From Gemmatimonadetes bacterium bin94 (GTDB taxonomy: Bacteria; Gemmatimonadota; Gemmatimonadetes; Longimicrobiales; Gaopeijiaceae): 56,604 bases of DNA. Below are positions 1 through 56,604 of the stretch, piece by piece; positions within the stretch are counted from its first letter, which is position 1, and each line of letters opens with the position of its first letter. The position numbers and the translations under genes are program-made. The notes under the pieces are model-generated. The model had not been told where the DNA came from. It searched no databases and saw only the letters and a program-made list of their open reading frames with translations. The stretch is from positions 1 to 56,604 of the forward strand of contig MPNE01000027.1 in the NCBI GenBank assembly GCA_002238865.1. Direction: 5' to 3'.

Positions 1-335
1 CGTGGTGGGGTGGGCGAAGAGGGGGCCGTCGGGGGTGATCGGGACGAACAAGGCGGACGCTGCAGGCACGGTGGCGCTGATGGGCGAGGACCGGGAAGGG
101 GGGGGCTTCGCGGGGGGGCGGAGGGGGGGGGGGGGCGGGGCGGGGGCCGGGGGGGGCGGGGGGCTGGCGGGCCCTGTTGCGCGAACGAGGCGTCCACTGG
201 GTCGACAACGAGGGTTGGGAGCGGCTCGACGCCCACGAGACCGCCCGCGGCAAGGTTCAGGGGCGGCCCCGGGTGAAGCTGTGCTCGATCGCGGAGATGC
301 TGGAGGCTGCGAGGGGGCCCGCGACCGTCGCCTGA
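1..335 (+). CDS. Ferredoxin-NADP+ reductase (FprA-like), C-terminal part, frameshifted
   Basis: This is the 3' end of an FAD/NADP-dependent ferredoxin reductase whose 5' part lies before the window. Two pieces are seen in different frames. Positions 2-100 read GWAKRGPSGVIGTNKADA, the NADP-domain signature of the FprA/adrenodoxin-reductase family. Positions 171-335 read as its C-terminus (GRPRVKL followed by a short helix) and end at TGA 333-335. The two frames are joined by a G-only or nearly G-only tract around 98-165 that makes no protein sense, so the frameshift is probably a sequencing or assembly artefact at a contig end, although a real pseudogene is not excluded. The family transfers electrons between NADPH and ferredoxin in the cytoplasm. 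The gene converges on feoB. Confidence 0.7.
98..165. repeat. G-rich low-complexity tract
   Basis: The + strand here is almost entirely G, with runs of 5 to 13 G broken by single C or A. It lies inside the reductase gene and separates its two reading frames. Such runs are typical of two-colour sequencing artefacts at contig ends. A genuine G-quadruplex-forming tract is possible but would destroy the gene. Confidence 0.8.
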
Positions 336-364
336 CTCGGATCCCTGTCCGCCCGTCGAGCCGG

Positions 365-2644
365 TCAGCCCACCCCGGCAGCCAGCCGCCACACCTGCGC
401 CACCAGGAAGCAGACCACAAAGCCCATCGCCAGCGGCAGCAACGCCGACACGGTCGTCCAGCGGCCGCTCTTCGTTTCCTTGTAGATGGTGTAGATGGTC
501 GTCGAACAGGGGTTATGCAGCAAGCTGAACAGCATGAGGTTCACGCCGGTCAGCAACGTCCATCCACCGGCATGGAGCAATCCCGCCATCTCCCCCGCCG
601 AATCTCTCTCGAACATGACGCCCGCGCCGTCGCCCAGCTCGGGCATGCCCAGCGTCATGACCGTCAGCATGAGCACGGTAGGGATCACGATCTCGTTGGC
701 CGGGATCGCGATGATGTAGGCGAGCAGGACCACCCCGTTCAGGCCAAGCAGGATTGCGAACGGGTCCAGAAGATCGATGCCGTGCTGGGCGATCGAGATC
801 CCGCCGACGGTGATGTTCGAGATCAGCCAGATGACCGCGCCGGCGGGGATCGCGAAGAGGACCGCGCGCCAGAGGATGATCAGCGTGCGATCGATGACCG
901 AGGTGTACAGCGTCTGCAGGACGCGCGGGGGGCGGTAGGGGGGAAGCTCCAGCGAGAATGTCGTGGCTTCGCCCTTGAGCACCGTATTGGAGAGGCCCCA
1001 CGATGTCAGGAACATGAAGAAGATGCCCAGGAGCGCGATTGTGACGACCGCGCCCGCCGAGACCAGCCCCGCGAGGTGGGGCGGGACCAGCGCCCCGATG
1101 AAGATGGTCGCGATCAGGATCTGGGTCGGCCACCGCCCGTTGCAGAGCGAGAAGTTGTTGGTGATCACCGCGATGAGGCGCTCCCTGGGGCTGTCGATCA
1201 CACGCGTGGCAACGACGCCGGCCGCGTTGCACCCGAAGCCCATGCTCATCGTGAGCGCCTGCTTCCCGTGGGCGCCGGCCCGGCGGAAGAGCGAATCCAG
1301 GTTGAAGGCCACGCGCGGCAGGTAGCCGAAGTCCTCCAGCAGCGTGAAGAGCGGGAAGAAGATGGCCATCGGCGGTAGCATCACGCTGACGACCCACGCC
1401 GTCGCCAGATAGACACCGTCGAAGAGGAACCCGCTAAGCCACCAGGGCATTCGGGCCCATTCACCGAAGCCGAGCAGGACGGGGTGAAGGTTGTCGATGA
1501 GAAGGGTCGCCAGCATGGCCGAAGGGACGTTGGCTCCGGCGATCGTAAGCCAGAAGACGACCGCGAGGATCATGAGCATGAGCGGGAAACCGAAAACGCG
1601 GCTGGTGAGCCACCGGTCGAGCTTACGATCCAGTTCGCCTCCCTCCTTGACCGCGGCGCGGCGGACGCTCAAGCCCGCGATTCGGGCCGCTTCCCCGTAG
1701 AGATTCGCGGCAACCGCATCGTGAAAGCCCGGGCGCAGGTTCCATCGCTGGCGGGTGGCGGCGTCCAGGATCCGGCCGCGGCCCCGTGTCACCTCGATGG
1801 CCGTGGCGGGACCGGGCGGTGCCTCTCCCGCATCACCGCCGATATCCGGGGAGCCAGGGGCACCCTTCCCCTCGAGGTCACCGATCTCGCCCGTGCGCAC
1901 CGCTTCCACCACCCGTTCGTCGGCGTTGAGCAGTCTGAGCGCCACCCAATTGGCGTTCGGGAGCTCCGGAAACTCCTCCACGATGAGGGGCACGATGGCG
2001 TCGATCGCCTCCTCGACCTCTGGCGGATGGGATCCGATGCGGCGCGGGTTCGTGATCCGTGTCCCCGCGGCGACTTCGGCGGCAGCCTTCAGGAGAGCGT
2101 CGACGCCCTCTCCCTGGCGGGCGACGGTCGGCACCACGGGTACGCCCAGTTCCCTTTCGAGTCGCTTTGCGTCCACCGACACGCCGTGCCGGCGGGCTTC
2201 GTCCACGAGATTGAGACAGACGACCACCCGATCGGTGATCTCGAGAATCTGGAGAACCAGATTCAGGTTGCGCTCCAGGCGCATCGCGTCGACGACGACG
2301 ACCGTGACGTCCGGCTGGCCGAACAGGATGAAGTCGCGAGCCACCTCCTCGTCCGCACTTCCCGCCTGCAGCGAATACGTGCCGGGAAGGTCGACGACCT
2401 TGACCCGGCGCCCGTCGTGCAGGAACGCGCCCTCGGCCCTGGCAACCGTCTTTCCGGGCCAGTTGCCGGTGTGCTGCCGCAGCCCCGTCAGCGCATTGAA
2501 CACGGTGGTCTTGCCCACGTTGGGGTTTCCGGCGAGGGCGATGAGGTGGTCCCACTTGTGGGGGCTCAACCCCAGGCGCACCAGGTTGCGGGCACGGCGC
2601 GTGGATGGTCCGGCGGGGGTCCGGGCGGTGGCGGTGGCGGTCAT
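365..2644 (-). CDS. feoB: Ferrous iron transport protein B (FeoB)
   Basis: FeoB imports Fe2+ across the inner membrane and is gated by an N-terminal G domain. The 759-residue product is of normal length. The G1 motif GNPNVGKTT lies at residues 39-47, G3 DLPG at 85-88 and G4 NLVD at 145-148. A Gly/Pro-rich loop follows around residues 255-285. The C-terminal half is the polytopic membrane domain with two gate-like segments and the GFGCNAAG and CNGRWP motifs typical of the FeoB branch carrying CNGRFP. The ATG at 2644 overlaps the stop of the upstream regulator gene (ATGA), so the two are translationally coupled. The shared promoter carries a DtxR-type operator, so iron-dependent repression is expected. 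Confidence 0.97.
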
Positions 2645-3672
2645 GACGCCTCTCGCACATATGTGTCGTCGACCTGAATGAACGCGGCTTGCTCTTTGCG
2701 CAGCGCGATCAGGGCACCCCGGATGTCATACGCGACGGGATCTCCGCCCGCGCTTCGCATCCGCGCGTGCACGACGGTGCCCGGGACTACCCCGAGGTCC
2801 AGCAGCCTGCGGCGGGCCGGCCCCCGGCACAGCGTCGAAATCCCGACGACCGTGGCGAAATCACCGGGCTCGACGTCGGCAAGGGTGCGGGACCAACGGG
2901 GGTCCACGACGTCCTCCGCGGGCTCCACCGTGACGTTGCGCGCCAGCGACCCGGGGATTTCGTACCGCTTCTCCCCGGTGCGGAAGTGCACGCGACCGGC
3001 CTCCCCCTCGAGGCGTTCCACCGGCGTCATGAGGCCGATCCCGAGAGCGATCAGATCCCGGTAGATCTCCGCGGGCTCGTCCTCCAGGTGGGTGACCAGG
3101 GCCCTTTCTCCCGGCTTGAGCGACGAAAGCGGCATTCCCCGGCGGTCGGGAACGTCTCCGGACGCCGTCGGGATCGGGTCGCCGTGAGGGTCATAGACGG
3201 GGTGTCCCAACGCCGCCGCCAACTCCTCGGTCTCGGACGCCGAAAGGGTGTGTTCGCGCTTCTCGGCCTGGTCATGCCAGTCCTCGGGCGGCGTACCCGT
3301 CCGGTCGGCAAGGAACCGCTCCCAGAGACGGTGTGTGCGCACGATCCTCAGGGCCTGTTCGCGGCCCGGCCCGGTCAGATCGAAGACTTCGTCCCGGGCG
3401 GTTACGAGGTTTCTCTCCTCCAGCCGTTGAAGGAGCCGGATGGCCTGGTGCCGCGAGACCTGCGAACCACCCGCCACGCTGTCCGCGGTCGCGGGGAGTC
3501 GGTCGTACTCGAGCTTGTAGAGCTGTTTGAGCACGTCTTCGAGGCGGACCCGGTCAGTCAGCATCCAATGGCGCCTGAGAAGCGCGACAATCCCCCTCGA
3601 AGGCCACAGGGCGATGGCGGTGACGGCCGAAAGGGCGGCAAATGCCGCGAGCGCCAGACCTGGATCGGGCAT
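2641..3672 (-). CDS. Membrane-anchored DtxR-family regulator fused to FeoA domains
   Basis: The protein has 343 residues. Domain order is an N-terminal hydrophobic helix (about residues 5-25), a DtxR/MntR winged helix (about 35-95), a DtxR dimerisation and metal-binding region with the family pattern HRLWE, AEKREH and [13 protein letters not shown] (about 100-170), and then two SH3-like FeoA domains (about 180-250 and 265-343). DtxR proteins repress metal-uptake genes when loaded with Fe2+ or Mn2+, and FeoA assists FeoB. I chose ATG 3672, preceded by AGGAA, because an upstream TTG at 3732 lies inside the operator. The gene overlaps feoB by 4 bp. The transmembrane helix suggests the regulator sits at the membrane next to FeoB, which is inference. 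It could alternatively respond to manganese. Confidence 0.88.
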
Positions 3673-3723
3673 CGTCGTTGGGGTTCCTGGCCGTGAGGAT
3701 GAAGGCAACAATCGGTCGTAAAG

Positions 3724-3739
3724 TTTAGGCAAGCCTAAA
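3724..3739 (-). promoter_or_regulatory. DtxR/MntR-type operator of the feo operon
   Basis: TTTAGGC-AA-GCCTAAA is a perfect 7-bp inverted repeat with a 2-bp centre and closely matches the TTAGGNNNNCCTAA core of DtxR/IdeR/MntR boxes. It lies 52 bp upstream of the regulator's ATG, and on the minus strand it directly follows an AT-rich TAATAT that could be the -10 element. The likely role is metal-dependent autorepression of the regulator-feoB operon. Confidence 0.85.
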
Positions 3740-3867
3740 TATTATCGCAACCCCACCGTGGCCCAGCCGCGGAAGACGGGCCGTGCCCGACGGGATCCCG
3801 CAGGGGGATTCCTTCCGTCCAGGGCCATGGTACCCTATTGTTCGTGTCAGGAGGAAAACGTGGTGGC

Positions 3868-4410
3868 ATGAGGAAAACGATCGTGATTGCGGGACTGGCC
3901 GTTGCGGCCGGGGTGCTGACCCCGGCGGCCGGTTCGGCGCAGAGGACCCAGAGGTTCCCGGGAGTGCCGGGGAGTGACGGGATGTCCGCAGCCGCGAACC
4001 GGGCGGAGTACTACGCCGACGTTCTGTTGCACACCAACGAGATCCTCACCAGGTGGCGCGAAGCCTGGGCCGCCGACGAGCTGGACGAATTGCTGGAGCT
4101 GTACACCGAGGACGCCACCTTCATCTTCACCGACGACGCTCCGGTCCGGGGCCGGGAAGCCATCCGGGAAAAGCTGACGTCGCTGCTCCAGGAAACCGGA
4201 GAGGTACAGGCCGCATATTCCGACTTCGACGCCAGTGGGCGCATGGGCTTCATTTCGGGGATGATGCACTTCCAGATGCAGGACGCACGGAGCTTGCGGA
4301 CCGTGACGGGCATCCACCTGACCGTCCTCATCCGCCGGGGCCGGGACTGGAGGATCCGCACCCAGCTGTTCAGGCTGGACGAGGGAGCGACTCCCCAACC
4401 GCGGAGTTGA
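3868..4410 (+). CDS. Secreted SnoaL-like / NTF2-fold protein
   Basis: The product has 180 residues. A Sec signal peptide (MRKT, hydrophobic core, then PAAGSAQ) covers about residues 1-24. It is followed by a cystatin/NTF2-like domain of the SnoaL/DUF4440 type, with the characteristic WxxxDxxxLxxLYTEDATF helix-strand unit and a VRGREAI loop. This fold forms small dimers used as enzymes or ligand-binding modules; the substrate cannot be told from sequence. ATG 3868 was chosen over an upstream TTG because AGGAGG lies about 13 nt before it and the signal peptide begins there. It is divergent from the feo operon and convergent with the next gene. Confidence 0.8.
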   Translation: MRKTIVIAGLAVAAGVLTPAAGSAQRTQRFPGVPGSDGMSAAANRAEYYADVLLHTNEILTRWREAWAADELDELLELYTEDATFIFTDDAPVRGREAIREKLTSLLQETGEVQAAYSDFDASGRMGFISGMMHFQMQDARSLRTVTGIHLTVLIRRGRDWRIRTQLFRLDEGATPQPRS

Positions 4411-4468
4411 AGGGGCCGATCAGGGGTCAAGGGGCCCAGGCCGAGGATCGGGGCGCAGCCGGCCCACT

Positions 4469-5740
4469 CTACTTGTTCAGCCGGTACACCCGGACGTACT
4501 GCACATCCAATTCGTCGGTCCAGACGCCCAGCACGTAGTCGCCGCCGATCTCCATGTAGGGCGCCTGGTACTGGACGAACCCACGCTCCAGCCCGGGTGG
4601 CAGCGCGACGCTTCCCAGCCAGGTGCCGTCCGGTGCGTGGACCTCGAAGGGCGGGGGTTCGGCGCCGGCGATGTAGTACGGCGCCACCCAGAGGTTGCCG
4701 GCCGTGTCGACGTGGACGGAGCGGAGGACGGGCAGCGTTGGTGCCCTGGGGAAGTCACGCCACATCTGCCTGATACCGTTCACATGCTCATTGGGCGCGT
4801 CTTCAGGGTTCGGGAAGGCGATTTCGATGATTCCGTTCAGGTGGGCGTCGAACACCGCGTCGGTCACAGCGCCGGGCGCGACCTCGCGACGGACGATCTG
4901 CTCGATGGCGCCGTCCATGGGAGATACGATCCGAACGGAATAGGCCTCCGTGTCGATGACCGCGAGGCGCCCGGCAGTCGCTCCGTATTCGGGCATGTTG
5001 GAGAAGGCGTACCTCCCGTGAGAGTAGCCGCCGTTGTCGCGCCAATGCACCTCCGCCTCACCTCCGGGAAGCACCAGAAGCGATGTGGTTGCACCGTCTG
5101 TCAGGTCCAAGGCTACAACTCGTTCCTTGGGCCAGCGGACGATGCCCGTAGGCATTTCGCCGTCGAGAACCAGATAACGCAGGATCAAGCGGCCTTGCAC
5201 CACCGCTACCGCCTTGTCCGGAACCGGCCCGGCGGGCTGCCCGCCGGAGAGGGACAATGCGGTTGGGAAGGTCCGCGCCATCTCGCCCCCCGGACCGAAG
5301 ACCTGCACGCGCAGCAGGCTGTTGTCGAAGGTGACAAGCGAATCGCCGGCCATCGTGCCCACGAAGTCCAGGCTGCCGAATTCGCCCGGGCCCTCCCCCG
5401 GCCTGCCGGTGCGCCACAGGAACCGTCCCTCAGCGTCGTAGCCTCGCAGTTCCGACGCGCCACGGTCCGCGACGACGATGTGTCCGGTGCTCAGGCGCAC
5501 AGCCCCGACGACCTGGGCGAACTCGTACTCGGAAGCACCGTTGACCGTGCCGATCTCGACGAGGGGGTCATCGTCGACCGTCCAGCCTTCGCCGGGGCCC
5601 CACAGCGGCGTGTTGACCGTGGCAATGGCGATCCCGGCCGAGTCGGTGTGCATGGTGTGCACTGCAGCAGGGGCGGTGTCGCAGGCGGCAACCGCCAGCA
5701 GAATCGCCGTAGCGGCTGCGTTGGAGGGACATCCCGTCAC
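4469..5740 (-). CDS. 6-bladed beta-propeller lipoprotein
   Basis: The 423-residue product starts with a GTG that overlaps the stop of the upstream BNR protein gene (GTGA at 5737-5740). The signal peptide ends in a lipobox LAVAAC at about residues 14-19, so it is probably anchored in a membrane facing the periplasm or outside. It contains the paralogue signature GRPGEGPGEF in the second blade and ends with TDELDVQYVRVY, both shared with other propellers in this window. Repeated blades carry the V-A-D-R and G-Y-D-A-E-G type turns of NHL/YncE-like propellers. The function is unknown; such proteins are usually binding or scaffold modules. Coupling to the BNR protein suggests a shared role. Confidence 0.85.
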   Translation of the reverse strand: MTGCPSNAAATAILLAVAACDTAPAAVHTMHTDSAGIAIATVNTPLWGPGEGWTVDDDPLVEIGTVNGASEYEFAQVVGAVRLSTGHIVVADRGASELRGYDAEGRFLWRTGRPGEGPGEFGSLDFVGTMAGDSLVTFDNSLLRVQVFGPGGEMARTFPTALSLSGGQPAGPVPDKAVAVVQGRLILRYLVLDGEMPTGIVRWPKERVVALDLTDGATTSLLVLPGGEAEVHWRDNGGYSHGRYAFSNMPEYGATAGRLAVIDTEAYSVRIVSPMDGAIEQIVRREVAPGAVTDAVFDAHLNGIIEIAFPNPEDAPNEHVNGIRQMWRDFPRAPTLPVLRSVHVDTAGNLWVAPYYIAGAEPPPFEVHAPDGTWLGSVALPPGLERGFVQYQAPYMEIGGDYVLGVWTDELDVQYVRVYRLNK

Positions 5741-8700
5741 CCCGGCCACCTCGGAATCGGCCGCCCCGGCGTCCACGGCACGCCCGCGGCTTCCACCTCC
5801 GCCTCCAGAGCGGCCAGGTCCCCTTCCACCAGTGCCCGCAGCGCTTCCGACATCTCCGCGAGCTGGTCCGAGGCCACCGCATGGCTCTCGCGCTGGGTGG
5901 TGGTCGGCGCCGAAGTCGCCCTGAACTGAGCGCCCACGATCCGCCCGATGCGCTGCATGACCGACGGCGGCGCGAACTCGGCCCGGTCGAGCGCGGTTCG
6001 ATCCCGCGACAGCACGCGCCCGATCTCGAAGAGGCGCTCCTCCAAGGCGGTGATGCGCGTCTCGTACGGCGCCGCGTCCAGCCCGGGGGCGGCGCGCACC
6101 GCCCGGCGCAGAAGGGCCAGCCGCTCTGAGGTCTCGCGTGCCGCGCGGTCCACCGCGACGGCGACCCGTTGCAGCTCCGCGACTTCGCGCTGGAAGGCCA
6201 GCAGGGCGTCGCGGTCGGCGGCGGCCAGCGTCGCGGTGCCGAGCGGCTTGACCGTGAAGGACTGCGGCGCCGTGAGATCCTCGTAGCCGTCGCCGGCGAC
6301 CAACACCACGCGCGCCGAGTACTCCCCGGGCGCCACCATCGGGCCGTCGGCCTCGCCGCCGCCCGGCGCGGGGGGTTCCAGTGACGCATACCGCAGGTCC
6401 CACGCAATGCGATGCAGGCCCGAAGTCCGCGGCCCCGGGACGCGCCGCACCACGTCGCCCGCCTCGTCGGACACCACCAGGAACACCTCGGGGGGCCGCT
6501 CCGTGTCTTCGGCGGCCAGCGTGGCCCTGTCGGGGTACACGATGTCCTCGCCCCGCGCCAGCGCCTCCCGCTCAAGGCGCTGCCGCCGCTCCTTCAGCGA
6601 CTCGTAGCCGTCCCGCAGGTGGTAGGTGAGCACGGCTCCGAAGGGCGGGTTGGGCGCCGTGTAGAAGGCGTCGCCAAAGGTCCCCTTTTCCTGTCCGCCG
6701 AGCGGGCGCGCCGGGATGTACGCCCAGGGGTCCTTCACGGGAAAGAGGTGCGCCGCGCCCGCCGCAACCGCCTCGTCCATCTCACGCAACGGCGAGTAGT
6801 CGTCCAGGATGTAGAAGCCGCGCCCAAAGGTCGCCAGGACCAGGTCGTCCTCGCGGCGCTGGATCTCCAGGTCCCGCACCGCGATGGTCGGCAGTCCCCC
6901 CCTCAGCCGGACCCACGACCCACCCCCTTCGCGCGTCACGAAGAGCCCGAACTCGGTGCCCAGGAAGAGCAGGTCCGGGTCGACGTGGTCTTCCATGAGG
7001 GTCCAGCTCGACTGTCCGTCGGGCACGTCCCCCGTGATGTTCGTCCAGCTCGCTCCCCGGTCGTCGCTCCGCGCCACGTACGGCCGGAAGTCGCCCTCCT
7101 TGTGGTTGTTGAAGACGGCGTAGACCCGGTCCGCCATGTGCCGGGACGCCACCACGTCGGCCACGTAGGCCATGGCAGGCACCCCGGGAAAGACCTCCTC
7201 CCGGCGCCACTCTCCACCGCCGTCCTCGCTCACCTGCACGAGTCCGTCATCCGTCCCCACGTACAGCAGCCCCTCGACCAGCGGCGACTCGTCGAGCGCC
7301 ACGATCGTCCCGTACGGCGACGTGAAGACGTTCTTCCACACCGCCTCGGGCGGCCAGATGCGCCCCATCACCGGGCGCTGGTTGCGGTCGAGTCCCCGGC
7401 TGAGGTCCCCGCTGACCGCCGTCCAGCTCTCGGCGCGGTCGTCGGAGCGGAAGAGCTTCTGGGCCGCGAAATACACCCGTCTCGAGTCGTGCGGGCTGAT
7501 GATCAGCGGCGAGTCCCAGTGCCAGCGCAGCGCCCCTTCTCCGGGCTCGGGCTGCGGCTGGATGTCCAGCTCCTCGCCGCTGGCCCGGTCGTAGCGCACG
7601 ATTCCCGCGTACTGGGACTGCGTGTAGACGATGTTCGGGTCATCCGGGTCCACGCGCGCCTGGAAGCCATCGCCCCCGTGGGTGATGAACCAGTCGCTGT
7701 TGCGGATCCCGTGCACGTTGTCGGTACGCGTCGGCCCGCCCACGGACGAGTTGTCCTGCGTGCCGCCGTACACCGTGTAGAAGGGCGCCTTGTTGTCGAT
7801 GCCGACCCGGTAGAACTGCATCAGCGGCAGGTTGCCCGAGACGTAGCGCCACGTTTGCGTGCGGTCGAACGTCTCGTAGAGCCCCCCGTCGGAGCCGACG
7901 AGCATGTAATCCGGGTCGTCGGGGTCGAAGACGATCTCGTGGTTGTCCACGTGCTTGAAGCGCGTATTGACCCGCTCGAAGGTTCGCCCGCCGTCCTCGG
8001 TGACGTGGATGAAAACGTCTACCGCGTACACCCGGTCCATCCGGTGCGGATCCGGGTACAGCTCGCCGTAGTACTGCGGGTCCACCACGATGTAGTCCGA
8101 CATGCGGACCCAGGTCTCGCCCTTGTCCGGCGAGCGGTAGAAGCCACTGCGGTCTTCGGTGGCGGCGGCATTGGCGTAGAGGACGTCCGGGTCGATCGGT
8201 GACACCGCCAGTGCGATCCGCCCCAGATCGCCGGAGGGCAGCCCGCGCGTGATGTCGCGCCAGCTCTCGCCGCCGTCCGTGCTCTTCCAGACGCCCGACT
8301 CGGGTCCCCCGGAGACGAGCACCCCCACATGCCGCCGCCGCTGGAAGGCCACCGCGTACAGCACGTCGGGGTCGCGCGGGTCCAGAGCCACGTCGGCGAT
8401 GCCGGTGTTCTCGCTGATCTCGAGCACCGGGACCCATGTTTCGCCTCCGTCGGTGGTCTTGAAGAGCCCGCGCTCGCCGCCGGGAGCCCACAGCCCGCCC
8501 ATCGCCGCCGCGTACACCACGTCCGGGTCGCGTGGATCGATCAGGATCCGGCCGATGTGCTCCGAAGTGCGCAGGCCCGTGTTCGTCCAGCTCCGCCCGC
8601 CGTTCAGGCTCTTGTAGACGCCGTCCCCCCACCCCACGCTGCGCTGGCTCGTGTTCTCGCCGGTGCCGAGCCAGATGACGTTGGAATCCGTGGGGTCGAT

Positions 8701-9066
8701 GGCGATCGAGCCGGTCGAGTACGAGGGTTGGTCGTCGAAGACCGGCGTCCACGTGGTGCCGCGATTCTCCGTCTTCCAGACGTTGGACGAAGACGTCGCC
8801 ACATACCACACGCTCCGATTTGTCGGGTCGACGGCCACGTCCGCGATCCTGCCGGACATGAAGGCGGGGCCGATGCCGCGGAGTTCGAGCGCTGACAGGA
8901 AGCCGGCGTCGATGGCGGGAGCCGAGGGCGACTGGGCGGGCAGCGGATGCCAGGTGGCGCAAACGGCAGCCAGGGCCAGGGCGGCGGCCGGGCCCCTGCG
9001 GACCCCGGTGCTCGGCGTCGCGGAACGGGTGAGGGCGGAGTTGGCGGCTGTGGTGGGGAACCTCAT
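5737..9066 (-). CDS. Secreted BNR-repeat / sortilin (VPS10)-like protein
   Basis: The 1109-residue product has an N-terminal export signal ending near PLPAQS. It is followed by a long array of BNR/Asp-box repeats of the form S/T-x-D-x-G-x-T/S-W (for example TENRGTTW, TDGGETW, TDGGESW, PDKGETW), which build the 10-bladed sortilin-type propeller. The last 350 residues hold a beta-sandwich region and a helical, probably coiled-coil tail. Proteins of this architecture are common in Bacteroidota and Gemmatimonadota and are often labelled glycosyl hydrolase; the real substrate is unknown. ATG 9066 is preceded by GAGGA at a good distance, and the longer ORF upstream to 9147 has no signal. It overlaps the next propeller gene by 4 bp. 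Confidence 0.88.
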   Translation of the reverse strand: MRFPTTAANSALTRSATPSTGVRRGPAAALALAAVCATWHPLPAQSPSAPAIDAGFLSALELRGIGPAFMSGRIADVAVDPTNRSVWYVATSSSNVWKTENRGTTWTPVFDDQPSYSTGSIAIDPTDSNVIWLGTGENTSQRSVGWGDGVYKSLNGGRSWTNTGLRTSEHIGRILIDPRDPDVVYAAAMGGLWAPGGERGLFKTTDGGETWVPVLEISENTGIADVALDPRDPDVLYAVAFQRRRHVGVLVSGGPESGVWKSTDGGESWRDITRGLPSGDLGRIALAVSPIDPDVLYANAAATEDRSGFYRSPDKGETWVRMSDYIVVDPQYYGELYPDPHRMDRVYAVDVFIHVTEDGGRTFERVNTRFKHVDNHEIVFDPDDPDYMLVGSDGGLYETFDRTQTWRYVSGNLPLMQFYRVGIDNKAPFYTVYGGTQDNSSVGGPTRTDNVHGIRNSDWFITHGGDGFQARVDPDDPNIVYTQSQYAGIVRYDRASGEELDIQPQPEPGEGALRWHWDSPLIISPHDSRRVYFAAQKLFRSDDRAESWTAVSGDLSRGLDRNQRPVMGRIWPPEAVWKNVFTSPYGTIVALDESPLVEGLLYVGTDDGLVQVSEDGGGEWRREEVFPGVPAMAYVADVVASRHMADRVYAVFNNHKEGDFRPYVARSDDRGASWTNITGDVPDGQSSWTLMEDHVDPDLLFLGTEFGLFVTREGGGSWVRLRGGLPTIAVRDLEIQRREDDLVLATFGRGFYILDDYSPLREMDEAVAAGAAHLFPVKDPWAYIPARPLGGQEKGTFGDAFYTAPNPPFGAVLTYHLRDGYESLKERRQRLEREALARGEDIVYPDRATLAAEDTERPPEVFLVVSDEAGDVVRRVPGPRTSGLHRIAWDLRYASLEPPAPGGGEADGPMVAPGEYSARVVLVAGDGYEDLTAPQSFTVKPLGTATLAAADRDALLAFQREVAELQRVAVAVDRAARETSERLALLRRAVRAAPGLDAAPYETRITALEERLFEIGRVLSRDRTALDRAEFAPPSVMQRIGRIVGAQFRATSAPTTTQRESHAVASDQLAEMSEALRALVEGDLAALEAEVEAAGVPWTPGRPIPRWPG

Positions 9067-9143
9067 GCGTGTCCTCGGTGGCGGTTGATGAAGGGAGGTG
9101 GGGCGGCTGGTAGCAGGATGCTCGCGGCGGTCCGACACCGCAA

Positions 9144-9854
9144 TCACCCCAGCTCCCAGAATGCCCCGCCGAGCCCCGCCTCGCGAAGGGATGCTTGCCT
9201 TGCAGCCCCGGTGGCTGGCCGCCAGTCGTCGCTGAACCTGCCCCCGTACCAGTGGTGGCTCAGCCCTCCCAGCACATCGACCGGCACCGTCGCGCCCCGG
9301 TCGTCACCGTGTTCGATCGCCCACGCCCTGGCATCCCCCTCCGACCGGAAGGCCACGATGTTGCGTCACGTGAAGCCGATGTCGTCCCAGAAGTCGCGCG
9401 CAGGAACCGGCAACCTGACGACGGAGCCCTCGGGTCCGACCCTGCGGCCCACGTTCGTCAAGTCGAAGCGCACCCCCGAGTGCGGACACACGGTTGGGGT
9501 GCGGCCGTCGGTACCGAGGATGAGAGGTATCGCGATCGCATCCCAGGCGCAGTTGGCCCAGTAGTCTCCGACCGGCGTCTCGACCCGGTATGGCGTAGGA
9601 ACCGCCGAGAAGGGGTGGGCCATCCAGACCTCGCCAGCCTGGTCCAGGGCGAGCACGTGAGCGTCGGCGAGGAACCGCAGGGCCCGGTCGACTTCGACGG
9701 CCTCGACCCCCAACTCTTTTCGCAGCCCGGCTCGGCCTGGAACCACACCCGATTCCCTGATCTTCCGGTAAAGGTGCCCGCGCAGACGCCAGGCGACGGC
9801 GTCCGATCCGCATGCCAACGCCGGGTCACGCCGTCCTGCCTGGCCGCGGGTCAT
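9144..9854 (-). CDS. Candidate selenoprotein: alkylmercury lyase (MerB) homologue with in-frame UGA
   Basis: MerB cleaves carbon-mercury bonds using Cys, Asp and Cys. This 236-residue product has an N-terminal winged-helix-like region (about 20-90), then W-A-N-C-A-W-D at 99-105, matching E. coli MerB W-C96-A-L-D99, then a C-P-H-S-G turn. An in-frame TGA at 9366-9368 is residue 163, inside D-I-G-F-T-U-R-N-I-V-A-F, where MerB has catalytic C159. The same frame continues for 73 homologous residues (F-R-S-E, A-W-A-I-E-H, H-H-W-Y-G-G-R-F) to TGA 9144-9146. A hairpin follows the UGA. I therefore read UGA as selenocysteine. A point mutation of TGC or a sequencing error is the alternative. ATG 9854 overlaps the DoxX stop (ATGA) and has GGAGGGG upstream. 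The true substrate may be another organometal. Confidence 0.75.
9332..9360 (-). promoter_or_regulatory. SECIS-like hairpin after the UGA of the MerB homologue
   Basis: Read on the minus strand, the hairpin starts 5 nt after the UGA. The outer stem is CATC/GATG, followed by an internal loop and then an upper stem CCU-[bulged U]-CC paired with GG-AGG, closed by the tetraloop GGUC at 9343-9346. The E. coli fdhF SECIS, from memory, has the same GGUC loop and a bulged U with the loop 18 nt after UGA; here the distance is 19 nt. The loop would be the SelB contact. This is hand folding, not an energy calculation. Confidence 0.6.
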
Positions 9855-10279
9855 CCTGGTCCCCTCCTCCGCCCAAGCCAGGCGTCCAGACTCAGCCGAT
9901 CCTCCTCGTACAGCACCAGCACCACGACCAGCAGCAGCGCACGCGGGAACACATGGCCGTCGAACGCGTACAGCGGCTCGGCGAGCAGATGGCCGAAGGT
10001 CACCAGCACCAGGACGCCTCCCAGCGCGTACGCCGCCTGCAGGCGCTTCCACCCCGCGAGCATCAGTGCACCGCCCGCCAGTTCGACGAAGGGGACGGCG
10101 ACTCCGGTCGCCCAGAGCGACCACTCGGGCAAAAAGGTGTCGGCGTAGGGCCCCACGAAGAGGTTTCTCGCGTGCGCGACCGCGCCCAGGGTGAAGACCT
10201 TCCAGACCCCGGCCATGAAGAAGATCAGGCCCAGGACGACCCGTGCAACGAACGCCGCCCAACACTTTGGCGCGATCAA
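9851..10279 (-). CDS. DoxX / MauE-like integral membrane protein
   Basis: The 142-residue product has four predicted membrane helices (about 10-28, 55-75, 83-102 and 115-135) and a short charged C-terminus. It belongs to the DoxX/MauE group. MauE-type proteins help deliver disulfides or reducing power to periplasmic redox enzymes, and DoxX-type proteins are redox-associated membrane subunits. The TTG start at 10279 is supported by GAGGAG about 8 nt upstream, and there is no ATG in frame. The stop overlaps the MerB-homologue ATG, so the two form an operon. The pairing suggests a membrane partner for the lyase or for export of its product, which is inference. Confidence 0.8.
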   Translation of the reverse strand: MIAPKCWAAFVARVVLGLIFFMAGVWKVFTLGAVAHARNLFVGPYADTFLPEWSLWATGVAVPFVELAGGALMLAGWKRLQAAYALGGVLVLVTFGHLLAEPLYAFDGHVFPRALLLVVVLVLYEEDRLSLDAWLGRRRGPG

Positions 10280-10447
10280 CTGTCACTCCTCACCGGGCCC
10301 GCAACAGGGGGACGGCCCATTCATTGAAACAACGCCGGCATCCCCGCCGTAACGGCAAGGCATATCGGCAACTCCGGGCCGGAGCGCACCGCAGCGCCCT
10401 GCGCGGGGCCCAGGGCACAACCTTCACTCACGAGACGCCACGAAGCA

Positions 10448-10591
10448 ATGAGACCGCAATCGATCGGACTCCCGGCCGGCTGGATGGACCGCCCTTCGCA
10501 CGGTTCCGCGCCCGGCGGGGGCATTGCGTCCGCGACCGGCGTCTTCCGAGGCGACAAGGTCGCGATCGCGATCAGGGAGCGAGCGCCCTAG
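10448..10591 (+). CDS. Small ORF, 47 residues, unknown
   Basis: ATG 10448 to TAG 10589-10591. The peptide is Gly/Pro-rich at first and ends with GDKVAIAIRERAP. Third codon positions are mostly G or C, as in the neighbouring genes, which supports coding. No strong ribosome binding site is visible. A strong terminator follows 30 nt later, so ORF plus terminator could be one short transcription unit upstream of the ABC exporter. It may instead be a leader or a non-coding RNA. I do not recognise the peptide. Confidence 0.3.
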   Translation: MRPQSIGLPAGWMDRPSHGSAPGGGIASATGVFRGDKVAIAIRERAP

Positions 10592-10621
10592 GACGGTAGG
10601 CCAACCTCTTCGACGGCCTGC

Positions 10622-10666
10622 ATCGGCCTTCCGGCGCTGACCCCGCTGGAAGGCCGATTTCTTTTT
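10622..10666 (+). terminator. Rho-independent terminator upstream of the ABC exporter
   Basis: A perfect 11-bp inverted repeat, ATCGGCCTTCC and GGAAGGCCGAT, encloses a 15-nt loop and is followed by TTCTTTTT. It points in the + direction and ends 43 nt before the ABC exporter ATG, so it must terminate or attenuate a transcript beginning in 10280-10620. Confidence 0.85.
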
Positions 10667-10708
10667 GTCCCGATTCAACCGAACCACACACAGGAGCCAT
10701 CTGGAGCG

Positions 10709-12991
10709 ATGTCTCGAACAACACAAGACACCCGGATCATCGAGCGCTACACGGACCAGCCCGCGCACATGCCGACCGACCTCCGGCGACGGATCGAGGA
10801 CCGCTGGGACGGCGAGCCGGTTCAACTGTACGCGCTCGCCGACCTCGACGACGCCATGTCGCTCACCCGGAGGTGGTTCGCCCTGGGCCCGTCAAAGGCG
10901 TGTTCGGCAAGCCGGCGCGACGACGGTTCCTGGAGGATCTCCTCCTTCGAGCGCCGCGACGTGGAGACGCTTCGGGAGATCCCCGGACTGAGCAGCACCG
11001 TCCTCATGATCCTGGGACCCGCCGGCGAGGCTCCCCTGGCGACCCTGCGGTATACGCACCGACAGCGGCGCGCGATGGAGAATCTCCGATTCATCCTCGA
11101 GGCACAGATCGAAGGGCGCGAGGCGGCCTCCTCCGACGCCGATCTGGAGTACGAGCGCAGTGTCGCGGCACCCATCCGCGAGGCCCAGGCTCTGGTGGGC
11201 GGCAATCGACGAGCCGTGTTGTGGCGGCTGCTGTCGTACCTGGGCCCCTACAGGCCGCGGCTGCTTGCAGGCTTCGCCGCCGCCGCTCTCATCACCGTCG
11301 TGAGTCTCGTGCCGCCGTACCTGGCCGGCTACCTGATCGACGAGGTCGTCCGGCCCGTCCAGGCCGGCTCGCTGGATCTGGCGGCGGCTCTCCGTACGGC
11401 ATGGGTCGCGGTGGCGGCCATGACCCTGGTCTACCTCGTGCGCGAGGGAGCCGCACACATCCGGCTGAAGCAGATGAGCGTCCTGGGCGAGTTCGTCGCC
11501 CGGGACCTGCGAACGGAGCTGTACGAGCATCTGCAGCGCCTGAGTCTCAGCTTCTACGCGCGCAAGAAGACGGGCGGCCTGATCACGCGGGTGAGCTCCG
11601 ATACGGACAGACTGTGGGAATTCCTGGCCTTCGGGATCGTGGACGTGTCGCTCTCCGCGGTGATGCTGGCCGGTCTGAGCGCGGTTCTGCTCAACCTGGA
11701 CTGGCGCCTGGGCCTGGTCATGATCCTTCCGGTGCCGCTGCTGTGCTGGTCGATCTTCAGGCACGGCGAGCGCATTCACCGCCTCTTCGCGCGCGCTTGG
11801 CGGACGTGGTCCGGGCTGACCGACATCCTCTCGGACACGATCCCGGGCATGCGCGTGGTCAAGGCCTTCAACCAGGAGGACCGCGAGAAGCGGCGCTTCG
11901 ACGCGAGCAACGACGCGGCGATGGGCGAATTCAACCGCATCCACCGAATGTGGACCTTCTTCTGGCCAACGCTGATGCTCGGCGTCCACCTGATGACCAT
12001 GGCCGTGTGGGCGCTCGCGGTTCCGCGACTGCTGACCATGCCCGGAGAGCCGGGGAGCCTCACGGCGGGGACGTTCGTTTCGTTCCTGTTGTACATGACG
12101 ATGTTCGCACAGCCCATCGAGGTCATCGGCCAGATGGCGCGGGTCATGAACAGGGCGACCAGTTCCGCCCATCGCGTCTTCGAGGTCCTCGACACCGAGC
12201 CCGAGGTGCGCGACGCGCCTGCCCCGGTTCGGCTCGATCCCGTGCGCGGAGCCGTCGAGTTCGACGCGGTCACCTTTGGCTACGACGGCGTGAAGCAGGT
12301 CGTGAAGGGCGTGTCCTTCTCGGTGGCCCCGGGCGAAATGATCGGACTGGTGGGGCCGTCGGGAGGAGGCAAGACCACCGTCACCAACCTCATCGCGCGT
12401 TTCTACGACGCGTCCGGCGGATGCGTCCTCGTGGATGGAGTCGATGTCCGGACCCTCGACACGGGACACTACCGGCGCCAGATCGGGATCGTGCTCCAGG
12501 ATCCGTATCTCTTCCACGGTACGATCCTGGACAACATCCGCTACGGCGACCCGGACGCATCGCTGGAGTCGGTGGTGGAGTCGGCCAGGGCCGCCAACGC
12601 TCACGACTTCATCTGCCGGCTGCCCCTGGGATACGACACGGTGGTCGGCGAGCGCGGCCAGTCCCTGTCGGGTGGCGAGCGTCAGCGCGTCTCCATCGCG
12701 CGGGCGATCCTCCACGACCCGAGGGTCCTCATCCTGGACGAGGCCACCTCGGCGGTCGACACGGAGACCGAACGGAAGATCCAGGAGGCCATCGACCGGC
12801 TCGTTTCCGGGCGCACGGTCTTCGCCATCGCGCACCGCCTTTCCACGCTGGCGCGCGCGGACCGGATCTTCGTCATGAAGGGCGGCCACCTCGCCGAGGC
12901 GGGTACGCACCGGGAACTGCTGGCGCTCGAGGGCGGCATCTACAGGAGACTCTACGAACTGCAGCGTGAACCGCTGGCGGAAAGGACATGA
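10709..12991 (+). CDS. ABC exporter (fused permease-ATPase) with extra N-terminal domain
   Basis: The 760-residue product has an unusual N-terminal soluble region of about 150 residues. It is followed by six transmembrane helices (about 170-455) and a nucleotide-binding domain with Walker A GPSGGGKTT, the signature LSGGERQR, Walker B VLILDEATSAVD and an H-loop AIAHRLS. It is a half-transporter that should work as a dimer and export a substrate with ATP. The next gene is DUF1854, which in other bacteria is linked to an ABC exporter of this type near cyanophycin genes; no cyanophycin gene is in this window. The start has GGAGC just upstream. It is a type IV exporter by motif; the substrate is unknown. 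Confidence 0.93.
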   Translation: MSRTTQDTRIIERYTDQPAHMPTDLRRRIEDRWDGEPVQLYALADLDDAMSLTRRWFALGPSKACSASRRDDGSWRISSFERRDVETLREIPGLSSTVLMILGPAGEAPLATLRYTHRQRRAMENLRFILEAQIEGREAASSDADLEYERSVAAPIREAQALVGGNRRAVLWRLLSYLGPYRPRLLAGFAAAALITVVSLVPPYLAGYLIDEVVRPVQAGSLDLAAALRTAWVAVAAMTLVYLVREGAAHIRLKQMSVLGEFVARDLRTELYEHLQRLSLSFYARKKTGGLITRVSSDTDRLWEFLAFGIVDVSLSAVMLAGLSAVLLNLDWRLGLVMILPVPLLCWSIFRHGERIHRLFARAWRTWSGLTDILSDTIPGMRVVKAFNQEDREKRRFDASNDAAMGEFNRIHRMWTFFWPTLMLGVHLMTMAVWALAVPRLLTMPGEPGSLTAGTFVSFLLYMTMFAQPIEVIGQMARVMNRATSSAHRVFEVLDTEPEVRDAPAPVRLDPVRGAVEFDAVTFGYDGVKQVVKGVSFSVAPGEMIGLVGPSGGGKTTVTNLIARFYDASGGCVLVDGVDVRTLDTGHYRRQIGIVLQDPYLFHGTILDNIRYGDPDASLESVVESARAANAHDFICRLPLGYDTVVGERGQSLSGGERQRVSIARAILHDPRVLILDEATSAVDTETERKIQEAIDRLVSGRTVFAIAHRLSTLARADRIFVMKGGHLAEAGTHRELLALEGGIYRRLYELQREPLAERT

Positions 12992-13458
12992 GCAAGGTGA
13001 ACGGACTTACTCTCCGTTGGGAGCGGGACGGCCTCCTCTGGGGGACACTCGAGGGCCGCCGGACCCCGGTCGTCGTACACCGGTGCTTCCCCTGGTCGGA
13101 GCCGGGACGGCACATATCGCTGCGGGACCCGGACGAGGACGAATTCGCGTATGTGGAGGACGTGTCCGGACTCGACGCGGCGTCGCGGGCGGCGCTGGAG
13201 CACGCGCTTGCCGTGGCCGGCTTCGTGCTGGAGATTACGGCTGTGCGGGAGGTGTCCGAAGAGGTCGAAATCCGGTGCTGGACAGTGGAGACGCGCCAGG
13301 GCCCCCGGCGTTTCCAGACGCGCCTGGACGACTGGCCGGTCATTGTCGCGGGCGGCGGCCTCCTGATTCGTGACGTGGCCGGCGACCTGTATCACGTGCC
13401 CGACCCGGAGGCCCTCGACGGTGCCAGCCGGGAATGGCTCTGGGCCTATGCGGGGTGA
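12988..13458 (+). CDS. DUF1854 family protein
   Basis: The product has 156 residues and no signal peptide or membrane helix. It matches the DUF1854 pattern in memory: it opens with a short strand-rich segment, has the H-x-C-F-P-W motif near residue 31, the strand around EITAVREVSEE, then W-x-V-E-T-x-x-G-P-R-x-F and the acidic R-D-V-x-G-D-L-Y-x-V-P end. Its ATG overlaps the ABC exporter stop (ATGA), so it is translationally coupled. It is probably an accessory protein of the exporter; no catalytic role is known. Confidence 0.8.
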   Translation: MSKVNGLTLRWERDGLLWGTLEGRRTPVVVHRCFPWSEPGRHISLRDPDEDEFAYVEDVSGLDAASRAALEHALAVAGFVLEITAVREVSEEVEIRCWTVETRQGPRRFQTRLDDWPVIVAGGGLLIRDVAGDLYHVPDPEALDGASREWLWAYAG

Positions 13459-13460
13459 CC

Positions 13461-13895
13461 ATGGTGCAGCGGGACTACATCCTGCGCATGATCGAGGAGC
13501 TGGGCGCGGCCTTGATCGCGCTGCGCAAGGCGATCTTCAAGGGGTCGGTCGGCGAGGCCAGGGTGGAAGCGACCCTTCGCCGGGCGGCGAGCGGGGCCGG
13601 AATGGACCTCGATCTCGCCCGGGCGGCCTCGGCGGAGTCCCTCCCCGGGATGATGGCGCCAACCGGGGAGGTCGAACCGATGCGGTGCTGGCTGCTTGCC
13701 GAGGTGCTGATGACCGACGGGATCAACCGGCTGCACGCGGGCGAGGACGATCGGGCGCGGTCGTCCCTGGCCCGGGCCGCGGCGCTCTTCCGCATGGTCG
13801 GCCCCTGGGGGGCCTACCTGACCGGGTTCCCCGAGGCGAGCGAACGGATCGAGGAAATCGAAGGGATCCTTGCCGGAATGGGGACAGGCGGGTGA
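13461..13895 (+). CDS. DUF6483-like cytosolic helical protein
   Basis: The 144-residue, mostly helical protein begins with MVQRDYILRMIEELG, which resembles the start of DUF6483 proteins (MIxRDYIxRMIxQ) as I remember them. A repeated helical layout after residue 70 looks TPR-like (LLAEVLMTDGINRLHAGEDD followed by a second helical pair). ATG 13461 was chosen over the longer upstream start because it begins two bases after the DUF1854 stop, giving a compact operon. Its role with the exporter is unknown. Confidence 0.6.
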   Translation: MVQRDYILRMIEELGAALIALRKAIFKGSVGEARVEATLRRAASGAGMDLDLARAASAESLPGMMAPTGEVEPMRCWLLAEVLMTDGINRLHAGEDDRARSSLARAAALFRMVGPWGAYLTGFPEASERIEEIEGILAGMGTGG

Positions 13896-13905
13896 CAACT
13901 TTGGT

Positions 13906-14976
13906 TTACATCATGTAATCTACAGTTGACATCTTGGCCGTCAGCCTCCGCAGTTCTTCCCGAATCACCCCGGCCGCACGCTCGACGTCCCCCTCCGACA
14001 CGTCCCGGTGCATCACGGCGCGGATATCGTGGCGTCCCGACACCAGCATGGCAACGCCGCGCCCCATGCAGGCATCGACGAAGTCGCCCGCCGGGCAAGG
14101 CACCGCAAAGCGCAGGATGTTCGTCTCCACGTGCTCGCGCACGAGCTTCACGCCCGGGATGGTGACCAGGACATCGGCAAGGGCACCCGCCCTGGCATGA
14201 TCGCGCCCGAGGTCGCCCCGGTGGTGTTCCAGCGCGTAGAGCGCCCCCGCCGCTATGATTCCGGCCTGCCGGAATCCGCCCCCGAAGAGCTGCTTGAAGC
14301 GCCTGGCGCGCTGTACGAAGGCGGCCGAACCGGCAAGCGCCGACCCCACCGGAGCGCCCAGCGCCTTGGAGAAGCACACGGACACGCTGTCGAAGTCGCG
14401 GGCGTAGCGGGCTTCCGGGACGCCGGTGGCCGCTGTGGCATTCCACAGTCTGGCGCCGTCGAGGTGGCAGCGGAGTCCCGCGGCGCGGGCGGCGACGACG
14501 ACCTCGTCCAGCGTGTCCAGCGGCCAGACCCTCCCCCCTCCGCCGTTGTGCGTATTCTCCACGGACAACAGGGTGGCCGGAGGATTGAGGGTGCTGGGCG
14601 ATCCGTGGTGCGATGTCCCGATCGCGTCGCGGACCTGGTCGGCGGTGAAGATCCCGCGCTCGCCCAGGATCCGCTGCGCGGTGACTCCCGAGAGCGCGGC
14701 CGGCGCCCCGCCTTCGGAACGCACGACGTGGGATCCGGCGTCCATCACCACGAGGTCGCCGGGTTCGGTGTGGGTGCGGATGGCCACCTGGTTCGTCATG
14801 GACCCCGTCGGCATGTAGACGGCAGCCTCCTTGCCAAGGATCCCGGCCGTCCTCGCTTCGAGGCGCCGCACGGTGGGGTCGTCGCCGTATACGTCGTCCC
14901 CGACGGCGGCGTTGGCCATCGCATCCCGCATGGCCGCGACGGGACGGGTGACGGTGTCGCTGCGCAGATCGATCAT
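13906..14976 (-). CDS. ltaE: Low-specificity L-threonine aldolase
   Basis: This PLP enzyme cleaves threonine or allo-threonine to glycine and acetaldehyde in the cytoplasm. The 356-residue product starts with [11 protein letters not shown] and contains [11 protein letters not shown], the [10 protein letters not shown] strand with the cofactor-binding Asp, and the [16 protein letters not shown] Schiff-base lysine motif near residue 200. All are typical, and the length is normal. The ATG at 14976 is unambiguous. It converges with the DUF6483-like gene with only 10 bp between the stop codons. Confidence 0.95.
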
Positions 14977-15027
14977 GTCCCTACGCTACCGCAGGGCGCG
15001 TCCATCGATCAAGCTCGCCCCTGCCGT

Positions 15028-15882
15028 TCACACGAAGTTCACGTCCATCACGTCCTGGACGGGGCGGTAGCCGACTGCTCGGTAGATGCGGTTGGACGTG
15101 GGGTTCGCGAGGTCGGTGTACAGGACGCAGTGCCGAAACCCCGAATCGAGGATGTGACTGCTGAGGTGCGCCACCAGAGCGCTCGCGTATCCGCGCCGCC
15201 GATGCTCGACGGGCGTGTAGACATAGCCGATCCGCACCGCATTCCTGGTGCGGGCGGGGAAACCGGCCATCGAGACCGGAACGTCGTCCACCCACAGGGC
15301 CAGAAAGCTGCCATCCACGAGCCGGTGGACAGCCTGCCCGGGATCTCCGGACTCGCGAAGGCCGGTCGTCCTGAGAAAGCTCTCCATCCACGGCACGAGC
15401 CGGGCAACGTCCGCGCGACCCGCCAGGCGCATCTCGCCGGGGGCCACGGGAGAGGGAAACCGGACCCGGTCCAGCCGGTGGATCCTCTGCCGCATCCCGG
15501 GAACGGCGCGCACTTTCTGCAACGCCGCCCACGCGTCGGCCACCGCGAGGGCCTCGTCCATGGGACCGAGCAACGCGGGCAGCGAGTCGTAGACCTCCGC
15601 CACGTCGCGGGCGAGCAAGGGGGCCGCCTCCAGCGGCATCCGGGTCACGCCGAGTTTGTACGGCGGCGTGCGAAACGCGCACCCCACGACACCGCCACCA
15701 CGCTCCACCGTTGCAAAGTAGAGGGGCGACCCGTACCGGCTGGTGCCCTCCGACAGGGATTCCGCGAGACCCAGCACCAGGTTGTTCTCGGCCTCCCGCG
15801 GCAACAGCCAGGGGTCAGCGCGATCGAGGAAGGCACGCGGATCGGGATGGCGCAGGATCCGCAGTTCGTCGCGGTCCGTCAA
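15028..15882 (-). CDS. GNAT family N-acetyltransferase
   Basis: The 284-residue product has a C-terminal GNAT domain. The acetyl-CoA loop reads [14 protein letters not shown] at about 220-233, and the terminal [19 protein letters not shown] is the standard GNAT end. The N-terminal half is a divergent second GNAT-like unit. The substrate is unknown. The start is a TTG at 15882, because a stop lies five codons upstream and no ATG precedes the conserved region; no clear ribosome binding site is seen. Confidence 0.85.
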
Positions 15883-15910
15883 TGCGAGTGGTCGTCAGCA
15901 GCGGTGGCTG

Positions 15911-16591
15911 CTACCGGTCCTCCGACCCGTCTTCTGCGAGATCCTCGAAGAGGCTGCCCAGGCCCCCGAAGTCGATCATGAAGGTCACGTGCATATTGTG
16001 CACCTTGCCGGCATCGCGGGTTTCGCCGTAGAAGTCGCCGACTTCGAAGATCGCCCTGGCACCGTCCATCGGGACTTCGAACCCGAAGCCGCCGTGCATG
16101 GCGATCTTCCGTACCGAACCGGAGAACGAGTACGGGAGTATGCCCGCCTCGTCCGTTACCGAGAATGCCTGGAAGCCCGCGCCGCCGAAAACGTAGGGGA
16201 CCACCGCGTGCCCAGGCACGGGATAGAGCACGGCGTCGCCAACCGCGGACTCGAAGTGCCCGGGGAATGGCGAACTGTCCGGCCACTCCGGCAGATCGCC
16301 GGCGTTCCATCCGCTACTCCGCTCCAACAGCGCGCGGACCCCGTACCACGAGTTCTTTGGCCTCATCAGCAGCTCGAACCCGAAGACCGGACGTTGCGGG
16401 ATGCGGCGTCCCTCGGCGTAGTCCCACCGCGGAACGACGAACCCGAACCGGGGTCGGAGCAGGATTTCCCAATTCTCGGACGGTGACACCGTACCCCCGC
16501 GCATCGGCTGGGCGGACCCGGCCTCCGGAAGTGCGAGAAAGGTCGCGGCCGCGATCGCCACGGCCGTGGTCAAGCGAACCAGCTTGCTCAT
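15911..16591 (-). CDS. Outer-membrane beta-barrel-like protein, secreted
   Basis: The 226-residue product carries a signal peptide ending in PEAGSAQ near residue 28. Alternating hydrophobic strands, frequent aromatic residues and Gly-rich turns suggest a small outer-membrane barrel. I do not recognise a precise family. ATG 16591 is preceded by GAGGGGA at the right distance and begins the signal peptide; the longer reading frame upstream to 16639 lacks this. Confidence 0.6.
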   Translation of the reverse strand: MSKLVRLTTAVAIAAATFLALPEAGSAQPMRGGTVSPSENWEILLRPRFGFVVPRWDYAEGRRIPQRPVFGFELLMRPKNSWYGVRALLERSSGWNAGDLPEWPDSSPFPGHFESAVGDAVLYPVPGHAVVPYVFGGAGFQAFSVTDEAGILPYSFSGSVRKIAMHGGFGFEVPMDGARAIFEVGDFYGETRDAGKVHNMHVTFMIDFGGLGSLFEDLAEDGSEDR

Positions 16592-16666
16592 GATCGTCCC
16601 CTCGTCCCTGATTGCGTCCGATTCCGGCCTGATACCCATACACCATAAGGTGGCGGGCCGGTCCTT

Positions 16667-17554
16667 TCAAAGCTGAAAGATGCCGTTGAGCTTCGTACGC
16701 CGCACGAACCGGTACCCCCGGGCGGTGATCCACGCCTCCAGTTCGGCCGTCCCGGCCACGTGGCCGCGAACGCCGGCGGGCTTCAGTTCGACAATGAGCC
16801 GCCTCGGCCACAGGCTCCGTGGCGCCTCCGCGAGATACGGCTTGATCACATCCGCTTCGCGCCCCTCGACATCGACCTTGAGGCAATCGATGCGCTCCAG
16901 CCCCTCGTCGCGCACGACCCGTGCCAGGGTGACCACGCGGACCGAAACGGCACCCGCACCGTGGGCGAAGCGGTGTGCGCCGGGGGCGACCGGATCCCTG
17001 CCGGCGTTCGCCAGCCGGTTCTCACCCGAGTTGCGCGCGGCCCTGATGAGCGTGCCCTCTCCTCCCGACGCCGCAACCGCGGCCTCGACCACCCGCATCC
17101 GCTGCCCGGCGCCGTTCGCTCGGACGTTGAAGCGGAGTTGGCGGGCCAGCGCCGGATCCGGCTCCACCGCGACCACGCGTCCCGAGTGATCCGCGAGAGA
17201 AAGAACCCAGAAGGAGTAGGCACCCGCGTTGGCGCCCACGTCGACGAAGGTGAAGCCGGGCGCCATCCAGCGCTTGAGCAGGGTGCGCTCGACGCGGTCC
17301 CAGGAAGCGGGCAGGAAGAGGATCCCGGCTTCCGAAACCGAGCGGTCCGGGAAGAGGCGCAGCCGGTGTCCCCAGAGCATGGTGTCGACCGGACCGGTGA
17401 GGCTGCGCCGCGCGAGACGGCGGGCAACAAGGGCGAGACGGCTCCAGGGCCACCCCCCGGGGAACGCGCGGGCGACCCTCAGCCAGAACCCTCCCCACCC
17501 CACGGGGCGGCAGCGTCCCCAGGCGCTCGAATCGCTGAAGATGTCTTCGCTCAT
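16667..17554 (-). CDS. FkbM family SAM-dependent methyltransferase
   Basis: The 295-residue product has a class I methyltransferase fold: motif I F-V-D-V-G-A-N-A-G-A-Y near residue 115, the acidic loop V-V-A-V-E-P-D-P near 138, and the FkbM-specific I-D-C-L-K-V-D-V-E-G-R-E-A-D-V near 230. FkbM-type enzymes O-methylate sugars or secondary metabolites. Targets are commonly polysaccharides, which would fit the flippase-like transporter divergently next to it. ATG 17554 was chosen because the upstream ORF extension to 17869 covers the opposite-strand transporter gene. The ribosome binding site is weak. Confidence 0.88.
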   Translation of the reverse strand: MSEDIFSDSSAWGRCRPVGWGGFWLRVARAFPGGWPWSRLALVARRLARRSLTGPVDTMLWGHRLRLFPDRSVSEAGILFLPASWDRVERTLLKRWMAPGFTFVDVGANAGAYSFWVLSLADHSGRVVAVEPDPALARQLRFNVRANGAGQRMRVVEAAVAASGGEGTLIRAARNSGENRLANAGRDPVAPGAHRFAHGAGAVSVRVVTLARVVRDEGLERIDCLKVDVEGREADVIKPYLAEAPRSLWPRRLIVELKPAGVRGHVAGTAELEAWITARGYRFVRRTKLNGIFQL

Positions 17555-17654
17555 GGGGATCCCGGAGGTTGGCGTCCAGGGCCGGGGTTCGCGCGGCCTC
17601 GCGCGTGGGTTATCGTAACGGGTTTGCGGCCCGCCTTCGGAGATTGCACCTGTC

Positions 17655-18953
17655 ATGAATGTCGCCCCGGCGCCCACCGCCGGGTATATCGCGCGCTTCT
17701 GGTCCCCGTTGGCGGCCACGTGGATCATGATCGCCGTGGAAGGTCCATTCGTGGCCGCGTTCATCGCCCGTCTCCCGGACGCCAAGATCAACCTGGCCGC
17801 GTACGGAGTGGCCCTGTCGATCGCGATCGTGGCCGAGAGCCCGGTGATGATGATCACGAGCGCGATCACCGCGCTGGGCCGCGACAGCGAGAGCTACCGG
17901 CGGCTGCGTCTGTTCTCGAACGGCCTCAGCGCCTTCTCGACTCTGCCCCTGTGCCTGCTCCTGATCCCCACCGTCTTCGATGCCCTTGTACATGGTCTGC
18001 TGAACCTCCCATCCGACGTGGCGACGCTGACCTACGGGGCGCTGTGGATCTATCTGCCATGGGCAGCGGCGATCGGGTACAGGAGGCTCATTCAGGGCGT
18101 CATGATCCGTGCCGGGAAGACGCGCCAGATCGCGGCCGGTACCATCTTCCGCCTGGCATCCATGGCGGGCACGACGATCCTGCTCTTCACCTTCACCGAC
18201 CTTCCCGGGACGTGGGTCGGCTCGACAGGCCTGGTTGCGGGTGTGGTCATCGAAGCGTTTGTGGCCCGGTGGATGGGCCGTGGCGCCGTCCGCCGGATCC
18301 TTGCCACGCCCCCTCCGGCGTCCACCGCCGCGGCACCGTTGAGCTATTCCGGCATCCTGAGCTTCTACTATCCGCTTGCCCTCACCACGGTGATCGGGCT
18401 CGCCGCGCACCCCCTCGTCACCTTCTTCATGGGCCGTGCCCAGGCACCCGTGGAGTCGCTGGCCGTACTGCCGGTGCTCATGGCGCTGTCCTTCATGTTC
18501 CGTTCGCTCGGAATCAGCTATCAGGAAGCGGCCATCGCGCTGTTGGGCAACAACCTGGAGAACCGCCGCGTGGTGGGCCGCTTCGCGGTGTGGCTCGGAT
18601 TGGCGTGCAGTCTGGGGCTGGCACTGTTCGCATTCACTCCGCTGTTCGGCTTCTGGTTCGAGTCCGTGTCGGGGTTGACACCCGAGCTGGCCGCCTACGC
18701 GAGGGTGCCCGCCATGTTGCTCGTTCCCCTGCCGGGACTCGGGGTCTGGCTGTCGTACCAGCGTGGGGTCAAGGTGTTGACGCGACAGACCAAAGCCATC
18801 ACGGTAGGGTCGGTCGTGGAGGTGCTGGGTATCGCCGCCATCTTCGTCGTGGCAGGATGGGGACTGGACCTGGTTGGTGTAACCGCCGCGGCCATCGCGT
18901 TCCTTGTCGGGCGCATCCTGTCGAACCTTTACCTGCAGCGGAGCATCGTGTGA
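17655..18953 (+). CDS. MOP-superfamily (MATE/ANK-like) transporter
   Basis: The 432-residue integral membrane protein has about 12 hydrophobic segments and no soluble domain. The overall pattern, including an opening region around P-L-A-A-T-W-I-M-I-A-V-E-G-P, resembles the progressive-ankylosis/MATE branch of the MOP flippase superfamily. Substrates in that superfamily range from drugs to lipid-linked sugars and small anions, so the function here is open. It is divergent from the FkbM methyltransferase with about 100 bp between starts, and it is followed after one base by a metallo-hydrolase gene, so the two probably share a transcript. Confidence 0.7.
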   Translation: MNVAPAPTAGYIARFWSPLAATWIMIAVEGPFVAAFIARLPDAKINLAAYGVALSIAIVAESPVMMITSAITALGRDSESYRRLRLFSNGLSAFSTLPLCLLLIPTVFDALVHGLLNLPSDVATLTYGALWIYLPWAAAIGYRRLIQGVMIRAGKTRQIAAGTIFRLASMAGTTILLFTFTDLPGTWVGSTGLVAGVVIEAFVARWMGRGAVRRILATPPPASTAAAPLSYSGILSFYYPLALTTVIGLAAHPLVTFFMGRAQAPVESLAVLPVLMALSFMFRSLGISYQEAAIALLGNNLENRRVVGRFAVWLGLACSLGLALFAFTPLFGFWFESVSGLTPELAAYARVPAMLLVPLPGLGVWLSYQRGVKVLTRQTKAITVGSVVEVLGIAAIFVVAGWGLDLVGVTAAAIAFLVGRILSNLYLQRSIV

Positions 18954-18954
18954 C

Positions 18955-19917
18955 ATGAACATCAGCCGACGCCGTTTCGTCTCCGTATCCGCGAGCTGCA
19001 CCTCCTACCTGGCCGCCGCCGGGCCGTTGCTTCCCGGGCCCTTGATGCGAAGGTGGAGCGCAACGGACACCCGGCGCGTGGTGGCCCAGGAGCCCTTCGC
19101 GCGCATCGAGGAGGTGGGGTCCGGGATGTTCGCGATCGTCTCCACGCCGCTCGGCGGGGACTACACGACCGTGTGCAACGGTGGGATCATCGCCGGTTCG
19201 GCGGGTACGGTCGTGGTGGAGGCCTTTGCGTCGCCGGCGGGAGCCGCGTGGGCCGCCCAACGGGCCCGGGAGCTGACGGGCCGCTGGCCAACCCATGTGG
19301 TGGTCAGCCACTACCATGGGGACCACTCGGCGGGGCCGGCGGGGTTTCTTCGGGGTGACGAAGACGCTCCGGCGCTGAGTGCCACTGCCGCGACGCGCGA
19401 CCTCGTCCTCGGGGGCCGCGCCGACGAGGAGGCCAGGGCGGCGTGGGCCGACGTGGTGGTGCTTCCGGCGGACGCCGAGACCGAAATCGACCTCGGAGAC
19501 CGCTCGGTAACCGTTGTGCCGCGCACGGGTCACACGGCCAGCGACCTGTCGGTGGAGGTGGACGGGGGCGAGGGCCCGGTCTGGTGCGGAGACCTCGTGT
19601 GGAACGCGATGTTCCCGAACTACATGGACGCTGTGCCGTCGAGGCTGTCGCGGTCGGTGCGGGCGCTGCAGGCGATCCCGGCCGACGTTTTCGTGCCGGG
19701 GCACGGGCCGCTGTCCGACGCCGACTCGATGTCCAGGTACGTGGCGCTGATCGACTCCGTCGAGGCGGCGGCGCGCGACGCCCGGACGCGGGGCATGAAC
19801 GCGGAAGACGCGGCGCGGCAGTACGAGGCCCCGGAGCAACTCGGCGAGTGGGTGTTGTTCAGCCCGAACTACTATCAGAGGGCGATCGAGGCGTGGCTCA
19901 AGGAGTTGGCGGCCTGA
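18955..19917 (+). CDS. Tat-exported MBL-fold metallo-hydrolase
   Basis: The 320-residue product has a twin-arginine signal (N-I-S-R-R-R-F-V-S-V-S) ending near residue 30. The metallo-beta-lactamase fold is shown by H-Y-H-G-D-H near residue 118, a G-H-T-A motif near 193 and a second-metal Asp in C-G-D-L-V-W-N near 215, then P-G-H-G-P near 247. These supply the His/Asp ligands for one or two Zn2+. The substrate (beta-lactam, lactone, phosphoester or thioester) is not decidable. ATG 18955 follows the transporter stop by one base; an earlier ATG-like start at 18904 would lie inside the transporter. Confidence 0.88.
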   Translation: MNISRRRFVSVSASCTSYLAAAGPLLPGPLMRRWSATDTRRVVAQEPFARIEEVGSGMFAIVSTPLGGDYTTVCNGGIIAGSAGTVVVEAFASPAGAAWAAQRARELTGRWPTHVVVSHYHGDHSAGPAGFLRGDEDAPALSATAATRDLVLGGRADEEARAAWADVVVLPADAETEIDLGDRSVTVVPRTGHTASDLSVEVDGGEGPVWCGDLVWNAMFPNYMDAVPSRLSRSVRALQAIPADVFVPGHGPLSDADSMSRYVALIDSVEAAARDARTRGMNAEDAARQYEAPEQLGEWVLFSPNYYQRAIEAWLKELAA

Positions 19918-19934
19918 CGGACAGGCACTCCGGT

Positions 19935-21110
19935 CTACCCCGCAAGCGCACGCCGAACCCGCTCCCCCAACCCCTCCAGACGCGCCTCGGGCTCATTGCT
20001 GAAGACCAGCCGAACGAACTGGCCGGCGTTCTCCTCGCCCCAGTGCGTCATCGGGGTGGCCGCAACCTTGCCTTTCTCCAGCAGCAGGCGCGACGCCTCC
20101 GCCCCGCCGAAGCCGAGCCGGCCCGTGTCCAGCAGCAGCGACCAGCCGCCGTCGCTCCGGACAAACGGCAGGCCGGAAAGCTCGGCCTGAACCGTGTCAC
20201 GCCTCCGCTCCCACGTGGCGACCGCTTCCTCCACCCCCGCGCCGGCCGGGTCCGTGAGCGCCGCGAGCGCACCCGGCTGTGACAGGCCCACCGGGGTCAC
20301 GACGTTGTAGATGCTGACCAGGCCGATGCGGTCCATGATCGGCGCGGGCCCCACCACCCATCCCACCCGCCACCCGATCATGCGGTATTCCTTGGACACC
20401 GACCCCACCGTGATCGTCCTCTCGCCCAGCCCGTCCACGCTGGCGGGGTGGATATGGTCGCGGCCATCGTACAGGATGCGCTCCATCGCGGCGTTGTACA
20501 GGAGCCAGATGCCGCGCTCCTCGCACACCCGCGCGACGGCCTCCCAGTCCTCCCGGGTCATCACCGCACCCGACGGGATGGACGGGTTCATGAGAAAGAT
20601 TACGCGGGTGCGATCGGTCACCGCCTCGTGGAAGCGTTGCAGGTCCAGGACCCACCGCCCCCCGGCCGCGACGAACGGGACGAAGCGCGTCACGCCCCCC
20701 GCGACGCGGACGCGGTAGAGCATCCCGGCGTAGGTGGGGTCGGTGACGACGACCTCGTCGCCGGGCTCGATCAGCGCCAGCAGTGCGTTCAGCAGGCCCT
20801 CGGTGCCGCCGGCGGTGATGATCGTCTGGCCGGCCGGGTCGTACGGGACGCCGCTCAGCCGGGACACATGGCCCGCCGCCGCCGTGCGCAGTTCGTCGCG
20901 TCCGAGGAAGGGGAGGTAGCTGTTGGCGTCGTCGCGGCCCACGGCGTCCCGCGTGGCCGCCACGGCGCATGCGGGCGGGGGTATCTCCGTGTCGAGGTTC
21001 TCGAGGCGGAGGATCTCCGCGTCCGCGCCGGCCGCCTGGGCCACACGATCGATGGAAAAGCCCTCGACGCCTCCGAGCCGGGGCGCCGGAGGGTCCGGGT
21101 GGGCGGTCAT
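19935..21110 (-). CDS. Fold-type I PLP aminotransferase with altered cofactor motif
   Basis: This class I/II aminotransferase-like protein has 391 residues. The Schiff-base motif S-V-S-K-E-Y-R-M-I-G-W-R-V-G-W is intact, with Lys near 236. The usual D-E-x-Y motif (D222 and Y225 of E. coli AspC) reads Y-N-A-A-M-E-R-I-L-Y-D-G, so the Asp that bonds the pyridine nitrogen is Asn and the Tyr is Met. The N-P-S-x-P-S-G loop is only slightly changed. Catalysis may therefore be altered, or the protein may be a non-transaminating PLP enzyme. ATG 21110 overlaps the LOG gene stop (ATGA). Confidence 0.85.
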   Translation of the reverse strand: MTAHPDPPAPRLGGVEGFSIDRVAQAAGADAEILRLENLDTEIPPPACAVAATRDAVGRDDANSYLPFLGRDELRTAAAGHVSRLSGVPYDPAGQTIITAGGTEGLLNALLALIEPGDEVVVTDPTYAGMLYRVRVAGGVTRFVPFVAAGGRWVLDLQRFHEAVTDRTRVIFLMNPSIPSGAVMTREDWEAVARVCEERGIWLLYNAAMERILYDGRDHIHPASVDGLGERTITVGSVSKEYRMIGWRVGWVVGPAPIMDRIGLVSIYNVVTPVGLSQPGALAALTDPAGAGVEEAVATWERRRDTVQAELSGLPFVRSDGGWSLLLDTGRLGFGGAEASRLLLEKGKVAATPMTHWGEENAGQFVRLVFSNEPEARLEGLGERVRRALAG

Positions 21111-21637
21111 CGGCGTCCACCCGCCGCAAGCGCCCGCCGCACGAAGGCGATCACCTCGTCGACGGTGGCCGCGGTGCCCACGGTGCCCGGAAGGTCGCGC
21201 GCGCGGTCCAGCTCACCGAAGAGAACGAGGGGGCGCCCGTATTCGATCGCCAGCGACACTTCCGAGGCCGTGCCCACGCTACCCGGCAGCGCCACCACAA
21301 CATCCGAAGTGAGCACGTTGATGTGATTCCTCGAGGACGGATCCGCCCCCAGCTTCCCGAGATGCGTCCGAATCGGGACTTCCACCCAGCGGTTGGGGTA
21401 CCCGGTGCCGGCCTCGGAACCGCCGTCCTCGTCCACCTGCGGCAACACCGCGAGCACAAGGCCTGCGCGTCCCTCCACCTCCGCGAAGGCCCTTGACACC
21501 GACGTCATCACCCCGGTACCGCCTCCGGTCAGGAGATGGACCCCAAGCCGGGCCAAGCGACGTCCGAGCGGAGCCGCCAGCTCCTCATGCGCGTGGGCGC
21601 CAGCCCCCATCACGCCGACCACGGGAATCTTCTTCAA
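21107..21637 (-). CDS. LOG-family protein (TIGR00725-like nucleotide-binding protein)
   Basis: The 176-residue Rossmann-like protein has the LOG/SLOG order: V-V-G-V-M-G-A-G at the start, a G-G-G-T-G-V-M motif near 38-44 and P-G-S-V-G-T-A-S-E near 118-126 in place of the usual P-G-G-x-G-T-x-x-E. LOG enzymes hydrolyse nucleoside monophosphates; several family members have no tested activity. The start is TTG 21637, and a TACAAT lies 6 nt upstream, so the mRNA may be nearly leaderless. Its stop overlaps the aminotransferase start. Confidence 0.8.
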   Translation of the reverse strand: MKKIPVVGVMGAGAHAHEELAAPLGRRLARLGVHLLTGGGTGVMTSVSRAFAEVEGRAGLVLAVLPQVDEDGGSEAGTGYPNRWVEVPIRTHLGKLGADPSSRNHINVLTSDVVVALPGSVGTASEVSLAIEYGRPLVLFGELDRARDLPGTVGTAATVDEVIAFVRRALAAGGRR

Positions 21638-21776
21638 GGCTGGATTGTACCGCGTTGCAGGTTAGAGTTTCGGAGTTCCAGGACGAGCGGACCAAGGCCG
21701 GGAATCCGCGCCCGGATGCCGTGACCGGCCGAAATAATCGCACTTCGGGAGATCTCACGCCAATGGAGCACCCGCC

Positions 21777-23156
21777 ATGACGACCGGCCCGGCCGGCTCC
21801 CGGGATCAAGGCTCGACGGCACCGCCCGGCCGCCCCGGCTACGGCCCCTACGCCGCCGCCGCGGTCGTTGTCGCCAACATGATCGGCACCGGCGTCTTCA
21901 CCAGCCTCGGCTTCCAGCTGCTCGACATCCAGTCCACCTTCCCGCTCCTGCTCCTGTGGGTGGTCGGGGGCGCGGCAGCTTTCTGCGGCGCGGTCTCCTA
22001 CGCGGAGCTCGGCGCGGCCATCCCCCGCTCCGGCGGCGAGTACACCTTTCTCTCCAGGATCTACCACCCCGTCGCCGGATTCGTCTCGGGCTGGATCTCG
22101 GCAACGATCGGCTTCGCGGCCCCCACGGCTCTCGCGGCCATCACCTTCGGCACCTACCTCGCGTCCGTCTTCCCTGCCCTGTCGCCCACCTGGCTGGGCG
22201 CGGGCCTGGTCGTGGTGCTCACGGGGGTTCACGCCACCACCCACCGCAACTCGAGCCTCTTCCAGCGTGCCTTCACGACGGTGAAGGTGGTGCTGATCGC
22301 CGCGTTCTGCCTCGCCGCCGTCGCCCTGGTGGACACCCCCCAACCGGTCGCGCTTCTCCCCGCCGCCGGCGACGGAAAGCTTGTCTTCGGCGGCGCGTTC
22401 GCGGTCTCCCTCATCTACGTCTCGTACGCCTACACAGGGTGGAACGCGGCCACCTACCTCACCGGGGAGCTGGCGGACCCGCAGCGGACCCTGCCCCGGG
22501 TGCTGGCAGGCGGCACCCTCCTGGTCTTGGTGCTGTACGTGGCCCTGAACTACGCGTTCCTGCGCGCGGCCCCGATGGCCGAACTGGAGGGGAGACTCGA
22601 AGTCGGCTACGTGGCAGCAACCCACATCTTCGGCCCCGTGGGCGCCGCGATCATGGGGGTGACGCTCGCCGTGCTCCTGGTCTCGACGGTGAGTGCGATG
22701 GTCATGGCGGGGCCGCGCGTCCTGCAGGTTATCGGTGAGGACTACCCGTTGTTCCGGCGGTTGGGGCGCACCAACAAGGATGGCATCCCGGCGGTCGCCA
22801 TCCTGACCCAGGCCGCGATCAGCCTCACATTCATCGTGACCGCCTCGTTCGAGTCGATCCTCGTTTTCGCGGGCTTCACCCTTGGACTGAACAGCCTGCT
22901 GACGGTGGCGGGCGTGTTCGTGCTGCGCCTCCGCGAGCCGGAGCTTGCGAGACCGTACCGGACGTGGGGATTCCCGGTCACGCCGTTGGTGTACATGGGG
23001 CTGACCTTCTGGACCCTGACCTATCTGGCCATTGACAGGCCCGCCGAAGCGCTCACCGCGTTGGCGCTGATCGCGGCCGGCCTCGCCCTGTACCTGATCG
23101 CTATTCGACTCCCAGCAGTTCGATCTCGAAGACGAGCACCTGATTCGGACCGATGA
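21777..23156 (+). CDS. APC-superfamily amino acid permease
   Basis: The 459-residue membrane protein has 12 predicted helices. The first helix carries V-V-A-N-M-I-G-T-G-V-F-T, the substrate-binding loop of the APC fold, and helix 6 contains Y-T-G-W-N-A-A-T-Y-L. This indicates a proton- or sodium-coupled amino acid transporter, L-type or basic; the substrate is unknown. ATG 21777 has weak upstream SD. The 3' end (after L-P-A-V-R-S-R-R-R) overlaps the convergent FKBP gene by 56 bp. Confidence 0.92.
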   Translation: MTTGPAGSRDQGSTAPPGRPGYGPYAAAAVVVANMIGTGVFTSLGFQLLDIQSTFPLLLLWVVGGAAAFCGAVSYAELGAAIPRSGGEYTFLSRIYHPVAGFVSGWISATIGFAAPTALAAITFGTYLASVFPALSPTWLGAGLVVVLTGVHATTHRNSSLFQRAFTTVKVVLIAAFCLAAVALVDTPQPVALLPAAGDGKLVFGGAFAVSLIYVSYAYTGWNAATYLTGELADPQRTLPRVLAGGTLLVLVLYVALNYAFLRAAPMAELEGRLEVGYVAATHIFGPVGAAIMGVTLAVLLVSTVSAMVMAGPRVLQVIGEDYPLFRRLGRTNKDGIPAVAILTQAAISLTFIVTASFESILVFAGFTLGLNSLLTVAGVFVLRLREPELARPYRTWGFPVTPLVYMGLTFWTLTYLAIDRPAEALTALALIAAGLALYLIAIRLPAVRSRRRAPDSDR

Positions 23157-23766
23157 GCGGGGCACGGCCCTCGGGGCCGTACGCCAGGTCGCCGGGAAGG
23201 ACCACCCGCAGGTGTCCGCCGACCTTCATGAGCTTCAAGGCCTCCGAGAAGCCGTCCACGACGTTGTCCACGCCGAACATGGACGGCTCGCCCCGGCCGT
23301 AGGACGAGTCGAACTCCGATTCGTCCGGCATGGTCCCGCGGTAGTGCACCGTCACCCGCTGGCCCGATTGCGGTGTGGCTCCGTCTCCCTCCCGCAGGAC
23401 CTCGTACTGCAGCCCCGACTCCGTCACCGTGACCCCTTCCCGGGCGGCGTTTTCCGCGAGATACTCCGCGCCCTCGGACAAGGCCGTCTCCGCCGCCTCG
23501 GCCTGCACCATTTCGGTGAACTCCGTCATGGCCGCGTCGATCTCTTCCTGGCTGATCGCCGGCTCCCCCTCCGCGAGCGCGTCGGTGAAGCCCTTCATGA
23601 GGGCGGGCATGTCGACATGATCCTGAACCTCGACCAGGGATCGGCCCATGTTGAGCCCGATCCCGTAGCTGGCCTTCTGGGAGGCAGTCTCCAGGGTCGC
23701 CTCCGGAAGGCAGGCGGAGACGCACAGGAGGGACAGGAAGGGGAGGGTGCGAAAGCGAGCGGACAT
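23101..23766 (-). CDS. FKBP-type peptidyl-prolyl isomerase lipoprotein
   Basis: The 221-residue product has a lipoprotein signal with L-L-C-V-S-A-C at residues 12-18. It is followed by the helical FkpA/Mip dimerisation domain (about 25-125, including A-S-Y-G-I-G-L-N-M-G) and a C-terminal FKBP domain (about 130-221) with V-T-V-H-Y-R-G, F-D-S-S and V-I/V-F-E-I-E-L-L. It acts as a periplasmic proline isomerase and chaperone. ATG 23766 was chosen over the 23910 start because the lipoprotein signal begins there. Its 3' end overlaps the APC permease gene on the other strand. Confidence 0.92.
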   Translation of the reverse strand: MSARFRTLPFLSLLCVSACLPEATLETASQKASYGIGLNMGRSLVEVQDHVDMPALMKGFTDALAEGEPAISQEEIDAAMTEFTEMVQAEAAETALSEGAEYLAENAAREGVTVTESGLQYEVLREGDGATPQSGQRVTVHYRGTMPDESEFDSSYGRGEPSMFGVDNVVDGFSEALKLMKVGGHLRVVLPGDLAYGPEGRAPLIGPNQVLVFEIELLGVE

Positions 23767-23910
23767 TGCAGATGTTCCTTGGATTCGAGGGCCGTGGCGG
23801 CAGGAGCAAGTTAACGTCGGCGGACAGGGGCGCCAGTGGCAGGCACCTGAGGCCACCGGTGGCCCAGGCAGCCCATGACAGGCTTCCCCGGGACCATCGG
23901 GAGGGCACAT

Positions 23911-24540
23911 CTACGCCAGGAGAGACGGCAATCCCTTCAGGTCGTCGACAACGGCGACGGCGACGTCCCGGGCCCGGTCCGCCGCGATCCCCAGCGGGTT
24001 GTGCCACACGACGCTCATGCCCGCGGCGTCCGCCCCCACGACATCGAAGGGTGAACCCGCCACGAACAGGACCTCGTCCGGCCGGGCTCCCATGGCCTGC
24101 GCCCCGGCCATATAGATGCGCGCATCCGGCTTGTAGAAGCCCGCCGACTCGGCCGTGACCACGGCGCGGAAGGGCGCCCCCACCAGAGCCGCGGCCCGAT
24201 GGCCCAGCTCGTCCGAGCAGTTGGTCACCACGCCGAGCGGCCAATCGCGGGCCAGGCCGCGCAAGACGGATCCCGCCCCCGGCCAGGGCGCCAGCTCGTC
24301 CCACCTGGCCGCAAGGCGCAGCGCGAACGCGCGCGGCATGCCCACCGCTTCGGCGGAGTCGGCCACGAGATCGACGTAGGGCACATAGGCGCCCGCCGCA
24401 TAGGTCTGCTCCAGGTATGAGAAGCGCCACCTGCGCCCCGGGTCCTCCCCCCCGGCGATGTCGTCCCAGAGGGACCAGGAGTCGAGCAGCGCGGACAGCA
24501 GGTCGAAGAGGACGACGCGCGGGGCCGGGGCGCCGCTCAT
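23911..24540 (-). CDS. HAD-superfamily hydrolase (2-haloacid dehalogenase-like)
   Basis: The 209-residue product has motif I V-V-L-F-D-L-L-S-A-L-L-D, where the nucleophile Asp is present but the second Asp of the phosphatase motif is absent, as in L-2-haloacid dehalogenases. Motif II is V-V-T-N-C-S, motif III lies in the K-P-D-A-R-I-Y strand, and motif IV is V-A-G-S-P-F-D-V-V-G-A-D, where the usual Asp is followed by Val. Phosphatase or dehalogenase activity cannot be told apart. ATG 24540 was preferred to GTG 24549, which is three codons longer. Confidence 0.8.
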   Translation of the reverse strand: MSGAPAPRVVLFDLLSALLDSWSLWDDIAGGEDPGRRWRFSYLEQTYAAGAYVPYVDLVADSAEAVGMPRAFALRLAARWDELAPWPGAGSVLRGLARDWPLGVVTNCSDELGHRAAALVGAPFRAVVTAESAGFYKPDARIYMAGAQAMGARPDEVLFVAGSPFDVVGADAAGMSVVWHNPLGIAADRARDVAVAVVDDLKGLPSLLA

Positions 24541-24574
24541 GCCGGCCACGGCCCGTCCCGGCGCCGGCGATACG

Positions 24575-26191
24575 TCACGACAGCTCGGCCTCGGCTTCGA
24601 TCTCGACGAGCAGATCGTCGCCTACGGTGTCGGCCCGCACGAGCGTGTTCGCGGGCAGCACCTCCGCGAAACGCACCCCGTGCGCGCGCGCCACCGGTTC
24701 CCAGTCCACGTCGTCGCGGATGAAGACGCGGGTCCGCACGACGTCGGCCAGCGATGCCCCCAGGGACTGCAGGGCCCCCTCGATCTTGTCGATGATGAAG
24801 TGGGTCTGCGCGGCGGGATCCCGCCCTCCGATCAGGCGGCCCCGGTGATTGGCGGTTGTGCCCGAGACCATGATGCGGTTGCCCTTCCGCACGGCGCGGC
24901 TATATCCCGCAATCGCTTCCCAGGGTGTGGCGGTGGATACCCGGGCCACGCCACCGGAGCGATCGACCGGGTAGGGCACCGGGAAGGTCGTAACGTGGTG
25001 GCTCAGGTCGCCGGACGCGGTCAGGAACGGGGGGCGGCGGTACTCGTCGCCGCAGTCGCCGTGGATGGGAGACAGGCGCGCGCGGGCGGCGTCCAGCTCC
25101 CGCCGGGATTTCTCGTCGAGCGATATGCCAAACAGCTTCAGGTTGTCGCGTATGTGGCTCGTCCCGCCCAGCCTCGCCCCCACGATGATCCCCGCCACGG
25201 CCGGCTGATCGAGCACATGGCGGCAGGCCACGTTGGCGATCGACACGCTGCCGCCGGTCGCTTCGGTGCTGGATGCTGTGGGGCCGGGCGCTTCTGCGTT
25301 GGGCGATTCTGCGTTGGACGCTTGTGCGTTGGACGCTTTGGCACCGGACGCGGATTTCTTTTCCGCTAACCCTGACGTTACGTCAGGGTCCTCTTCACCG
25401 AGCCTGTCCGCTACCCTGCGAGCCGCCCGCAGCACGTCCTGGAAGCGGTCCCAGCCCCCCGCCTGATCGATGAAGCGGCGGTACTTCATCTCCGACCACG
25501 TGAGCGATTCGTCTATCGGCGGCGCCTCCCGGCCCAGCCAGCGGTCGCTGAGGAAGCCGCCGGCAAGCGTCCCGTACGCCAGCAACCCTACGCCGTGCGC
25601 GCGGCACACGTCCGTCATCGCACCGGCGGCTCGGCTGTCGAGCAGCGAAAAGCACACCTGGTTGGACACGATGGGAACCCCGCTGCGCACGGCCATGTCG
25701 AGGTGGGCAGCGTCGCAGTTGGTCAAGCCCAGGTGGCGAATGCGGCCCGCGGCCTGGTGTTCGGCGAGCAGGAACAGACAATCCAGCCAGCCGGGGTCCG
25801 CATAGTTCCAGGGGTGGAACTGGAGGAGATCGATGCACTCGCAGCCGAGGCGGTCCAGAGCCCGCGCAACCGCCGCCGCCACGGTCTCCCGGCTCGCGGG
25901 CCCCGGCTCGGGGACCCACTTGGTGAGGAGTTGCACACCGCCCCGGCGACGCGCCAGCCGCCCGGCGATCACCTCGGATGAACCGTAGTGGTCGGCCATG
26001 TCGAATGTGGTGAGGCCGGCATCCACGTAGGGCTCCATTGCCCGGGCCGCGGCGTCCGGGTCAAGCGGAGAGCCGCCCCGTTCCTGGTCGGCGACCTGCC
26101 ACAGCCCCGTGAGGATGCGTGCGATCTCCAGGCCGGGGGCGAGGGATGTTCGCTCGACGTCCATGGGTGGCAAGGTCACGCCCGTGCTCAC
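24575..26191 (-). CDS. Aldo/keto reductase fused to a RidA-like domain
   Basis: The 538-residue product has two parts. Residues about 1-375 are an aldo/keto reductase barrel (D-M-A-D-H-Y-G-S with the catalytic Tyr, a Lys in L-L-T-K-W and a His in L-L-Q-F-H-P-W). Residues about 400-538 are a YjgF/RidA domain (G-N-R-I-M-V-S-G-T-T-A, then R-T-R-V-F-I-R-D and V-E-I-E-A-E). RidA normally hydrolyses reactive enamines or imines, so the fusion may reduce and then detoxify an unstable product; this is inference. A low-complexity Ala/Ser/Asn repeat of about 30 residues interrupts the barrel near residues 280-312. GTG 26191 overlaps the APC stop (GTGA); ATG 26164 is the alternative. Confidence 0.85.
   Translation of the reverse strand: MSTGVTLPPMDVERTSLAPGLEIARILTGLWQVADQERGGSPLDPDAAARAMEPYVDAGLTTFDMADHYGSSEVIAGRLARRRGGVQLLTKWVPEPGPASRETVAAAVARALDRLGCECIDLLQFHPWNYADPGWLDCLFLLAEHQAAGRIRHLGLTNCDAAHLDMAVRSGVPIVSNQVCFSLLDSRAAGAMTDVCRAHGVGLLAYGTLAGGFLSDRWLGREAPPIDESLTWSEMKYRRFIDQAGGWDRFQDVLRAARRVADRLGEEDPDVTSGLAEKKSASGAKASNAQASNAESPNAEAPGPTASSTEATGGSVSIANVACRHVLDQPAVAGIIVGARLGGTSHIRDNLKLFGISLDEKSRRELDAARARLSPIHGDCGDEYRRPPFLTASGDLSHHVTTFPVPYPVDRSGGVARVSTATPWEAIAGYSRAVRKGNRIMVSGTTANHRGRLIGGRDPAAQTHFIIDKIEGALQSLGASLADVVRTRVFIRDDVDWEPVARAHGVRFAEVLPANTLVRADTVGDDLLVEIEAEAELS
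25261..25389. repeat. In-frame repeat insert and palindrome inside the aldo/keto reductase
   Basis: Short units like GCGTTGGACGCTT and GCGTTGGGCGATT repeat around 25300-25340 and encode a run of Ala, Ser, Asn and Glu. Next to it, ACCCTGACG-TTA-CGTCAGGGT at 25369-25389 is a perfect 9-bp inverted repeat with a 3-base loop. Together they mark the insert boundary in the reductase and encode the unusual linker. Confidence 0.7.
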
Positions 26192-27669
26192 TCCGGCGGC
26201 AACTCCCGAAACACGGCGCTCGCGTCGGCGCCGCGAGCCCGCATCCGACCCATCTCGCGCAGGAAGATCCCGGAAGCGAGCGCCATCACGCCGAGCCACA
26301 CCCAGGTCGAGTGGAAGTACCAGGCCGCGACCTCGGCGTTCAGGTCCTTGTGGATGTGTACGGCAAGGAAGACCGCCAGGATGAGGATCCCCGCCACGCC
26401 GGCGACGCGCTGGCCGCTGCGCCCGGAGAGCACCTTCATCTCGGCGGCACGCTCCGGGTTGCGCAGCGGCAGGGTGAGCAGCGACAGGGACATCAGGAGG
26501 AAGTTCACCAGCATCGAGGTGACGAGGATATCGATCCCGAGGAAGAAATCCCCCGCGAAGTGGCTCCCGAGGATGCCGACCGAGGCCATCAGGCCGCTCA
26601 GGACGAGGGCGATGTGCGGCGTGCGCCACCGGGTGTGCACTGCCGCGACGCGCCGCGGGAAGATCCCGTCCTCGGCCCAGGCGAACATGAGGCGCGACAC
26701 CGCCAGCAGCATGGCCGGGAGGTCGTTGATGAGGGCGACGGCCGCCCCCGCGACGATCGCCACCGTCCAGCCCGTCGGGAGAAGGTAGCCCAGCAGGCCG
26801 GGCGCGGTGAGGTCGCGAAGCTGTGCCTCCTGGGCCACGAAGCTCCACGGTATCGCGTGGTAGATCGCGCCCGTGAAGAGGAGGTAGAACGTGCCCACCG
26901 TGACGACCGCGAGGCCGATTGCGAGGGGGAGGTTGCGACCGGGCCGCCGTGCCTCGCCCCCGGCCTGCGCGATCGAATCGAAGCCGATGAAGCTGGAGAA
27001 GAGGAGCGCCGATGCCGCGAGGAAGGGGCCGAGACGGAAGGGGGCGTCCGGTTCGGGAGGGACCGCGCGGCCCTCGGTGGCCATCAGCGCCGCGCCGAAG
27101 TCGGCGTGGTCGAACATGAATCCGGCCACGATCACCACGCTCCCCAGGATGAACATCAGGAACATCATGGGGATCAGGGTGCGCTGGTACAGGCCGAGGC
27201 CCCGCAGGTTAACGATCACGAAGGTCCACAGGAAGGCGAGGGCCAGGCCCACCCGGACCGGTCCCGTGTCGAGTGCTTCCGCCGTTCCCGTGTACCCGAG
27301 CGCGTCGGCGATGTCGCGGATGAAGGGGATCAGCATGTAGGACACCACGCCGATCGCGATCGAGAGCCCGAACCACTGGGAGAAGCTCGCCACGAAGCCC
27401 CAGTACGGACTGAGCGACCGGCTCACGTAGACGTAGCTCCCTCCGGCGCGCGGCATCGCGGAGGCCAGGCTCGCGTAGGCGAGGGCCGCGAGGATGGCCG
27501 GCGCCGCGGCGAAGAAGTAGGAGGACATGACGTGCGGCCCGATCCCGGGCACGTTCCGCTGCAGCATGATCGGGATCACGTTGATCGCGGCGCCGAGCAT
27601 CGCGCAGATGCCGGTCGCCGTGAGGCCCAGCAGTCCCAGCCGGCGGCTGAGTCCGGGGCCGGATGTCAC
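26188..27669 (-). CDS. APC-family permease
   Basis: The 493-residue membrane protein has about 12-14 helices. Helix 1 carries the A-T-G-I-C-A-M-L-G-A-A-I-N substrate loop of the APC fold; helix 6 contains S-S-F-I-G-F-D-S-I-A-Q-A-G-G-E-A-R-R-P, the usual amino-acid binding and cytoplasmic loop pattern. An amino acid or polyamine is the likely substrate, coupled to H+ or Na+. The GTG start overlaps the SnoaL lipoprotein stop (GTGA), and its own stop overlaps the AKR-RidA start, so the three genes form one operon. Confidence 0.92.
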   Translation of the reverse strand: MTSGPGLSRRLGLLGLTATGICAMLGAAINVIPIMLQRNVPGIGPHVMSSYFFAAAPAILAALAYASLASAMPRAGGSYVYVSRSLSPYWGFVASFSQWFGLSIAIGVVSYMLIPFIRDIADALGYTGTAEALDTGPVRVGLALAFLWTFVIVNLRGLGLYQRTLIPMMFLMFILGSVVIVAGFMFDHADFGAALMATEGRAVPPEPDAPFRLGPFLAASALLFSSFIGFDSIAQAGGEARRPGRNLPLAIGLAVVTVGTFYLLFTGAIYHAIPWSFVAQEAQLRDLTAPGLLGYLLPTGWTVAIVAGAAVALINDLPAMLLAVSRLMFAWAEDGIFPRRVAAVHTRWRTPHIALVLSGLMASVGILGSHFAGDFFLGIDILVTSMLVNFLLMSLSLLTLPLRNPERAAEMKVLSGRSGQRVAGVAGILILAVFLAVHIHKDLNAEVAAWYFHSTWVWLGVMALASGIFLREMGRMRARGADASAVFRELPPE

Positions 27670-28169
27670 GGGCGCTCTCCTGGTGCCGCGTCTGCCCCAC
27701 CCTCGGGCCGGGCGCGCACCGACGACGTGTGGCCGGAGGCGAAGAGCCAGCGGTCGCCTTCCCGGCGCAAGACGATGGTCATCGCCCCGGAGAAGGAGAA
27801 GCCCTGTCCGCCATCGACACCGATCTCCTGTGTGAAGCTGCCGGTTGCGACAGCCGCGTCAGGCCCGAGCGCGGTTACGGTCAGGTCGGAGAGGGTGAGC
27901 CTGGCCGACGAGGCCATGGCCCCCAATCCGGCGAGTGATTCGCGCGACTCGCGGGCGGAGCCATAGCGGATCGAGCCGTCCTCGATCCACTGGAAGTCCG
28001 GGGCGTCGGAGTAGAAGGTGCCGGCCGAATCGAGGTCCATGGCGCTGACGGCGGCCACGTAGGCTTCGATGGCGGCGCGGGCGTCCCTGGTGTCGGCGAT
28101 CGGCGCGTCCTGTGCGCACGCCGCCAGCGCGGAGGCCAGCGCGACAGCGGCCAGCCGCGCAACGCGCAC
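27666..28169 (-). CDS. SnoaL-like lipoprotein
   Basis: The 167-residue product has a lipoprotein signal with lipobox L-A-A-C (around residues 13-16). An NTF2/SnoaL-like domain follows, with the I-E-A-Y-V-A-A-V-S-A-M-D-L-D-S helix, an F-Y-S-D strand and a final R-R-E-G-D-R-W-L-F strand. Its role is unknown. GTG 28169 was chosen as the first start before the signal peptide; a TTG at about 28229 in a longer frame is possible. It overlaps the permease start by 4 bp. Confidence 0.7.
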   Translation of the reverse strand: MRVARLAAVALASALAACAQDAPIADTRDARAAIEAYVAAVSAMDLDSAGTFYSDAPDFQWIEDGSIRYGSARESRESLAGLGAMASSARLTLSDLTVTALGPDAAVATGSFTQEIGVDGGQGFSFSGAMTIVLRREGDRWLFASGHTSSVRARPEGGADAAPGERP

Positions 28170-28225
28170 GTGTCCGGCCGACCGAGGGCCGCCCCGCCCG
28201 CGAATCCCGAAATGACGGTGGATGG

Positions 28226-28477
28226 TCAACCGTGCCGGTCGTGGCTCTCTTCGTACCGGATGCGCTCGTGCATCCGGTCGCGAGCCTGAGACGCATCCCG
28301 CTTCTTCGCGGCGCGCATGGCCATGTCGTGCGTACTCGACGACTTCACCCGGGGCAGCGACAGACGGCGCTCCAGCTTCTCGCTCTCGCACCCCGGGCAG
28401 GTGGGGATCTTCCCGCCCAGGATCAGGCGTTCGAAGTCGAGTCCGCAGTCCCGGCAGGTGTATTCGTAGATGGGCAT
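28226..28477 (-). CDS. FmdB-family zinc-ribbon protein
   Basis: The 83-residue protein begins with M-P-I-Y-E-Y-T-C-R-D-C-G, followed by C-P-G-C, giving the Cx2C...Cx2C zinc ribbon of FmdB-type regulators at residues 8-31. The charged helical tail is variable in this family. It is probably nucleic-acid or protein binding in the cytoplasm. The ATG is unambiguous. It heads the operon running leftwards to the HAD hydrolase and FKBP genes. Confidence 0.9.
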   Translation of the reverse strand: MPIYEYTCRDCGLDFERLILGGKIPTCPGCESEKLERRLSLPRVKSSSTHDMAMRAAKKRDASQARDRMHERIRYEESHDRHG

Positions 28478-28598
28478 GGGATGGAAAGTAAGGTGCCGGC
28501 GGCGGCCGGGCTACCGGCGCATTGACTCGCCACCCTCTCAACGCAAGGTTCCACCGTTCGCCCCGCCTTTCCCGGGCCTTCTTCGAACCACGAGAGCC

Positions 28599-29855
28599 AT
28601 GAACGCTCCCCATCTTCAGGTCAGCAGCGAGGGCGGACGCATCGAGATCGCCGGCAGACTCAACCTGACTTCATTTCGGCGGCTGCTCGCCACCATACAT
28701 CAGACGGTGGCCGACCAGGGCTTCGGCGAGGTCACGCTGGATTTTTCCGACACGACCAGGGCCTACCCGGGGCCGATGCTCGCCGTCCTGGCCAGCTGTG
28801 TGCGTCTCCACGACGATTCGGACGTGGACTTCTTTCTGGTCCGGCCCAATGAAGGCAAACTGCGCCGCCTGTTTTCCAACGCCAACTGGGCTCACATCGC
28901 CTCTCCCCAAAGGTTCGCTCCCTCCAGCTGGCAGCCGGCTTCCGTGATGCCCGCGCGCTGGTTTGCGTCCCCGGACGAACAGCACCGGATCGTCGATCGA
29001 ATCATCGACGCGGTGCTGTCCTCTCCGGCCGAACTCACCAGAGGCAGCCTTGCGGCGTTCGAATGGGCGGTCAACGAGATCACCGACAACGTGCTCCAAC
29101 ACGCCGGAAGCCCGCAGGGAGGATTGGTGCAGCTCAACCACTATCCCAACGTGCACTGCCTGGAATTTGCGGTGGCGGACGCCGGGAAGGGGATTCCCGA
29201 TACCATCAGAACGACCAGGTCCGGTTTGACCGATCCGGAGGCTTTGGAGTTGTCGGTCAGGCAGGGTATCACGAGGGACAAGGCGGTCGGACAGGGGAAC
29301 GGTCTCTTCGGGACGTTCCAGGCATCCAGGGTCGGGGATGGCGATTTCACCATTCACTCCGGGTATGCCAGCATCGGTGCGGATACCCGGGCCGAGGCCG
29401 AGCGGGTACCTGTCAACGGCACGCTGGTCGTCGTCAGGCTCGACTACTCGAACCCCGAGGCGTTGTGGCACGCATTGGACATGCGGGGTCGCCGGGGTGA
29501 TCCATCGGGAGACTATGTCGAACTCCGGTATGAACACGCGACGGAGGACAGTCTCGATTTCGTCATCCAACGGGAAGCCGGCTCGGTCGGATCCAGGTCG
29601 GCCGGCAGGTCCGCCCGATTGAAGCTCGAGAAACTGATTTCGATGTATCCCGCCCATCGGGCACGTGTCGACTTCGCCGATGTCCCCGTGATCTCCAGCA
29701 GCTTTGCCGATGAGTTCATGGGCAAGCTCTTCGTGAGGACCGGGGCGCTGAGGTTCATGCGAACGATCCATATCCGGGGAGCAAGCCCGAAGGTTCAATC
29801 CGTGTTGGACCGGGCAATTCTCCAACGCGTACGACAGGAAGCCGACGACGGGTGA
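28599..29855 (+). CDS. STAS-HATPase-DUF4325 three-domain regulatory protein
   Basis: The 418-residue product has an N-terminal STAS-like domain (about 1-105). A GHKL ATPase domain (about 145-290) follows, with N-box E-W-A-V-N-E-I-T-D-N-V-L-Q-H-A-G, G1 V-A-D-A-G-K-G-I-P and G2 G-Q-G-N-G-L-F-G-T. The C-terminal STAS-like DUF4325 domain (about 320-410) carries D-F-A-D-V-P-V-I-S-S-S-F-A-D-E-F. Each part normally occurs in anti-sigma or anti-anti-sigma switches, so this one protein may hold both kinase and antagonist. ATG 28599 was chosen because the extension to 28470 runs into the FmdB promoter and lacks a ribosome binding site. The partner is not seen. Confidence 0.8.
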   Translation: MNAPHLQVSSEGGRIEIAGRLNLTSFRRLLATIHQTVADQGFGEVTLDFSDTTRAYPGPMLAVLASCVRLHDDSDVDFFLVRPNEGKLRRLFSNANWAHIASPQRFAPSSWQPASVMPARWFASPDEQHRIVDRIIDAVLSSPAELTRGSLAAFEWAVNEITDNVLQHAGSPQGGLVQLNHYPNVHCLEFAVADAGKGIPDTIRTTRSGLTDPEALELSVRQGITRDKAVGQGNGLFGTFQASRVGDGDFTIHSGYASIGADTRAEAERVPVNGTLVVVRLDYSNPEALWHALDMRGRRGDPSGDYVELRYEHATEDSLDFVIQREAGSVGSRSAGRSARLKLEKLISMYPAHRARVDFADVPVISSSFADEFMGKLFVRTGALRFMRTIHIRGASPKVQSVLDRAILQRVRQEADDG

Positions 29856-29861
29856 ACGTCC

Positions 29862-30869
29862 TCAGAAAACCCCGCGCATAAGACGGAGTTCGAAGTCCGC
29901 GAAGCGGGCAGCCACCGTGTCCACCACGACCCGCACCCAGCCGATGTCCGGTGACCCGAAGGTCTCCAGGCGCGTGAAGTTGTCGTGGACATCGCCATTG
30001 CCGTCCCGCAGCGGCTGGTCCACCCGCTGCTCGTGGGAATCCCCGTGGATGAACAGGATCGGGCCCGCGAAGCGGCTGACGTGTCCTTCCAGGGCGGTGA
30101 CGAAGGGCTCGTACGGGTCACCACCGGATCCCGATGTCGCGTCCCACAGTCCGCCGGTCTCCAGGGACACGTTGGCGTGTGCGATCAGGACGACCCCGGC
30201 GGCCGCATTCCCTTCCGCATCGGCAAACGTCTCGTCCAGCCACGCGACGGCCGCTTCGGTTCGGCGGTGGACCTCGTCGTCGTGGCTTGCGGTGCGGCCG
30301 GGAAAGGGCGTGCTGCCGTTTCCGGATCCCACGACGTGCAGCGTTGCGAACACGAAACCGCCGCGCGACCAGCGCGCATTCTCGGCGAACTCCGTGTACT
30401 CCGCGGAGGCCGCCTGCGACACGAGCGGGATGGGCCGCCCGCCAAGGCTCGTCTCCGGGTCGCTGAAGAAGATCCGCCGGAGGGATCCGAGTCGTTCCAG
30501 GGGATCGTGGCCACCCGGTGCTTCCTGGTGGCAGTCCGTCCACTCGTTGTCGCCGGGCGTGTAGATGACAGGGAGTTCCAACGCGTCGAGCAGCGCCCTG
30601 CGCTCGAGGAAGGCCTCGTCGGAGCAAGGCTTCCAGAGAAGGTCGCCGACATGCACCAGCCAGTCGAGGCCGGCGGACTCGGCGTCGGCCAGCAGACGGC
30701 GGTGGCGACCGTCTTCCCAGAAGTAGTAGGGTCCGTCGCCGTAGACGCCGAACGCAAACGTGCCGGGAGGGAGGGGGTCGGGTGGAGCTGGGGTGCAGGA
30801 TGCGGCGCAGACGGTGAGCGCGGACGCGATTGCAAGCATCGTCGGGGGTGACCCGGCGGCGCGAGACAC
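29862..30869 (-). CDS. Calcineurin-like metallophosphoesterase lipoprotein
   Basis: The 335-residue product has a lipoprotein signal with A-A-S-C near residue 25. Metallophosphoesterase motifs are G-V-Y-G-D-G-P, G-D-L-L-W near 76 (His variant changed in the first motif), T-P-G-D-N-E-W near 105, and A-H-A-N and H-G-D-S-H near 215-270. It is likely secreted and acts on a phosphoester. The start is GTG 30869 with AGGAGAGGGG directly upstream. It lies 10 bp after the S9 peptidase stop on the same strand, so they probably form one transcript. Confidence 0.85.
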   Translation of the reverse strand: MSRAAGSPPTMLAIASALTVCAASCTPAPPDPLPPGTFAFGVYGDGPYYFWEDGRHRRLLADAESAGLDWLVHVGDLLWKPCSDEAFLERRALLDALELPVIYTPGDNEWTDCHQEAPGGHDPLERLGSLRRIFFSDPETSLGGRPIPLVSQAASAEYTEFAENARWSRGGFVFATLHVVGSGNGSTPFPGRTASHDDEVHRRTEAAVAWLDETFADAEGNAAAGVVLIAHANVSLETGGLWDATSGSGGDPYEPFVTALEGHVSRFAGPILFIHGDSHEQRVDQPLRDGNGDVHDNFTRLETFGSPDIGWVRVVVDTVAARFADFELRLMRGVF

Positions 30870-30878
30870 CCCCCTCTC

Positions 30879-33770
<2,892 letters not shown>

Positions 33771-33920
33771 CGTCGTGACCTCCGGTTCGGCGACAGTCGC
33801 GAGGCTGCGGCCGGGGACAGTGTGGCTACCAGCGAATACCAGCTTGCGCAGGATTGATCCTGCCCGCCAGTGCCACCTCCACAAGGGGGCCGGTGAGGCT
33901 CTCGCCCCGCGGCCGCCGGG

Positions 33921-34286
33921 TCAGTCGCCCGTCGTGCCGAAGACCGAGGCGAGGATGTCCCGGTTGTAACCGACCACGAACGTGGTGCCGACCCTCATGG
34001 CGGGAGCCCGGAGCTTGCCCCAGCGGCTGACCATCATGGCGACGAGCTCGCTGTCCGGGGGGCGATTCTCCGATGACAGGTCCACGCGCACCACCTTCTT
34101 CCCCTTGGCGACGCACAGTTCGGTCATCCCCTCGAGCAGGGACGGCACGTCTTCCTTCATCAGCGGACTCTTCGTCGCGCTTCTCGTTTCAGCCGCCTCG
34201 ATATCGTTCGTTGCAAGAAACTCCTGCGTGCGTTTGCAACTGGTTCAGCCGGGGCGGTGGTACCGCCATTCGAGGTTCCGTTTCAT
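33921..34286 (-). CDS. Candidate selenoprotein: glutaredoxin/ArsC-like protein with U-x-x-C
   Basis: The 121-residue product reads M-K-R-N-L-E-W-R-Y-H-R-P-G-U-T-S-C-K-R-T-Q-E-F-L-A. The in-frame TGA at 34245-34247 is residue 14 and forms U-T-S-C in place of the C-x-x-C redox motif. The rest follows the glutaredoxin-like pattern and ends with W-G-K-L-R-A-P-A-M-R-V-G-T-T-F-V-V-G-Y-N (about 90-109). ATG 34286 has AGGAG eight bases upstream, a better start than the internal ATG 34160 that gives a truncated 79-residue protein. A hairpin follows the UGA. Reading UGA as selenocysteine therefore restores a full-length, redox-active protein. A point-mutated TGC or sequencing error is the alternative. 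It precedes the S9 peptidase gene on the same strand. Confidence 0.8.
34210..34240 (-). promoter_or_regulatory. SECIS-like hairpin after the UGA of the glutaredoxin-like gene
   Basis: A perfect 7-bp inverted repeat, GTTGCAA and TTGCAAC, begins 4 nt after the UGA on the minus strand. An alternative pairing of AAAC with GTTT, leaving a CUU bulge, extends it and gives an apical loop beginning with G, 13 nt after UGA. That is shorter than the 16-37 nt I recall for bacterial SECIS elements, so the match is weaker than in the MerB homologue. Confidence 0.45.
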
Positions 34287-34384
34287 TCCGGGTCTCCTGT
34301 GTGGAGGCGAAGGTGCGATGGGACGACGCCCGGGGGCGCCCGGCAAGGTACGAGGTGCGGCCGAATGCCAGCGGGACGGACCCG

Positions 34385-35629
34385 CTACCGGCCAATAAAG
34401 CTAAGGTCTCGCACCTCCACGCGCTGCACGTCGAGTTCGTCCCTGAACACCCCGACGAGCTGCCCCCGGCTGACTTCCTCGATCCGGAACGATGCTGGAA
34501 TCTCGACCCGGCCCCGGTAGCCGCCGTCTGTTCCGAAGATGTCCCAGCGCAACGCAATGGCTCCCCGTTCGCTGTACCGCCTCGCCCAGAGCTCTCCGGT
34601 ATCGGCGAAGCGGAGGTCGGTGTAGGCGGGGAGCGACGACGGTAGCGGCAGCCCTTCGTACATCGCGGTCATCTCCCGGACCTCGGCTTCGTCGCGCTCG
34701 CGGCCACCGAAGCTCCTGACGTAGCCTTCCAGGTGTTCGTCCGTGCGGATCGTCGGCGCTTCGGTCAGCCGTGCGATACGGCTCAGCGCGCCGGCTTCGT
34801 CGAAGAAGCTGACTTCGTAGTCACTACCCCCGGTGACCGCGACCCCGTGCACGGATCCTGTGGCGGAAGGCTCCGGGGAGAAGGGAACTCTCAGGAGTTC
34901 GATCCGCATCGCGCCGCCACTTCCGGATGTCGACGACGACATCTTCGGGCCCGGAAGTTGCGTCAAGGTGTCGACGAGCGCACCATCGAGACGGTAACGA
35001 AGGAAGTATTCCGGCGGACCCATGTCGGCTTCGAATGCCTCCTCCAGAGCCTGAACCGGCGATTCGACCCCCGACGGCATCGCGAGAACCCTGATCCGGC
35101 TCAGAAAAATCCCGGGACCCGCGAGTCCGATCGGTGTGAGATAGCTCATTTCGCCCACTCCCGAGAGCGTCGCCGTGCCGGTCAGGGCACCCATGGCATC
35201 GTACTCCGTGATGCGCCCGAGCTGCCGGTCCGCCGCAACGATGCGTCCGCCGGCGGAGGGCCAGGCTCCGACCAGCACCCGGAATTCTCCCGGACCCTCT
35301 CCCCTGCCCCCGAATGACCGGAGATGACCGCCATCGGCGCCAAAGACCCGGATCTCTCCGGCGCCAATGTCAGCCACGACCAGGTTGCCTTCCGCGTCTC
35401 GGGCAACCGACGCGATCCGGGCGAAGAGAAACGCCTCCGGCCCTTCCAGCGCCCCGAACGACAGTGTCGGCTCCTCCGCCATCTCGGCGTACACGACATC
35501 GCCGGGCGCGCTGGTGACGATCGTGACCCCGGCCGAGTCGACAACCTCCGCAATCGCCTCGGGGACCTCCCCGCCATCACTGCAGGCGGCACATGCCAGC
35601 ATCGCAAACCAATACGCCCTGCGTCTCAT
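34385..35629 (-). CDS. 6-bladed beta-propeller lipoprotein
   Basis: The 414-residue product has a lipoprotein signal with M-L-A-C-A-A-C near residue 12-16. It carries the paralogue motif G-G-R-G-E-G-P-G-E-F in the second blade and ends in F-R-D-E-L-D-V-Q-R-V-E-V-R-D-L. V-A-D-I-G-A-G-E and V-F-G-A-D-G-G-H turns mark the blades. The role is unknown. ATG 35629 starts the signal peptide; an upstream ORF extension to 35761 is not supported. It is divergent from the RidA-like lipoprotein with about 170 bp between starts. Confidence 0.85.
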   Translation of the reverse strand: MRRRAYWFAMLACAACSDGGEVPEAIAEVVDSAGVTIVTSAPGDVVYAEMAEEPTLSFGALEGPEAFLFARIASVARDAEGNLVVADIGAGEIRVFGADGGHLRSFGGRGEGPGEFRVLVGAWPSAGGRIVAADRQLGRITEYDAMGALTGTATLSGVGEMSYLTPIGLAGPGIFLSRIRVLAMPSGVESPVQALEEAFEADMGPPEYFLRYRLDGALVDTLTQLPGPKMSSSTSGSGGAMRIELLRVPFSPEPSATGSVHGVAVTGGSDYEVSFFDEAGALSRIARLTEAPTIRTDEHLEGYVRSFGGRERDEAEVREMTAMYEGLPLPSSLPAYTDLRFADTGELWARRYSERGAIALRWDIFGTDGGYRGRVEIPASFRIEEVSRGQLVGVFRDELDVQRVEVRDLSFIGR

Positions 35630-35797
35630 TGTCCCGACCTTTTCGGTAGCGGTCACGAATGTCTGTCGCGCCGGCCAGCCTTGCCGCGCCGGCACGCGCA
35701 GCCTTAACCTCGCACTTTCCCATAGGATCGACCCGGCGCGGCGTTTCGTTGCACGTTTCACGCAACAGCGCCCGCCAATCGCGAAAGGCGAGCCCCG

Positions 35798-36283
35798 ATG
35801 ACCCCGTCAGTTTTGCGCACCCTTCCGATCCTCGCGCTGGCCGCCGCCTGCGCGGCCCCCGTCGACACGCCCGCCGATCCACCTGCCGACATGCAGACGA
35901 TGGTCGAGCACATCAACGCGCGCTCACCAGCCGACGGCGAGGTCCTGCCCTTCAGCGGCGCGGTCCGGGTTGGCAACACGCTCTACCTGTCCGGAATGCT
36001 CGGGCTCGAGGGAGGCGAGGTCCCCGAAACCGCCGAGCAGGAGGCGACCAACGTCCTCGACGGCATCAAGGCAACGCTGGAAACCGCGGGACTCACCATG
36101 GACGATCTGGTGCTCGTACAGGTGTTCGCCTCCGATGTCGAGGACTACGGGGCCTTCAACAGCGTCTACCGGACCTACTTCACCACCGAGTTCCCGGCCC
36201 GCGCCTTCCTCGGATCGGGGACGCTGCTCTACGGGGCCCGGTTCGAGGTCCTGGGGATCGCGGTCTCGCGGGATGCGCATTGA
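35798..36283 (+). CDS. RidA-family lipoprotein
   Basis: The 161-residue product has a lipoprotein signal with L-A-A-A-C near residue 14-18. A YjgF/RidA domain follows, with L-Y-L-S-G-M-L-G, a central V-Q-V-F-A-S-D-V-E-D-Y strand and the end P-A-R-A-F-L. RidA proteins are normally cytosolic imine deaminases, so an exported lipidated form is uncommon. The ATG at 35798 lies downstream of a GCCCCGATG without a strong SD. It is divergent from a propeller gene. Confidence 0.85.
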   Translation: MTPSVLRTLPILALAAACAAPVDTPADPPADMQTMVEHINARSPADGEVLPFSGAVRVGNTLYLSGMLGLEGGEVPETAEQEATNVLDGIKATLETAGLTMDDLVLVQVFASDVEDYGAFNSVYRTYFTTEFPARAFLGSGTLLYGARFEVLGIAVSRDAH

Positions 36284-36581
36284 CGGATATCGTCGTCCCA
36301 CGGCGGTTGCTGGGCGCTCGGACGAGGCGTTGCTTCGGTTCCTGGCGCGATCCCCGATGCGAGCGGTGGCCGCCGTGGTGGCACTTGGAGTCGGCATAGG
36401 CACTGGCACCTGTTAATGGTGGCTTTCAGAGCCGCAATCCATTGGTAGCGAGTGGTGGCCGCCCGGCCAGCCCGCCGGGTGGGGCCTGCGCCGCTGGCCG
36501 ATCGGCGACGGGACGCCCCCGGAGGCGCCGGCCATCGCCGGGAGTCGTGGGGCCTTCACTGGGCCTCTCTCGGCCAGTTCC
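36284..36581. other. Intergenic stretch, no gene seen
   Basis: About 300 bp after the RidA-like gene hold no convincing gene. The segment near 36440-36560 has a sequence similar to the direct repeat at 39373-39462 (CCGATCGG with GC-rich flanks). No promoter or terminator is clear. Confidence 0.5.
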
Positions 36582-36800
36582 TTGGACTGTCCTGAGGGCG
36601 TGTGGAAGCATCACCACGACGAGGATGACGCCGGTAACGAGGACTACGGCGACGGCGTGGACGTTACATGGTGCTTTCTGACAAGGGAATACGAGGTAAC
36701 CATCGGCGTATGGGTAACGGTAACCGTTACCATGTGTGAGTATTCGGGGTGTGATCTGGAGCTGGAAGAGGCTGAGGCCCACATGGGGGGAATTAACTAG
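36582..36800 (+). CDS. Small Cys-containing hypothetical protein
   Basis: A TTG-start ORF of 72 residues ending at TAG 36798-36800, directly followed by the ATG of the propeller gene at 36801. Residues include four Cys (D-C-P-E, W-C-F, M-C-E-Y-S-G-C) and a His/Asp cluster (H-H-H-D-E-D-D), with an alternating Val/Thr strand V-T-V-T-V-T. No signal peptide is visible and no ribosome binding site is strong. A possible metal-binding small protein coupled to the propeller. I do not recognise it. Confidence 0.4.
   Translation: MDCPEGVWKHHHDEDDAGNEDYGDGVDVTWCFLTREYEVTIGVWVTVTVTMCEYSGCDLELEEAEAHMGGIN
36713..36731. repeat. Perfect GGTAAC-rich palindrome
   Basis: GGTAACGGT-A-ACCGTTACC is a perfect 9-bp inverted repeat with one central base. 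It lies inside the small ORF, 70 bp before the propeller ATG, and could be an operator or a repeat-coded strand. Confidence 0.6.
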
Positions 36801-37865
36801 ATGCCCCGCTCGCCGACGATGCTGCGGCTACTCCAGTTTTTGGTGACGCTGGCGCTCTGGCCAGCTACCGGTGCCGCGGCTCAGCAGCGCCTTGAGATCG
36901 ATCACGGCTCGGGCAGGGAGGTCATCAACCAGTGGGAGTACGGCTTTCGCTCTTTCGTCGAGATCGATCATGCCAGGAAGCTGTTGTATGTGTTCGAGGC
37001 CAGCGATCCACTGGCGGCCCTGGCCATCTCGCTCAACGACGGCGCGCTCGTGAGCAAGTACGGTGGGGCCGAGGGCGAAGGGCCTGGTGAATTGCAGAAT
37101 GCCAACGCCCTTGCGGCCACCACGGACGGCGTGTACGCGTCCGACCATGTGCGAGTCAATCACTGGGATTCCTCGGGCAATCTGGTCTCGACGTGGCGAC
37201 CAAACACGCCGAGTGTCATGGACGTGTGCGCCCTTGGAGGCCAGCCTGCCGTTCCCCTGCCAGGGGGCGCCCTTGTGCGCTCCACGGACGGACCCGCCGT
37301 GATCCTTGGCCGCGGCCGTGCCGGCAGGAGACTAATGGTGGATCTGGCGTCGGCCCGTGAGGCGATGTTCACTTTCACGAGCTCGGAAATCGTCTGCATG
37401 GGAGATGTCGCGTACGTGCTGACGGATCTGCAGGTACATGGCCACTCGGCGGGCGGAACGACGACCGAAGTCAAGCTGCCGCCGGAGCTGGTGGAACGCG
37501 GAAGGCGCCGACAGGAAGGGGCGCGTGGAGGCGCAAGGATCCGGCCGTTCAGACTGTTCCATGACGGCAACGGGAATCTGGTCATCTCCATGTGGAGATC
37601 GAGACTGGCCGGGGCGATCATCGATCCCGAAACCGGGTGTCACTCGATCGTGATGGACCCGGGGCCTCCGGCGGGGCATGCGGTCAGATTCGCGGGCATG
37701 TACCAGGACAGCGCCGTGGTGCTCGTAAACACCCCCACGACGCGGATGGTCGAAGGAAAGCCGACGCCGGTCTTTGTCGCCGGCGAATACCCGATCATCG
37801 CGCTACGGCCACTGCGGCGCGTGGGCGGCGAACCGTGCAAAGCGCAGGGGCCCCAGCCACTATGA
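36801..37865 (+). CDS. 6-bladed beta-propeller protein, secreted
   Basis: The 354-residue product has a signal peptide ending in T-G-A-A-A-Q-Q near residue 28. It carries the paralogue motif G-A-E-G-E-G-P-G-E-L, but lacks the common D-E-L-D-V-Q end and stops earlier than its paralogues. Blade repeats continue to about residue 340. The function is unknown. The start follows the stop of the small upstream ORF without a gap. It is convergent with the Tat class V aminotransferase. Confidence 0.8.
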   Translation: MPRSPTMLRLLQFLVTLALWPATGAAAQQRLEIDHGSGREVINQWEYGFRSFVEIDHARKLLYVFEASDPLAALAISLNDGALVSKYGGAEGEGPGELQNANALAATTDGVYASDHVRVNHWDSSGNLVSTWRPNTPSVMDVCALGGQPAVPLPGGALVRSTDGPAVILGRGRAGRRLMVDLASAREAMFTFTSSEIVCMGDVAYVLTDLQVHGHSAGGTTTEVKLPPELVERGRRRQEGARGGARIRPFRLFHDGNGNLVISMWRSRLAGAIIDPETGCHSIVMDPGPPAGHAVRFAGMYQDSAVVLVNTPTTRMVEGKPTPVFVAGEYPIIALRPLRRVGGEPCKAQGPQPL

Positions 37866-37994
37866 CGATGCCGCGTTGACCGAACGCGAACGGCGCTCGC
37901 GCGTTTTCGCCGGGACGTCGACCCCACGGCCCGCGCCATGCGCAAGGTCCGTTTCGAATCGCGTGCAGGTGCACCTCTCCCAGCGAATTGACAA

Positions 37995-39317
37995 CTACCC
38001 CAGTATCACCGCCCGCAGCGCCCTCGCACCGTCGACCGCACGATCGACATGTTCACGCGTGTTGTAGACGTGGGGACACAGCCGCATGCCCCCCGTTCCC
38101 GCGCCCGCGATGCCGTGCTCCTCGTACAGCCGGCGCAGCGCCGTGCCTCGGTCACCCGGCACTTCGGCGATGCATACGCCGCCTGAAAGCACCGGGTCCA
38201 TCGGAGTGACCAGGGTCAGCCCCAGTTCGGCCAGCCCTTCCTTCAGGGCCGTGGCCAGTTCGCTCACCCGCGCCTCGGTCTCGGCCGCGCCGACCGCGGC
38301 GTGGAACTCCGCCGTGGTGCCGACCGCGGCCAGGCATGCGTCATCGCGCTGACCGAGCGATTCGAACTTGCGCGCGCCCTTCACGTCGGGGTCGGCGTCG
38401 TTGCCCCAGCCGGGCGCCACGATGTTGGGCCAGATCTCGGCGATCCTGGCTTCCTTGACGTACAGCACGCCCGCCTCCTTCGGGCCCATGAACCACTTGT
38501 GCGCGGATGCGGAATACGAATCGCAGCCGAGTGCACGCAAGTCGACGTCGAGGACACCCCAGCTCTGCGCGCCGTCCAGGTGGACGTGGATGCCGCGGGG
38601 GCGTGCCGCCTCGACGAGTTCGCGAACGGGGAGCCGAATCCCGCTCACGTTCGAGACGTGGGTGAGCGACAGGACGCGGGTCCGCCCGGTCAGCGCCGCG
38701 ACGAAGGGGTCGATCAGTTCCTGGATCGAGGCCGGGTGGCGGGGCACCGCGACCCGCTTCACCGTGATCCCGAACCTCGCCGCCCTCACGTCCCACGCCA
38801 CGTTGTTGGTGGGGTGGTTCTGGTCCCAGAGAACCACCTCGTCGCCGGCGCGAAGGGGCACACCGTTGTTGATCGTGTTGTTGGCCTCGCTGGTGTTGCG
38901 GACGATCGCGATCTCGTCGGGACTGACCCCCAGCTGGGCCGCGACCGCCGCCCGCGACCGTTCCGTGAGGTCGCGAAACTTGGCACGGTTGTTGAAGGAA
39001 CAGTCGCGGTCGATGTCGCGCGTGAGGTCCTCGACGCGGGCCGCCACCGAGCGGGGTGACGGGCAGAGGTTGGCCGCGTTCATCGGGACGCGCTCCTCGG
39101 TGAAAGAGAACTGGGCGCGGACCAGCTCCCAGTACGGTTCGTCGCGGACGGATCGCGGGCCGCCCGGCGGAAGTTCCTGCCTCTGCACGTCGCGGCCGTA
39201 TCCCGACGGAGCATCGGGCAGCCCGAAGGCTCCAGGCAGCGCGAAGGCACCGGGCAACACGGCGGCCCCCGCCGCCATCTCGGTAAGGAACGAACGGCGG
39301 GTGGCTTCGCGCTTCAT
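37995..39317 (-). CDS. Tat-exported class V aminotransferase-like PLP enzyme
   Basis: The 440-residue product has a twin-arginine signal (T-R-R-S-F-L-T-E-M) near residues 6-14 and a Gly/Ala-rich cleavage region. It is a class V enzyme of the isopenicillin N epimerase/cysteine desulfurase type, with R-N-T-S-E-A-N near 150, H-L-D-G-A-Q-S near 255 and the lysine in S-A-S-A-H-K-W-F near 285. An exported PLP enzyme is unusual because the cofactor must be inserted before export, which fits the Tat route. ATG 39317 has GGGAG upstream. The substrate is unknown. Confidence 0.88.
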   Translation of the reverse strand: MKREATRRSFLTEMAAGAAVLPGAFALPGAFGLPDAPSGYGRDVQRQELPPGGPRSVRDEPYWELVRAQFSFTEERVPMNAANLCPSPRSVAARVEDLTRDIDRDCSFNNRAKFRDLTERSRAAVAAQLGVSPDEIAIVRNTSEANNTINNGVPLRAGDEVVLWDQNHPTNNVAWDVRAARFGITVKRVAVPRHPASIQELIDPFVAALTGRTRVLSLTHVSNVSGIRLPVRELVEAARPRGIHVHLDGAQSWGVLDVDLRALGCDSYSASAHKWFMGPKEAGVLYVKEARIAEIWPNIVAPGWGNDADPDVKGARKFESLGQRDDACLAAVGTTAEFHAAVGAAETEARVSELATALKEGLAELGLTLVTPMDPVLSGGVCIAEVPGDRGTALRRLYEEHGIAGAGTGGMRLCPHVYNTREHVDRAVDGARALRAVILG

Positions 39318-39372
39318 GTAACGCTCCCTGCGGCAGAACGAGGTTGGCAGCTCCATGATACGGGGGCCCGGG

Positions 39373-39462
39373 CCGATCGGCCATTGCGCCGCCCCGGCGA
39401 CCAGGTCGGCCACCACCGGGTGCGCTGCCGGCCCCCTGCCCGATCGGCCATTGCGCCGCCCC
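39373..39462. repeat. Two direct copies of a 23-bp repeat
   Basis: CCGATCGGCCATTGCGCCGC plus CCC occurs at 39373-39395 and again at 39440-39462. The 67-bp spacing falls in the divergent region between two PLP enzyme genes. It includes the palindrome CCGATCGG. Binding site pair or mobile-element footprint; unproven. Confidence 0.7.
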
Positions 39463-39537
39463 CACGTCCGCCACAGCTTCCCACGCCGACAGCACCCACC
39501 GCGGCATGGTCCGCCCCCTTCACGAAGGAGAGTCTCC

Positions 39538-40845
39538 GTGGCCCTGATCGCCCACCGGATGAGCCGCCTGGGCACCGAGAACGCGTTCAAGCTCGGCGAC
39601 GACATCCAGCGATGCGTCGACCGGGGCATGGACGTCATCCGCTTCAACCTGGGCGCACCCGACTTCCGCAGCGCGCCCCACCTGAACCGGATCGCGTGGG
39701 AAGCCCTCGACGCCGGCCGCTCCAGCTACTGCGACCCTGCCGGCATCCTCTCCTTCCGCACGGCGATCGCGGATCACGTCACCCGGACCCGCGGCGTGGA
39801 CGTCACGCCGGGGCGTGTCGTCGTCACGCCCGGGGCGAAGCCCCCGATCGGGTACACTCTGCAGACGTACGTGGACCCTGGCGACGAGGTCGTCTACCCC
39901 ACGCCGGGGTTCCCCATCTACGAATCCTGGGTGCGCTTCGCGGGTGCGGTGCCGGTGCCGCTCCGCCTCTCCGACGAACGGGACTTCGCCTTCACGGCGA
40001 ACGACCTCGCTCCACTGATCACCCCGCGCACCAAGGTCATCATTCTCTGCTCGCCCTCCAACCCGACCGGAGGGGTCCTGTCGCGCGACGAACTTGCAGG
40101 AATCGCCGGGGTGATCCGGGACCGGTGCCGCCCGGACGTGCGCATCTACGCCGACGAGATCTACGAGCACATCCTCTTCGACGGGCTGCGGCACGAGAGC
40201 ATCATGTCCCACCCGGGCATGCCGGAGCGCACCGTGCTGGCCAGCGGTCACTCCAAGGGCTTCGCAATGACGGGATGGCGCCTCGGATGGGCGGTTCTGC
40301 CGACCGAGGAGGAAGCCGGGATCTTCAAGCAGATCAACATCAACATCGTGTCGTGTGTGCCGCCCTTCCTGCAGGAGGCGGGTCAGGCGGCGTACGAGGA
40401 CCCGGCCTCGGCGGTCGAGGTCGAAGGGATGGTGCGGGAGTTCGAGAAGCGGAGGAACTGGATCGTGCCCGCGTTGAATTCGATCACCGGACTCCGGTGC
40501 CGGACGCCGAAGGGCGCATTCTACGTCTTCCCGGATGTGTCGGGCGTGTGCCGCCGGCTCGGGATCTACAGGGCGTACCGCGAACTGGCAGAGAGCGCCC
40601 GCGGCCGGACGACTCCGGCGGGGATGCTTCAGATGTTCCTGCTGTATCGATACGGGGTGGCTTCGATGGACCGGGCGTCGTTCGGGAGGATCGGGGCCGA
40701 AGGGCAGGACTTCCTGCGCCTGTCGATCGCGAACAGCATCGACGACATCCGGCGCGGCGTTTCGCGCATCGCCGAAGCCGCGGACGACCGCGCCGGATTC
40801 GCCGATTTCGTCGCCGGTGACGATGGCAGGGAGCTCTTCGCATGA
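39538..40845 (+). CDS. Class I/II PLP aminotransferase
   Basis: The 435-residue product has the fold-type I layout: P-G-A-K-P-P-I-G-Y, P-S-N-P-T-G-G, Y-A-D-E-I-Y-E-H-I-L-F-D-G and S-G-H-S-K-G-F-A-M-T-G-W-R-L-G-W, with Lys near 243. Unlike the paralogue at 19935-21110, the D-E-x-Y motif is intact. GTG 39538 was chosen because AGGAG lies nine bases upstream; ATG 39559 is a later alternative. The stop overlaps the dapB-like ATG (ATGA), so the two are coupled, and their products may act on a common amino acid. The substrate is unknown. Confidence 0.9.
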   Translation: MALIAHRMSRLGTENAFKLGDDIQRCVDRGMDVIRFNLGAPDFRSAPHLNRIAWEALDAGRSSYCDPAGILSFRTAIADHVTRTRGVDVTPGRVVVTPGAKPPIGYTLQTYVDPGDEVVYPTPGFPIYESWVRFAGAVPVPLRLSDERDFAFTANDLAPLITPRTKVIILCSPSNPTGGVLSRDELAGIAGVIRDRCRPDVRIYADEIYEHILFDGLRHESIMSHPGMPERTVLASGHSKGFAMTGWRLGWAVLPTEEEAGIFKQININIVSCVPPFLQEAGQAAYEDPASAVEVEGMVREFEKRRNWIVPALNSITGLRCRTPKGAFYVFPDVSGVCRRLGIYRAYRELAESARGRTTPAGMLQMFLLYRYGVASMDRASFGRIGAEGQDFLRLSIANSIDDIRRGVSRIAEAADDRAGFADFVAGDDGRELFA

Positions 40846-41645
40846 GCATTCGGGTCTGCGTGGCCGGGGTGACGGGGTGGACCGGGCAGGCGGTGGCGGA
40901 GGCCGTGCTGCGCTCCGACGACTTCCGGCTGGTGGCTGCGGTCGCACGCCGTGCCGCGGGAGAGGACGTGGGGGACGCGATAGGCCACGACCAGGCCACG
41001 GGCGTCGCCATCACGACCGATCCGGCCATTGCACTGGCCGCCGAGCCCGATGTGTGGATCGACTACACGCACCCGGGCGTGGTGAAATCCCACGCCATCC
41101 GGGCCCTCGAAGCGGGGACCCGCGTGGTGATCGGCACGTCGGGGCTCGCCGCGCCCGACTTCCGCGACATCGAAGCAGCGGCCCTGGCCGCGCGTCTGGG
41201 CGTCATCGCGGCGGGCAACTTCTCCGTCACGGCTGCCACGCTAAAGCACCTGGCCGGCATCGCGTCCCGTCACCTGCCCCACCGCGAGATCGTCGACTAC
41301 ACGCACGCCGGCAAGCCTGACGCACCCAGCGGGACGGCTCTGGAGCTTGCGGAGTACCTGGGCACCGTCGCCCCCAACAAGCTCCACTTCCCCGTGGAGG
41401 AGACGCTGGGAATACCCGGCACCCGCGGGGCGGAGATCGGCGGCACCCAGGTCCACTCCGTGCGGCTGCCCGGCTACATCGTCTCGGTCGAGGCGCTGTT
41501 CGGGCTGCCGGGCGAGCGCCTGGTCATCCGGCACGACGCCGGAGAGAGCGCCGCACCCTACGTGGCCGGAACGCTGCTCGCCGCAGGGCGCGTCGGCGAG
41601 GTCACGGGCCTGGTGAGGGGACTGGACACGCTGCTTTTCGGGTGA
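40842..41645 (+). CDS. dapB: 4-hydroxy-tetrahydrodipicolinate reductase (DapB)-like
   Basis: The 267-residue product has an N-terminal Rossmann fold (V-C-V-A-G-V-T-G-W-T-G) and a C-terminal domain. DapB reduces 4-hydroxy-tetrahydrodipicolinate with NAD(P)H in the lysine/diaminopimelate pathway. The substrate motif reads D-Y-T-H-A-G-K-P-D-A-P-S-G-T-A, whereas E. coli has E-A-H-H-R-H-K-V-D-A-P-S-G-T-A. The catalytic Lys163 is kept, but the first His (H159) is Thr. Thus it may be a DapB or a related dehydrogenase with another substrate. Its ATG overlaps the aminotransferase gene by 4 bp. Confidence 0.85.
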   Translation: MSIRVCVAGVTGWTGQAVAEAVLRSDDFRLVAAVARRAAGEDVGDAIGHDQATGVAITTDPAIALAAEPDVWIDYTHPGVVKSHAIRALEAGTRVVIGTSGLAAPDFRDIEAAALAARLGVIAAGNFSVTAATLKHLAGIASRHLPHREIVDYTHAGKPDAPSGTALELAEYLGTVAPNKLHFPVEETLGIPGTRGAEIGGTQVHSVRLPGYIVSVEALFGLPGERLVIRHDAGESAAPYVAGTLLAAGRVGEVTGLVRGLDTLLFG

Positions 41646-41684
41646 GCCGGCGGGCGCTCTGCCCGGCAGCTCCAGGCAGCGGCG

Positions 41685-42542
41685 TCACTCCTCCGTGATC
41701 GCGACCTCGAACATCGTCGGCCACAGCTTGCCGGTGACGTAGAAAACGCCGGTCGACGCGTCGAAGGCGATCCCGTTGAGCACGGCGCCGGCGTCCTGCG
41801 GGCGGCGGCTCGCCAACGTCAGCGAGTAGGCGTCCAGCGTGCCGGTGATCTCGCCTGTCGCCTTGTCGATCCGCACGATTTCGTCGGACTGGTAGATGTT
41901 GGCGTAGATCTGATCCCCCACGCATTCGAGCTCGTTGAGGTTGCGCGTCGAGAAGCCGTCGCGGGTCACCCGGATCCGGTCGACCAGGTCGAACGTCTCC
42001 GGATCCCTGCGGAAGAGATCGCCGGTCCCGTCCGACATGAACAGCCACTCACCGTCGTAGCAGATCCCCCACCCTTCCCCGTCGTACTCGAAGGTCTTCT
42101 CCTGGACCAGGGTCGCCGCGTCGTACACAAAGGCCAGCCCCGCCTTCCAGGTGAGCTGTATCAGCTTGTCGCCGACCAGCGCCAGACCTTCGCCGAAGTA
42201 CTCCTCGGACAGGGCGTGGCTGCGCAGGACGCTGCCGGTGGCGATGTCGACCTGCCGGAGTTCCGACTCGCCGTACTGCCCGGTGCTCTCGTAGAACGTC
42301 CCGCCGTCGATGAGCAGGCCCTGCGTGTAGGCGTCCGGGTCGTGCGGAAGCGTGCGCCGAAGTTCGTAATCGAGCCGTGTGACCGCATCGTCGGCGCAAC
42401 CCGCCTGGACCAATGCGACGAAGAGCAGGCCGGAACGAAGTGCGGATCCGGCGCCGCGTGCTTTGCGCGGGCCGGCCCGGGACGTACGGTGGCGTCGAAG
42501 CGCGGGAGCCTCAGCCCCCGATCGCGTGGCTGAATCGATCAT
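41685..42542 (-). CDS. Glutaminyl-peptide cyclotransferase (bacterial/plant type) lipoprotein
   Basis: The 285-residue product has a hydrophobic signal around residues 30-48 ending in V-Q-A-G-C, so it is likely lipidated. The remaining part is the 5-bladed propeller of plant-type glutaminyl cyclase, with F-T-Q-G-L variants (Y-T-Q-G-L-L-I-D), F-Y-E-S-T-G-Q-Y-G and L-N-E-L-E-C, which carry the family's conserved Glu and Asn residues. It forms pyroglutamate at exported protein N-termini. ATG 42542 is the first start upstream of the signal; the exact start is uncertain. Confidence 0.88.
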   Translation of the reverse strand: MIDSATRSGAEAPALRRHRTSRAGPRKARGAGSALRSGLLFVALVQAGCADDAVTRLDYELRRTLPHDPDAYTQGLLIDGGTFYESTGQYGESELRQVDIATGSVLRSHALSEEYFGEGLALVGDKLIQLTWKAGLAFVYDAATLVQEKTFEYDGEGWGICYDGEWLFMSDGTGDLFRRDPETFDLVDRIRVTRDGFSTRNLNELECVGDQIYANIYQSDEIVRIDKATGEITGTLDAYSLTLASRRPQDAGAVLNGIAFDASTGVFYVTGKLWPTMFEVAITEE

Positions 42543-42652
42543 CACTGCCTCGTATGGTGGGCGGCACCATCCGTCGGGTGGGTGCCGTTCTATTCTCATG
42601 GGGCGGTCGCAAGGCTAACGTATCATCTCCCAATCACTCCAAGGAGGTGGAC

Positions 42653-43810
42653 GTGCCCGGGCTTCACCCTCACATCGACCCCGACGGGCTTCTTGAATAC
42701 TCGGTCGTCTTCACCGATCGATCATTGAACCACATGTCGGAGCGCTTTCGCGCCGTGATGAAGTACGTGTCGCATACCCTGAAGCATACCTACGCGGCCA
42801 AGGCGGTCTCGGTGGTTCCCGGCGGGGGGACGTACGCGATGGAGGCGGTGGCGCGCCAGTTCGGGACCGGCAGGCACTGCCTCGTGATCCGCAACGGCTG
42901 GTTCAGCTACCGCTGGACGCAGATCTTCGACGCGGGGCGAATCCCCTCGGAGTCCACGGTGCTCAGAGCCCGCCCAGTCGGCGACGGACACCAGGCGCCC
43001 TTCGCCCCTCCACCGATCGAGGAAGTCGCCGCGGCCATCGCCGCCGCGCGTCCCGGCGTCGTCTTCGCCCCGCACGTGGAAACATCCTCCGGGATCCTGC
43101 TCCCCGACGACTACGTGCGCGCGGTCGCGGACGCAACCCACGCCATCGGAGGACTTTTCGTGCTCGACGGCATCGCGTCGGGTGCGATGTGGGTGGACAT
43201 GGAGGAGTCCGGCGTCGATGTCCTCATCAGCGCCCCGCAGAAAGGCTGGAGCGGTTCGCCGTGCGCGGGCCTCGTGATGCTGGGCACCGAGGCCCTGGCC
43301 AGAATGGAACCGGCGGCCAACACCAGCTTTGCCTGTGACCTTCTGCGCTGGCTCCAGGTCGTGGAGGCCTACGAAAGCGAAAAGGCCATCTACCACTCCA
43401 CCATGCCCACGGACGCACTGCGGATGTTCCGCGATGCGATGGCCGAGACCGAGGCGTTCGGATTCGAGAACGCGCGGGCCAGGCAGCGGGAACTGGGGGA
43501 CGGAGTCAGGGCGCTGTTGGCCGAGAAGGGGTTCCCGAGCGTTGCGGCCCCGGGCTTCGAGGCGCCCGGTGTCGTCGTCAGCTACACCGAAGATCCCGGT
43601 ATCCACAACGGCAGCCGGTTCGCCGCCGCGGGCTTGCAGATCGCCGCGGGGGTGCCCCTCATGTGCGGAGAGCCCGAAGCATTTCGGACCTTCCGGCTGG
43701 GTCTGTTCGGACTGGACAAGCTCGGGAACGTCGACCGGACGGTGCGGACGCTGGACGAGGCGCTGGAGCAGGTGCTTTCGGGTGCCCGCCTGGTTGGAGC
43801 AGCAAGGTGA
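42653..43810 (+). CDS. Class V aminotransferase (alanine-glyoxylate type)
   Basis: The 385-residue product is a fold-type I PLP enzyme: V-P-G-G-G-T-Y-A-M-E near 50, H-V-E-T-S-S-G near 143, V-L-D-G-I-A-S-G near 177, and the lysine in S-A-P-Q-K-G-W-S-G near 198. These match the serine-pyruvate/alanine-glyoxylate group. GTG 42653 was chosen for the AAGGAGG six bases upstream. It lies divergent from the cyclotransferase gene, and its stop overlaps the DUF3224 start (GTGA), so the pair is coupled. Confidence 0.88.
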   Translation: MPGLHPHIDPDGLLEYSVVFTDRSLNHMSERFRAVMKYVSHTLKHTYAAKAVSVVPGGGTYAMEAVARQFGTGRHCLVIRNGWFSYRWTQIFDAGRIPSESTVLRARPVGDGHQAPFAPPPIEEVAAAIAAARPGVVFAPHVETSSGILLPDDYVRAVADATHAIGGLFVLDGIASGAMWVDMEESGVDVLISAPQKGWSGSPCAGLVMLGTEALARMEPAANTSFACDLLRWLQVVEAYESEKAIYHSTMPTDALRMFRDAMAETEAFGFENARARQRELGDGVRALLAEKGFPSVAAPGFEAPGVVVSYTEDPGIHNGSRFAAAGLQIAAGVPLMCGEPEAFRTFRLGLFGLDKLGNVDRTVRTLDEALEQVLSGARLVGAAR

Positions 43811-44238
43811 GCGTCCGCGCAGCCTCCGAATTCGACGTGACGGGCTGGGACCAAACGCCGTACGGAGAGGAAGGCAAGGGCCCCAGCCTCGCGGAGGCGA
43901 TGGTGCTGAAGGAGTATCGGGGAGACCTCGAGGGACAGGGTCGGGCTCGCGTGCTGATGTGTCGAGCCGATGCCTCGAGCCGTCCGGAAAACGCAGGCTA
44001 CGTGGCCTCCGAGCAGGTGTCGGGCCGACTCGCGGATCGAGAGGGAACGTTCGTCGTCCAGCACTGGGGGATCGCCGCCGCCGGCGCACCGCCGCGCACC
44101 GGGGGACATGTGGTCCCCGGATCGGGCACGGGCGGGCTGGTGGGACTGTCCGGGACGATGGAGATCTCCGTCACCCCGGACGGCAAGCACCAGTTCACCC
44201 TCGACTACGAACTTCCCGACCCCGCTGTGAACTTCTGA
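43807..44238 (+). CDS. DUF3224 family protein
   Basis: The 143-residue beta-barrel protein has the DUF3224 pattern: opening strand F-D-V-T-G-W, then L-A-E-A-M-V-L-K-E-Y-R-G-D-L-E-G, a G-R-L-A-D-R-E-G-T-F-V-V-Q-H strand, the V-P-G-S-G-T-G-G-L-V-G-L-S-G loop and a final T-L-D-Y-E-L. Its function is unknown, but it belongs to the allene-oxide-cyclase-like small barrels. The GTG start overlaps the aminotransferase stop. The 3' end overlaps the convergent NHL gene by 34 bp. Confidence 0.85.
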   Translation: MSVRAASEFDVTGWDQTPYGEEGKGPSLAEAMVLKEYRGDLEGQGRARVLMCRADASSRPENAGYVASEQVSGRLADREGTFVVQHWGIAAAGAPPRTGGHVVPGSGTGGLVGLSGTMEISVTPDGKHQFTLDYELPDPAVNF

Positions 44239-45380
44239 ACCCGACGGCCTGTTGACGCCTCTCCGACGTAGAGGTTGCCGCGGGAATCCACGCTCATTCC
44301 GTGGGGACGCAGGAATTGGCCCGCCTGGCGTCCGCCGCGCCCGAATTCGCCGACTACCTCCAGGTCGTCGCGCCGAAGTGTCCAGACCTTGTGGTTGGTG
44401 CCGTCGGCCAGGTACAGCCACCGCTGCTCGGGATCCGGCGACAAGGCCAGCACAAACGCCGATCCCGATGCGCGCGTGAGCGGTGCGATGGTCTTTTCGG
44501 CCACGTATTCGCCGCTCTGCCGGAAGACCTGGATGCGGTTGCCTCTCCGGTCGGCCACGTAGATGAGCCCGTCGCGCGACCCGATGAGCCCATGCACGGT
44601 CGAGAACTGGGCCGGCGGCGCGTCCTCCTCACCGCGTCCGGCGTAGTCGTACCCGTACTCGTCGTCGGGGGCCTCCCCGTACGCCCCCCAGTGGCGCAGG
44701 TAGTCGCCGGTCTCGCCGTCGAACACCACAACGCGCCGGTTCGCGTACCCGTCCGCGATGAACACCTCGTTCGACTCCGGGTCGACCCAGATGCCCGCGG
44801 GACCACCGAGCAGGCGCGGATCGTCGCTGCCACCGTTGACATCGTACTCGCCCAGCGTCATGACCAGTTCGCCGCTGCGCGTGAACTTCATCACCCGGTG
44901 GTGCCGGTACGTCCCCACCCAGACGAAATCGTTGTGATCCACGAACAGCCCGTGCGGGTTCCTGGGATACTCGGACACGTCCTGCGATGAGTCGCCCCAC
45001 CCCTGCACCACGGTGCCGTCCGCGTCGAACTCGATCACGGACGGGGCGGGCGCACAACAGGTGCCCAGGGGCGGATCCTGAACCGCGGAGGTCTCTTCCG
45101 GCGTCAACGTCTCGGGGAGGTGCGCCACCCAGACATGGTCGCGAGAGTCCACGAACACTGCCGTCACGGCACCCATGATCCACTTGTTCGGCATCTCCGG
45201 AGGCCAGGCAGCATCGACCCGGAACACCGGGGGCCCGTCCGGTGACATCGCCTCGGAACCACTCCCGTCCACTCCGCCCGGAGGCCGTCCCCCCTCGCAA
45301 CCGGCGATCGCCAGGATGAGTGGGACACACAGGGCGTGGGGCCGAAGTCTGCGGTCTGAGGTGTATCGGGTTATTCTCAT
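44205..45380 (-). CDS. NHL-repeat (peptidyl-amidating-lyase-like) lipoprotein
   Basis: The 391-residue product has a lipoprotein signal with L-A-I-A-G-C near residue 24-28. It forms a six-bladed NHL propeller related to peptidyl-alpha-hydroxyglycine lyase, with the repeats N-P-H-G-L-F-V-D, G-G-P-A-G-I-W-V-D and R-P-H-G-M-S-V-D at blade starts, and Cys-Cys in G-T-C-C-A-P near 100. The lyase activity is not proven; many bacterial homologues are just binding propellers. ATG 45380 was chosen because the signal peptide begins there. It is divergent from the RND operon. Confidence 0.85.
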   Translation of the reverse strand: MRITRYTSDRRLRPHALCVPLILAIAGCEGGRPPGGVDGSGSEAMSPDGPPVFRVDAAWPPEMPNKWIMGAVTAVFVDSRDHVWVAHLPETLTPEETSAVQDPPLGTCCAPAPSVIEFDADGTVVQGWGDSSQDVSEYPRNPHGLFVDHNDFVWVGTYRHHRVMKFTRSGELVMTLGEYDVNGGSDDPRLLGGPAGIWVDPESNEVFIADGYANRRVVVFDGETGDYLRHWGAYGEAPDDEYGYDYAGRGEEDAPPAQFSTVHGLIGSRDGLIYVADRRGNRIQVFRQSGEYVAEKTIAPLTRASGSAFVLALSPDPEQRWLYLADGTNHKVWTLRRDDLEVVGEFGRGGRQAGQFLRPHGMSVDSRGNLYVGEASTGRRVQKFTAGSGSS

Positions 45381-45510
45381 GCGTCGTCTCCTCATTTCTT
45401 GCGCTGGCATCCAGAGTCCGAGAATGTTTCGGTGTGAGTCGGGATCGCGCCAGCCCGGGCACGACCGGCGCGCAGCCCGACGTCATGACCCCATTTACCA
45501 GGGAAGGCGT

Positions 45511-47085
45511 ATGAAAGCGACACGGACTCAGGGTGACAGCGGCCCTGCCCACGCCGTGTGCGCCCGGCGTCTCGCCGGCTGCACGCTCGCGGCGGGCGGG
45601 CTGTTGCTGCTCCATGCCTGCTCGTTCGCCCCGGCTCCATCGGTCCCCGAGCCGGTCTCCGAGTTGCCCGGCAGCTTCATGGGCGGGTCGGTGCCGGGCG
45701 ACCATGCAGCGCGAGAGTGGTGGGCGGCCTTCGACGACCCCGTCTTGAACACGGTCATCGACTCGGTGCTCACCTCCAACTTCGATTTGGCGGAAGCGGT
45801 CGCCAGGGTACGGCAGGCGAGGGCACAGGCGGGCATCGCCGGGGCCGGCCTCTTCCCCGTCATACAGGCGAGCGGATCGGCTACCGACCAGAACACCCCG
45901 GCCAACGCCGGATTCGGCGAGCAGTTCCGGAAGCTCGCGGGCGGCGAGGACGGCGTCGCGGGCGGCTTCGAGTTCCCCGACCGCCTCGCCTTCACCACCT
46001 ATTCGCTGGGAGTCGACTTCTCGTACGAACTCGACTTCTGGGGACGCGCACGCAACGACTCGCGCGCGGCCGGGGCGCAGTACCTGGCGTCTGAATCCGA
46101 CTACCAGGCCGCGCGCATCGGTGTTCTGGCGACTACAATCACCACGTACTTCGAGATCGTGGACCTCAGGCGCCGGACGGCCCTGACCCGGGAACTCGTC
46201 GAGGTGCTTCAGGAGCGCGAGGCGCTGGCCGAAACCCGCTACGCGCGCGGGCTGGTTACCTCCTTCGAGCTCTACCAGGTACGGCAGGATCTGCAGAACA
46301 CCCAGGCGGGACTGCCCCAGCTCGAAAGCGCGCTCACCGACGCGGAAGGACGGCTCGCCGTGCTGCTCGGAGGGTTCCGGGCCCGGCTGGACGCGATGCT
46401 TCCCGACTCGCTCGCCCCCGCCTCCCTGGCGGACCCGGTCGCAGCGGGCGTACCGGCCGACCTGCTCTTCCAGCGGCCGGACGTACGGGCCGCGGGCCTG
46501 CGCCTGGACGCCGCAAGGTTCACGATCGGGGCGCGCCGCGCCGAACTGATTCCGTCGCTGTCGTTGTCCGGCACGATCGGCGTCCAGTCTTCCAAGGTCG
46601 ATGGTCTCTTCAGCGTGGACCAGTGGTTCCGGAATCTGCTGGGAAATCTGACCGCGCCGATCTTCCAGGGAGGGCGCCTGAGAAACAACGTGGCGCTCGC
46701 TCAAGCCCAGTTCAACCAGGTCGCCGCAGCCTACGGCAGGACCGTGGTCACGGCGGTCTACGAGGTCGAGGCTGCGCTGGCCGCACTCGGCAACGAAGAC
46801 CGGCGACACGCCTTCCTTGTCGCTCAGCGGGAAGAAGCCCGGGCGTCGGTCGACCTGCAGTCTGAACGATATGCGTCGGGAGTGGCTGGCTACACCGACT
46901 ATCTGGACGCGCTGCGCACCCTCCTGAACGTGGAGTCGACGCTGGCCGGTGCCGGACGCGACCTCGCGCTGGCACGGCTCGCCGTCCACCGCGCGCTCGG
47001 CGGTGAATGGACAGCCCCTCCCGAATCGCTGGAAGGGCCGCGCATGGTTCCGACCGAGTCAAGCAACGAAGGGAGAAGTAGATGA
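45511..47085 (+). CDS. RND efflux outer-membrane lipoprotein (NodT/OprM family)
   Basis: The 524-residue product has a lipoprotein signal with L-L-H-A-C near residue 28-36. Two outer-membrane efflux domains follow; the first shows the W-W-x-x-F-D-D-P-x-L-N motif and the second the R-P-D-V-R-A-A-x-L-R-L-D-A-A motif of TolC-type channels. It is the outer duct of a tripartite pump. ATG 45511 is preceded by AGGGAAGG. The stop overlaps the adaptor ATG (ATGA), so the operon encodes the complete pump in the order channel, adaptor, pump. Confidence 0.93.
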   Translation: MKATRTQGDSGPAHAVCARRLAGCTLAAGGLLLLHACSFAPAPSVPEPVSELPGSFMGGSVPGDHAAREWWAAFDDPVLNTVIDSVLTSNFDLAEAVARVRQARAQAGIAGAGLFPVIQASGSATDQNTPANAGFGEQFRKLAGGEDGVAGGFEFPDRLAFTTYSLGVDFSYELDFWGRARNDSRAAGAQYLASESDYQAARIGVLATTITTYFEIVDLRRRTALTRELVEVLQEREALAETRYARGLVTSFELYQVRQDLQNTQAGLPQLESALTDAEGRLAVLLGGFRARLDAMLPDSLAPASLADPVAAGVPADLLFQRPDVRAAGLRLDAARFTIGARRAELIPSLSLSGTIGVQSSKVDGLFSVDQWFRNLLGNLTAPIFQGGRLRNNVALAQAQFNQVAAAYGRTVVTAVYEVEAALAALGNEDRRHAFLVAQREEARASVDLQSERYASGVAGYTDYLDALRTLLNVESTLAGAGRDLALARLAVHRALGGEWTAPPESLEGPRMVPTESSNEGRSR

Positions 47086-48302
47086 GTCGCGCCAAGAGCA
47101 CATTGATTGCCGCGGGCATCCTGGCCGGCGCCGTCGCTATCGCCGCCATCATGATCCAGATGAGACCCGAGCCCCCCCTGCGTGAACCGCCGTCCCGGGT
47201 TCCATTCGTCACCACGGCGTCCGCAGTGGCCGGGTCCGGACCCATTCCCGTGTACGGGGCCGGAACCGTCCGGCCGCGGGCGGAAATCGACGTCGCGGCG
47301 CAGATCGCCGGCAAGGTCGAATGGGTCGACCCCGCCTACCAGGGCGGGGGCCGGATCCAGGAGGGGCAGGTTCTCTTCCGCATCGCCGACGACGACTACC
47401 AGAACCGGGTGCAGCAGGCGCGGGCCAATGTGGCCGCACAGCAGGTCGCTCTTCTCCAGGCCGCGGAGGACGCGCGCATCGCCCTGGCCGAGTATGAGCT
47501 GTTCCGGCAACGGCAACCGGACGCGGCCACGACGGCCGAGGCGAACCCGCTGACCCTCAGGCAGCCGCAGCTCGATGCGGCCCGGGCCGCTCTCGCGAGA
47601 GACAGCGCCGCCCTGGCTGACGCCGAATTGGCCCTGTCCCGAACGGAGGTGCAGGCCCCCTTCAGCGGCGTCGTGCGGACGGAGTCCGTCGGCCTGGGTC
47701 AGTTCGTAGCGGCCGGCCAGAGCGTCGGACGGCTGTACGCCGACGACGCCGTCGAGGTCATCGTGCCGCTCTCGGACGCGGACGCGGCGTTGGTACCGAT
47801 GCTCTGGCAGCTGCGCGCGGGCGACCGCAACCGGAGGGTCCGGGCTTCCGTAACGACCGGGTACGGCCGCGGCGTGTACTCATGGGCCGGGTACGTGGAC
47901 CGCGCCGAGGCGGCCCTGGACGAACAGACCCGCACGATCGATGTGGTCGTGCGGGTCCCGAACCCCTTCGCGGGAGGGATGCCCGTCGGGGACGGCGACG
48001 GGGACTCCGCCACCGAGGGCCCGCCCCTGCTCGTGGGGCAGTTCGTGGAGGTGCAGATTGATGGCCTCGCGCCGGAGAGCTACTTCACGGTACCCCGGAG
48101 CGCACTCCGGACCGGGAACGAGATCTGGGCCCTCGACAAGGGCTCCCTGGTCACGATCGTCCCGGTCGAGGTCTTGCAGCGGTCCGACGATGTGGTGTTC
48201 GTGACGGGCGCCCTGAACGCGGATCAGGCGGTCGTGGTCAGCGGGATACAGATCGCGACGGAAGGTATGGTCGTGCGGACGGAGGGGGGAGATAACGGGT
48301 GA
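47082..48302 (+). CDS. RND efflux periplasmic adaptor (HlyD/MFP family)
   Basis: The 406-residue product has one N-terminal membrane anchor (about 8-25). Then come a lipoyl half (E-I-D-V-A-A-Q-I-A-G-K-V near 68), a coiled-coil hairpin (about 105-185), the second lipoyl half (V-Q-A-P-F-S-G-V-V near 190) and beta-barrel and membrane-proximal domains. It joins the pump to the outer channel. The start overlaps the channel gene and the stop overlaps the pump gene. Confidence 0.93.
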   Translation: MSRAKSTLIAAGILAGAVAIAAIMIQMRPEPPLREPPSRVPFVTTASAVAGSGPIPVYGAGTVRPRAEIDVAAQIAGKVEWVDPAYQGGGRIQEGQVLFRIADDDYQNRVQQARANVAAQQVALLQAAEDARIALAEYELFRQRQPDAATTAEANPLTLRQPQLDAARAALARDSAALADAELALSRTEVQAPFSGVVRTESVGLGQFVAAGQSVGRLYADDAVEVIVPLSDADAALVPMLWQLRAGDRNRRVRASVTTGYGRGVYSWAGYVDRAEAALDEQTRTIDVVVRVPNPFAGGMPVGDGDGDSATEGPPLLVGQFVEVQIDGLAPESYFTVPRSALRTGNEIWALDKGSLVTIVPVEVLQRSDDVVFVTGALNADQAVVVSGIQIATEGMVVRTEGGDNG

Positions 48303-51300
48303 GGGTGGACGGGACCGAAGGGGAAGGGGACAGTCTCGGCGAAGGGAAGGGCCCTGGCGAGCAAGGGGGGCCGCAGGCGGCAAGCGGGCCGATTGCCTAC
48401 ATGGCCCGCAACGGGGTGGCGGCCAACCTCCTCATGTTGTTCATCCTGTTTGCCGGACTTTTCGCATTGCGCGGTCTGGTGCAGGAAGTGTTCCCGGAGG
48501 TGTCGCTGGATCGGATCAACATTTCGGTAGCGTATCCCGGCGCCACACCGGATGAGATCGAAGAATCGGTCATCCTCAAGATCGAAGAGCAGGTCAAGGC
48601 GGTCGACGGCCTGAAACAGGTCCGTTCGACGGCCGCGGAGGGTCGGGGGTCGGTCGTCGTGGAACTCCGGCTGGGTGAAGATCTGAATCGCGCTCTGGAC
48701 GATATCAAGGCCCGGATCGACCGGATCCAGACCTTCCCGGCCAACGCCGAACGCCCCGAGGTCACCGAAATGACCAACCGGCAGAGCGTGATCCGGCTCG
48801 TCCTCTACGGCGACGTGTCCGAGCGAACCCTCAAGGAGCTGGCGTACCGCACCGAGGACGCGCTCTCCGCACTTCCGGTGGTCTCCTACGTGGAGACGAC
48901 CGGAGTCCGCGAGTACGAAATCTCGATCGAGGTATCGCTTCGCAGGTTGCGGGCTCTCGGCCTCACGTTGCGGGACATCTCAAGCGCCGTGCGTCGCGGT
49001 TCGCTGGATCTGTCGGCCGGAAGCATCGACACCCGCGACGAGGAGGTGCGGATCCGCACGACCGGCCAGAACTACACCCAGCAGGACTTCGAGGAGATCA
49101 TCGTCCTCAGCCGGGCCGACGGAACGGTCGTGCGACTGGGGGAAATCGCGGAGGTGCGCGACGGCTTCCGCGACGTCGATCTGATCGGCCGCTACGCGGG
49201 TCGGCGCGCGGCCTACGTCGAAGTCTTCAGGACCGCCGACGAGAAGGTCCTGGAGATCGTGGACGCGGTGGAACAACACCTCGATGAGCAGGTGATCCCA
49301 TCGCTCCCCGAGGGCGTCGATCTTGAAATCTGGAACAACGACGCCGATATCCTGCAGGACCGCCTGGGACTCCTGGTCAAGAACGGGTTCCTGGGATTGA
49401 TGCTGGTCCTCGTCGCCCTGGCGCTCTTTCTGGAGATACGGCTGGCTCTGTGGGTCGCCGTGGGAATCGCCGTCTCCTTCGTGGGCACCTTCGCCGTGAT
49501 GGCAGTGCTGGGCGTCTCCATCAACCTGATGTCCCTCTTCGCCTTCATCCTCGCCATCGGGATCGTCGTGGACGATGCGATCGTGGTGGGCGAGAACATC
49601 TACGCCGAGCGGGAGAAGGGAGCGCGCGGGGTTGCGGCGTCGATCCGGGGCACGCGGCGGATCACCCGGCCGGTGATCTTCGCGGTCCTGACCACGGTGG
49701 TGGCCTTCTGTCCGCTCTTCTTCATCCCCAGTTCCATCGGGAAGATCGTCGGAACCATACCGGTGATCGTGATCTCGGTCCTCGTGTTCTCTCTGATCGA
49801 GTCTCTGCTGGTCCTTCCGAATCATCTGTCCCACCTTCCCGAACCCGGTGCTTCCCGCGCCGGGCGACGACCGCACGCTGTCCGCCGGATTCAATCACGA
49901 GTGGACGTGGCGCTCAAGCGCTTTGTGGACGGACCTCTCGACCGAAGCCTCCGGTTCGCGACAGGCCAGCCCGGACTGGTGATCACAACCGGGGTCGCGC
50001 TTATCGTCCTCTGCGTTTCGATGATCCCCGCCGGCATCATCAAGGTCGACTTCATGCCTTCGGTGGAGGCGGACCTGGTAACGGCCAGCCTGGAGATGCC
50101 CGAGGGCACTCCCGCTCAGCGTACGTCCGATGTCGCGGACGCTCTGGAGGAGGCGGGATACCGGGCTGCGAGCCGGCTCGGGTCCGGGCGGGACGATGCT
50201 GCCGGGTCTCTGCTCTCCGGGGTGAACGTCACAATCGGCCTTGGGGCCCGGCAGTCAGGGCCCGGCGGCGCAGCCACGGAAACCGCCAACCCGCGGGCCA
50301 ACATCGGCGCCGTCGAGTTCAAACTCGTGACCGCCGATCAACGGGACGTATCCGCGGCCGAATTTCAACAGGTGTGGCGCGAGGAACTCGGTCTCCTGCC
50401 GGAGGCCAAGGCGCTCACCATTACGGCAGAACTCATCGGCTTTGGCCTTCCGGTCCACGTCGAGCTCTCTCACCCGGATCCCGCCCGGCTGGCGTCGATC
50501 GGCGACACGGTGATCAGGCGGCTCCGTGAATTCGACGGAGTCTTCGACGTCCAGGCGGATCAGGACCAGGGCCTGCGCGAGATCCAGCTCGACTTGCGCG
50601 CAGAGGCGAGAACCCTCGGGGTGACGCTCGATGACCTGGCCAGACAGGTCCGCTCCGCATTCTTCGGTGACGAGGCACTGCGCATACAACGGGGTCGCGA
50701 AGACATGCGCGTCTACGTGCGGCTGCCCGAAGACGAACGCAACGCCATCGCCGACGTCGAGAGCTATCTGGTCCGTACTCCCAACGGACGCGAGGTACCG
50801 CTGGGCCGAGTCGCATCCGTGCGCTTCGGCAGGTCTCCCACGACCATTCGTCGCAAGGACGGCCTCAGGGTCCTGACCGTCACCGCCGACGTCAATCCCG
50901 CCATCGTTACCGGCGGCGAGGTGACGGACCGTCTGGACAGCTCGATCCTGCCCGAACTCCGCGCCCGGGACCCGGACCTGTACTATTCCTTCGGAGGCGA
51001 GCAGCAGGAACAGGTCGATTCCTTCGGCGCCCTCGGTGGCGGCTTCGCGCTGGCCCTCCTGGCGATCTATGCGCTCCTGGCGATCCCCTTCGCCTCCTAC
51101 ACCAAGCCCCTCATCATCATGGCGGCGATCCCCTTCGGGATCATCGGCGCGGTTCTGGGCCACATGCTGCTGGGCTTGCAGATGAGCATCATGTCGATGT
51201 TCGGCGTCATTGGCCTGAGCGGTGTGGTCGTAAACGACTCCCTCGTCATGATCGACTTCATCAGCGAGCGCATGCGGCAGGGAATGCCGGGCCGCCAGGC

Positions 51301-51532
51301 GATCATCGATGGCGCCAAGGCGCGCTTCCGCCCGATCTTCCTCACCTCGCTGACGACCTTTCTCGGCGTTGCCCCCCTGGTGTTCGAGACGAGCCTGCAG
51401 GCGCAGTTCCTGATCCCGATGGCAGCTTCGCTGGGCTTCGGGATCGTCTTCGGGACCGTGGTGCTGATGATGATCGTGCCGGCGCTGGCGATGGTGCAGC
51501 ACAGGGTCATGGGGGAGCGGGTCCGAGGGTAG
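48299..51532 (+). CDS. RND multidrug efflux permease (HAE1/AcrB-like)
   Basis: The 1077-residue inner-membrane pump has the usual 12 helices and two large periplasmic loops. The proton-relay pair is in G-I-V-V-D-D-A-I-V-V-G-E-N (helix 4, near residue 420), and helix 10-11 carries G-L-S-G-V-V-V-N-D-S-L-V-M. The N-terminal M-A-R-N-G-V-A-A-N-L-L helix and the first loop are typical. It exports hydrophobic or metal-related compounds using the proton gradient. The GTG start at 48299 overlaps the adaptor stop (GTGA). Confidence 0.95.
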   Translation: MRVDGTEGEGDSLGEGKGPGEQGGPQAASGPIAYMARNGVAANLLMLFILFAGLFALRGLVQEVFPEVSLDRINISVAYPGATPDEIEESVILKIEEQVKAVDGLKQVRSTAAEGRGSVVVELRLGEDLNRALDDIKARIDRIQTFPANAERPEVTEMTNRQSVIRLVLYGDVSERTLKELAYRTEDALSALPVVSYVETTGVREYEISIEVSLRRLRALGLTLRDISSAVRRGSLDLSAGSIDTRDEEVRIRTTGQNYTQQDFEEIIVLSRADGTVVRLGEIAEVRDGFRDVDLIGRYAGRRAAYVEVFRTADEKVLEIVDAVEQHLDEQVIPSLPEGVDLEIWNNDADILQDRLGLLVKNGFLGLMLVLVALALFLEIRLALWVAVGIAVSFVGTFAVMAVLGVSINLMSLFAFILAIGIVVDDAIVVGENIYAEREKGARGVAASIRGTRRITRPVIFAVLTTVVAFCPLFFIPSSIGKIVGTIPVIVISVLVFSLIESLLVLPNHLSHLPEPGASRAGRRPHAVRRIQSRVDVALKRFVDGPLDRSLRFATGQPGLVITTGVALIVLCVSMIPAGIIKVDFMPSVEADLVTASLEMPEGTPAQRTSDVADALEEAGYRAASRLGSGRDDAAGSLLSGVNVTIGLGARQSGPGGAATETANPRANIGAVEFKLVTADQRDVSAAEFQQVWREELGLLPEAKALTITAELIGFGLPVHVELSHPDPARLASIGDTVIRRLREFDGVFDVQADQDQGLREIQLDLRAEARTLGVTLDDLARQVRSAFFGDEALRIQRGREDMRVYVRLPEDERNAIADVESYLVRTPNGREVPLGRVASVRFGRSPTTIRRKDGLRVLTVTADVNPAIVTGGEVTDRLDSSILPELRARDPDLYYSFGGEQQEQVDSFGALGGGFALALLAIYALLAIPFASYTKPLIIMAAIPFGIIGAVLGHMLLGLQMSIMSMFGVIGLSGVVVNDSLVMIDFISERMRQGMPGRQAIIDGAKARFRPIFLTSLTTFLGVAPLVFETSLQAQFLIPMAASLGFGIVFGTVVLMMIVPALAMVQHRVMGERVRG

Positions 51533-51632
51533 GGCACTCATCGTGACCTGAAGCTTGACAAGGGCGTACGGTCCGCCCATGGTAGAGCACTTGAAGCCTT
51601 ATGGTCACATTCGAGGGAGCTTGGCGACAGCA

Positions 51633-52004
51633 ATGATCACGCAACGGGTCGTCTTGGGACGTCGGCGTGGGAAACACGGGTTGTTGGCAGGAGTGCTTGT
51701 CGCTGTGTTGGCACTGTTCGCTTGCGGTGACGACCAAACACCCACTGCACCACCGGTGGCGTCGGAGGTATCGATTTCCCCGGAATCGGTCACCCTCGAG
51801 TCCATCGGCGAGACCCGCCAGTTCTTCGCGGCCGTGAGCGATCAGCACGGGGAGGCCTTCGCCGGAACGATCGCCTGGTCGAGTTCGGCAACAGGGGTCT
51901 TCACCGTCGATGCGAATGGCCTGGTGACGGCGGTCGCAAACGGCTCGGGCAGGCTGACGGCGTCTTACGAGAGCCTTAGCGCTTCAGCGACGGTGAGGGT
52001 GTGA
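51633..52004 (+). CDS. Short Ig-like (BIG2) domain lipoprotein
   Basis: The 123-residue product has a signal with L-A-L-F-A-C near residue 22-26. A single bacterial Ig-like group 2 domain follows (V-S-I-S-P-E-S-V-T-L-E-S-I-G-E-T-R-Q-F near 50 to V-T-A-V-A-N-G-S-G). It ends abruptly after one domain, so it may be a truncated copy of a longer repeat protein. ATG 51633 is an inferred start; the frame is open to 51555. Confidence 0.65.
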   Translation: MITQRVVLGRRRGKHGLLAGVLVAVLALFACGDDQTPTAPPVASEVSISPESVTLESIGETRQFFAAVSDQHGEAFAGTIAWSSSATGVFTVDANGLVTAVANGSGRLTASYESLSASATVRV

Positions 52005-52149
52005 TATAACGTTGTAAGTGACTGTGATAAAACATCTTACAGAATCCGCTGCCGGGCGGTTACCTCATTGTATCCCTCTTCCCGAACGGGAATCCAATCG
52101 ACCGCATCGGACGTTCTTGGACGTAACCGACGGACCTCGCGGATGCGCT

Positions 52150-53409
52150 CTACCCTTGCGGCTCCAGCGCAATCAACCTGACCACGCGGACGGTCGGCAC
52201 ATCCAGGTCGTCGCTTTCGATATAGGCCATGAGGCCGCCGGGGCCGAAGGCGTCCGGCGTCCGCAGCCCCTCCGGCGGCAGGGTGCCGATGTAATCTCCC
52301 TCGGGCGTCACGATGTCGATTGGGCCGTCGTCGTCGCCTGTCGGACCCCGGCGCTCGACCCAGATACGATCCTCCCAGTCCACCTTGATGCTGTACAGCA
52401 CCGGCACCTCGTCGGCGAATGTGCGCCCCTCGACCCCCTCACGATTGATCTGGATGGGCAGGCTCGTATTCGATGCGCTTTCAAGCACCCCCGCTTCGGC
52501 TTCGCGGTAGCGCTCGCGTTCGGCCTCCCTGATCGCATCGTCAACCGGGAGCGGCGCAATCGGTCGCTCGATCATTCCGGCAACGCTTCCGTCGGGGCCG
52601 ATGAGCTTGATGCGGTATCCGATTGAGTCGATCAGCGCGAGACGGCCGTCGGTCAGCAAATCGATATCGAGGCGGGGCTCGAAGGCGCGGCCTGCGGCAA
52701 CGCGCATGCGCATGCCGCTTTCCAAATCCCCGCTCAGCTCGGATTCGTCTTCGTCCTCCTCGGGCAGTTCCCAAGCGGTGTAGAGGAGTGTCGGCTCGGT
52801 GCCGTCCAGGGGGAAGAGGTGGATCGGACGACCGGGTTCCTCCGGCTGCTCGTCTTCGCCGAAGCGCATGATCTGTGTGGCGACGAGGCGGCCGTCGGGG
52901 AGCGCCATGCGGGCCAGGGCCATGCCCGTGGTCATCGGGTCCATGGTAACACGCCGGACGAACTCGCCGCCGGGTTCGAGAAGGTCGATCTGAGTGAGTC
53001 CCATCACGGTGTAGGATCCGTCGCGCGCGACAATCGCCCTGGTGACGTTGTCGAATTCTCCGGGTCCCTCTCCCCGTCCGCCCACCGTACGGACCAGCGA
53101 TCCGTCCGGCCCGACCACAAGGATGTGATCGAGTTGGCTATCGAAAATGTGAAGGTTGGACTGCGCGTCGAAGTGGACCGAGCGCACGTTGCCGAAGGTG
53201 TCCCAAGTGTCGCCCACCACCGACCCGACGGTGAAGACCTCCTCGGTCACGGCGTTCACGATCACGTCTGGGCCGTCCAACGTTCCGGCGGCACCATTGG
53301 CCGATCCGTCCCCGGCATCCCCGCAGGCCACTAAGAGGGCGAGAGGAAGGAACGGCGCGAGGCATCGCCGTCGCGCTGTTGTCGCATTCGCCATCGTCAG
53401 GTTCCTCAT
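52150..53409 (-). CDS. 6-bladed beta-propeller lipoprotein
   Basis: The 419-residue product has a lipoprotein signal with L-A-L-L-V-A-C near residue 23-29. It carries the paralogue motif G-G-R-G-E-G-P-G-E-F-D and ends in E-S-D-D-L-D-V-P-T-V-R-V-V-R-L. Blades have acidic stretches (E-L-P-E-E-D-E-D-E). The function is unknown. ATG 53409 has GGAAGGA upstream. It is divergent from the propeller gene at 53645, with about 235 bp between the starts. Confidence 0.88.
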   Translation of the reverse strand: MRNLTMANATTARRRCLAPFLPLALLVACGDAGDGSANGAAGTLDGPDVIVNAVTEEVFTVGSVVGDTWDTFGNVRSVHFDAQSNLHIFDSQLDHILVVGPDGSLVRTVGGRGEGPGEFDNVTRAIVARDGSYTVMGLTQIDLLEPGGEFVRRVTMDPMTTGMALARMALPDGRLVATQIMRFGEDEQPEEPGRPIHLFPLDGTEPTLLYTAWELPEEDEDESELSGDLESGMRMRVAAGRAFEPRLDIDLLTDGRLALIDSIGYRIKLIGPDGSVAGMIERPIAPLPVDDAIREAERERYREAEAGVLESASNTSLPIQINREGVEGRTFADEVPVLYSIKVDWEDRIWVERRGPTGDDDGPIDIVTPEGDYIGTLPPEGLRTPDAFGPGGLMAYIESDDLDVPTVRVVRLIALEPQG

Positions 53410-53644
53410 TTTCGATCCTTCCCCCACGTCAAGGGGATCGTGCAAGTCGTTCGCAGGCGCGCGGAGACCCCAAAGCTCTCACCCGCCCGGCTCTTCGTCT
53501 CATTCAATGTATGCCAGAAGCCTGTCGAGGACGACGTTGCCTCGCCGTTTTGTGGCGAGAATACTTCAGCAGTGCGACCTTGAGAGGGTCGGCGGGGACG
53601 CGATTTGGCCCCGCCAGTCGCTGATGGCTCGAAGGAGTTGAAAG

Positions 53645-54871
53645 GTGTACGAACGAACGCAAGCGATACTGATCGCCATGGCGTGGGTGGCGTTGGCCGG
53701 TTGCGGGGACTCCGAGTCCCGAAGCGACTGGACCACGCTGCGGGACACGTTGCCTTCCGGCGCGGTCCACGTCACGAACATCCCCGCCGCGAACGCGTCT
53801 CCCACTTGGACGCTTGTCGAGGAACTCCGCGTCGGCACCCTCGAAGGCACCGGACCGGACGCTTTCGCCTATCTGAAGGGCCTCGTGGCGCTGGACGGCG
53901 GAGGCTTCGCCGTCTTGGATTCCCAGGTTCAGGAACTGCGTGTCTTCGGCCCTGATGGCGCTCACATCGCGACCCATGGTGGGAGGGGACAGGGACCCGG
54001 CGAGTTCGCGGCCGCGAACGGTATCATGCTTGGCCCCAACGGACGCCTCTGGGTCCCGGATGGGCGCAACGGACGCATGTCGGTCTTCGATCCCGAGGAC
54101 GGCTTCACAGAGTCCTTTCCGTTCGACGACGGCAACTACGGCTGGGTTTGGAATGGCGCGCTGGTGGAGGGGAGCCGCATCCACCGGCCGTGGTGGGACG
54201 GGACCCGGGGACAGATTCGCGTCTACGATCTGACGATGACGCTGGTGGACTCGATTCCATTGCCCAGCGATGAACCGGAGGACGAAGAGTACGATCCCGA
54301 GAGGCAGCCCGGCACGTTCTACCAAGCGCTGGGCGGCGGCTACATGCTGTACGGGATCCCGTTTTTCGCTTCCGAGGTCTGGCACATCGACTCGCGTGGC
54401 TCCATCTGGTCCACGCGGGAGGGCGATCCCGAATACCGCCTGTCGCGGTGGGAACCGGGCGCCGATTCGACTCTCGTGGTCGAAACCCGTCGTCCCGCCG
54501 TCCCCGTGCCGGAGGTCGAGCGCGACTCGGTGATCGACGCGATGCGGCAGATGCTCGCGGACAGGGGCGTGAGCAGCCAGTGGGATTGGTCCCGGATTCC
54601 CAACGTCAAACCCGCAGTCGAGGCCATCTTCCAGTCGGCCGAGGGCAACTTGTGGGTGCGCACCCCGTCAGCGGACGGAGGGGTTCTGTTCGATGTCTAC
54701 TCGGGGGAGGGCAGCCATCTTGGAACGGCGAGCTTGGGAGCGGACCTCAGCCTCTGGGACGAAGTCGCCCCGGTTGTGCGGGGCGACTCCGCCTGGCTGA
54801 TCGTGACGGACGAGTTCGACGTGCAGTACGTCGTCCGTGCCCGCATCGTACCATTGAGCATGGTCGATTGA
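53645..54871 (+). CDS. 6-bladed beta-propeller lipoprotein
   Basis: The 408-residue product has a lipoprotein signal with V-A-L-A-G-C near residue 16-20. It has the paralogue motif G-G-R-G-Q-G-P-G-E-F near 112 and ends in T-D-E-F-D-V-Q-Y-V-V-R-A-R-I. Blades include L-G-P-N-G-R-L-W-V-P-D and V-F-D-P-E-D-G turns. The function is unknown. GTG 53645 has GGAG about 8 bases upstream. It is divergent from the propeller gene at 52150-53409. Confidence 0.85.
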   Translation: MYERTQAILIAMAWVALAGCGDSESRSDWTTLRDTLPSGAVHVTNIPAANASPTWTLVEELRVGTLEGTGPDAFAYLKGLVALDGGGFAVLDSQVQELRVFGPDGAHIATHGGRGQGPGEFAAANGIMLGPNGRLWVPDGRNGRMSVFDPEDGFTESFPFDDGNYGWVWNGALVEGSRIHRPWWDGTRGQIRVYDLTMTLVDSIPLPSDEPEDEEYDPERQPGTFYQALGGGYMLYGIPFFASEVWHIDSRGSIWSTREGDPEYRLSRWEPGADSTLVVETRRPAVPVPEVERDSVIDAMRQMLADRGVSSQWDWSRIPNVKPAVEAIFQSAEGNLWVRTPSADGGVLFDVYSGEGSHLGTASLGADLSLWDEVAPVVRGDSAWLIVTDEFDVQYVVRARIVPLSMVD

Positions 54872-55078
54872 CTGAACCAGAACCCGATGGGTGCGAGGGA
54901 TGCTGCGAACGACTTGACTGAAGCATGGCCGGTACGGAGCAATGACATGCGCGACGCTTGGGAAGCCAGCGTATTCGGCTGCGTCCGCGCCGTTCTAATC
55001 GGGCTCCAAGCGAGCGTCACGATTCGGAAGCCGCACGGGCCCGGCGAGGCGCTGGCTCAGGACCGTTACCGATCCTAA

Positions 55079-55236
55079 GCCAGCCCACGCAACGTTGAAC
55101 ATTGCGGCTGGCAAGGGGGACGCTGCGCCCCCTTCGACCCCCAGCTTCCCGCGCCGCTGAGAGATCAGCGGAAGGGCGCGGGAGACCGCGCCGATAACCC
55201 CGCCGACCGGTGCGCTCCCGCCTTCAGCCGAGCACC
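55079..55236. repeat. Cluster of four hairpins (structured element)
   Basis: Hairpin 1 is GCCAGCC-cac-GCAA with TTGC-GGCTGGC (55079-55112). Hairpin 2 is AAGGGGG with CCCCCTT (55113-55134). Hairpin 3 is CCCGCG-CCGCTGA, loop GAGA, TCAGCGG-bulge-CGCGGG (55148-55182); the tetraloop fits the GNRA class. Hairpin 4 is GGTGC-g-CTC with GAGCACC (55209-55236). Four helices in 158 bases are far more than chance. A non-coding RNA or a mobile repeat are the main options. Confidence 0.55.
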
Positions 55237-55289
55237 GCAACCACCAGCGAAACGTGGAGCGCGAACTCGCGGACTCCCGGCGGACGGGA

Positions 55290-55345
55290 CATCTAACTCA
55301 TCCCTCTCGATGAAGGCGACGAGGCCTCCGTCCTTCATGATGCCC
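55290..55345 (-). pseudogene. Remnant of a beta-propeller C-terminus
   Basis: Minus-strand reading gives K-D-G-G-L-V-A-F-I-E-R-D-E-L-D-V-P-S, which matches the end of the propeller at 52150-53409 (P-G-G-L-M-A-Y-I-E-S-D-D-L-D-V-P-T). No start, stop or preceding blades remain in this frame, so it looks like the relic of a lost paralogue next to the hairpin cluster. Confidence 0.55.
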
Positions 55346-55464
55346 GTCTCTAATTCCATGCCGCCATCGCAGGCGCTCGACAATCCCGCATCCTCGCCGG
55401 ACCACCGCTGCGTCCGTAGATTGGCATACCACACACTCTGCCCGACCCGATGGAGAATCACGCA

Positions 55465-56604
55465 GTGAACACTAACGCCGCCAACGCAAGGATTGTACTG
55501 TACGGAGCCATGATCCGAGTGGCCATCTACGGGCTTATGCCCGCCACCACGCTCGCCGCTCAGACGATAGTCGAGAGTGAAGATCCAGGTGGCCCCGACC
55601 TGACCCTGTCGGACGAGCCATTGGTGCGTATCGGTGTCCTTGATGGTCCGATGGAATACATGTTCGGCGAAGTAACCGGCGCGATTCGCCTCGAAGACGG
55701 GAGCGTAGTTGTAGCGGACGAGCAAAGCTACGAGGTCCGGATGTTTGACGCTGGTGGTCGGCACGTGTGGACGAGCGGACGGAAAGGCGAGGGACCGGGG
55801 GAATACGGGGGCCTGCGGTTGCTGAGAGGCTGCCCGGGAGCCGCGATCACGGTTTTCGACTGGCATCTGGACCGAGTCACCGAACTCGATGCAGAGGGCC
55901 ACGTGACCGACACGCATACACTCACCGCGGTCGGAGTAAACCCGTACAGCGAACCCATGTGCTCGCCCGACGGCAGCTTGGTCTTCACGCCTTGGCCGGA
56001 AACGGACTACGCATCCTTGACAGTGGGCGAGATCTACCGCTGGAGCATGTCGCTGAACCGGACGCGGGGTGACAGTGTGATCGCTCTGCGTTCCGAGATA
56101 CCCGGTACGGAGCGTTTCTTTTCTGGCGGGGGCACCGGGCCGAGGGAGTGGGGGAAGGTCATGGTCTTTGCGGCGACGGGCACCGGCGTGTGGTACGGGT
56201 CGGGCGACGACTACGAACTCGAACACGTCGACTGGAACGGTCGTGTCACGCGCATTGCGCGGTGGGCCGGGCCGGACCGGGAGGTGACAACCGAGCATCT
56301 CGACCGCTATCTGCGCGCCTACCTGGCCCGGTACGACACACCTTCAGAACGCCGGCGCTTCGAGAGGGAGCGCTGGCAGAGCATTCGGAATGACCTGCCG
56401 GAGCGGTTCCCGGCCTTCGAAACGGACGGGCTCATGGCGCTGCCGAACGGCAGTCTGTGGGTCACCACCTTCGGCTGGCGGGCACCGAGCCAAGAACTCC
56501 ATCTGCTGCACCCAAGCGGCGCGTGGGTGGCTCGCCTCGTCGTCCCCGCGCGCTCGACGCTGCTGGACGCTGGGCCGGGCTGGGTGCTCCTACTGGAGCG
56601 CGGC
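55465..56604 (+). CDS. 6-bladed beta-propeller protein, 3' end cut by window end
   Basis: An open reading frame of 380 codons with no stop before the window ends. GTG 55465 has GGAG nine bases upstream; ATG 55510 is a later alternative. A signal peptide ends near A-T-T-L-A-A-Q (about residue 34). It has the paralogue motif S-G-R-K-G-E-G-P-G-E-Y near 110 and a V-V-A-D-E-Q-S-Y-E-V-R-M-F-D-A-G-G blade. The C-terminal D-E-x-D-V-Q motif expected in paralogues would lie beyond the end. The function is unknown. Confidence 0.85.
   Translation, partial: MNTNAANARIVLYGAMIRVAIYGLMPATTLAAQTIVESEDPGGPDLTLSDEPLVRIGVLDGPMEYMFGEVTGAIRLEDGSVVVADEQSYEVRMFDAGGRHVWTSGRKGEGPGEYGGLRLLRGCPGAAITVFDWHLDRVTELDAEGHVTDTHTLTAVGVNPYSEPMCSPDGSLVFTPWPETDYASLTVGEIYRWSMSLNRTRGDSVIALRSEIPGTERFFSGGGTGPREWGKVMVFAATGTGVWYGSGDDYELEHVDWNGRVTRIARWAGPDREVTTEHLDRYLRAYLARYDTPSERRRFERERWQSIRNDLPERFPAFETDGLMALPNGSLWVTTFGWRAPSQELHLLHPSGAWVARLVVPARSTLLDAGPGWVLLLERG

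Follow-up and report, generated by a model that had tools for sequence, protein, structure and literature searches.

The stretch of DNA analyzed here (the window: all 56,604 nucleotides of contig MPNE01000027.1, from Gemmatimonadetes bacterium bin94) contains a minus-strand gene resembling the organomercurial lyase MerB, with an in-frame UGA where MerB has its second catalytic cysteine. The locus raises the question of whether this codon ends a broken gene or is read as selenocysteine (Sec), and, if the latter, what a MerB-like protein with selenium at this position might do.

The reading frame and its MerB columns

With TGA read as U, the frame runs from an ATG at 9854 to a terminal TGA at 9146-9144, which is the next in-frame stop after the single internal TGA (9368-9366), giving a 236-residue MerB-fold product with Sec163 in the context ...GFT-U-RNIVAFRS... 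(Table 1). This translation confirms what the initial annotation had described, an in-frame UGA at residue 163 with the frame open to a proper stop. Its claim of conserved sequence behind the UGA holds as well: within the genus, amino-acid identity downstream of the TGA is 55-71% over 66-67 residues, and the nucleotide changes there are concentrated at third codon positions. The start codon is overlapped by the stop of a DoxX/MauE-like gene, and the two genes are likely translationally coupled through this overlap; we saw the DoxX/MauE-like gene beside the MerB-like gene only within the genus.

Table 1. Features of the MerB-like locus (window coordinates)
Feature	Position	Strand	Basis or remark
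DoxX/MauE-like membrane protein gene	9851..10279	-	stop overlaps MerB-like start as ATGA
Ribosome-binding-like site GGAGGAGGGG ahead of MerB-like ATG	9861..9870	-	sequence
MerB-like selenoprotein gene	9144..9854	-	translation with TGA=U; Pfam MerB 7.6e-23; AlphaFold model matches MerB structures
Cys102 codon, MerB Cys96 column	9549..9551	-	profile alignment
Asp105 codon, MerB Asp99 column	9540..9542	-	profile alignment
UGA codon taken as Sec163, MerB Cys159 column	9366..9368	-	conserved in ~68 genomes; profile alignment
SECIS-type hairpin	9336..9353	-	codon and covariation evidence; spacing compared with E. coli fdhF

The Pfam MerB model (PF03243) matches residues 82-204, spanning the TGA, with 81.3 bits against a cut-off of 27. 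The only PDB matches to the family profile are MerB structures, the best by sequence being MerB2 5c17 (2.9e-19). An AlphaFold model, built from six sequences and with a mean pLDDT of 72, has the same 5c17 as its best Foldseek match (2e-10), with MerB next; VIA structure comparison of the model gave Z 15.9 over 188 residues to 5c17 and Z 12-13 to MerB. The protein has two domains, a winged-helix-like one at the N-terminus and the MerB catalytic one. The conserved catalytic residues of MerB are Cys96, Asp99 and Cys159 (PMC8261052, PMC4525700). In the profile alignment to solved MerB structures, C102 and D105, both within the motif WANCAWDA, fall in the Cys96 and Asp99 columns and U163 falls in the Cys159 column, so that Cys, Asp and Sec stand in place of the canonical triad. 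Both the MerB-like fold and this arrangement of residues had been proposed in the initial annotation, and both are borne out. The NCBIfam MerB equivalog cut-offs are not reached (37.7 vs 193 bits; 31.8 vs 200).

Conservation of the UGA, its hairpin and the selenium machinery

We found UGA at the Cys159 column in about 68 genomes, from the window's own phylum and from Chloroflexota, in members down to ~35% identity with the window protein. Within the own phylum, 50 genomes have UGA (49 plus the window's own, a count that includes G119, whose partial homologue bears two TGAs), against 10 with Cys at that column. Among 400 sampled Chloroflexota genomes, UGA members occur in 18 and Cys forms in a few. 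The initial annotation had expected U to align with Cys in relatives and UGA to recur there in other genomes, and this is what we see: the non-UGA homologues of both phyla carry Cys. Thr precedes U in each of the 51 UGA members counted. In the G119 homologue the hairpin Phe codon has also become TGC; this gene may be decaying.

The source genome (4.4 Mb, 97.5% complete) encodes selA (488 bits), selB (307 bits), selD (388 bits) and a tRNA-Sec with anticodon UCA (79.7 bits), the machinery on which the selenocysteine reading depends. Its selD has an in-frame TGA of its own (GAG-U-ACK), and SelD is probably itself a selenoprotein. Across genomes, selA tracks the UGA form: it is present in 42 of 43 UGA genomes (G400, from Chloroflexota, is counted among the 43, and for two of the 42 there are selA fragments only) versus three of 10 Cys genomes (Fisher 6e-6, uncorrected for shared ancestry; the own phylum and Chloroflexota are separate instances). 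Further Chloroflexota show the same pattern, with selA in 17 of 17 UGA genomes vs none of five Cys genomes. The association is broken by those three Cys genomes that carry selA and by the UGA-bearing G397, in whose fragmented assembly (81% complete, 740 contigs) no selA was found.

Directly behind the UGA lies a hairpin with G and U in its loop, as expected of a SECIS. Its core in the window is CUUCC-GGUC-GGAGG at 9351-9338, with the GGUC loop at 9346-9343, that is, at +20..23 after the UGA, against +19..22 in E. coli fdhF (K-12 genome); by position and loop it is a bacterial SECIS. The family form CUUCC-GGUC-GGA(A/G)G, 15-30 bases past the UGA, is near-invariant in UGA members, and since the hairpin sequence is kept the residues Phe-Arg-Ser-Glu are forced there. 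The codons are fixed as well: the hairpin Arg is CGG in 51 of 51 UGA members, against a 36% share of CGG among the Arg codons of these genes; Ser, where present, is TCG in 48 of 48 (45% usual). The Cys forms lack the hairpin and this codon bias, and neither residues nor codons are kept. The outer pairs vary, one being U-A in 32 members and C-G in 12, the other C-G in 18, U-A in six and G-C in five; counting cells in which both sides had changed, none of 500 shuffles reached this covariation, and it exceeds that of any slid register. Simple minimum-energy folding of the 50 bases past the UGA failed to tell the Sec forms (mean -16.4 kcal/mol) from the Cys forms (mean -15.3 kcal/mol); the separation comes from the hairpin sequence and its covariation. 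When the source genome was searched with the hairpin model, no further strong match turned up, and a scan of the window at Rfam gathering thresholds gave no match.

A possible objection is that UGA 163 is a nonsense mutation, a sequencing error or the mark of a decaying pseudogene, given that the standard reading frame does end at the internal TGA. However, the same codon followed by conserved protein recurs across two phyla, the hairpin is limited to UGA forms, the Sec machinery is present, and it is implausible that so many assemblies share one error. The explanation is ruled out by the conservation and the hairpin together with the link to selA, and we give it a negligible chance. Slightly less remote, though still very improbable, is that the codon is read as another residue, either by a special tRNA for Cys or Trp or by plain readthrough. 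Species of tRNA-Cys that read UGA exist, and Cys is indeed what the non-UGA homologues carry here; against this stand the presence of tRNA-Sec, selA, selB and selD, the tracking of the UGA form by selA and the SECIS-type hairpin conserved past the UGA, and no homologue that we read has Trp at this column. We conclude that UGA 163 is very probably decoded as Sec, and that the MerB-like UGA family is a genuine, largely undescribed selenoprotein family, because the same arrangement recurs in so many genomes of two phyla.

Evolution of the Sec and Cys forms

In the tree, one branch sets off the UGA forms and one sets off the own-phylum Cys forms; with the root placed at the midpoint, the own-phylum Cys clade is drawn among the UGA forms, beside two UGA members (97/91 support). 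Because of this nesting in the midpoint-rooted tree, Sec looks older than the own-phylum Cys clade. The members of that clade (L093-L101), mostly from genomes without selA, also have Cys at the Asp99 column (CAWC...C), as found in all nine members long enough for both columns. The Cys forms of Chloroflexota retain Asp, which rules out a general coupling of the Sec-to-Cys change with an Asp-to-Cys change; from these alignments, the latter looks peculiar to the own-phylum Cys clade.

A distant branch is made up of sequences from two Chloroflexota genomes. One of these, G537, has three paralogues (L171, L173 and L174), in all of which UGA occupies the Cys96 as well as the Cys159 column and Asp or Glu the Asp99 column (motif AQ-U-GF[ED]...U-[SA]GM.LFRSE); the standard hairpin stands behind the second UGA and not behind the first. 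The other, G497 (L172), has Cys...Glu...Sec in the triad columns. Taking the two phyla together, we lean toward a standalone MerB-fold selenoenzyme family outside mer operons in which one metal-holding Cys is Sec, and in which the side branch of three paralogues in one Chloroflexota genome would have both as Sec, forming a diselenolate site for soft organometals.

Proposed function and relation to known MerB proteins

Our reading of the window protein as a whole, which we regard as fairly likely, is a MerB-fold selenoenzyme with a Cys102-Asp105-Sec163 triad that would most likely act as an organomercurial or soft-organometal lyase. Under this proposal, tRNA-Sec and SelB would insert Sec at UGA 163, guided by the hairpin 15-30 bases downstream; C102 as thiolate and Sec163 as selenolate would bind the organomercurial or other soft organometal; Asp105 would assist proton transfer to carbon, and the hydrocarbon would depart. 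The metal would presumably be retained by S and Se until passed on to low-molecular thiols or selenols. Substrate and chemistry are here extrapolated from the triad columns and the fold, by analogy with MerB, and a shared fold and triad are no proof of substrate; cleavage of C-Hg or another C-metal bond has, in our estimate, a somewhat better than even chance, and the organometal may be one other than mercury.

The main alternative accepts the selenoprotein and denies the lyase: the protein would be a binder or trap for soft metals (Hg, Cu, Ag), or a metal or redox sensor acting through the winged-helix domain. This has the genomic context in its favor. Among the near neighbors examined (from crude gene calls) we saw no mer genes beside the MerB-like gene, and no MerA scored above the cut-off in the source genome, the best candidate being without the C-terminal cysteine pair; both absences speak against a classical mercury-resistance role. 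The non-lyase reading also draws on the Ser that the closest solved structure, MerB2 5c17, has at the Asp99 column, and on the one nested own-phylum clade with Cys there. Against it, every single-UGA member of the main family that we examined retains Asp105, consistent with protonolysis, and the winged-helix domain alone is no evidence for a sensor, because a winged-helix-like domain is also found at the N-terminus of MerB. We consider a non-lyase role the less likely of the two, and retain the lyase as the preferred reading.

Gene neighbors offer no shortcut to function. They vary by lineage (DoxX-like, S58 peptidase, glyoxalase, acetyltransferase, TRAP transporter and others), and with neighbors differing between lineages and mer genes absent, again from crude calls of near neighbors, we ruled out an operon-based assignment. 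Elsewhere in the window (365-3732, minus strand), a feoB-like gene adjoins a gene with DtxR-type iron-dependent repressor and FeoA domains.

MerB is the model enzyme for methylmercury breakage, and natural selenium at the mercury ligand makes it testable whether a selenolate accelerates the cleavage of Hg-C bonds or acts as a trap for Hg. A Sec-containing MerB-like family also ties the handling of mercury or organometals by uncultured bacteria to selenium supply. Automatic annotation likely truncates these genes at the UGA, as we infer, and merB surveys would therefore miss them.

The initial annotation knew of no described Sec-containing MerB, which was too strong, for the literature already counts SaoL and a 'MerB2' among predicted selenoproteins. 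SaoL (NF040728), a 'MerB-like organometallic lyase', is like the window family MerB-related and Sec-containing by prediction (PMC13188914); PMC9312934 lists it under the name 'Alkylmercury lyase MerB-like protein'. SaoL is set apart by its listed motif, CU vs TU in the window family, and by model score: the window protein reaches 23.7 bits where the cut-off is 140 (the model has 159 positions), and all 13 A1 members match weakly (best E 3.5e-12). PMC7435645 names an 'Organic mercuric lyase MerB2' as a predicted selenoprotein, with neither sequence nor motif in the text; going by its name it would be a MerB relative with Sec, and it could be SaoL or even the window family. In literature outside the SaoL-defining papers (Haft and Gwadz 2023; Haft and Tolstoy 2025), our search found no paper describing a TU-type MerB-like family.

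Among characterized structures, MerB of R831b (PDB 3f0o/3f0p) shares with the window protein its fold, domain order and Cys96 and Asp99 columns, and C122 of the window protein likewise lies near the Cys117 column. The window protein differs in having Sec for Cys159, a C-terminus ~30 residues longer, no mer operon or MerA found here, and scores far under the equivalog cut-offs. MerB2 (5c17) is closest to the window family in both sequence and structure, and departs from it in the Ser noted above and in having Cys at the Cys159 column, where the window family has Sec.
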